Shown one piece after another: positions 1 to 33,016 of a stretch of DNA of 33,016 nt. Every line of letters begins with the position of its first letter. Positions within the stretch are counted from its first letter, which is position 1. Source of the DNA: Deltaproteobacteria bacterium (GTDB lineage Bacteria > Desulfobacterota > Desulfomonilia > Desulfomonilales > Desulfomonilaceae); assembly GCA_016875095.1 (NCBI GenBank), contig VGSG01000048.1, positions 1 through 33,016 of the forward strand, in the 5' to 3' direction. The notes beneath the pieces are model-generated. The model saw only the letters and a program-made list of their open reading frames with translations, did no database searches and was not told where the DNA came from. The translations under genes were made by a program, and so were the position numbers.

Positions 1-2
1 TG

Positions 3-560
3 GGAACCGATGCGCATCACAAGACCTTAGGAATAATGGGATTCGGACGCATAGGGTTTGCCGTGGCCAAACGCGCCGCGGGTTTTGACATGAAGATCCT
101 TTACCACGACTCCGTGAAGGCGAACTCTGAGCTGGAGGAGAAGGTCGGCGCGACGTTTGTGGACAAACACACTCTTCTCGCTCAGGCGGATTTCGTTTCC
201 CTCCACGTGCCGCTCAATCCGGAAACTCACCACTTCATCGGCGGTCCCGAGCTGGCAGCCATGAAAAGATCCGCTTACCTCATCAATACGTCGCGAGGTG
301 AGGTTGTGGACGAAAAGGCTCTGGTGAGGGCGCTAAAGGATATTCCTGTGGATCCCAGCTGCATCGGGCTCATTGTGATCACTCATGCGCATTGGGACCA
401 TATAGGGTCAGCGAAAGAGATCAAGGAAGTGACCGCGGCTCCATCGGCCGTGCATCAGGCGGAAAGGGACTGCGTAGAGGAGGCCCTGAAACCGCTGCCG
501 CCAGGAGTTACTCGGTGGGCTCCCCGACCTCCTCCCCAAGAACTTCCATCATGTTTCTGA
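3..560 (+). pseudogene. Chimeric remnant: D-2-hydroxyacid dehydrogenase fused to metallo-beta-lactamase fragment (5' end outside window)
   Basis: The open frame enters from the left edge. The residues before the first Met (GTDAHHKTLGI) already belong to the family, so the true start lies upstream. Codons 3 to about 342 encode the NAD-binding core of a D-isomer-specific 2-hydroxyacid dehydrogenase: the GFGRIG dinucleotide motif, HVPLNPETHHFI, and INTSRGEVVDEKALVRAL. The family normally continues into a GAGLDVF stretch with the catalytic Glu and His. Here it switches abruptly near base 342 to a metallo-beta-lactamase-fold sequence carrying the zinc-ligand motif THAHWDHIGS and later PLPPGVTRW, then loses similarity and stops. 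Neither half has a full active site. I infer a deletion that joined two genes in frame. It could still be expressed as a chimera, but activity is unlikely. Confidence 0.75.
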
Positions 561-593
561 ATGCTCATTTCCTCGCAGGAGAAATGAGCATTC
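559..593. repeat. Perfect 13-bp inverted repeat (hairpin)
   Basis: Arms at 559-571 (GAATGCTCATTTC) and 581-593 are perfect reverse complements around a 9-nt loop, and weaker pairing extends outward for several bases. There is no T tract, so it is not a classical intrinsic terminator. It lies just past the chimeric remnant. A second, 8-bp inverted pair (CTTGCCTC) lies at 661-668 and 688-695. Otherwise 561-766 holds no gene I can support. Confidence 0.6.
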
Positions 594-766
594 CGAAAAT
601 CGTGGGCATTTCTTGCCTGAGCCGTGGAGGCTCTTCCCTCACAAAGAAGATTTCCCCGATCTTGCCTCTTTGAATGCGCATCAGTTTGAGGCAAGAGTCG
701 GACGGCCGCACAAACGAGGACCCCCGCAATCTGCTCACAGTCCGTTCACACTTGTTGGAGATGTCT

Positions 767-816
767 GTCTGAATGATTCCGGCTGGTTATTGGCTGGGGG
801 ACAAGGATTCGAACCT
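767..816. repeat. Left attachment repeat (displaced tRNA-Gln 3' end)
   Basis: This 50-bp stretch matches 10538-10587 with two adjacent mismatches (CT here, TG there). Its right part (790-816) is the complement of the 3' end of the tRNA-Gln gene: CCA, discriminator, acceptor strand and T arm up to the middle of the T stem, after which similarity stops at 817. A tRNA 3'-end fragment right beside a tyrosine integrase gene is the expected footprint of site-specific integration. Confidence 0.9.
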
Positions 817-847
817 TAGCCCAGCCGAAAAAGCGAAGTGAGATCAG

Positions 848-1981
848 CTAGTTGCGGAACCGTTTTTCCAGTTGCTGACACTTTGCGGAATCGATATTGA
901 TTACGGCAGCTTGGCGCTGCGCTTGGCGTAAAGGCTTGGTATCTAAATGAGAATAGCGCGCGGTCATCGCCATAGTGCTATGCCCCAGGAACTTTGAGAT
1001 CACATACAATGACACTCCACGGTTCGCGGCCTGCGATGCGAAGGAGTGCCGCGTGCCCTCATACAGGTTTATGGCCGACACGCCCGCATTCTTGCAAGCC
1101 TCTGTCCATTTTCGCCACGGCCAAGTCCGCGAGATGGGCTTACCGTCTTTTGTGAAGACGAACGCTTCCGGATTGATATTCCGAGGCCGGGATAAATAAA
1201 GCTCCTTCCATATAGGGTCAAGAGGTATGCGCCGGATGCGTTTGGTCTTCGTGTGCCTCAAGTCATTCTCCGAGAAAGCGCGCCTGATTGTCACTACGTC
1301 GCTGTCAAGGTCGATGTCTTGATGTTGCAAGGCCCTCGTCTCGCCGGTCCTGGTTCCGTGGGTCACCTGGAAGAAAATGAAGAAAAAGTCTTCAGGAGCC
1401 AGCTCCTTCAGAACAAGGTCTTGAATCTCTTCGTTCGCCCACTTCCAATCCGGTTCCGGGATCTCACTGGCTTTCAGCTCTTTCGGGAACTTGGGAGGGC
1501 TCTGAATCAGTTCGTCATCATAGGCACTCGCAAACACCTTATGCAGGATCATCATGTTGTTATAGACGGTCTTCGGAGCCTTCTCCAATGTCAGATAGAA
1601 TTCCCTGATATGCTTTCCTCGAATATCTTGAAGGCTCATCTCTCCAAAGTAGGGAATGAAGACATCATTTACACACCGGCGGAGTTGCCCCAGATAGCCA
1701 CGGCTGATGTCCCCGCGTTCCATCTTGCGCTCGTATGATCGAAGCCAATCCTCTGCGTAGGTGGTAAAACTGTGGAGGCTTTTGCGGGTTTTCGAGTAGA
1801 AGTCCGGGTCAAACGTGCCGTTTTCGATTTCACCCTGAATCCTGGCTAGGGCCCACTCCGCATGTTGGCGAGAGTAAAGCGTCCTGTGGTTCCGATCACA
1901 AAAGATCTTGATTCCGCCTGGCAACACGATACGCCATCGGTCTCCCCTATCCCGATAGATCTTCCCAATGCTCCCGGCCAT
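848..1981 (-). CDS. Tyrosine recombinase (phage-type integrase)
   Basis: This 377-residue protein catalyses site-specific recombination between the element's attP and the tRNA-Gln attB. An N-terminal arm-binding part (about 1-65) is followed by a SAM-like core-binding domain (about 70-165) and the catalytic domain. Catalytic residues visible are Arg211 in THGTRTGE, Lys246 in TKTKR, Arg311 in EGTRHS, His334 in LGHST and the nucleophile Tyr343 in ARYSH. The usual HxxR box reads ExxR here, a substitution worth noting. I start at the ATG at 1981 because GGAGG lies 7 nt upstream. A longer open frame to 2206 has no family similarity in its extra 75 residues. The gene ends 31 bp from the left att repeat. 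Confidence 0.93.
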   Translation of the reverse strand: MAGSIGKIYRDRGDRWRIVLPGGIKIFCDRNHRTLYSRQHAEWALARIQGEIENGTFDPDFYSKTRKSLHSFTTYAEDWLRSYERKMERGDISRGYLGQLRRCVNDVFIPYFGEMSLQDIRGKHIREFYLTLEKAPKTVYNNMMILHKVFASAYDDELIQSPPKFPKELKASEIPEPDWKWANEEIQDLVLKELAPEDFFFIFFQVTHGTRTGETRALQHQDIDLDSDVVTIRRAFSENDLRHTKTKRIRRIPLDPIWKELYLSRPRNINPEAFVFTKDGKPISRTWPWRKWTEACKNAGVSAINLYEGTRHSFASQAANRGVSLYVISKFLGHSTMAMTARYSHLDTKPLRQAQRQAAVINIDSAKCQQLEKRFRN

Positions 1982-2212
1982 GACCCAGCCTCCAGCCGAT
2001 CCTTTGCCATTCGGGAGGGGATCGTATGTTGCTCTACCGGGATACGTCAACGATTTTTCTCTATCCGAGGGAAAGCCCCGCTGAACGCGGTGAGCCGGAA
2101 GCGTCGGGTGGAACTTTTTTTCGCATCGGCCAGCATTCTGGATATTTTTTTCACGTCTGCCGCGCCATCGGTGCGTCGTTCTTGCACACCGGAGCGCCCC
2201 CGTCAACCGCCT

Positions 2213-2365
2213 TTAGGTCGCTTGACGCAGTATGGTGTCCATGAGGTCCATATCTTGAGCTTCCCTAGTCATATCAAAGAGATGAAGATAGACACTCCCT
2301 GTCCATGAATGTCCATATTTTGGGGGGCTGCCCGAAACGTGGTGTGATATAGCTGGGTTATTCAT
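2213..2365 (-). CDS. Possible 50-aa small protein between integrase and primase
   Basis: A short frame runs leftward from an ATG at 2365 with a strong AAGGAGG 8 nt upstream, and stops at 2213. The product starts MNNPAISHHVSG and ends in a charged helix-like stretch (TREAQDMDLMDTILRQ). I recognise no family. It overlaps four of the iterons, which read as part of its codons. It could be a small regulator such as an excisionase or copy-control peptide, or a chance frame. The ribosome-binding site is the main support. Confidence 0.45.
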   Translation of the reverse strand: MNNPAISHHVSGSPPKYGHSWTGSVYLHLFDMTREAQDMDLMDTILRQAT

Positions 2366-2474
2366 AGACACGCCCTCCTTACACCCGAATTATGGACGGG
2401 ATGGACACCTGATGGACACCCCGCTGTCCATCTATATGTCTTAATTATTATTATTATTTTAGAGCATATGGACA
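2236..2474. other. Probable replication origin: ATGGACA iterons and AT-rich tract
   Basis: Seven exact copies of ATGGACA or its complement lie at 2236-2242, 2300-2306, 2310-2316, 2401-2407, 2412-2418, 2425-2431 and 2468-2474, with two six-of-seven copies at 2246-2251 and 2392-2397. Neighbouring copies are spaced 9-11 bp, about one helical turn. Four are followed by CC or CG in the same sense (ATGGACACC). An AT-rich stretch (about 2432-2460) of repeated TTA units lies among them and could be the unwinding element. In P4-type satellites the primase-helicase binds repeats at its origin, and the primase gene here ends at 2498. The rest of 1982-2497 holds only the small frame at 2213-2365. Confidence 0.72.
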
Positions 2475-2497
2475 CGATTGACGGTGACACCCCCTTC

Positions 2498-4381
2498 TTA
2501 AATTCGGTCAAGGCACGCCTCGCCATATCGGGATCTAGGGGCCCAGGTGGGCACATACATCTCGTCCTCCGGGGGGAGCACGAACTTGTGCTTTTGCCCC
2601 GCTGCCCGCTGAAGATCCCCAGATTCCACCATCCGCGAACAGAGTTTGTATACGGCATCATAACTTTGTTTGGTCTCCAGACACTGCCAGACATCCTTTG
2701 CGGTCAGCGGCTTGCCTTCAGCGGCGAAAACGCGCCGGATCTCTTTTCTTTGAGCGGTCAATGCCAGTTCACGCGGGTCACCCTCGTACCGCCAGATTCC
2801 GCTTTGAAACGACAGAGCGTGCTCTTGGTCAACAAGGTCTCTGCCGGTCACAAAGAGGGTTGCGCTAGAATCGGTCCGATTTTTCCGCCTCATAATATGG
2901 ATGAAATCACAGGCACCGGATAAGGCGGTTGATCCTAGAATTCCGTCGAGGGGATCTTCGCTGGTTTCCTTTCTCAGATGGTGGATAAGTAGAATTCCTG
3001 TCTGATAGAGGCTTGCCAGGGAGTGAAGCTCTTGTAGGTCGGCGTAGTCACCGTGATATGCGTCCTCATTTGAGGACCGGCGTCCCCGGAATCTGCTCCA
3101 TGTGTCTATAATCACGAGCTTTATGGAAGGGTTGTCTTCGAGGTGCTTGTGGAGTAAATCCATACCGCCTTTCATCAGGTGCGGCCACTCACAGGCTATC
3201 AGATGCGCTTCGGGGGGCGAGGTTCCTTCAAGAATCATCGAAAGCCGCTCCCTCATCCTGCGTTTGTTGTCTTCAAGGCACAAACACAACACACCAGCTT
3301 CCTGGGCTGGAAAATTTCCTAGAGCCTGCCCACCCCGTGCCACTGCGACTGCGAGATTTTGGCATAGCCACGATTTCCCGCTCTTCGCCTTCGCGGCGAG
3401 AAGCCCCAGCCCCTCTGGTAGCAGATCTTGAATGATCCAGCGGGGCGGATTGAGGTCGCTTTCGAGCAATTCTTTACAGGTGACTATTTCCGGCCCGGTC
3501 CGTGGCAGTTTCCAGTCCGGCGTCTCAGATGCCAGCGCAAGCACCTTCTGACGGGCGGCCTCCTCTCCATGATCACGGACGTAATCGCTCAAGTCCTTGC
3601 CTCCAGGCAGAGACGCAACTTTGAGAGAGCGGCAGATGAGGCGCAGCGTTGTGGCCACATCTTCCGCATATTTCTCTCCAGCCGTGTCCCGGTCCGGTAT
3701 GACGAGCACCTGGCGATCTCGAAGAGCTTCATGGGCACCGTCCTTTACGCACGCCTGCCAGCCGTTCGCCCCCCCTGGGCTCGTAGTGGCGAAGTAACCG
3801 AGCGCCTCAGCCGTCTGCACGTCCTTTTCGCCTTCCAGGAAGATGATCCACTCATGATCGCGTGCGCTCAGTAGACGCGGCAGACGGAACAGCAGACGGG
3901 GAACATCCTTCATGCCCTGCGTCCACTGGCCCTTCCCGTCTCGTGTAAATGGTCGGAAGGTTTTCGGCTCGAATCTAGCCACTTTGAACTTGATCGTTTC
4001 GTCCTGATCCTCATAATCGTAAACGACCTTTGCATCTTCCAGGCGTAGACCTTTCTTTGGGATGGAGGCGTCAGGGAGATCAATCCCGGCGCAGTGAGCC
4101 AAACCCCGGACAGCGGTGCGATGATCGCAACCGTGCTTGAGTCGCCATAGGGAGATAATGTCCCACGCTTTCGAGCCGTTTCCGGGCGTGCATCCTGCGT
4201 GACAAAATCCGTGATCGCTTTCGACCTGAAACGACGGGGTCCTGTCGTCATGTCCCGGCATGGGGCAATAGGAATTACCGCCCTGACGGTGCTTTTCTGG
4301 AAATAGCTCCAGGAATAATTCGTCAAAGCGAACCTTCTTTTTGATTTCCGCAATAATGTCCTTAGATTCATTACTAGCCAT
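2498..4381 (-). CDS. Primase-helicase (CHC2-like zinc finger, TOPRIM, RecA-like ATPase)
   Basis: This 627-residue protein likely starts and drives replication of the element. Residues 39-64 hold a zinc-binding set (C39, H44, C60, C64) like the CHC2 finger of DnaG primases. A TOPRIM domain follows, with EGEKD at 183-187 and DRD at 230-232 as metal-binding acids. Residues from about 320 form a RecA/RepA-like ATPase: Walker A AKAKSGKS (330-337), Walker B LVIID (422-426) and a sensor-like IHHLR (466-470). A winged-helix-like tail covers about 545-600. I start at ATG 4381 because the zinc-finger domain begins just after it; the ribosome-binding site is weak. The extra 56 upstream residues look unrelated. 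Its combination of domains matches satellite and plasmid primases more than chromosomal DnaG. Confidence 0.88.
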   Translation of the reverse strand: MASNESKDIIAEIKKKVRFDELFLELFPEKHRQGGNSYCPMPGHDDRTPSFQVESDHGFCHAGCTPGNGSKAWDIISLWRLKHGCDHRTAVRGLAHCAGIDLPDASIPKKGLRLEDAKVVYDYEDQDETIKFKVARFEPKTFRPFTRDGKGQWTQGMKDVPRLLFRLPRLLSARDHEWIIFLEGEKDVQTAEALGYFATTSPGGANGWQACVKDGAHEALRDRQVLVIPDRDTAGEKYAEDVATTLRLICRSLKVASLPGGKDLSDYVRDHGEEAARQKVLALASETPDWKLPRTGPEIVTCKELLESDLNPPRWIIQDLLPEGLGLLAAKAKSGKSWLCQNLAVAVARGGQALGNFPAQEAGVLCLCLEDNKRRMRERLSMILEGTSPPEAHLIACEWPHLMKGGMDLLHKHLEDNPSIKLVIIDTWSRFRGRRSSNEDAYHGDYADLQELHSLASLYQTGILLIHHLRKETSEDPLDGILGSTALSGACDFIHIMRRKNRTDSSATLFVTGRDLVDQEHALSFQSGIWRYEGDPRELALTAQRKEIRRVFAAEGKPLTAKDVWQCLETKQSYDAVYKLCSRMVESGDLQRAAGQKHKFVLPPEDEMYVPTWAPRSRYGEACLDRI

Positions 4382-4410
4382 TGAATTTCTTCGCTTCCAA
4401 CCTGATTTTT

Positions 4411-4692
4411 TCAAGCTGCTTCCGGGGGTGCGCTCCACGATGCTCCGATAAGCTGCTCTAGTCGGTCCATTTCGCGGGCTACTGGTCCGCTGATGTGCTC
4501 CAGCCCTTGCGGTCGCTCGAATGTCATGTTGTCTATGATTTCGCGCCACTCCTGGAGCTGCGATTCATCCCAAAACCGCATGGCGTCAAAGCCGATTGAA
4601 CAGGACACAGGAAACGCGCCGATGTCTTCACAGCGACGCAAGGCCCAGAGCGGCACGTTGAGGCAATGGGCAATGTCAGACAGCGTCAGCAT
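4411..4692 (-). CDS. Small HTH-like protein
   Basis: The 93-residue product begins MLTLSDIAHCLNVPLWALRRCEDIGAFP, which reads like the helix-turn-helix of MerR/AlpA-type regulators (helix, turn at LNVP, recognition helix). A helical C-terminal half follows. The ATG at 4692 has an AAGGGGGG stretch about 8 nt upstream and overlaps the end of the previous HTH gene by 7 bp, implying translational coupling. The stop is about 30 bp before the primase start. It probably helps regulate or excise the element. The specific function is unknown. Confidence 0.65.
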   Translation of the reverse strand: MLTLSDIAHCLNVPLWALRRCEDIGAFPVSCSIGFDAMRFWDESQLQEWREIIDNMTFERPQGLEHISGPVAREMDRLEQLIGASWSAPPEAA

Positions 4693-4880
4693 TGGGTTTC
4701 CCCCCTTGAACGTTCGTTCCGCAACCAGTCCTCGAATTCCAAACGAGGAAAGCGGTAATGGCCGTGGGCCCCCACTTTCACCGAAGGGGGGCCTAAGCCT
4801 TGTCGGGCCCATCGGCGGATGGTTTGTTCATGCACTTTGAGCTGCTCGGCAACCTGACGAACTGTAAAAGCGGGTTCCAT
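4686..4880 (-). CDS. Excisionase/AlpA-like HTH protein
   Basis: The 64-residue product (FTVRQVAEQLKVHEQTIRRWARQG, then HYRFPRLEFEDWL) fits the HTH_17/excisionase family: a winged HTH with the typical 'R-F-x-x-x-x-F/I-x-x-W/Y-L' wing. Such proteins act as recombination directionality factors or as activators of satellite operons. The start ATG at 4880 has GGAGG 5 nt upstream. A perfect 21-bp palindrome sits 23-43 bp upstream and may be its own operator. Confidence 0.82.
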   Translation of the reverse strand: MEPAFTVRQVAEQLKVHEQTIRRWARQGLGPPSVKVGAHGHYRFPRLEFEDWLRNERSRGETQC

Positions 4881-4902
4881 TATTACCTCCAAGCGTTTGT
4901 TC

Positions 4903-4923
4903 ACCATCAAAGCATTTGATGGT
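4903..4923. promoter_or_regulatory. Candidate operator: perfect 9+9 palindrome
   Basis: ACCATCAAA at 4903-4911 and its exact complement at 4915-4923 flank a GCA spacer. The site lies just upstream of the HTH gene starting at 4880. On the minus strand a run of T precedes the stem rather than follows it, so it is not a terminator for the upstream gene. An operator bound by one of the element's HTH proteins is the simplest reading (inference). Confidence 0.5.
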
Positions 4924-4938
4924 CCATGTAAAAAAAAA

Positions 4939-5451
4939 TTACCAGCCTAGAGCGGCCGCGGCGATCTTATAGAATCGGCGAACAGCCAAGAACGCCATTG
5001 ACTGATCGCGGCTGATCCCGGCTGTGTCCAGCCAGGAGTCGGCCATTTCCTTCACGGTTTGATCGTTGGCCGCGTAGTATGTCATTCCGTATTTTCGGCG
5101 GGGCGGCGTCCTTTCGCGGCGCACAATGACCACAATAATGACGTTATAATTGGCTTCCAGATAAAGGGCATCAGGAATGCCAAATGGATCATTCAATAAG
5201 GTGGTGACCCCATCTGTGCAAACATCGGTGTCAACATGTTTTCGGTCATGAAGTAGACCCAGCGACGCCAATTCATCAAGAACCCCCGCCTGCACCAACT
5301 CGACATGCCGAAACTGATTGGGCAATCCGGGCCCCTTGGAGCTGTATTTGATTGGCAGAAGTCCGCTCGCAATCCTATAATGGAGAATTTGGGGGGATAT
5401 CCAGGGGAATGCCCGGCACACGTCGCGAGAAGTGAATAGGTCGTCTTTCAT
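4939..5451 (-). CDS. Unknown protein with HTH-like N terminus
   Basis: The 170-residue product starts MKDDLFTSRDVCRAFPWISPQILHYRIASGLL, a pattern like MerR-type winged HTH N termini. A hydrophobic strand follows (ALYLEANYNVIIVVIVRRE) and then a helical C terminus. I recognise no family. A GTG at 5472, overlapping the nuclease stop codon, would give 177 residues. I prefer the ATG at 5451 because the HTH begins there, although neither start has a clear ribosome-binding site. It is tightly coupled to the nuclease gene, so the two may act together. Confidence 0.7.
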   Translation of the reverse strand: MKDDLFTSRDVCRAFPWISPQILHYRIASGLLPIKYSSKGPGLPNQFRHVELVQAGVLDELASLGLLHDRKHVDTDVCTDGVTTLLNDPFGIPDALYLEANYNVIIVVIVRRERTPPRRKYGMTYYAANDQTVKEMADSWLDTAGISRDQSMAFLAVRRFYKIAAAALGW

Positions 5452-5465
5452 GACTGGGGGGAGTT

Positions 5466-6023
5466 CTAGCACATTATTTGATCCGCTTCAAGCTCTTTTA
5501 TGTCAAAATCTAAGGCATGGTATTCTTTAGGTATATGATTCTGTAATCGTTGAGCGGCGCGAGTCACGTTATCGGCGGCCTTAAGAAACTGGTGAGCGTA
5601 CTTCCCGAGTAGTGATTGAATGATTCGAGCAGCAATAGAGCGGTTTTCGGAGAAAAGGAAGGGTCTCTTATACTTCGCGGTCCAGCTCATTATTGATTGA
5701 AACATCGCCTCTGGATTGGCGTTGCTGTTATATTGCCCCCCAAATAGGTCTGAAATAGCGCTTTCGACCACTACGGCAAAGAAATCAAGGCTCCGGGCGC
5801 GATGAAACTCCTTCTCGAACCTTTTCCGCCCGGTGGTGAAGCTGTTCACCAAGTCGTTTAGGGACTTCCGCTCAATACTAATCCGATCTTCCAGGCCGAC
5901 GATTGAATAATCGCCGACTGATAAAGTTCCCGTTATTGTAGGCACAGAAAATTCAAGGAGGCGCTGTTCCCGCGAGTCAACGATAATAAGCGGATCGAAA
6001 TCAGGTTGCGGAACCACTCTCAT
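5466..6023 (-). CDS. ERCC4/XPF-family nuclease
   Basis: The 185-residue protein carries the ERCC4 nuclease signature: VDSREQ (Asp16), VGDYSI (Asp38) and ERKSLNDLV (Glu51-Arg52-Lys53, Asp57), matching the GD(x)n ERKxxxD catalytic motif. Family members cut branched or forked DNA using a metal ion. No helicase or helix-hairpin-helix domain is attached, so it is a stand-alone nuclease as seen in some phages and plasmids. It overlaps the upstream gene by 23 bp and abuts the downstream one, so it lies in the leftward operon. Processing of replication or recombination intermediates of the element, or attack on competing DNA, are both possible. Confidence 0.85.
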   Translation of the reverse strand: MRVVPQPDFDPLIIVDSREQRLLEFSVPTITGTLSVGDYSIVGLEDRISIERKSLNDLVNSFTTGRKRFEKEFHRARSLDFFAVVVESAISDLFGGQYNSNANPEAMFQSIMSWTAKYKRPFLFSENRSIAARIIQSLLGKYAHQFLKAADNVTRAAQRLQNHIPKEYHALDFDIKELEADQIMC

Positions 6024-6459
6024 AGCTCATCCGAGGCTGTCCCAGACTTTTCCAAATAAGCGCGTCCAGCGCAGCGGCCAGGGTGAGCCCCTTGGTCCTG
6101 CGCCAATCCTCAAGGGCCTCATAGAGCGCGGCGTCAAGCGTGCTCCCCACTTTCACGCGCTTGCCGGGCTTGCGGGGTTTCCCAGCCGGGCCGGGAACCT
6201 TGCCGGGTGGTTGCGGCGGGAGGTCCAAGTCCGAGGTCTGAAGTTTCGGTAATGTCCGCTCTTTCATGATCCGTTTCATTTCCGTCTGAATTAGCTGAGT
6301 AATCTGACGCAGCCAGGCATCGGGGATCGGCTCGGGTATGTCCGACTTCTCTGAACTATCAGACATTGCTAACCGGCCTGAACTGTCGTGCCTTTCTGCT
6401 GTCGGAGGCTTCCGGTTTTTCCGGACGCTGGCCTTAGTCCTCTTGGTCGCTTTTGTCAC
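6001..6459 (-). CDS. Small basic protein of unknown function
   Basis: The 152-residue product has a Lys/Arg-rich N terminus, an acidic patch, a Pro/Gly/Lys linker (about 80-100) and a C-terminal part (VGSTLDAALYEALEDWRRTKGLTLAAALDALIWKSL) that looks like a ribbon-helix-helix-type DNA-binding segment. The start is a GTG at 6459 with GAGAGGA about 5 nt upstream. It begins 24 bp after the serine recombinase stop codon and overlaps the nuclease gene. A DNA-binding accessory protein is plausible but not shown. Confidence 0.65.
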   Translation of the reverse strand: MTKATKRTKASVRKNRKPPTAERHDSSGRLAMSDSSEKSDIPEPIPDAWLRQITQLIQTEMKRIMKERTLPKLQTSDLDLPPQPPGKVPGPAGKPRKPGKRVKVGSTLDAALYEALEDWRRTKGLTLAAALDALIWKSLGQPRMSYESGSAT

Positions 6460-6483
6460 GATTTTCCTCTCTTTCCGCCCGCG

Positions 6484-7161
6484 TTACGCTGCTTCTCGCA
6501 AAATGCGGATAATTTGGGTCTCACGAAACCGCGTTGCCTTCCGGGTCATCGTTCCTTCTTCAGTGAGCTTGTCGGCGATCCCCCTATAACTGACACCTTG
6601 GGCCCGCAAACCCCTCATGCGGTGGATTACGCCCTGTTCAGCCGGATCGGGTTCGAGTTTGCCGTTGACGGACCGGAAACCATAGGGGCAGAGTCCGCCT
6701 GTCTTCTCACCGTTTGCTCGTTTCTGAGCAAGCGCGGCCGCGGTCCTTTCCGCGATCAGGTTTCTTTCCATCTCGGCCAGGGAAGCGGTTAATGTGAAAA
6801 AGAATCTGCCGAGTGCGCTCTGGGTGTCCAGCTTCTCGGTTATCGAATGCAGCGCGACCCCGGTTTTGTCCATGACCTCGGCCATGCGCAAGCATTCCAC
6901 GGTGTTCCGTGCGAGCCTGTCCAGCTTGAAGACCACCACAGCGTCAATTTGGCGGGCGTTAACCATTTCGAGGATGCTCTGGATTCCGGGCCGTCCCTTG
7001 ATGCTCTTGGCGGAGATCCCCGCGTCCTCAATGATCTCTACCAGGGTCAGGTCGTTCAGTTCACAGTAAACCCTGACCTTGGCGGCCTGCATCTCCAATG
7101 AGATGCCCTCACGCGCCTGCTCCTGGCTAGAGACTCGGATGTAACCGATTGCTCGTTTCAT
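6484..7161 (-). CDS. Serine recombinase (resolvase/invertase family)
   Basis: The 225-residue protein has the small serine recombinase catalytic domain: GYIRVSSQEQ with the nucleophile Ser11, KLDRLARN, and a long helix E region (SLAEMERNLIAERTAAAL). A C-terminal HTH follows (GVSYRGIADKLTEEG, then TQIIRIL). Family members resolve dimers, invert segments or transpose. I start at ATG 7161 with AGGGGG upstream; the longer frame to 7329 adds 56 residues without similarity. It heads the leftward operon and has a good promoter just upstream. In an element that already has an integrase it may resolve multimers, or mark a second insertion. Confidence 0.9.
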   Translation of the reverse strand: MKRAIGYIRVSSQEQAREGISLEMQAAKVRVYCELNDLTLVEIIEDAGISAKSIKGRPGIQSILEMVNARQIDAVVVFKLDRLARNTVECLRMAEVMDKTGVALHSITEKLDTQSALGRFFFTLTASLAEMERNLIAERTAAALAQKRANGEKTGGLCPYGFRSVNGKLEPDPAEQGVIHRMRGLRAQGVSYRGIADKLTEEGTMTRKATRFRETQIIRILREAA

Positions 7162-7182
7162 GGCGGCACCCCCTTTGTCAGT

Positions 7183-7211
7183 AGTATCTGAAATGTCAGA
7201 CAACTTGTCAA
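7183..7211 (-). promoter_or_regulatory. Sigma-70-type promoter of the leftward operon, with TGTCAG repeats
   Basis: On the minus strand a perfect TTGACA (7206-7211) is followed after exactly 17 bp by GATACT (7183-7188). The recombinase ATG lies about 20 bp beyond. TGTCAG-like half sites, including the short palindrome TGTCAGACA, recur through about 7174-7240 and overlap both promoter boxes. This suggests repressor control (inference). Confidence 0.6.
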
Positions 7212-7307
7212 GGGAAAAGTTTCCGACAAATCTGACGACATGAGTTTTTTCTGAAAAGACTAAGGAGGTCAGAAACTTCCGAACTGTCTGCGCACACAGA
7301 TCGACCG

Positions 7308-7382
7308 AAGTGTGTGCGTCCCCGGTCAAAAGGATCGTGCTACCCGGTCACGACCTTGGCCGGTTCGAGCCCGGTCACACCT
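7308..7382 (+). other. tRNA-like fold with three CCCGGTCA repeats
   Basis: A 75-nt stretch can form an acceptor-like stem (7308-7314 with 7376-7382, 6 of 7 pairs), a D-like stem (GTCC/GGAT), an anticodon-like stem (TCGTG/CACGA with an oversized 9-nt loop) and a perfect 5-bp T arm with a TTCGAGC loop (7359-7375). The anticodon loop is not canonical and no CCA is encoded, so it is at most a decayed tRNA. Alternatively the three direct copies of CCCGGTCA at 7321, 7343 and 7370 are protein-binding sites. The rest of 7212-7725 contains no gene I can support. Confidence 0.3.
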
Positions 7383-7725
7383 TCCCGCGGAGATTGCGCT
7401 ACGCGATACGAGAGCAACGCAGTGGGAGGCACAGACGGGCCGGGCAGGAGAGTCACCGGGGAAGTCCACGCCCAAGAGCGTGCGGCTCAGGTGCCTGCTC
7501 GTTGACGTGCTTGCGAGGGATGCGATGATCTTTGAAGATCGGTTCGAGGCGAGGCAGGCCACGCCCACCGGGGGGGAGGGTCCCTGGGGCCCGTATCTCC
7601 ATACCCATAGCCGTTACCCCGATTACGGTTTGTCGCTGAGGCTAATTTCCGCCAAATTCTTGCCACCGCGGGGAGCAGGAACGGCAAAATGGACGATGGG
7701 CGGTGTACGCAACTCGAAATTTCAT

Positions 7726-8910
7726 TTAACGGTCCTTCTTTGAGGAAAGGAGCGCTTCAACGTCGGCGAACCCCATTTTCTTGGCGTAATCAAGAGCGGA
7801 CAAACCATCATCATCGGTTAGGTTCGGATCAGCACCAAATAGGAGCAACTCTCGTACGGTTTGCACATCTCCATTGTTTGCCGCACAAATGAGGGGAGTA
7901 CGGCCAAATCTATCTTGTACGTTCACCTCCGCACCCGCACCATAAAGTATTTCCACAATTTCTCGATGACTGTGGAACGCTGCTGCAACTATAGGCGGCC
8001 AGGGGTATTCTCCTCGCTCGTGGATAATGGATCGGTCTTCGGTTAAGGTGCGTACCAGCTGTACATCCCCTGATATGATAGCTTTCATGAGAGCATGGTG
8101 CTTTTCGGGCATGACCCGCGGAGAGACGTTCGGAAGAGGCTGAGCCGGCGGCAACTGAGCCCTTTGGTGACCGGCTGGCTCTCCCGCCGGCAATTTCACA
8201 ACTGGTTCGGTGTTCTGAGTCAAGAGGTAAGTCAAAAGAGGAATAACGAAGATCACCACAAAGGCTGCCAATGCAACTTGCAGTTTTCCCCGGGAATCAG
8301 CAGATTTGTCGGTCTGATCCCGCTGCTCGGTAGGGAGGGGCTCTGTGATTGCGACCGGTGACCTAGGGGCTTGGTCTTGCGCGGCATCAGGCGGACTTGG
8401 ACCCCGTTCATCCCGCCCCGCTGAACGGCCGATTCCAAGACATACGAGCAGGAGTCCTAGCAGCGTGACAACTACTGAAAAAAGTTGCACGACCAAGAGG
8501 AATGAAGATCCTCGTTGGAGCCAACGAGCATCGGGCACGAAGGCGGGGGTCTCTCCAAGCGTGTAGGAAGAGTAGTAAAGTAATAAGCCAAAGACTATGG
8601 TCGAGACTCCAGAAAGAGTAAATCCCTCCTTACCTCTTGTCAAAGACAAGGATATTCCCCCAACTAAAGCAGCTAAAGGGCCCACGAACAGACAAATTAG
8701 CGACGAAAAAAGATCCCTCGTCGCCAGCAGGGTCTCTTGGCGCCTCATATCGAGCAATTCGGGAGTCCATGGCCCCTTGAGCTGTGTTCTTTCGACCCTC
8801 GGCACCAAGGCCAAATCTACCAATAAGAGACCTAATCCAAGCAGCAAGAATACCCAGCCCACAATCAAGAGCGTCCGGCGATTGTCTTCAATCCAGCTGC
8901 GAAGTTCCAT
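7726..8910 (-). CDS. Membrane-anchored ankyrin-repeat protein
   Basis: The 394-residue product has about five hydrophobic segments: one near residue 20, three to four between about 65 and 165, and one near 220. A Pro-rich linker then leads to a C-terminal ankyrin domain (about 275-390) with typical repeat phrases such as GDVQLVRTLTED, SHREIVEILYGAGAEVNVQD and GRTPLICAANNGDVQTVRELLLFGADPN. Ankyrin repeats bind proteins, so it may sense or tether a partner at the membrane. The start at ATG 8910 has a run of G 7 nt upstream. It is likely cargo, and its role (host interaction, defence or superinfection exclusion) is not visible from sequence. Confidence 0.78.
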   Translation of the reverse strand: MELRSWIEDNRRTLLIVGWVFLLLGLGLLLVDLALVPRVERTQLKGPWTPELLDMRRQETLLATRDLFSSLICLFVGPLAALVGGISLSLTRGKEGFTLSGVSTIVFGLLLYYSSYTLGETPAFVPDARWLQRGSSFLLVVQLFSVVVTLLGLLLVCLGIGRSAGRDERGPSPPDAAQDQAPRSPVAITEPLPTEQRDQTDKSADSRGKLQVALAAFVVIFVIPLLTYLLTQNTEPVVKLPAGEPAGHQRAQLPPAQPLPNVSPRVMPEKHHALMKAIISGDVQLVRTLTEDRSIIHERGEYPWPPIVAAAFHSHREIVEILYGAGAEVNVQDRFGRTPLICAANNGDVQTVRELLLFGADPNLTDDDGLSALDYAKKMGFADVEALLSSKKDR

Positions 8911-9018
8911 CCCTATCCCCCCTCGAAGCAAGATCTACTTATGGACTGTACTTTCCTGACTGGGCCTGGTCAAGGCAAACTTGCTCCCGTTCAATTCTTT
9001 GAGCAACCGAAGATATCT

Positions 9019-9249
9019 TCAGCGGTTAGAGGCATATTCCGCCTCCTGTCTATGCCGAGCAAGATACTCGTCAATGTCCTCTTGCCTGAAACGCCAACAC
9101 CCGCCGATCTTGTGGCCGGTGATCTGGCGGGAGAGGACCAACATGCGTGCGGTGTCGCGGCAAATGCCGAAACGGCGGGCAAGCTGTTGAAGGTCGATAA
9201 GGCGTTGACTAGACGTAGGTTTCACGGATTGAGAACTGTTTTCTGACAT
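9019..9249 (-). CDS. HTH_17/excisionase-like DNA-binding protein
   Basis: The 76-residue product (LIDLQQLARRFGICRDTARMLVLSRQITGHKIGG, then WRFRQEDIDEYL) matches the excisionase/HTH_17 pattern, with its wing ending in the usual 'F-R-x-x-D-I-D-x-Y-L'. The ATG at 9249 has GAGGAGGG 4-5 nt upstream. It is the third AlpA-like protein in the element and sits nearer the right att site, so it is a candidate recombination directionality factor. Confidence 0.82.
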   Translation of the reverse strand: MSENSSQSVKPTSSQRLIDLQQLARRFGICRDTARMLVLSRQITGHKIGGCWRFRQEDIDEYLARHRQEAEYASNR

Positions 9250-9385
9250 GGTACCCTCCTCAGTTCAGTCCTTTGTCCCATGCGCTCATGGTTTCCGGAC
9301 CCGTTTCTTCGTTACATCTCGCCAGCATTGATTTTCTTTCGGAGCACACTGGATAATCTGAAACGCACCCCTTGTTGGCGTTCAT

Positions 9386-9904
9386 TCATCGGGGAGCGTT
9401 CGCGTGCGTAGCCCTGACAACAACCCCATAAACCTTATCCGCCGCGACAAAATTGTCTTGCAGTGCCTTACAACGCTCGCAGATACGAACTCTCCTTCGA
9501 TCCGGGGACATGAAATAGTGCTCCGGTTCGCCGGGCCCAAGGCACACAACAAGGCCACCTTGCGGTGGGCACAGAGGCTCCTCCTGCAAACGAAGGTGGT
9601 TAAGCTCAAACTTCTTTTGCGCCACGCATTCTTCACGGCACTCCTTATGGAGTGTATCCCGACTTCTCCCCGGCAATGGGAATCCACACCAGGAGCAAAG
9701 CCGGACAGCAGCGCGCGGCTCAACCGCCTTCCTAGCAGGTCGTTTCACAGCCCCGTCCTCGCTTAGGCGCTTCTTTTCGCGAGTCCGCCTGGCCGCTTCG
9801 TTCTGCAATCGGTGGCTGCATTTGTGGTGATATTTTGTAGTCCGCAAAGCATGTGGCGGTAAGGGCTTTCGACACAATCGACAGAGTCGCGGCTTCATTG
9901 GCAT
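9386..9904 (-). CDS. Zinc-finger protein with duplicated CxxC...HxxC unit
   Basis: The roughly 170-residue product has two similar zinc-binding units: CRLCRKPLPP followed by YHHKC, and CSWCGFPLPG followed by LHKEC. Another CxxC (CERC) lies near the C terminus. A basic linker (ARRTREKKRL) separates the units. I recognise no named family; nucleic-acid binding is likely. Starts at 9904 or 9898 both follow a GGAGAGGG sequence. Confidence 0.65.
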   Translation of the reverse strand: MPMKPRLCRLCRKPLPPHALRTTKYHHKCSHRLQNEAARRTREKKRLSEDGAVKRPARKAVEPRAAVRLCSWCGFPLPGRSRDTLHKECREECVAQKKFELNHLRLQEEPLCPPQGGLVVCLGPGEPEHYFMSPDRRRVRICERCKALQDNFVAADKVYGVVVRATHANAPR

Positions 9905-10537
9905 CCCTCTCCCCATTTAGGCGAGCCCACAGGTTAAGGGTTGAGTTGCGGATAATTGCAGAATTCTTTGGATCGGTGTTACCAAATTGCTCAAAGCTGT
10001 GTCAAGAACAAAAAGCTGTAATATCGCAATACAGCACCCCATTCCGCGCTGTTGGCTTCTTACCACGCGATATTTATTGATTTTCTTTGGTCTATTTGGG
10101 TCAAAAAGCCGGCGAGGTAGCGCTGTTGGCCAGGCTGGGAGCCGTTTATGGCCCGTGATGTAAGGTATGGTTTTTGAAAATGGCGCTGTCAAAGCGGCAT
10201 TTATGGCTTATGTCTGGGGTGACATAACCATTCGTTCCTTTCTCACGCTCGCTTGCCATAAAGTACCGCAAGCTTTTTCCAAAATCGGCCAAACCCGCCC
10301 GATACCGATTCCCAGTCTTATGTTTTCCGACAATTGAGCGGGCGAGGAAACCGGTCCTGGGCATTCGTAACGTCGCGATTTATTGAGCCTAATCGGTTGC
10401 CGGAGTGAGGGGAGGGGAGCTACAGGGCCCGGGCTCCCGGATCGAGGCATGATGGGAGAAGCCGACCGGTGAGGATCTTAGAAAGGGAGGGCCCTCTAAA
10501 TATGCTGATAATCTGCTGATAACTTTTCGGGGGGTCG
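9905..10537. other. Right-end non-coding region of the element
   Basis: I find no convincing gene in these 633 bp. A hairpin at 10203-10231 pairs ATGG and TTATGTC with GACATAA and CCAT around a TGGGGT loop, and may be an operator. Two TGCTGATA copies 11 bp apart (10503-10510 and 10514-10521), about 17 bp from the att repeat, look like arm-type integrase or excisionase sites. Short frames here lack ribosome-binding sites. Confidence 0.4.
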
Positions 10538-10587
10538 GTCTGAATGATTCCGGTGGGTTATTGGCTGGGGGACAAGGATTCGAACCT
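10538..10587. repeat. Right attachment repeat within tRNA-Gln
   Basis: This is the second copy of the 50-bp repeat. It covers 24 bp beyond the tRNA 3' end plus the 3' part of tRNA-Gln, and it continues into an intact tRNA. The left copy continues into unrelated sequence. Hence the element restored the tRNA gene on integration. Confidence 0.9.
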
Positions 10588-10635
10588 CGGTTACCTGGGC
10601 CAGAACCAGGCGTCCTGCCGCTAGACGATCCCCCA
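10562..10635 (-). tRNA. tRNA-Gln (anticodon CTG)
   Basis: The minus strand folds into a complete cloverleaf: acceptor TGGGGGA/TCCCCCA, anticodon stem CCTGG/CCAGG with loop TTCTGGC (anticodon CTG, reading CAG), and T arm with loop TTCGAAT. CCA is encoded (10562-10564). It lies 37 bp downstream of the tsaC stop codon on the same strand, so co-transcription is possible. It is the integration site of the element. Confidence 0.95.
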
Positions 10636-10672
10636 GCGCTCCTCTATTTCTAATGCTTTGAAGGGGAATGTG

Positions 10673-11317
10673 TCAAGGGCTATCCGACTCGCCTCGATTG
10701 CGGAGGCATGATCGAAAGAAGCCACTCAGCAGCGATCCCGGGATCGCTCCGTCTCGGATGATTCTCAGCTCAGCGCCGTCAGGTTCTACCACGGTGGAGG
10801 GTTTGCCTCCGGGGGTCGGACCTAGATCGATCACCAGATCGACGGCTTCCAGAACCTGCGGGCTGATCATGGACACCTCCGAGGGGTCCGGATCGCCGGC
10901 GAGGTTCGCGCTCGTCGCAGTGATCAAGCCTCCGGCCTTTGCTGCTAGAGCACGGGCAGGGCAGATAGGAGGCAGCCTCACGCCGATCGACCCCTCTTGG
11001 CTGGTGAGCAACGCCGAAAGTGGTTTTCTTGGCCGAAGCAGTATCGTCAAGCTTCCGGGCCAGAATCGAGCCATAAGCTCATGGACCCGGGCGTCAGGAG
11101 GTTCGATGAGGTCTTCCACAACCGACCGGTCAGACGCAATGAGGGGCAAGGGCTTACTTTCGTCACGCTTCTTGATCTGAAAGACACGGCGAACCGCCTC
11201 CTCGTGGAAAGGGTCAGCCGCGAGACCATAGAAAGTCTCGGTGGGAACAACCACCACCCCGCCCGATCGGATGATCTCGGCAGCCTGCCCCAAGATTTGG
11301 TCCACGTGCTGAGTCAA
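10673..11317 (-). CDS. tsaC: Threonylcarbamoyl-AMP synthase (TsaC/Sua5/YrdC family)
   Basis: The 214-residue enzyme makes L-threonylcarbamoyl-adenylate from Thr, bicarbonate and ATP, the first step of the t6A37 tRNA modification. Family motifs are VPTETFYGLA near the N terminus, KKRDESKPLPL, the FWPGSLTILL stretch, and TSANLAG. Its length fits the single-domain YrdC form rather than the longer Sua5 form. A large hairpin-rich gap separates it from ntrY upstream on the same strand. Confidence 0.9.
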   Translation of the reverse strand: MTQHVDQILGQAAEIIRSGGVVVVPTETFYGLAADPFHEEAVRRVFQIKKRDESKPLPLIASDRSVVEDLIEPPDARVHELMARFWPGSLTILLRPRKPLSALLTSQEGSIGVRLPPICPARALAAKAGGLITATSANLAGDPDPSEVSMISPQVLEAVDLVIDLGPTPGGKPSTVVEPDGAELRIIRDGAIPGSLLSGFFRSCLRNRGESDSP

Positions 11318-11430
11318 CGTGAGGTCTTTCCTTACAGATGCTTTAGCTCTTGTGTCACTAGTTACTAAAGGGATTATTGCTTTTGCTCCGAAAGCCTCCA
11401 GGAGTTCACTTGCTCAGCTTGAGGCCTCCG

Positions 11431-11601
11431 GCGTCCAGGATGGACGCCACGATAGTAGCCCGGCGATTTATCGCCGGGAATGAGCAGTCAAGAAAAGGTT
11501 TGTTCGTCCCCAGGTGGCGCCCGAAGGATCAATCCTTCGGGCGCCACCTGGGGACGAACAGGTTGATCTTTGCTTGTCGGTTACCCGGCAATGAATTGCC
11601 G
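11431..11601. repeat. Cluster of perfect hairpins including a 29-bp foldback
   Basis: Four inverted repeats follow one another: 11431-11447 (7-bp stem), 11459-11478 (CCCGGCGAT, 9-bp stem, 2-nt loop), 11501-11560 (29-bp perfect arms with a CA loop) and 11586-11601 (7-bp stem, GA loop). The second and fourth resemble each other (CCCGGC-AT core). They lie between the ntrY stop (11730) and the tsaC start (11317), both on the minus strand. No T tract follows, so termination is uncertain. I see no gene in 11318-11729. Confidence 0.75.
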
Positions 11602-11729
11602 AGCTACTTTCAATCGCCCCTTTGGGGCTTCAGCGGAGTTGAGCCAAGCGAAGCGCATCGCTCGCGGCCTTTTCCTCGACCGATGCGGTTCCTTCGCGGA
11701 ACACAGGGTCACCACGTCCAGCCTGCCGG

Positions 11730-13976
11730 TCAAGTAGAGGGCTTCTGGGACGATCGGGGGCCTTTCCTCACCGGAAGCTCGACTATGAACCGCGCGCCTC
11801 CGCCTTCATTTTCCTTGAGACGCACAAAGCCATTGTGGTCGGCGACGATGGTGTTCACGATGGTCAAGCCGAGGCCGGTGCCACCGGCCTTTGTGGAGAA
11901 ATATGGCTCAAAGAGCCGGTCCTTGTCCTTTGGATGAACCCCGGAGCCGTTATCCACGACCTCGACGACCGCCATAGAGAGTTGGGAGTCGTACCGAGTC
12001 AGCACTCGCACTGCGCCGCCTTGAGACACCGCGGCTGCGGCGTTGTCCAAGAGATTCATCACGGCTCGCTTAATCTGCCCGCGGTCCAGGTCAAAGATCG
12101 GCAGCGTTCTGTCGGGCTCAAATGAGAAAGTGACACGATCGTTCCCCTGAGAGTAAAGGTCCACCACCTCGCGTATCATCTCGTTCAGGTCGTCCGGCAT
12201 AGGATTGGCAGTAGGCATCCGTGCGAATGTGGAAAACTCGTTAACCATATTCTTGAGCTGTTCCACCTGATCGATAATCGCGCGTGTGCACTGGTCCAAG
12301 ACTGTCCTATCCTCGCCCAGAAGAGGCATGTATTTCCGTCGTATTCTCTGAGCATTGAGTTGGATCGGCGTAAGCGGGTTTTTGATCTCATGCGCGATTC
12401 TTCGGGCCACATCTCTCCACGCGGCCATACGCTGAGCCTTGATCAGATGAGTCATGTCATCGAGCACGAGCACCAGGCCGAGGTCGCGGCCTTCCTCGTC
12501 CTCCAGGCTGCCGGCGAAGCAGAGTAGGGCAAGGGAGCGCTCAGGAAAGGCGATGGACACCTGTCGCTCAAGGAAATCGCCCGCTTCGCTTGCGAGTTCG
12601 GTAAGGATCTCGGTAATCACCTCCTGCGACGCATCGGGGAGCACTCCGAGAAGTCCCTTGCCGAGCGGATCTTCTTCAGTGATGCCGAGTAGCTTCCTGG
12701 CCGAATCGTTGATTGCGGTGATTTTGCCTTCGGGGTCGAGCGCGACAACGCCCGCTGCAACGCCCTTGAGCACAGTTTCCATGTATTTGCGGCGGCTATC
12801 AAGGTCCAGGTTCACACGGATCAGCTCGTCCCGACTCCTGCGCAGATCTTCGGTCATCTTGTTGAAGGACCGCACCAGCACACCCAGCTCATCATCAGCC
12901 ACAGGCTCTATGTGCACAGACAGATCTCCCGCCGCTATTTTGCCGGTCCCTTCCGCGAGCTGCTGGATCGGCACGGTGATGTCGCGGGCCATGGACATGC
13001 CAAACCAGGACCCTATGAATATTACCAGCAGCGCGACCATGAGGAGCATGAGCACATAGATGGTCTTCACAGGGCCTTTCATCCTTTTGGCTTCACGGTA
13101 TTCGCCGTATGCGTGGGAAATCGAGAAAAGCCGCGCGGCCAGTGATGTGGGGATAAAGTGATCCGCAACCAACACTGCCGTCACGTCACTCGAGTTCGCG
13201 GACTTCACCGGCGCCACGGCGCGGACAAGATCGGCCCCATCCTCTAAAGGAATAATGTTGGAGGTTTTCTCGCCCTGGAAACCGATTCTGAGGAGACTTG
13301 CCCGAGCCTCCGGCGCCATGACGGGTTTCAGGGAGGGATCCTTTACGATGAGAGGCGGCGATTCGTCTCGAAAATAGATCTGTAGAGAGCTAAGTCCTTC
13401 TGCGGCTCGCCACGACTCGAGCGCTTTCACCAGGGCATCCCGGTCGGCCGCATTTGCAAGCCACTGTTCGGGGATGTGGGAGCTGATGCGGCCCGCGGCC
13501 TGTAATAACGTATCCGAGGCATTCTGATAGAAGGCCTGCGCGACCACGAGGGAAGACTGGAGGGAGTCTTCAACCTGAGTCTGAAACCAGCTCTCGATTG
13601 TGGTATGGAGCACCCCCGCGCTCGCGATAAAGAGCACGATGGTCGGGATGAGGGTGAGCGCGACAAAAGCCACCATGAGTCGGCTCTTGAGGTGTGATCC
13701 AAGGATGCGCTGCTGGCGCTCAAAGATGAGCTTGAAGAGATTCCGGATCAAGAAGAAGATAATCAGGATCAGCAGAAGGGTCGCAATCGAGAGGAGCGCG
13801 AAGAGAAGCAGGTGCCCGGCGAGTGGGATGTCGTCCGCCGAGCCGGCGATCCTGTGCTCAACAAGAATGATCAGGCCGACCAGCAAAGCGCCGCCGAGGG
13901 CGATTACGAGCTCGCGTCGCCTCTTCCTGCGTTCCCAGTCCATCTGCGGGGTGGAGTTGGATTGTGCTGCGCTCAA
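11730..13976 (-). CDS. ntrY: NtrY-like sensor histidine kinase
   Basis: The 748-residue inner-membrane protein has transmembrane segments at about 23-41, 53-79, 100-123 and 303-325, with a periplasmic sensor region between the last two. A HAMP linker (about 326-378), a PAS domain (about 395-510), a HisKA domain with phospho-acceptor His529 in RIAHEIKNPLTP, and a HATPase domain follow; the last has the N box (NLLDNAAAAV), DNGSG and GGTGLGL. This order matches NtrY, which in proteobacteria pairs with the regulator NtrX in nitrogen and redox control. No ntrX is adjacent. The start is a TTG at 13976 preceded by AGGAAG; ATG 13943 is an alternative. Confidence 0.85.
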   Translation of the reverse strand: MSAAQSNSTPQMDWERRKRRRELVIALGGALLVGLIILVEHRIAGSADDIPLAGHLLLFALLSIATLLLILIIFFLIRNLFKLIFERQQRILGSHLKSRLMVAFVALTLIPTIVLFIASAGVLHTTIESWFQTQVEDSLQSSLVVAQAFYQNASDTLLQAAGRISSHIPEQWLANAADRDALVKALESWRAAEGLSSLQIYFRDESPPLIVKDPSLKPVMAPEARASLLRIGFQGEKTSNIIPLEDGADLVRAVAPVKSANSSDVTAVLVADHFIPTSLAARLFSISHAYGEYREAKRMKGPVKTIYVLMLLMVALLVIFIGSWFGMSMARDITVPIQQLAEGTGKIAAGDLSVHIEPVADDELGVLVRSFNKMTEDLRRSRDELIRVNLDLDSRRKYMETVLKGVAAGVVALDPEGKITAINDSARKLLGITEEDPLGKGLLGVLPDASQEVITEILTELASEAGDFLERQVSIAFPERSLALLCFAGSLEDEEGRDLGLVLVLDDMTHLIKAQRMAAWRDVARRIAHEIKNPLTPIQLNAQRIRRKYMPLLGEDRTVLDQCTRAIIDQVEQLKNMVNEFSTFARMPTANPMPDDLNEMIREVVDLYSQGNDRVTFSFEPDRTLPIFDLDRGQIKRAVMNLLDNAAAAVSQGGAVRVLTRYDSQLSMAVVEVVDNGSGVHPKDKDRLFEPYFSTKAGGTGLGLTIVNTIVADHNGFVRLKENEGGGARFIVELPVRKGPRSSQKPST

Positions 13977-14092
13977 TCGCCGCTTCCTATGCCCGTAGAG
14001 TTCCTCGGCCGACTTGACAGGTCGCCGGCTTTGCGCCTATAGACGGTGCTCTACCAGAAAACCGAAAAAATGGAAAGGCGCGGAGCGGGGCG

Positions 14093-14698
14093 TTGGCAGA
14101 GCTATTCGTAATCGTGGGTCTTGGCAATCCGGGAAAAGACTACGAAAGACACCGGCACAACCTTGGGTTCATGGTAGCGGACGAGATCGTTCGTGACGCG
14201 GGAGGTTCTTGGAGCCGCGCGAGAGAAAAGGCTCTGGTCAGCAAGATCAGAATTGACGCGCTGCCCGCGCTCGTGGCCAAACCCCTGACGTATATGAATC
14301 TGAGCGGGCGGGCCGTGGCCCCGATCATGAGAAGAAAGGGAGCGGACCCCAATCGGATGGTGGTGATTCACGATGACCTGGACCTTGACCCGGGCGTTGT
14401 CCGGATTAAAGTAGGAGGAGGAGACGGGGGCCATAAAGGAGTCCGATCGATAGCCGATTCGCTGCGATTCCGAGACTTTATCAGGGTCCGCCTCGGCATC
14501 GGGCGTCCCCCGGTCGGACAAACGCCGGAAGAATTCGTGCTTACACGGTTCCCTTCCGGAGAGCGAGAGGCCCTCAAGGGGCTCGTCAGGACAGGGAGCG
14601 AGGCAGTGTTCCTTATCCTAAGGGAGGGTTTGGCAAGGGCGCAGAATGAAGTGCATTCCCGGCGGCCGGAAGCGGCCGAAAAGGCTTCGGATCGGTAG
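14093..14698 (+). CDS. pth: Peptidyl-tRNA hydrolase
   Basis: The 201-residue cytoplasmic esterase releases peptides from prematurely dropped peptidyl-tRNA. It shows the Pth signatures VGLGNPGKDYERHRHNLGF (with the catalytic His), TYMNLSG and HDDLDLDPG (catalytic Asp). The start is a TTG at 14093, since the conserved N terminus begins there and a GGAG lies upstream. It is divergent from ntrY, with about 115 bp between the starts. Confidence 0.95.
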   Translation: MAELFVIVGLGNPGKDYERHRHNLGFMVADEIVRDAGGSWSRAREKALVSKIRIDALPALVAKPLTYMNLSGRAVAPIMRRKGADPNRMVVIHDDLDLDPGVVRIKVGGGDGGHKGVRSIADSLRFRDFIRVRLGIGRPPVGQTPEEFVLTRFPSGEREALKGLVRTGSEAVFLILREGLARAQNEVHSRRPEAAEKASDR

Positions 14699-14808
14699 TT
14701 TTCGATTTTTTTCTTGCCAGAGACGGCATGTTGTAATAACGTTTTGTCTTTGAGCGGACCAGCTCGGCTCGGATTGTTGACCAACATGAGAGGGAGAGGT
14801 GCAGACGC

Positions 14809-15501
14809 ATGACACACACCTTGGCAAGCGAGGAGGAGTTGCCGTTACGAAAGATCGTCCGTCCTCTGATAAAACTCGCTCGAATTGCCTACATTCAGGG
14901 GACCACGATCGTGAAATTGCTACCCTCGGAGAGGGCCATCCAGCTCTATTACAAAATTCGCCGCAAGAGCTATGACTTGCAGTGGGCGATGGATCCGGGA
15001 TATCGGAAGGGGCTCACTCGATTGATTGACATGGTTGTGGAAGAAAACGATCGCGTGCTGGATGTGGGGTGCGGCACCGGGTCGGCTACGGTGATGGCCG
15101 CGGCCAAGGCTCGACACGTGATGGGTATCGACTTGTCGCCGGACATGATCGAGTTGGCGGAAGAAAAAGTGGCAAAGTATTCGCTCACGAACTGTGACCT
15201 GGCTGCGAGCTCGGTCGAGGACTACAGTCCCAAAGAGTCCTTTGACAAGGTCCTCAGCTCGTTCATGATTCCTCATGTGAAACCCGCGCTGCGGCCCGCG
15301 ATTTACTCGTACATGTATCGTTTCCTCAAGCCTGGGGGGCTCATCGGACTGTTCGGATCGAGAGGGGAGGTGTGTGAGGTCTATGAGACCCGTGAGCAAG
15401 TGGTGGAAAACCTGACCGGAGCCGGCTTCCAGGACATTGAGATTCACGACATTTATGACATCTACCGAATAGCGCTCGCTCGTAGACCCCTAGATCACTA
15501 G
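14809..15501 (+). CDS. Class I SAM-dependent methyltransferase
   Basis: The 230-residue protein has the methyltransferase_11 fold: motif I VLDVGCGTGSATV, the acidic strand end GIDLSPDMIELAEEK, the motif II region (DKVLSSFMIPHV) and FLKPGGLIGLFGS. The N-terminal extension (about 1-60) contains basic helices. The substrate cannot be told from sequence. GGGAGAGG precedes the ATG. A terminator follows about 35 bp after the stop. Confidence 0.85.
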   Translation: MTHTLASEEELPLRKIVRPLIKLARIAYIQGTTIVKLLPSERAIQLYYKIRRKSYDLQWAMDPGYRKGLTRLIDMVVEENDRVLDVGCGTGSATVMAAAKARHVMGIDLSPDMIELAEEKVAKYSLTNCDLAASSVEDYSPKESFDKVLSSFMIPHVKPALRPAIYSYMYRFLKPGGLIGLFGSRGEVCEVYETREQVVENLTGAGFQDIEIHDIYDIYRIALARRPLDH

Positions 15502-15535
15502 AAGGCGCGTCGAGCGCCAGAGCCGAACAAAGAAC

Positions 15536-15570
15536 AACCCCCCTGAACGTAAATTCAGGGGGGTTGCGTT
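15536..15570. terminator. Bidirectional rho-independent terminator
   Basis: AACCCCCCTGAA (15536-15547) pairs perfectly with 15554-15565 around a 6-nt loop. TTGCGTTTT follows on the plus strand, and a T-rich run (TTGTTCTTTG) follows on the minus strand. It lies between the convergent methyltransferase and dehydrogenase genes and can stop both. Confidence 0.88.
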
Positions 15571-15597
15571 TTCGGAAGCCAGGTTGTGGCCTTATGG

Positions 15598-16716
15598 CTA
15601 GAAATCCGGCGTCAGGACGATTCGTTTCGTGAGGGCGCCGCTGTGGGCTTCCTCAAAGGCTTCGTTGATTTTGGACATGGGCCGGGTCTCCAGGAGAGGA
15701 TCGATTTGGAGCTGCCCGGAGTGGACCATTTCAAGCACTTTCGGGTAGTACTTGGGCAGGCACCCCCAGGTGCCGATGATGTCCGCGTCAAAGGCCATCA
15801 GACGAGACATGCTGTAGCTATTCTTCTGCATCCCGAAACCGACCACCACGAGCTTGCCGATAAAGCCGACGAGCCCCAACGCAACATCCTGAGCGGCGCC
15901 GACTCCGGTGCACTCAAAAATTTTCCAACCCACGTTGTGTTTGACGCCGGCTTCCTTGCAGATCGTCCTGAACTCCTCCTGAATCGCTTTGAAGTCCTTG
16001 CCCTTCATGTCGATGGTGTAATCCACTCCGAGCTGCTTGGCCCTCTCGAGCTTTTCCGGGTTCCGGCCCATGCCGACCACCGGCTTGGCCCCAAATGCCT
16101 TCGCCACCTGACCCATGTACACGCCGACGCCGCCGGTGATACCGGTGACGATGACCGGATCGCCCGCGACCAATTCCGCTCGCATCGCGGCTTGGTACGG
16201 CGTAGTGGCTGCATCCGCGATGACGGCGTAGTTGGCCAGAGGTCTGCCTTTCAGATCTTCAATGACGCATAGATCGGCCGCGGGCACGGGGATGTGGCTG
16301 GAAAAGCCGCCAAAGAGCCCCAGAGAGTTCCCGGGCATCTTCTGAGCCAGGCAGCGATTGTTGCGACCCTTGGCGCAGATGTCGCATTTGTTACAGGGCA
16401 TGACCGCCGGAACAATCACATTCTTGCCGGCCCAAGCTTCGGCGCCGGGCCCTGTCGCGACTACTACGCCGGATATTTCGTGGCCCAGGGTCAGGGGCGG
16501 CTTTGTGACCGTGGGCACCCCGTCGTAGAAGTAGGACATGTCAGTATGACAGACACCGCAGCCCGCGATTTGGACCAATACTTCGCCCGGTCCGAGTTCG
16601 GGGACGTCGATTTCAGTCTTCTGCAACTCTCCCGGGGCGGTCACTTTGCCCGCTTCCTTGTCGTACGTGGGGCCTTTGACCATTTGCCATGTCTGGATCT
16701 TATTCGGAACGCTCAC
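15598..16716 (-). CDS. had: 6-hydroxycyclohex-1-ene-1-carbonyl-CoA dehydrogenase (zinc alcohol dehydrogenase family)
   Basis: The 372-residue protein is a medium-chain zinc dehydrogenase. Catalytic zinc residues are seen at Cys53 (AGCGVCHTD) and His79-Glu80 (LGHE), the structural zinc site at C108, C111, C114 and C122, and a GGVGVYMG nucleotide-binding turn. Phrases such as YDGVPTVTKPPLTLGHEISG, VPAVMPCNKC and QKMPGNS are, from memory, typical of Had/BamQ, which oxidises 6-hydroxycyclohexenoyl-CoA with NAD in anaerobic benzoyl-CoA degradation. The usual partners (dienoyl-CoA hydratase, ring hydrolase, benzoyl-CoA reductase) are not in the window. The start is a GTG with GGAGGTGA upstream. A related cyclic alcohol dehydrogenase remains possible. 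Confidence 0.75.
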   Translation of the reverse strand: MSVPNKIQTWQMVKGPTYDKEAGKVTAPGELQKTEIDVPELGPGEVLVQIAGCGVCHTDMSYFYDGVPTVTKPPLTLGHEISGVVVATGPGAEAWAGKNVIVPAVMPCNKCDICAKGRNNRCLAQKMPGNSLGLFGGFSSHIPVPAADLCVIEDLKGRPLANYAVIADAATTPYQAAMRAELVAGDPVIVTGITGGVGVYMGQVAKAFGAKPVVGMGRNPEKLERAKQLGVDYTIDMKGKDFKAIQEEFRTICKEAGVKHNVGWKIFECTGVGAAQDVALGLVGFIGKLVVVGFGMQKNSYSMSRLMAFDADIIGTWGCLPKYYPKVLEMVHSGQLQIDPLLETRPMSKINEAFEEAHSGALTKRIVLTPDF

Positions 16717-16777
16717 CGCTTCACCTCCTGTGAAAAGCTAAGAAGGAAAACACGCAGAACGTGTCTTAGACATATAT

Positions 16778-16950
16778 CCGCCTCAACCGCGAGGCGGAGA
16801 AGTTAATAAATTCTGAAATATGAGAGAAGGAACCCGCCTCGGATCAGCTTATGCGTCCACGGAACACTCTGTCAAGGGAAAAGGGCCCGCACGTCACGTC
16901 ATTGCGAGCGCCGCGGAAGGCCTTTCCCACCATTCATTCCTCGCAATGAC
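16778..16950. repeat. Intergenic inverted repeats upstream of the dehydrogenase gene
   Basis: CCGCCTC at 16778-16784 pairs with 16791-16797 (7-bp stem), and GTCATTGCGAG at 16898-16908 pairs perfectly with 16940-16950 (11-bp stem enclosing a further small palindrome). The second type resembles dispersed intergenic repeats with GTCATT...AATGAC ends common in many bacteria. The gap 16717-17014 contains no gene. Confidence 0.6.
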
Positions 16951-17014
16951 ACGACAAAGGCAGTTGCCCGCATAACCGGACGGACACCGGCGGGCTCCGA
17001 CGCTTATGCCTGCG

Positions 17015-17842
17015 TCAGTAGGCGTCCAGATGATCCTGAAACAGCTCCATGAGCGCCTTCGTGACTGGGCCAGTGACCCCACCGCCAATGACGCAGTCAT
17101 CGATCCGAACCACCGGCAGGATATTGCGTGTGGTTGAGGCGATAAAGGCTTCGGCAAAAGAGGAGAGCTGCTCCATACGAATCGAGGTCTGGATAATCTG
17201 AAAGCGAGGCTCTTTCGCGGTCAGATCGAGAATCGCTTTTCGAGTGATGCTGTCTAGTATCCTGCCGTCAAGAGGCGGCGTGAGTATTGCTCCGTTCCGA
17301 GTCACGAAAAAGGCCGTGAAGGTAGAGCCCTCCAGAATGGATTGGTTGTCCGCTGGATCGACAAACAGCACGTCGTACGCGTCTTGAGCCGGGACCACCG
17401 TCTGACTTGCCACCACCGCGGCCACGTAGTTGAGGAGCTTCACCTCGGCCCAAAATCGCTGATGACGGAACGTTGCCAAGGCCACACCCTTTTCATACGC
17501 GGCCGGTTCCGGTGGTTCCAGGCGCTGCACCGCGATATAGAGGTGAGCCCCGGCGCCGGACTGCTTCATCGTGGAACCCAAGAGGCCACCGCTAAAGATG
17601 ATTTGGACGAGGAAGTCGGTCGCCGGGCTTACGTGGCCGTTCTTCTCCACCAACTCGTTCAGAAGGTCTCTCAGCTCATCCCGCGGAAGCGGAGGCAGCA
17701 TATATATGGCCTGAGCGCAATTATAGAGCCGGTCAAGATGGTCTTCGAGTCTGAAGATCTTTCCTCTGACGCTCCGACATGCGGTGAAGACCCGGTATCC
17801 CCGCATGGTCCCGCTGATATCGTCAATGAACGGCAGGGCCAA
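17015..17842 (-). CDS. PLP-dependent aminotransferase class IV (branched-chain or D-amino-acid type)
   Basis: The 275-residue protein matches fold-type IV PLP enzymes: RGYRVFTACRSVRGKIFRLEDHLDRL near the N terminus, the PLP-binding Lys in AEVKLLNYV, ILEGSTFTAFFV and a phosphate-binding STTRNILPV. This family includes branched-chain aminotransferase (IlvE), D-amino-acid transaminase and aminodeoxychorismate lyase, which cannot be separated by eye. The start is a TTG at 17842. An ATG at 17806 would cut into conserved sequence. Confidence 0.82.
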   Translation of the reverse strand: MALPFIDDISGTMRGYRVFTACRSVRGKIFRLEDHLDRLYNCAQAIYMLPPLPRDELRDLLNELVEKNGHVSPATDFLVQIIFSGGLLGSTMKQSGAGAHLYIAVQRLEPPEPAAYEKGVALATFRHQRFWAEVKLLNYVAAVVASQTVVPAQDAYDVLFVDPADNQSILEGSTFTAFFVTRNGAILTPPLDGRILDSITRKAILDLTAKEPRFQIIQTSIRMEQLSSFAEAFIASTTRNILPVVRIDDCVIGGGVTGPVTKALMELFQDHLDAY

Positions 17843-18014
17843 ATCCGTCGTTTCAACAATGTGGTCTCGCTGGTAGGATAGAATCTTAGTCCCTCCGATT
17901 CATTGCGGGATGTCCGCGAAATGTTCCTATTGGTTAAGGTTCCCACCCAAGGTTGTCACGTTCCCGACGGCTGAAATGGGCGGATTACAGGTCGCGGCCC
18001 TCATCGCGCGCTTG

Positions 18015-20651
18015 TCATGCCGCTCTTCCGCAGCATTTCTTGTATTTCTTGCCTGAGCCGCAAGGGCAGGGCGCATTGCGACCGATCTTCTCGTGCTGGC
18101 GACGGACTTGTTTCGGCCTTGCCTCGTCCGGGTCACCGTGAGAGAGTTGCATCTGTTGCTCTCTCGCGGGTCTTACTTCCTCCAGTTCCCGTTCTGAGGC
18201 GATCTTGACCAGAAATAGGTTTCGCACGGTCTCTTCCTTAATACGAAAGCTCATATCAAGGAATAGGTCGTAGCCCTCTCTCTGATACTCTTTGAGCGGG
18301 TCCCGCTGCCCGTACCCTCTCAGTCCGATGCCTTCCTTGAGGTGGTCCATGCTCAGGAGGTGGTCCTTCCACTGGGAATCCACCGCCTGAAGCATGACGA
18401 ACTTCTCCAGTTCCCTCATCAATTCAGGCTTGAATTCCTGCTCCCGCTGTTCGTACGTTTCGTGGGCGCGTTCCACGATATGATCGTAGAGGCCCTCCTT
18501 GGCTTGTTGCTCCTCCGGAAGCGCACCGAGGTTGAAACGTATCCCGAACTGAGCCAGTAGGGCATCCTGAAATGCGAGGATGTCCCAGTCCTGAAATTCA
18601 GATCGTTCATCGGTGAAGCGATCGACCAGGTCGTCCACCACGTCCTCGATCATATCCATGACGGTGGATTTCAGGTCTTCGCCCCCTAGAATGAAGCGGC
18701 GCTGGGCGTATATCACTTCCCGCTGCTTGTTCATCACATCGTCATACTCCAGGAGATGTTTGCGGATGTCGAAATGATGCGCTTCAACTTTCTTCTGCGC
18801 GTTCTCGATAGCCTTGGTGGTGTATTTGTGTTCGATCGGCACTCCTTCTTCCAGGCCGACCCGTTCCATGATCATTTTCACCCGCTCACCACCGAATATG
18901 CGCATGAGGTCGTCTTCGAGACTCACATAAAATCGGCTGGTCCCAGGGTCTCCCTGACGCCCTGAACGCCCTCGGAGTTGGTTATCGATGCGGCGAGATT
19001 CGTGACGTTCCGTGCCGAGGATATGGAGCCCGCCCTGCGCGATCACCTCTTTTTTCTCCTCTTCGCACTCCTGCTTGAACTTGGCCAGGAGCTGTTGATA
19101 CTCCTCCGAATCCTCTCCTTTCTTGGCCTTCGACTTGGCCAAGAACACGGGATTTCCTCCGAGAATAATGTCTGTTCCACGTCCCGCCATATTGGTCGAG
19201 ATCGTCAGGGCCTTATGTCTGCCGGCCTGCGCTACGATCTCGGCTTCCAAAGCATGATTCTTCGCGTTCAACACATTATGGGGAATGCCGAGCTTCTTGA
19301 GCCGCCGGGCCAAATACTCGGACTTTTCTATAGAGATCGTCCCCACGAGGACAGGTTGGCCGCGCCGGTAACAGTCCTGTATCTCTTCGATCGCCGCGTC
19401 GAATTTCTCTTGCTCGGTCTTATAGATCAGGTCGGAATTGTCGGTCCGTATCATGGGCAGGTGAGTGGGAATTACCACGACTTCGAGGTTATATATTTTC
19501 TTGAATTCCGCGGCTTCCGTATCCGCTGTTCCGGTCATGCCCGCGAGCTTGTCGTACATTCGGAAATAGTTCTGGAAAGTAATGGTTGCTAAGGTCTGGT
19601 TTTCGTTCTCGATTCTGACGGCTTCTTTGGCTTCAAGGGCCTGGTGCAGGCCCTCTGAATAGCGGCGTCCCGGCATGAGCCGGCCGGTGAACTCATCGAC
19701 GATGACGACCTGCCCCTCCTTGACGATGTAATCCACATCTTTCCTAAACAGAGTGTGCGCTTTCAGAGCTTGGTTTACATGGTGGAGGGTCTCCATTTGC
19801 GCGGGATCGTACAGATTGCTCACGCCCAAGGCGCTCTCCACGCGTGCCACGCCGTCTTCGGTCAGGACAACACTCCGCGCCTTCTCGTCCACCGAATAGT
19901 GGGTATCTTTCTTCAGCCCAGGAATTATGCGATTAATGCGGTAATACTTGTCGGTGCTCTCGTGGGTGGGCCCTGATATGATCAGGGGTGTCCGCGCTTC
20001 GTCGATCAGGATGCTGTCCACCTCGTCCACAATGGCGTAGTGCAGTTCCCGTTGCACGTAGTCTTCCAGCGCGAACTTCATGTTGTCCCGGAGGTAATCG
20101 AAGCCAAATTCGTTGTTGGTGCCATACACCACGTCGCAGCCATATGATTCCCGGCGCTCTTTGTCGTCAAGCTCATGTACGATCACCCCAACGGAGAGAC
20201 CGAGGAACTTGTAAATCGCGCCCATCCATTCCGCGTCTCGTTTGGCCAGGTAATCGTTTACCGTGACGACGTGAACACCAAGGCCGGTCAAAGCATTCAG
20301 ATAAACGGGAAGAGTGGCAGCGAGGGTCTTACCTTCGCCGGTCTTCATTTCTGCGATCTTGCCCTGATGCAGGACAATTCCGCCTACGAGCTGGACGTCA
20401 AAATGCCTCATTCCCAGCGTTCGCACCGAGGCTTCTCTCACCAGCGCAAAAGCCTCGGGAAGGAGGTCTTCCAGAGTCTCACTGTCTGCAAGACGCTGCT
20501 TCAACTCTTCGGTCTTGGCTCGCATCTGCTCATTGGTGAGTCGCCGGACCGCAGGCTCCACTTCATTAATCGCTCGAACCATAGGCTCTAGCGCTTTGAG
20601 TTCCCGTTCGTTTTTGCTGCCGAATATCTTTCTGGCCAACGCTGTAAACAT
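18015..20651 (-). CDS. secA: SecA preprotein translocase ATPase
   Basis: The 878-residue motor drives export of preproteins through SecYEG. It shows Walker [10 protein letters not shown], the DEAD-like [49 protein letters not shown] and the C-terminal zinc motif [15 protein letters not shown] that binds SecB or ribosomes. The open frame extends to 20729, but the family starts at [11 protein letters not shown]. Two adjacent ATGs (20654 and 20651) follow AGAGGA; I take the second for spacing. It stands alone, with no sec neighbours. Confidence 0.97.
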
Positions 20652-21092
20652 CATTGTTCCTCTAAATGATCGACGCGGGCAGCTTACGTCCTGCGAGAGC
20701 GTCCCCGGACCAACGAAGGGGACGCTCATGGGCCAAGGGCCTTGTAACTGCTCTGGGTATTGGGCCGAATCACGAATACCATTTCGCGGGAGTAGGAACA
20801 GGGACCTTTCAATCCCAATCAGGTTGGAATCGTTGGTCGCGGTGTACGGGCCCCTCGATCATCAGTTTCCACTCTCTTGCATAGACAAGCAGGACCGGAT
20901 TAGGTTCTGCGCTGTCCTCCTCGTGCCGGGGGCCACTACCATCCGCTGCTGATGCCCTCATCTCCGCATGATCCCTCACCGGAAAGGCGTGTCGGTGGAC
21001 CCCTTATGTGTGCGCATCTCTATCACAGGCCCTAGAGGTAGTCAACGGCAGCCTCGTCTCAGAATCCACGGTCTACTCTTGTTGTAGAGGTC
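20652..21092. other. Non-coding gap upstream of secA
   Basis: I see no gene here. It presumably holds the secA promoter on the minus strand. Structure-prone sequence continues past its right edge: CGTGG at 21092-21096 pairs with 21102-21106. At 21112-21144 two stems interleave (TCACCT with AGGTGA, TGTCC with GGACA), which could form an H-type pseudoknot. Confidence 0.35.
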
Positions 21093-21443
21093 GTGGGGCG
21101 ACCACGGGCTTTCACCTCCTTGTCCTGCGGTCGAGGTGAGGACAGGAAGCAAGGGATTGCTGGGGCCCTTTTTCATCATCCATATCTCAGCGGCGCTTTG
21201 AGTCAATGCAGGTTTCTCATTCTATTGCGTTTTGACATGGTTATGAAAGGGCCTTTGCATGGGAGGCCGCATTGGTGGGTGTATCGTCGCAAGGGGTTGC
21301 CCTCGGCCCTCTGGGATTTCATTCTCGCGCAGTTATACATGGTAAGGCGTCGGAAATACGACATCATTCAAATAAGAAATGAAGATAGTGTTGCTCACTG
21401 GAGGGAGCTGCATGTATTGCGACGGATATCAGGATGCGTATGA
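21093..21443 (+). pseudogene. Possible glycosyltransferase N-terminal relic
   Basis: This isolated 116-codon frame has a middle section (about residues 58-105) reading WWVYRRKGLPSAL, then DFILAQLYMVRRRKYDIIQIRNE. This resembles the N-terminal Rossmann half of family 4 glycosyltransferases, where 'KYDIIQVR' ends a beta strand. The first 45 residues look random, and the frame stops long before a full enzyme. I read it as a decayed fragment, weakly supported. Confidence 0.33.
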
Positions 21444-21535
21444 CGTGATCTGAGGGACCAGGGTCAACTTAGGTTGACACAGGGGTTCATCAGCGTCTGG
21501 CTATCTCGCTCCTCCCTCGCGTCAGGTTCGACTAT

Positions 21536-21985
21536 TCAGCTCCAGGTCTGAAGTTCAATGATATTGCCTTCGGGATCAGCGAGATAGACGAATGTGAGGA
21601 TTCCGACTCCTTCGACAACGGAGCGTGTGACCTCGCCGATCTTTCCTCCTCCGTGTCTCAAGACCAACGCGGCTGTATCGGCAACATCTTCAACTTCAAA
21701 CGCAATATGCCCAAAGCCTTCCCGATTTGCCATGGGCGGCGGTTTGGGAGCGTTTTCCGAATACTGGTATATCTCCAAAGTGGGTCCCCCGTCTCCATAA
21801 CCAGGCAAGCGCAGATGCACACCCGAAAACCGTGCGCCGGGCACTCCTGTGCCCTTCTCCAACCATTCGCCAAACAAGTGGCGTTCCGGTGGAACTCGAA
21901 CGCATCCGAAAACTTTTTCATAAAAGACTGCCAGTGCGTTCCAATCCCGCGCGATAATGTTTGTGTGCTTATATCTCGCTTTCAT
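21536..21985 (-). CDS. VOC/glyoxalase-family protein
   Basis: The 149-residue product has the paired beta-alpha-beta-beta-beta units of the vicinal oxygen chelate fold. Likely metal ligands are a His in KHTNIIARDW, a His in GFGHIAFEV and the Glu in NIIELQTW, with YLADPEGN before the last. Candidates include glyoxalase I-like or dioxygenase-like enzymes, and the substrate is unknown. I start at ATG 21985 because the fold begins there; the frame upstream to 22081 is unrelated. Confidence 0.82.
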   Translation of the reverse strand: MKARYKHTNIIARDWNALAVFYEKVFGCVRVPPERHLFGEWLEKGTGVPGARFSGVHLRLPGYGDGGPTLEIYQYSENAPKPPPMANREGFGHIAFEVEDVADTAALVLRHGGGKIGEVTRSVVEGVGILTFVYLADPEGNIIELQTWS

Positions 21986-22093
21986 CTCTTCGACCAACGT
22001 TATGCGTCCTGCGGCGCCCACAATACCATATGGGCCGAGATTCGCAAAACTCGCCATATATCTCATGGGGATTATGAACACTGAGCTTTATCC

Positions 22094-22121
22094 TTGCGTT
22101 TCTTCAAGGATTTGATATCAT
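22094..22121 (+). promoter_or_regulatory. Candidate promoter of the lipoprotein gene
   Basis: TTGCGT (22094-22099) and TATCAT (22116-22121) are 16 bp apart and lie about 33 bp before the lipoprotein start codon. The -10 box matches five of six consensus bases. Confidence 0.4.
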
Positions 22122-22154
22122 GTGTCTATAGCAGAACGGGTCCCGGAGGTTTCT

Positions 22155-22988
22155 ATGCTCCCTGTTCTCAGAACCGTGGGCATTCTCATTTCGGTAGTTA
22201 TTCTTCTGGTTGTTTCGGGTTGCACGGAAGAGACGGACAGCCTCAAGCAAAAGATAGCCGCCCTGGAAAAGCGATTGGCCAAGCAAGAGAAGGAATTCGG
22301 AGAGCTTGCCGGGAAGGTCGCGGCCCCCAAAGACTTCAGCGTCGATCTTCGTCGAATAGAGGACGAGCAGGAACGTCTGGGCCAATCTATCGACGGGAAG
22401 CTGGAGCCTGTAAACAGCAAACTGGACGAGTTCCGGGAGTGGGCCCAGGAAGCCCAGCGCGATCGAACGCAAACGGCCAAGAAAATGGCTGAATTGGAGG
22501 GCTCATACGGCGAGTTCCGAAAAACAAACGAAGCCCTGGGAAGAGAGATCAGCCATCTCAAAAAGGAATTCCTTACGACAAACCAGAAGGTGCTTGCGAA
22601 CGCCAAGTCTCTGGCAGAGCTGTCCGCGGGCGTCACTAAGCTTCACAAGGAGGTGTTGGATAACAACACCAAGCTTATCGAGGCCGTGAAAAAAACCATC
22701 CCCAAAGTCAAAGAAGCCGCAGTGGCGGAAACCAAAGAGGGTATTGCCTCGTTGGAGAAAAGGATGGCGGCCATGCAGGCAGGCATAGAAGGCGACCTCA
22801 AGACGATCCAGGATGGTCGCAAAGGCCAGCCCATCCCGAGTGCCGTAGGCCCGCCCCATGGCGGGAGAGAAATCCAACGCCTTGAGCAACGCCTCCGAGA
22901 GCTTGAGGAGATCGCCACAGCCCAGAAAGCCCTCCTCCTGGATATGGGCTCCAAGATCTACGCTCTGGAGAAGGCATTCACGCGATAG
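22155..22988 (+). CDS. Coiled-coil lipoprotein
   Basis: The 277-residue product begins with a signal peptide ending in the lipobox VVSGC (lipidated Cys23). A long run of heptad-like helices follows from about residue 28 to 215, rich in Glu, Lys, Leu and Ala. After a Pro-containing break (about 225-240) comes a second short coil (REIQRLEQRLRELEEI). The start at ATG 22155 follows GGAGG by 5 nt. It is probably anchored in a membrane and spans the periplasm as a structural rod. I recognise no named family. Confidence 0.82.
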   Translation: MLPVLRTVGILISVVILLVVSGCTEETDSLKQKIAALEKRLAKQEKEFGELAGKVAAPKDFSVDLRRIEDEQERLGQSIDGKLEPVNSKLDEFREWAQEAQRDRTQTAKKMAELEGSYGEFRKTNEALGREISHLKKEFLTTNQKVLANAKSLAELSAGVTKLHKEVLDNNTKLIEAVKKTIPKVKEAAVAETKEGIASLEKRMAAMQAGIEGDLKTIQDGRKGQPIPSAVGPPHGGREIQRLEQRLRELEEIATAQKALLLDMGSKIYALEKAFTR

Positions 22989-23033
22989 GACGGGCCGCTC
23001 CCCCGTTGACAGCCGCGGCGGCCGTCGAAAGGA

Positions 23034-24212
23034 TCAGATCTCTTTAATAGCCTCTTTGAATCCCTGTAGCGCGCCCTCAACGGTCTCGTCGGACACGCAG
23101 TACGCAATCCGAAAATGCCCCGGAGATCCAAAGCCGGTCCCCGGAACCGTCAGAATCAACTTCGTCTGCAAGTGCCCCACAAAGCGCACATCATCGTCGA
23201 TTGGCGATCGCGGGAAGAGGTAGAAAGCGCCTTCGGGCTTCACGCAGTCGTATCCGAAGGACGTGAGTGATTCGTACAGTCTGTCCCGTCGTCGCTTGTA
23301 CACATTCACGTCAACCACACATCTCAGGACGTTCTTTACCGAACGCTGCATGAGACCTGGAGCATTCACAAATCCCAGTATCCGATTGCACAGCACGAGG
23401 CCGTTCATTACTTCGTTTCCTCGGTCCATCGCGGGGTTCAACGCAATATACCCGAGTCGCTCGCCGGGAATGGAGAGATCCTTCGAGAACGACGTTACCA
23501 CCGCGCTGTGGGGATACGCCTGAAGAATGCTGGGGACCTGAACGCCGTCGTACGTGATCCCTCGATAAGGCTCGTCGGATATGAGCACGATGGGCCGCCC
23601 GATTTCCGCGCTCTTCTTCGTAAGCAGCTCTGCCAGAGCACGAATCTCCGCCTCGCCGTACACCTTTCCGGTCGGGTTGTTGGGCGAGTTGATGAGCACC
23701 GCGGCCGTCTTGGGGTTGATTGCCGCTCCGATGGCGTCAAGATCCAACGAAAAATCGGGCCGCGTTGGAACCAGGACCGCTTTGCCCCCGTGGTTGTCCA
23801 CGTAGAAGACGTATTCCACGAAGAAGGGCTTGAGGCAGATCACCTCGTCACCCGGATTCAGAATGGTCTTGAGCGCGACATTGAGGCCGCCGCCCGCGCC
23901 CACGGTCATGAGGATCCAATTTTCGTCCAAAGAAACGCCCTCATCTTCGCGGATCTTCTTCGCGACCGCGGCGCGCACATCGGCATAGCCCGCATTGGCC
24001 ATGTACGCGTGGACGCCCGGAGTTTCGTCTTGCGCGGCTTTGGCGATGGCTTCTCTGACCGCGGGGGTCGGCTCAAGGTTCGGGTTACCCAGGCTAAAAT
24101 CAAAGACGTTGCCCGCGCCGTGCATCTGCTTCAGGCGCGCGCCTTCTTCGAACATCTTCCTGATCCAGGAAGCTTTCTGAATGAAGTCTTCCACCTTTTG
24201 TGAGAGCGGCAT
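23034..24212 (-). CDS. PLP-dependent aminotransferase class I (aspartate aminotransferase-like)
   Basis: The 392-residue protein is a fold-type I aminotransferase. Motifs are SLGNPNLEPTPAVREA at the N terminus, NSPNNPTGKVY, SDEPYRGITYDG and the PLP-Lys in SFSKDLSIPGERLGYIA. The GEVCRMP region upstream is excluded because GGGGAGG lies 8 nt before the ATG at 24212. The substrate amino acid is not determined. The nearby 2-oxoacid oxidoreductase operon could use the 2-oxoacid it makes (inference). Confidence 0.88.
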   Translation of the reverse strand: MPLSQKVEDFIQKASWIRKMFEEGARLKQMHGAGNVFDFSLGNPNLEPTPAVREAIAKAAQDETPGVHAYMANAGYADVRAAVAKKIREDEGVSLDENWILMTVGAGGGLNVALKTILNPGDEVICLKPFFVEYVFYVDNHGGKAVLVPTRPDFSLDLDAIGAAINPKTAAVLINSPNNPTGKVYGEAEIRALAELLTKKSAEIGRPIVLISDEPYRGITYDGVQVPSILQAYPHSAVVTSFSKDLSIPGERLGYIALNPAMDRGNEVMNGLVLCNRILGFVNAPGLMQRSVKNVLRCVVDVNVYKRRRDRLYESLTSFGYDCVKPEGAFYLFPRSPIDDDVRFVGHLQTKLILTVPGTGFGSPGHFRIAYCVSDETVEGALQGFKEAIKEI

Positions 24213-24399
24213 TCGGCATACCTCCCCGCGAAAAAAGAGTACAAACGAAAGCCCGGCCTTCAAAGATTGCATCCAGGTGAATCGCCGGGCTCTCGACCTT
24301 GCATCAGCCCTGTTATTTCAGGGATGGATAAGTGTAGCACACTTCAAAACGGCATGTCAAACCTATTCTCTTGCAGCCTCGCTCTCAAAGGACGCGTTC

Positions 24400-24522
24400 T
24401 TGTCCCAGCGGTTTCATCCATGCTATAGTATAGTATAAATCAGCCCGGAACTCTTAAGGATTCTCGCATTGAGATGCTTTGCGTTCAGACGTTCGCCTTG
24501 AAGGCGATTCTCGTAGAGAATC
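24400..24522 (+). promoter_or_regulatory. Candidate promoter and leader hairpins of the TPR gene
   Basis: TTGTCC (24400-24405) and TATAGT (24424-24429) are 18 bp apart, within a TATAGTATAGTATAAA run. The leader then holds two hairpins: CGCCT/AGGCG at 24494-24506, and GATTCTC at 24506-24512 pairing with 24516-24522. The function of the leader is unknown. Confidence 0.35.
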
Positions 24523-24583
24523 ATGAAGGATTGGGCCCATCGTGTTCTTGACCTCGTATAAGCCGTCTCGAAAAGGGACAACA

Positions 24584-25126
24584 ATGCTCCGCGCCACCTT
24601 GGTGGCAGGTCTGGTCCTCATCATCGCGAGCGCGTTCACCGCGTCGCCCCGGGCCGTGGCCGAAGGGTCGGACTCGTTCGACCGGGGATTCAGCGCGGCC
24701 CGTTCCGGGCGCCTGGACGAGGCGATCCTGCAGTGGTCGGCGGCGATTCACCGGGAGCCGAAGTGCTATGCGGCGCACGTGAACCGAGGAACAGCCTACC
24801 TCAAGACCGGCCATGTGCTCAGAGGGATTCGCGATTGGCACACCGCGCAGAAGTACTCGCCGATTTTCGCGTACGGACTTTACATGGAAGATTTCATTCA
24901 TAAGGCGCCCGGTGACACGGGGATGCTCACGTATGCCAAGTCGCTGGAGATAGACCCGGAGCATACGCCGTCGGTGGCTATGATCGGCGCGGCCTACTTG
25001 GACTTCGGCCGGACACAAATGGCCGCGGATTTGTATCGCATGTCCATAGAGCTTACCAAGAACCCTCTGCTCAAGAATTACCTGGACCATTGGACTAAGT
25101 CCGTCGAAGATGAGGCGGGCGAGTAG
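24584..25126 (+). CDS. Exported TPR-repeat protein
   Basis: The 180-residue product starts with a signal peptide (LVAGLVLIIASAFTA, likely cleavage after AVA). TPR-like helical pairs follow: FDRGFSAARSGRLDEAILQWSAAIHREP, AAHVNRGTAYLKTGHVLRGIRDW, and a third near AYLDFGRTQMAADLYRMSIEL. It probably works in the periplasm as a protein-binding scaffold. ATG 24584 follows AAAGGGA. Confidence 0.8.
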   Translation: MLRATLVAGLVLIIASAFTASPRAVAEGSDSFDRGFSAARSGRLDEAILQWSAAIHREPKCYAAHVNRGTAYLKTGHVLRGIRDWHTAQKYSPIFAYGLYMEDFIHKAPGDTGMLTYAKSLEIDPEHTPSVAMIGAAYLDFGRTQMAADLYRMSIELTKNPLLKNYLDHWTKSVEDEAGE

Positions 25127-25165
25127 ATCGGCCGTAGCCATTCAGTGATTGGCCCTCGTTTGCTA

Positions 25166-25194
25166 TTGACACCGCAGGCTTCAGACGCTAGGTT
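25166..25194 (+). promoter_or_regulatory. Candidate promoter of the korDABC operon
   Basis: A perfect TTGACA (25166-25171) is followed after 17 bp by TAGGTT (25189-25194). The ferredoxin start codon lies about 34 bp downstream. Confidence 0.45.
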
Positions 25195-25227
25195 TAAGAA
25201 TTACCCCTTCGTCGCTTGGAGACCAAC

Positions 25228-25506
25228 GTGAAAGGTAAGATCGAAATAGACCAGGAATTGTGCAAGGGATGCGGTCTCTGCATCCAGGTCTGCCCGAAGA
25301 AGCAGATCGAGTTCTCTGATGCGCTCAACAAGAAAGGCTACTATCCGGCTTCCTTCAAAGAGAGGGATCGCAAGACCACGGAAAAACTTGAGTGCACCGG
25401 CTGCGCCCTGTGCGCAATCCAGTGCCCCGATGTGGCCATAGAAGTCTACCGTGAGGAAAAAGAACAATCCACAACCGCTAAGAAGGCAGCGCCGACCGAT
25501 GAGTGA
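25228..25506 (+). CDS. korD: 2-oxoacid:ferredoxin oxidoreductase, ferredoxin subunit (delta)
   Basis: The 92-residue protein carries two 4Fe-4S motifs, CKGCGLCIQVCP and CTGCALCAIQCP. It passes electrons from the catalytic subunits to ferredoxin. I choose the GTG at 25228 because GGAG lies about 6 nt upstream; a TTG at 25216 is the alternative. Its C-terminal tail is Lys-rich. It overlaps korA by 8 bp. Confidence 0.87.
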   Translation: MKGKIEIDQELCKGCGLCIQVCPKKQIEFSDALNKKGYYPASFKERDRKTTEKLECTGCALCAIQCPDVAIEVYREEKEQSTTAKKAAPTDE

Positions 25507-26644
25507 GACCAAGGAAAAGAAGAAAGACAAGAAACTGATGCGAGGGAGCCACGTGCTGGGCGAAGCTGCGATTCGAGCGGGTTGCCGAGCCTACTTCGGC
25601 TATCCTATCACGCCCCAGAATGAACTCCCGGAGTACATGGCGGAGCAGTTCGCACAGATGCCTGACGCGGTATTTCTCCAGGCTGAAAGCGAATTGGCCT
25701 CCATCAACATGGTGATGGGCGCGAGCATCGCGGGCGCTCGGGTCATGACTTCATCATCGAGTCCGGGTATCAGCCTGAAACAGGAAGGGATCTCCTACAT
25801 AGCGGGCATGGAGCTCCCCGCGGTCATCGTCAACATGATGCGAGGCGGCCCTGGACTGGGGAACATCGCGCCTGCCCAGGGTGATTATTTCCAAGCCACA
25901 AAAGGCGGCGGTCACGGCGACTATCGTTTGATCGTTTTGGCCCCCGCGTACGGCCAGGAGATCGCGGACATGACCCGCCAGGCCTTTGACCTCGCGGACA
26001 AGTACCGCAATCCCGTCATGATTCTGGGAGACGGGATGTTGGGTCAGATGATGGAGCCGGTGGTCTTTCCCGATCCTATCGACCCTGCGCAGCTCCCGGC
26101 AAAGCCGTGGACGCTCACCGGTTGCAAAGGTAGGCCGAGCCGAATCATCCGGTCGCTGTGGCTCGATGTGAACAGGGAGGAGGAACTCAACTGGCGCCTT
26201 GTTCGCAAGTACGAAGCGATTACCGCCGAGGTCGTGGATCAGGAGATGTACCTGGCGGAGGACGCGGAGCTTATCATCGTCGCGTACGGGACCGCTGCCA
26301 GGATAGCCAAGGGCGGTGTGCAGCGCGCCAGAGCGATGGGTATCAAGGTCGGGTTGTTCCGGCCCAAGACGCTATGGCCTTACCCCAGTGAACCTTTGGC
26401 GCGATTGGCCGATCAGGTTGATGAGATCATCGTTTTTGAGATGAGCACAGGGCAGATGGTGGAAGACGTGAGACTGGCGGTTGAAGGCCGATGCCGGGTT
26501 TCGTTCTATGGCAGGCCCGGGGGAGTGGTCGCCACTCCGGAAGAGATCTCCAGGGTAATTAGTTCGACCCATCATCGGGCGCACCCGAAAAAGGTCGCCG
26601 GGGGGCGAGCATCCGGAGGATCCCGCCTCACGGTGGTGGGCTAG
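25499..26644 (+). CDS. korA: 2-oxoacid:ferredoxin oxidoreductase, alpha subunit (KorA/VorB type)
   Basis: The 381-residue subunit has the pyruvate-ferredoxin-oxidoreductase N-terminal domain (GSHVLGEAAIRAGCRAYFGYPITPQNEL, then SELASINMVMGASIAGAR and TSSSSPG) and the core domain II (IIVAYGTAARIAKGGVQRAR). It lacks the fused gamma domain seen in some KorA proteins; gamma is separate here. Family members take 2-oxoglutarate, 2-oxoisovalerate or similar oxoacids, so korA or vorB would both be reasonable names. The C terminus (about 360-381) is basic and not conserved. Confidence 0.88.
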   Translation: MSETKEKKKDKKLMRGSHVLGEAAIRAGCRAYFGYPITPQNELPEYMAEQFAQMPDAVFLQAESELASINMVMGASIAGARVMTSSSSPGISLKQEGISYIAGMELPAVIVNMMRGGPGLGNIAPAQGDYFQATKGGGHGDYRLIVLAPAYGQEIADMTRQAFDLADKYRNPVMILGDGMLGQMMEPVVFPDPIDPAQLPAKPWTLTGCKGRPSRIIRSLWLDVNREEELNWRLVRKYEAITAEVVDQEMYLAEDAELIIVAYGTAARIAKGGVQRARAMGIKVGLFRPKTLWPYPSEPLARLADQVDEIIVFEMSTGQMVEDVRLAVEGRCRVSFYGRPGGVVATPEEISRVISSTHHRAHPKKVAGGRASGGSRLTVVG

Positions 26645-26706
26645 CGAACAGGATTTCGTGCAACTTTGGCGGCATTTTCTCTGCCGACAAGAAAGGTGTG
26701 GAGAGC

Positions 26707-27444
26707 GTGAAGAAGGTTTTTGCCAGACCGGAATCTCTGAAACTGACCCCATTTCATTATTGTCCGGGGTGCGGACACAGCATCATACATCGGCTCGTCT
26801 CGGAAGTGATCGACGAACTGGGTATCAGAGAGCGGACCGTCGGAGTGCCGCCCGCAGGGTGCGCGGTGCTCGCGTATAACTACTTTGATGTAGATATGGC
26901 CGAGGCGCCACACGGACGGGCCGCGGCGGTCGCCACAGGGATCAAGCGTGTTCGACCGGACCTGGTGGCGTTTTCGTACCAGGGTGACGGCGACATCGCC
27001 GCAATCGGCACAGCGGAGACTATCCACGCCGCGAACCGCGGGGAACGGATCACCGCCATATTCGTCAACAACGCGGTGTACGGCATGACCGGAGGCCAAA
27101 TGGCGCCCACCACCATTTCGGGGCAGGTTACCACCACCACGCCGCTTGGCAGGGCGCCGCTGCGAGACGGTTACCCCCTGGACTTGAGCGAGATGCTCGG
27201 AATCGCAGCGGGGAGCGTGTACATCGAGCGCACTTCCGTTTCGTCGCCCAAATGGATCAACAAGACCAAGAAGGCAATCCGAAAAGCCTTCATGGTGCAA
27301 TTGGAAGACCGCGGGTTCTCTCTGGTGGAGATCCTTTCCCCGTGTCCCACCAACTGGAAGATGACGCCGGTCCAGTCGATCCGGTGGGTTGAAGAGACGA
27401 TGATGACGATCTTCCCTCCCAAGGTGATCAAGGATGTTGCTTAA
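26707..27444 (+). CDS. korB: 2-oxoacid:ferredoxin oxidoreductase, beta (TPP) subunit
   Basis: The 245-residue subunit binds thiamine pyrophosphate: HYCPGCGHSIIHRL at the N terminus, YQGDGDIAAIGTAE (the GDG metal-binding start) and FVNNAVYGMTGGQMAPTT. I start at the GTG at 26707 because homologues as I remember them begin MKKVF; a GTG at 26698 is possible. A 62-bp gap separates it from korA, and it overlaps korC by 11 bp. Confidence 0.9.
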   Translation: MKKVFARPESLKLTPFHYCPGCGHSIIHRLVSEVIDELGIRERTVGVPPAGCAVLAYNYFDVDMAEAPHGRAAAVATGIKRVRPDLVAFSYQGDGDIAAIGTAETIHAANRGERITAIFVNNAVYGMTGGQMAPTTISGQVTTTTPLGRAPLRDGYPLDLSEMLGIAAGSVYIERTSVSSPKWINKTKKAIRKAFMVQLEDRGFSLVEILSPCPTNWKMTPVQSIRWVEETMMTIFPPKVIKDVA

Positions 27445-27979
27445 ATCGGTTTTCTCAGGTTTCGGCGGCCAGGGGGTCCTCATGATGGGCTATGCGCTGG
27501 CTGTGGCGGGAATGGAGGAAGACAAACACGTGACGTACCTTCCCGCATACGGCGCGGAAGTCCGCGGCGGCACCGCGAACTGCACCGTGGTGGTCTCGGA
27601 TGAGGAAATAGCCTCCCCCATAGCTTCTTCCCCTGAATTCGTGGTCGCGATGAACTATCCTTCCATGGCGAAGTACCAGAACATGGTCAAGAGTGGCGGA
27701 ATCATGTTCCTCAACAGCGATCTCATCACGGAAACTCTTCCCAGGGACGACGTCAAGGTGGTGTTGGTCCCGGCCAATACTCTGGCGCACGAAATGGGCA
27801 ATGATCGCGTGCTGAACATGATCATGCTGGGCGCCATGGTGCGGGTAACCGGCATCGTGTCGGAAGAATCGCTCTCGCAGGCCATCGAAACCGTGCTGGA
27901 GGGCAAGAAGAGGTCCTTGGTGGAAATCAATCAGAAAGCGCTCGCCAAGGGCGCTGAATATATTGCGGCTCACAATTGA
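27434..27979 (+). CDS. korC: 2-oxoacid:ferredoxin oxidoreductase, gamma subunit
   Basis: The 181-residue protein shows the gamma-subunit signature GFGGQGVLMMGYALAVAGM, then YLPAYGAEVRGGTANCTVVVSDEEIASP. It completes the four-subunit complex. The ATG overlaps the korB end, indicating translational coupling. Confidence 0.9.
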   Translation: MLLKSVFSGFGGQGVLMMGYALAVAGMEEDKHVTYLPAYGAEVRGGTANCTVVVSDEEIASPIASSPEFVVAMNYPSMAKYQNMVKSGGIMFLNSDLITETLPRDDVKVVLVPANTLAHEMGNDRVLNMIMLGAMVRVTGIVSEESLSQAIETVLEGKKRSLVEINQKALAKGAEYIAAHN

Positions 27980-28029
27980 GCGTGCTCGGATGGACTGAGC
28001 GTGCCTGAGCGTTCTTGGAGTGTGTGTGG

Positions 28030-28467
28030 ATGAAAACGGTTAAAGAAATTGCAATTAGACTCGAAAACAAACCCGGGGCCCTGGCTCGAGTCAGTGAACT
28101 CCTGGCGGCCAACGGCATCGGCATTCAGGCGCTCACCGTGCGGCCGGACGGCGCCACGGGCGCGGTCCATTTCATTGTGAGCGACCCGTCCCGCGTGGTC
28201 AATGTCCTTGAGAGCGCGGGCCTTGCAGTCGAAACCCATGAAGTCCTCGCGGCGGAATTACCCCACCATCCGGGCGCGTTTCATACCCTTCTGAAAATCC
28301 TGAGCGTGGCCGGTGTGAACATCGAATACCTCTATGCTTGGACCGGCGCCCCAGGCCCAGGCGAAAGCGCGATACTCCTCCTGGGGGTCGACGATCTGCC
28401 CAAAGCTCATGCGGCCCTGGCGGGCGAATGGGTCCAACTCTACGGCGAAGAGCTGTATACGTTCTGA
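28030..28467 (+). CDS. Tandem ACT-domain protein
   Basis: The 145-residue protein has two ACT domains, at about 3-70 (IAIRLENKPGALARVSELLAANGI) and about 75-140 (HHPGAFHTLLKILSVAGVNIEYLYA). ACT domains bind amino acids and regulate metabolism. Such proteins often accompany 2-oxoacid oxidoreductases and aryl-CoA ligases in amino-acid catabolism clusters. The ATG at 28030 follows GGAG. It lies 50 bp after korC and is probably in the same operon. Confidence 0.85.
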   Translation: MKTVKEIAIRLENKPGALARVSELLAANGIGIQALTVRPDGATGAVHFIVSDPSRVVNVLESAGLAVETHEVLAAELPHHPGAFHTLLKILSVAGVNIEYLYAWTGAPGPGESAILLLGVDDLPKAHAALAGEWVQLYGEELYTF

Positions 28468-28477
28468 GTCTTGATAA

Positions 28478-28630
28478 GCGGAAACCTTAGGATCTTCCGA
28501 TGGTTCCGCGCAGTCCTACGGGCGGCTCTTAACTTTGGAAGACACCGTCGAATTTTTCAACATCATTCAGCAACTGAATCTCAGCGCTCAGGAGAAGAAG
28601 GATTTGGTGGAATTCATGCGAGCGCTCTAA
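28478..28630 (+). pseudogene. C-terminal relic of a di-heme cytochrome c peroxidase-like protein
   Basis: A 50-codon frame without a start ends DGSAQSYGRLLTLEDTVEFF, then NIIQQLNLSAQEKKDLVEFMRAL and a stop. This matches the C-terminal pattern of cytochrome c peroxidase/MauG proteins ('TLEDVVEFF...LT..EK.DLVAFLRAL'). No heme motif remains and nothing upstream continues the gene, so it is a remnant. Confidence 0.55.
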
Positions 28631-28633
28631 GAT

Positions 28634-28790
28634 TAGCGCGTCATTCCTGCGCAGGCGGCAATTCAGGTTATCCTGGATCCCCGTGTGCGCGCATAGGCGT
28701 TAAGTTAAGCAGCCCAGTTCTTTCGTCCGTCATTCCCGCGTTCCGCGCTGGACTGGACCCCGGATCTAGTTCGGAGTGACGGGGTGGGTT
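28634..28790. repeat. Dispersed-type intergenic repeats (GTCATTCC... units)
   Basis: Two units starting GTCATTCC(T/C)GCG occur at about 28639 and 28729. Each runs into TGGATCCCCG or TGGACCCCGGATC, and the second closes with an inverted GAGTGACGGGG. This is the look of widespread GTCATTCCCGCG-type intergenic repeats. No gene is evident in 28631-29212. Confidence 0.5.
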
Positions 28791-28941
28791 TGGGTTTATT
28801 ATTCAAAATCAAATGTTGAGATCCTTTAAGCAAAAGCGAATGCGCGTGCGCGTGGATGATTGGCTCCGTTTTTCGACACGCGCCGGCCCGGGGCTGGGTC
28901 TCCACGTGCGCGGAGGTGACCGGTAGGGCCCGCGTCGCGAG

Positions 28942-29007
28942 ACTGTCTCAAAACCTCGATCTTAATCGAGATCGTGCCACGTTCTGTTCCAAGACTTTTG
29001 AGACAGT
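28942..29007. repeat. 12-bp inverted repeat enclosing a second hairpin
   Basis: ACTGTCTCAAAA (28942-28953) is the exact complement of 28996-29007. Inside, CTCGAT at 28955-28960 pairs with 28965-28970. The 66-bp unit with terminal inverted repeats resembles a miniature mobile repeat or a structured RNA element. Confidence 0.5.
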
Positions 29008-29212
29008 TTCTCTCCGCCGGTCCTCTTGTTCCGAATTCCCGCCTGCCCCGGAACGAAGGAGATACTGAAATACGAGCCGCTCGACGTCCTTCCGGATTCC
29101 CGCTCCTGTTCAAGCCGGGGGCAGGAAAGACGCGAAAGAGACCGTGCGGGGCGCCGCAACGGATCGCACAAATTCGGTGTGGCGCCCTTCGCTCTTCCAG
29201 AGTGATTCTTTG

Positions 29213-29476
29213 TTACGGGATCGGCTGACCGACACCGGCGGCCCTTAGAGCAGCTTCATCAGGGCCGCGACCCGCGCAGCAATGCGCGATTTTGCCGTCG
29301 ACCACCACAGCCGGAACCGATCGGATCCCGAGGGCCTTGGCTCGGTCCGATACGTTGGGATCATGCATGTCCAAGACGGTGACTTCGCATGAGTCGCATT
29401 TAATGCGATTCACCAAGTCCACCGTCTCTTTGCAGACTGGACATCCTGCGCTGAACACCTCGATCTTCCGCTTCAT
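29213..29476 (-). CDS. Small thioredoxin-like protein
   Basis: The 87-residue product has a thioredoxin fold pattern with a CPVC active site near the N terminus (SAGCPVCKETV), the cis-proline segment IRSVPAVVVDG and a final helix (GPDEAALRAAG). Extra cysteines (CDSC, HCCAG) are present. It likely reduces disulfides or transfers electrons to thiols. Two adjacent ATGs (29479 and 29476) follow AAGGAG. Confidence 0.8.
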   Translation of the reverse strand: MKRKIEVFSAGCPVCKETVDLVNRIKCDSCEVTVLDMHDPNVSDRAKALGIRSVPAVVVDGKIAHCCAGRGPDEAALRAAGVGQPIP

Positions 29477-29625
29477 CATATGGCTCCTTTTAGGATGATT
29501 TTTCTTCAGCAAAAACCGCTTGCCGCACAGCCTGCCGCACCCTTGTCGACGCTTCCTGGTGGTGGATGAGCAGATCTATAGAAAGCTGTGTTGAGATCTG
29601 CGCCTTTGGATGACGCTGGAATCCT

Positions 29626-29700
29626 CCTCTCCCTTGCCTCTCGCGCCAGGGGAGAAGGTTTCCAGAACCTCCTCCCTCGATGGGAGGGGCAAGGGGGAGG
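29626..29700. repeat. 17-bp inverted repeat, REP-like intergenic element
   Basis: The arms 29626-29642 (CCTCTCCCTTGCCTCTC) and 29684-29700 pair fully with two G-T wobbles, and the interior can form a second stem. It resembles the CTCCCTTGCCCC-type repeats found between genes in many bacteria. The gap 29513-29927 contains no gene I can support; reading frames across it are repeat artefacts. Confidence 0.55.
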
Positions 29701-29927
29701 GTGACCTTTCGCGCAAATCTCAATACCGTTCACTATAGACCTGAGAGCCACCTTAGGTATAGTGAAGGCGCGGAGGTCTGCGCCCAAACGTTGCAGCGCG
29801 TGGGTTGCCGCCCTCGGAATCAGCTTGCTGGTTTACGAGTTAGGCGCAAATGTCAATGACGTTTACTATAGGAGTTTCGGCCGATCTATTCTCGTTGGAG
29901 CGCAGAAGTAGAGCGAATTCACGAGCC

Positions 29928-30107
29928 CTAGGAAGGGTCGGTTTTCAGCATGTCCTCGACGAGTTCTTTGATCTTTTCGATGAGCGCTCGTATTGCTGCG
30001 ATCATCTCCGCGTCTTTCTTGTGCCTCGTTTCCAGCCCGACCAAACATGAGCCTGTCGCGTCCGCCAGGGTTTGTAGGCCACGAAGAGTTTCGTCGATTC
30101 CTTTCAT
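29928..30107 (-). CDS. Small helical protein (59 aa)
   Basis: The product (MKGIDETLRGLQTLADATG..., ending in IRALIEKIKELVEDMLK) is almost entirely amphipathic helix with Leu/Ile heptads. The ATG at 30107 follows GGAGGA by 7 nt, which supports a real gene. I recognise no family. It is divergent from the regulator gene at 30384. Confidence 0.6.
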   Translation of the reverse strand: MKGIDETLRGLQTLADATGSCLVGLETRHKKDAEMIAAIRALIEKIKELVEDMLKTDPS

Positions 30108-30383
30108 TTGATCGTCCTCCGACAGAGGGCCTTCACTGCAAAGGCTCCGCAAGGTCATTGCCCCGATCGGGTTTTCGTGTTACGCGGTGTTCCTACTGTT
30201 CGGGCTTTGGCGGCGATTCATTAAAGCTTTACCCTGCTCGGCCCGGAACTGGATTCAAAACTCCTGCGCAGCGGCAAGAAGGAGTCACCCCGCCGGCCCA
30301 CCGAGCCTCTTGCCGGGGCGACAGGGCTCGCAAGCGCGGGAAGCGTTTGCAGCAGAGAGAACTCTGAAACTCGGCGCCTTGCC

Positions 30384-31778
30384 ATGCCGATCCAATTCAC
30401 CGAGCTCCAGCGCTGTCTCTGGCCTGCCCTCGCGATACTTTCCGGACGGCGCCCTGAGCAGGAACACTCCTCGCTTATCAAGGCCATATTCCAATGCTCG
30501 ACAACCGCGAGGCTCCAATCTCGGGACCTCGTCTCGCCGGAATGCCTCCGGAGCCCCACTTCCACACAAGAGGTCCTGGAATGGCTCTCCGCGGTCTGGG
30601 ATCGTCTGTCCAGGAGCGCCGAGAAAGACGCGGTTGCGTTCCGACGTTCTCTCACGAACCGAATCGTTTCCGCAAACCTGAGCCCTTCCGAGCAGGCCGA
30701 CCTGGTGTCCGCCCTGGATTACCTGGCGCGTCTCGCGGACGCGGTCCGGCTCTCGCAGGCTGTAGATGGCGCGCCCCGGCCGCGGATGCCTTTCACCAGG
30801 AACGAGGTCGTGCAAAAGGCATACCGGAAGATCGCACGGCTGGCCGCGGCCGACTTGCCGGTCTGGCTCTCCGGTGAGCGGGGCGCCGAGCTGGATTGGA
30901 TGGCTAGACTCGTCCATGAGATGCGTGGATTGCCGCGTGAAGCTTTCCATTTGCTGGATTACAGTATGGGTTTGATGCAAAGCCGCGCCGTGGATCGGCA
31001 GGAGCTGATGCATTTCGCGGACGAAAAGGAGGATGCGACCCTCTGCGTCAAAGGCGTGGAACGAGCCCCAATGGAAACGCAGAGGCTTCTTCACGAAATT
31101 CTTGCGCGTGGGCTGGTTTCCCGATCTTATCCATTGATCATTGCCCTATCGGAGCCGTTCTCTCTCTTTGACGCGGACCGGACAGGGATCTATCCAGACT
31201 TGTTCGCGTTTCTGACGCCCATGCGAATTGACGTGCCTCCTTTGCGGAACAGGCTGGAGGATCTTGAGGGGCTCATAGGCCACATTGCGCGGTCCAACGG
31301 TTTTGGAGACCCTCAGGGCCGCTTAACTCAGGACGCGATAACGCTCCTGTCTGCGTATCACTGGCCCGGCAACGTGGACGAACTCGCACAGGTGGTCTTC
31401 ATAACCTTACGCGCCAGACCTGCCGGACCCATCGGCCCTGAGCACCTGCCAGAGCAATTTCAGGCCCTTTCTTCAAAAGAGTCGGGGCTCATGAGGGCGC
31501 TCCAAGAAATCCATGATCGCGAAGGCTTCCGTGCGCTCGCGTCCGAAACCAACCGACGATTGGCGGCCCGCTTTCTGCTCGACAACGCTGAACGTGAATT
31601 CAGCCTTTCAGAGTTCCAGCGAAAGTTCGGACTAGGGAGAGAAACCGCTCGACGAATCCTTCGAGCCCTGGTGACGGAAGGTCTGGTGGAGGGAAGGGTG
31701 GGGCCGCGCGGAATGCGTGTCACCCGATATAAGGTGTTGGCCGGGAAGGAGCGAGCAGGGGTGGAGTTTGAGCAATAA
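30384..31778 (+). CDS. Sigma-54-activator-like protein with degenerate AAA+ domain and winged-helix C terminus
   Basis: The 464-residue protein follows the layout of bacterial enhancer-binding proteins but has lost catalysis. At the Walker A place it reads SGERGAELDW (about 163-172) instead of GESGTGKE. At Walker B it reads DATLCVKGVE (217-226) instead of a LFLDE pattern, and no GAFTGA loop is visible. Arginine-finger and lid parts remain: IDVPPLRNRLEDL (282-294) and YHWPGNVDELAQVV (325-338). The C terminus (about 385-450) is a winged helix (FSLSEFQRKFGLGRETARRILRALVTEGLV) rather than the usual Fis-type HTH. I infer an ATP-independent DNA-binding regulator. No clear ribosome-binding site precedes the ATG. 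Confidence 0.72.
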   Translation: MPIQFTELQRCLWPALAILSGRRPEQEHSSLIKAIFQCSTTARLQSRDLVSPECLRSPTSTQEVLEWLSAVWDRLSRSAEKDAVAFRRSLTNRIVSANLSPSEQADLVSALDYLARLADAVRLSQAVDGAPRPRMPFTRNEVVQKAYRKIARLAAADLPVWLSGERGAELDWMARLVHEMRGLPREAFHLLDYSMGLMQSRAVDRQELMHFADEKEDATLCVKGVERAPMETQRLLHEILARGLVSRSYPLIIALSEPFSLFDADRTGIYPDLFAFLTPMRIDVPPLRNRLEDLEGLIGHIARSNGFGDPQGRLTQDAITLLSAYHWPGNVDELAQVVFITLRARPAGPIGPEHLPEQFQALSSKESGLMRALQEIHDREGFRALASETNRRLAARFLLDNAEREFSLSEFQRKFGLGRETARRILRALVTEGLVEGRVGPRGMRVTRYKVLAGKERAGVEFEQ

Positions 31779-32223
31779 GGCCTATTTCTTGGTTCGGATG
31801 TTTCTTATTGGCCCTATTAGGTCAGAAAGCAATGTTGAAATCGGGGAACACCACACCTCACCCCGGCGATTCAATGAATGAGCTATGGCGCCGTAGGTTT
31901 CCGCTACAAAGATCCAGCCTATTTCGCTCCCTGATCCGCCCGCGGTCCCGTCCGGATTCGTCAGCCACGAACCGGCGCCGCGACTTCCGCCGGTGATTCA
32001 ATGCAGACAAGGTAGTTCTCGATGGCTGTTTCCAATCCGGTTACTCCAGCGGATCGCGGGAAGCAACAGGGCATGCCGTGTGCTTTGAAGCTCGTCTGAC
32101 TGCGCTCGCCGCGTGGTGAGCGTCGTTACCTGTTTCACGTGGACAATGGCGCAGCAATTTTGTAAAGTTTGTGGGGAATGTTTCATGGGCTGAAGGAATT
32201 GCCCCATATCTGGAGGAGAGCCT
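31779..32223. other. Gap without a supported gene
   Basis: No frame here has a ribosome-binding site or recognisable product. A start-less minus-strand frame at about 31959-32085 reads plausibly as protein (GMPCCFPRSAGVTGLETAIENYLVC) but matches nothing I know. Confidence 0.3.
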
Positions 32224-32574
32224 ATGCCTCCAAGCACGCCAGACCGTAATTGCGCCGGATGCCGTTTATTTCAGAAGTGGCCGCTTTGCCATCCCAATTT
32301 CAGCGGCGAAAGTATTCCGCCTGGGGTTGATCCAATGGAATCCGGACAGATCCATCCCACCTTCGAATCCGTGTGCCGTCGTTATCAGGAGCTGGATTCA
32401 GACGAGGATTTGTCCGCTGTTGAGCTGGAAGCTCTCTTGAAGGCAGAGATCGGAGAAGTCGAAGATTCTGACCGTGAGGACTCGGCTCACGAGCGTATTC
32501 ATAAGAGCTGGGACTGGCGGACAATCAAAGGAGTTGCAAGAAAGAAGCCGTCCCCAAAGAGCGACCAAACCTAA
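32224..32574 (+). CDS. Small cysteine-containing protein of unknown function
   Basis: The 116-residue product begins PSTPDRNCAGCRLFQKWPLCHP, with another Cys at about 51 (SVCRRY), so a metal site is possible. An acidic middle (LDSDEDLSAVELEALLKAEIGEVEDSDRED) and a basic tail follow. The ATG follows GGAGGA by about 6 nt. It lies 145 bp before the CRISPR array. I recognise no family. Confidence 0.62.
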   Translation: MPPSTPDRNCAGCRLFQKWPLCHPNFSGESIPPGVDPMESGQIHPTFESVCRRYQELDSDEDLSAVELEALLKAEIGEVEDSDREDSAHERIHKSWDWRTIKGVARKKPSPKSDQT

Positions 32575-32719
32575 GCCCCATATCAGGCGCAAATCAGGTC
32601 TTGCGCCGACGCGCGAGTTACGAAGCCACTGATGGATCGCGGTCTGAACCTCTCCTTCGCTTCGGAGGACTCAGGGCCGTCGGACCTTCGTTCAGGAGAT
32701 TCCAAGCCCACGCCCGCAT

Positions 32720-33016
32720 CGGTTCACCCCCACGTGCGTGGGGACAATATGCCCAAAATTTAAAACATTCAGATAGCGTTCGGTTCACCCCCACGTGCGT
32801 GGGGACAATGAAACTTTGGTGTGATAGCGTAGTCGAGCCTCCGGTTCACCCCCACGTGCGTGGGGACAATTGCTCTTTGGTCAGCCGCTTCTTCGTGATC
32901 GGCGGTTCACCCCCACGTGCGTGGGGACAATTTTTGCGCAGACATCAACATTGGGATTAGACTCGGTTCACCCCCACGTGCGTGGGGACAATTCATCACA
33001 CCCGTGGGCGAGCCGG
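32720..33016 (-). CRISPR. Type I-E CRISPR array, leader-distal end (continues beyond window)
   Basis: Five identical 29-bp repeats start at 32720, 32781, 32842, 32903 and 32964 with an exact 61-bp period and 32-bp spacers; a fifth spacer is cut by the window edge at 24 bp. On the plus strand the repeat begins CGGTTCACCCCCACG and ends GTGGGGACAAT. Its complement ends GTGAACCG, the 5' handle of type I-E crRNAs, so transcription should run leftward from a leader beyond the right edge. Repeat type is judged from similarity to I-E consensus repeats. No cas gene is in the window. Confidence 0.95.

Follow-up and report, generated by a model that had tools for sequence, protein, structure and literature searches.

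The DNA analysed here (the window, 33,016 nucleotides of contig VGSG01000048.1) contains a 9.8 kb element integrated at a tRNA-Gln gene. All element genes that could be assigned are carried by the minus strand.

Ends of the element and the tRNA-Gln target

The following features were found at the ends of the element and in its left flank:

716–765, no strand: degenerate arm-like repeat outside the element, 78% over 101 bp against 10487–10587, aligned with other tRNA flanks
766–816, no strand: displaced att core at the integrase-side end, 48/51 identity to 10537–10587
848–1981, minus: tyrosine integrase (PF00589, 3.3e-20; phrog_1, 4e-47), catalytic motifs present
869–888, minus: candidate integrase arm-type site(s), TGTCAGCAA and a degenerate second copy (sequence inspection; pattern match at 873–890)
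10499–10522, minus: arm sites that the integrase may use on the tRNA side, two 11-bp direct repeats (ATCAGCA) (TRF and repeat scans)
10537–10587, no strand: att core at the tRNA end (repeat comparison)
10562–10635, minus: intact tRNA-Gln(CTG), the integration target (ARAGORN; Rfam, 56.6 bits)

The two copies of the 51-bp direct repeat are spaced 9771 bp apart, and the second-best match to the 51-mer anywhere in the window reaches 28/51. The initial annotation had described att repeats of 50 bp; the repeats are real and bracket the element, but they comprise 51 bp with three mismatches. The 3' end of the intact tRNA-Gln gene falls within the right copy, whereas positions 791–816 in the left copy duplicate the final 26 nt of the tRNA. 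The integrase gene adjoins this displaced end, as had been noted. With an intact tRNA gene at one end, the duplicated 3' end at the other and an integrase gene inside, the locus is a complete tRNA-targeted tyrosine-integrase element, in agreement with the initial annotation. As read from the sequence, the element occupies the 3' end of the tRNA-Gln gene and restores the gene.

The arm-like repeat in the left flank can be read as the scar left by an earlier element that had used this tRNA, and since the flank carries this repeat the integration site is probably not pristine. We also considered that the TGTCAGCAAA pairs downstream might be a feature of the tRNA terminator. This was thought less likely because only few tRNAs precede the motif, and because in other elements both ends carry repeat pairs that match.

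The open reading frame of the integrase extends to position 2206, its likely start being the ATG at 1981 after a GGAGG, which gives a protein of about 377 aa. In general the longest open reading frames probably overstate the genes, and we took about 377 aa for the integrase, about 627 aa for the primase and about 225 aa for the serine recombinase. Relative to the integrase gene, the core of the element is flipped with respect to L040, the closest relative (53% in the integrase), so the pairing of integrase and att sites is only putative. The comparison genomes comprised no congeneric member, and an empty site was accordingly not seen among them.

Replication module and putative origin

At higher coordinates than the integrase gene lie the putative origin, the replication gene and the small regulators; a further regulator is found near the other end:

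2234–2476, no strand: putative origin of replication, an AT stretch between iterons (ATGGACA/TATGGAC) of either orientation (copy count against shuffles; same position in relatives)
2498–4381, minus: primase-helicase, 627 aa from the ATG at 4381, with CHC2 zinc finger, Toprim and AAA_25 RecA-type helicase (PF13481, 6e-26; CHC2, 5e-5; Toprim_2, 1e-4; phrog_239, 2e-34)
4411–4692, minus: small HTH protein, 93 aa (phrog_66, weak, E 0.021; sequence inspection)
4686–4880, minus: AlpA/excisionase-like HTH protein, 64 aa from the ATG at 4880 (phrog_66, 3.5e-12)
9019–9249, minus: AlpA/excisionase-like HTH_17 protein, 76 aa, GGAGG upstream (PF12728, 9e-11; TIGR01764, 3e-8)

The domain matches bear out the primase-helicase proposed initially, in which one protein joins a DnaG-type primase to a RecA-type helicase, and likewise the AlpA-like HTH proteins, one by its HTH_17 match and a second one by PHROG. 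The helicase half resembles proteins of small plasmids, e.g., of the 8.3-kb plasmid of Caldicellulosiruptor bescii. Used as a single-protein query, the primase found no relative in the viral or genome contig collections searched.

Iterons had been mentioned before without coordinates. They are located directly 3' of the primase gene, where ATGGACA occurs seven times within 2236–2474 around a stretch of 85% AT (2430–2469); in 300 dinucleotide shuffles of the element more than four copies were never reached. Primase-helicase and adjacent iterons together form the self-contained, replicon-like module that had been suggested. The strongest repeat cluster was found at the 3' end of the primase gene in 12 of 16 related loci, with a different repeat each time (the test failed at L034, L039, L040, and L044), and several related loci have an AT-rich stretch between the repeats. 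When only independent loci with a cluster of five or more repeats are considered, the cluster is at this position in 11 of 14; over all loci the figure is 13 of 28, compared with about 7% expected. The putative origin matches in its layout the origins reported for PICI satellites, in which two sets of iterons flank an AT-rich region 3' of the initiator (PMC6092414).

Further genes and related elements

The remaining part of the element contains the following features:

4939–5472, minus: hypothetical protein, 177 aa, MerR-like N-terminus by eye, without family match (inspection)
5466–6023, minus: ERCC4 (XPF/Hef-type) nuclease, 185 aa (PF02732, 5.7e-14; phrog_3490, 2e-22; aligns to Hef nuclease 1j22)
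6001–6459, minus: recombinase partner protein, 152 aa, ribbon–helix–helix (RHH)-like C-terminus (in L026 and L037 its homologues adjoin serine recombinases)
6484–7161, minus: small serine recombinase, 225 aa from the ATG at 7161, open reading frame to 7329 (PF00239, 1e-39; PF07508, first half)
7321–7377, no strand: CCCGGTCA present three times, directly upstream of the serine recombinase gene (weak, reached in about 2% of shuffles)
7726–8910, minus: membrane protein with several spans (by eye) and ankyrin repeats at its C-terminus (PF12796, 5e-20)
9386–9904, minus: hypothetical protein, about 172 aa, two CxxC...C/H clusters, without convincing family match (sequence)

The ERCC4 protein has the motifs VDSRE, GDY, and ERKSxxDL, and the solved relatives of the serine recombinase are the TP901-1 integrase, invertases and resolvases. 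Single-sequence structure predictions gave pLDDT values of 55 and 36; for the RHH fold of the partner protein such a prediction is too weak for proof. The CCCGGTCA repeats are possibly an operator or a resolution site. The nuclease and the serine recombinase had been regarded as nonstandard parts, which did not hold: since ERCC4 was found in nine loci and the serine recombinase in seven, both are parts of the element family. The membrane ankyrin protein, also singled out initially, does look private to this element. Its membrane half was absent from all 60 related genomes searched, and the protein is probably cargo.

As the initial annotation had proposed, we looked for the same core at tRNA genes of relatives. 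Homologous elements were found at tRNA-Arg, -Glu, -Pro, and -Gly genes, three of them with att repeats of 42–53 bp:

L122: tRNA-Arg, att 53 bp, 12,054 bp
L037: tRNA-Glu, att about 42 bp, 10.4 kb
L038: tRNA-Pro, att 49 bp (100%), 11,155 bp
L040: adjoins tRNA-Gly, no tRNA-like att repeat found on the far side, where the contig ends before the element does

Several members of the family reside within one finished 6.5-Mb genome, and L122, L037 and L038 share a genome. By alignment the integrase detected four loci in the genome contigs, two of them close, and no relative in the viral contigs. The nearest named relative element belongs to an uncultured Desulfomonile sp.; the host is Desulfomonilaceae-like, as expected for the Desulfobacterota origin assumed earlier. 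Outside the element the genome also has a terminase-like gene (E 1e-15), which makes infection of this host by tailed phages probable.

Proposed mode of replication and comparison with known systems

Its open reading frames being uninterrupted and the catalytic motifs of integrase and ERCC4 nuclease present, the element is probably an integrative mobile element that is intact and has a replicon of its own. The integrase would act on the 11-bp arm repeats near both ends, guided by an AlpA-like excisionase, and recombination of the 51-bp repeats would release a circle of 9771 bp. The primase-helicase could then copy the circle after opening it at the iterons that lie 3' of the primase gene, while the ERCC4 nuclease might trim branched replication or recombination intermediates and the serine recombinase resolve multimers, its RHH-like partner being a regulator or an accessory factor. 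Finally, the element would reintegrate in the same or another cell. Excision, replication and multimer resolution are inferred from the sequence; transfer from cell to cell would require a helper, for which the element has no gene.

The initial annotation had left the choice between an autonomously replicating integrated satellite and a minimal integrative plasmid. Its replicon part stands, but satellite status does not follow: no gene for helper interaction, packaging or capsid remodelling was recognized, psu, sid, delta and epsilon have no Pfam or PHROG match in the element, and a divergent Stl/int arrangement is absent. A strict phage satellite of the PICI/PICMI type, which a helper phage induces and whose DNA, replicated from an origin of its own, enters the helper's capsids, is a narrower version of our explanation and a real possibility, if a somewhat doubtful one. 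The core of integrase, AlpA-like protein and primase, the PICI-like location of the origin 3' of the primase, the lack of structural genes and the probable presence of tailed phages in the host would fit, as would a size in the range of satellites, which average 10 kb for P4 and 9.5 kb for PICIs (PMC10803314). However, neither TerS nor a capsid-morphogenesis gene, any of the four P4 genes or another known hijacking gene was recognized, and the divergent arrangement around a master repressor is missing. To our knowledge satellites do not usually carry a gene of the serine resolvase type either, and we counted it against this reading. Serine recombinases with an RHH-like partner are in the style of plasmid maintenance. 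Together with the iterons of the putative origin, the Caldicellulosiruptor-like helicase half and the occurrence of ERCC4 genes on plasmids, this pair would suit an integrative plasmid, a self-maintaining replicon alternating between chromosome and circle and spreading rarely by transformation or passive transduction. Such a plasmid is nevertheless rather unlikely, as no partition ATPase was identified in the element and no free circular relative was found.

Some mobilizable islands also combine an integrase with their own replicon, e.g., SGI1 with its replication (PMC7433901). That the element is mobilized by a conjugative helper via an undetected oriT is improbable, however, because neither the element nor ten tested proteins of related elements gave a relaxase match. 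The presence of phrog_239 primases and phrog_3490 ERCC4 proteins in tailed phages could point to a prophage in decay whose structural genes are gone. We rejected this explanation as highly improbable: the open reading frames are compact and uninterrupted, the ends are intact, and the same core recurs at different tRNA genes in relatives of 10–12 kb, whose tested proteins included none that was clearly structural. The tested open reading frames of the element likewise gave no Pfam or PHROG match to capsid, tail, lysis, packaging or relaxase families, which agrees with the earlier statement that structural genes are missing.

Returning to the integrative element with its own replicon, we tentatively propose, as a plausible extension, that it belongs to an undescribed Desulfobacterota family of satellite-like integrating replicons. 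These would have a DnaG-type primase-helicase with a co-varying 3' iteron origin, an ERCC4 nuclease and a serine recombinase with RHH-like partner, nuclease and resolvase processing the element's own replication products. Most descriptions of phage satellites and small integrative replicons concern Enterobacterales, Vibrio and Gram-positive cocci; no relevant Desulfobacterota satellite was found in the literature searched. A recurrent family of such elements becomes visible here in an anaerobic lineage, the Desulfomonile relatives. New are the ATGGACA repeats around an AT-rich stretch 3' of the primase, a layout that recurs with differing repeats and, the iteron being different in each element, offers a set of initiator–origin pairs for specificity tests. 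The recurrent ERCC4 nuclease raises the question of what use a minimal replicon has for a branch-cutting enzyme.

Among the known systems, PICIs and SaPIs (PMC6092414) share with the element the integrase, an AlpA-like regulator, a primase-type initiator, a similar size and, as a layout seen in sequence only, the iteron/AT-rich origin immediately 3' of the initiator gene; structural and lytic genes are absent (Pfam, PHROG). The element differs by its single-strand gene set, which is not divided into divergent int and rep modules around a master repressor of the Stl type, by the absence of terS and capsid genes, by the RecA-type (AAA_25) helicase half and by the additional ERCC4 and serine recombinase genes. 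The minimalist PICMI satellites (PMC10803314) also consist of int, alpA and primase without capsid remodelling genes, but the element is larger, targets tRNA-Gln instead of fis and has a primase without DUF3987/DUF5906. With P4-like satellites (PMC8628076) it has the site-specific tyrosine integrase, a primase-helicase and an AlpA-like protein in common, whereas the helicase domain is a different one and psu, sid, delta and epsilon are lacking. Integrative mobilizable and conjugative elements are set apart by their relaxase. As in the tRNA genomic islands of the Islander database (PMC4383910), a displaced and a restored tRNA mark the ends; in contrast to these cargo islands, the element has a small, defined and recurrent replicon-like core.

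Ends and gene content of the tRNA-Gln element

The genome holding the window comprises 4.7 Mb in 202 contigs, and the window is the entire contig C48. Its single tRNA gene was identified with ARAGORN and Rfam. The last 26 nt of this gene and the 25 nt beyond it recur at the other end of the element, and the next-best match to this 51-nt att core anywhere in the window reaches only 28/51. The initial annotation had described 50-bp att repeats spaced by 9771 bp; repeats are present at both ends and the same spacing was measured, but their size is 51 bp with 48/51 identities. The features of the ends and of the primase–integrase gap are:

716-765: degenerate arm-like repeat copy outside the left att
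766-816: second att copy
869-888: integrase end, one clear and one degenerate repeat copy
2430-2469: AT-rich stretch (85% AT) in the primase–integrase gap
10499-10522: tRNA end, repeat pair
10537-10587: att copy overlapping the tRNA gene
10562-10635, minus strand: tRNA-Gln(CTG)

All assigned genes of the element lie on the minus strand (start codons were refined after the initial ORF calls). Read from the tRNA end towards the integrase, they encode a CxxC-rich protein, an AlpA-like HTH_17 protein, a membrane-ankyrin protein, a small serine recombinase, its ribbon-helix-helix-like partner, an ERCC4 nuclease, a hypothetical protein, a second AlpA-like protein, a small HTH protein, the primase-helicase and the integrase. 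Catalytic motifs are present in the integrase and ERCC4 sequences. Proteins that align with the ERCC4 protein are the Hef-type nuclease 1j22 from archaea, haloarchaeal virus proteins and plasmid proteins, the latter mostly actinobacterial. None of the tested ORFs matched capsid, tail, lysis or relaxase families, in agreement with the earlier claim that structural genes are absent. The second AlpA-like protein gave weak matches to small-terminase families; since it matches phrog_66 (excisionase and regulator) best, these were ascribed to the shared HTH. The GC content is about 0.53-0.55 along most of the element with a local maximum of 0.58, and 0.57-0.58 in the right flank. The complete tRNA-Gln element initially proposed is real and, as far as can be read from sequence, intact.

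Just outside the element, an ORF at 36-560 fuses in frame the NAD-binding portion of a hydroxyacid dehydrogenase to a piece of a metallo-beta-lactamase fold protein, likely a deletion scar. At 11432-11629 two inverted Acido-Lenti-1 RNA (RF01687) matches surround a 29-bp perfect inverted repeat (11501-11560); the genome holds nine matches, several as inverted pairs, as if this RNA family marked the termini of some small repetitive element.

Related elements and other integrations

Relatives of the primase-helicase were found in 19 and of the ERCC4 protein in 11 of 60 related genomes; several of these loci adjoin tRNA genes and carry an integrase. Clustering the ORFs of 19 regions placed the integrase in 14 loci, the primase-helicase in 12, ERCC4 in nine and the serine recombinase in seven. 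Three elements with clean att repeats occur in one genome, G005.

Elements of G005 (locus; tRNA gene; att repeat; size)
L122; tRNA-Arg(CCT); 53 bp, 96%; 12,054 bp
L037; tRNA-Glu; ~42 bp shared; 10.4 kb
L038; tRNA-Pro(CGG); 49 bp, 100%; 11,155 bp

A search for the same gene order at tRNA genes of related genomes, as had been proposed, found it in part. In L122 serine recombinase, partner-sized protein and ERCC4 follow one another as in the window, and in L037 recombinase, partner, primase and integrase do. The helicase half of the primase is exchangeable, being RecA-type in the window and SF3/D5-type in L122. None of the other genomes among the 60 yielded the ankyrin protein's membrane half. 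The partner proteins fall into two groups with a similar C-terminal pattern, which suggests one family.

In L122 (GTTGAC), L037 (GGGTAACTTT/GGGAAACTT) and L038 (TGGGAGTAATA), each end has on its inner side a pair of short repeats with a period of about 11 bp; the L038 pair was detected by a scan, the others by reading the sequence of the ends. Integrase arm sites would be expected to show such an arrangement, and we regard these repeats as candidates. Both possible layouts of the integrase exist: in L040, the element with the closest integrase, and in locus L117 it faces the intact tRNA, and in the window and L122 it occupies the end away from that gene. That closest integrase (53% identity) is on contig CAJBEZ010000003.1 of an uncultured Desulfomonile sp., matching G004:C3, which is assigned to the family of the window, so the host is Desulfomonilaceae-like; the collection held no second genome of the window's genus.

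L037 carries a third att copy (3252-4078) and L038 a further integrase-like ORF immediately beyond its left att (2345-3711); both are tandem leftovers that suggest repeated integration at the same tRNA. A DUF5131 protein, possibly cargo, is common to L038 (11902-12714) and L040 (15008-15799), elements of different genera. Just downstream of a serine recombinase in L034 (11614-11760), about nine copies of the palindrome-like CCTCGAG are packed into 150 bp, a possible binding array for the partner protein.

In the window's own genome, sequence similar to the arm-like repeat lies 3' of tRNA-Gly (C127), a damaged tRNA-Gln copy (C59) and tRNA-Met (C66); together with the copy outside the left att, these are tentatively read as scars of other elements. 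The C59 copy (L002:1574-1647) is 84% identical including both flanks; its anticodon was read as CCG (Arg) and its acceptor stem carries two mismatches, and it appears to be a duplicate in decay rather than a functional tRNA-Arg. Arm-like repeats 3' of tRNA-Gly, tRNA-Met and tRNA-Val genes and of a lone tRNA 3' fragment (L025:7658-7800, L105:1450-1600, L032:1367-1520, L033:170-300) suggest several integrations at tRNA genes, past or present. A decayed relative on C31 (L026:168-5400) retains a primase-like frame with stop codons, a broken serine recombinase, the partner and, upstream of the recombinase, four repeat copies about 75 bp apart.

Putative origin and nature of the replicon

The iterons noticed initially were recovered: the 291-bp primase–integrase gap holds ATGGACA seven times, in both orientations, whereas across 300 dinucleotide shuffles of the element no 7-mer exceeded four copies in any 300-bp stretch. 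Sixteen loci with a related primase were compared; in 12 of them the densest cluster of a 7-mer within 5 kb is at most about 400 bp from the primase 3' end (binomial ~5e-13; the null is uniform and takes no account of the relatedness of the loci). The repeat differs by locus (TCGGACA in L037, CTGTCGC in L038, ATGACAG in L035, CTGACGA in L122, GGTGACA in L121). The criterion was then fixed as -300 to +450 of the primase 3' end and applied to 28 loci not used before, drawn from the wider phylum: 14 had a cluster of at least five repeats, 11 of them near the primase 3' end, and overall the densest cluster was there in 13/28, against about two expected. Some clusters fall within the primase gene, at its 3' end, and may be coding repeats. 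An AT-rich stretch is flanked by the repeats in several loci, most clearly L122.

Directly visible are the ends, the gene content, the catalytic motifs, the recurrence at different tRNA genes and the repeat clusters 3' of the primase. We infer that the element would excise and replicate, that the serine recombinase may resolve multimers and the ERCC4 protein act on branched DNA, and that transfer would be helper-dependent. The evidence is compatible both with a satellite and with an integrative plasmid. We assign the element to a known type, integrating elements whose replicon is satellite-like, and regard the recurrent ERCC4 and serine-recombinase complement as its variant feature; no description of this complement was found in the literature searched.

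In PICIs the origin directly follows the initiator gene on its 3' side and has an AT-rich region between two sets of iterons (PMC6092414). The iterons and AT-rich stretch 3' of the primase match this description, so the replicon probably works like that of a PICI; the shared sequence layout is a likeness of the replicon and does not establish membership of the class.
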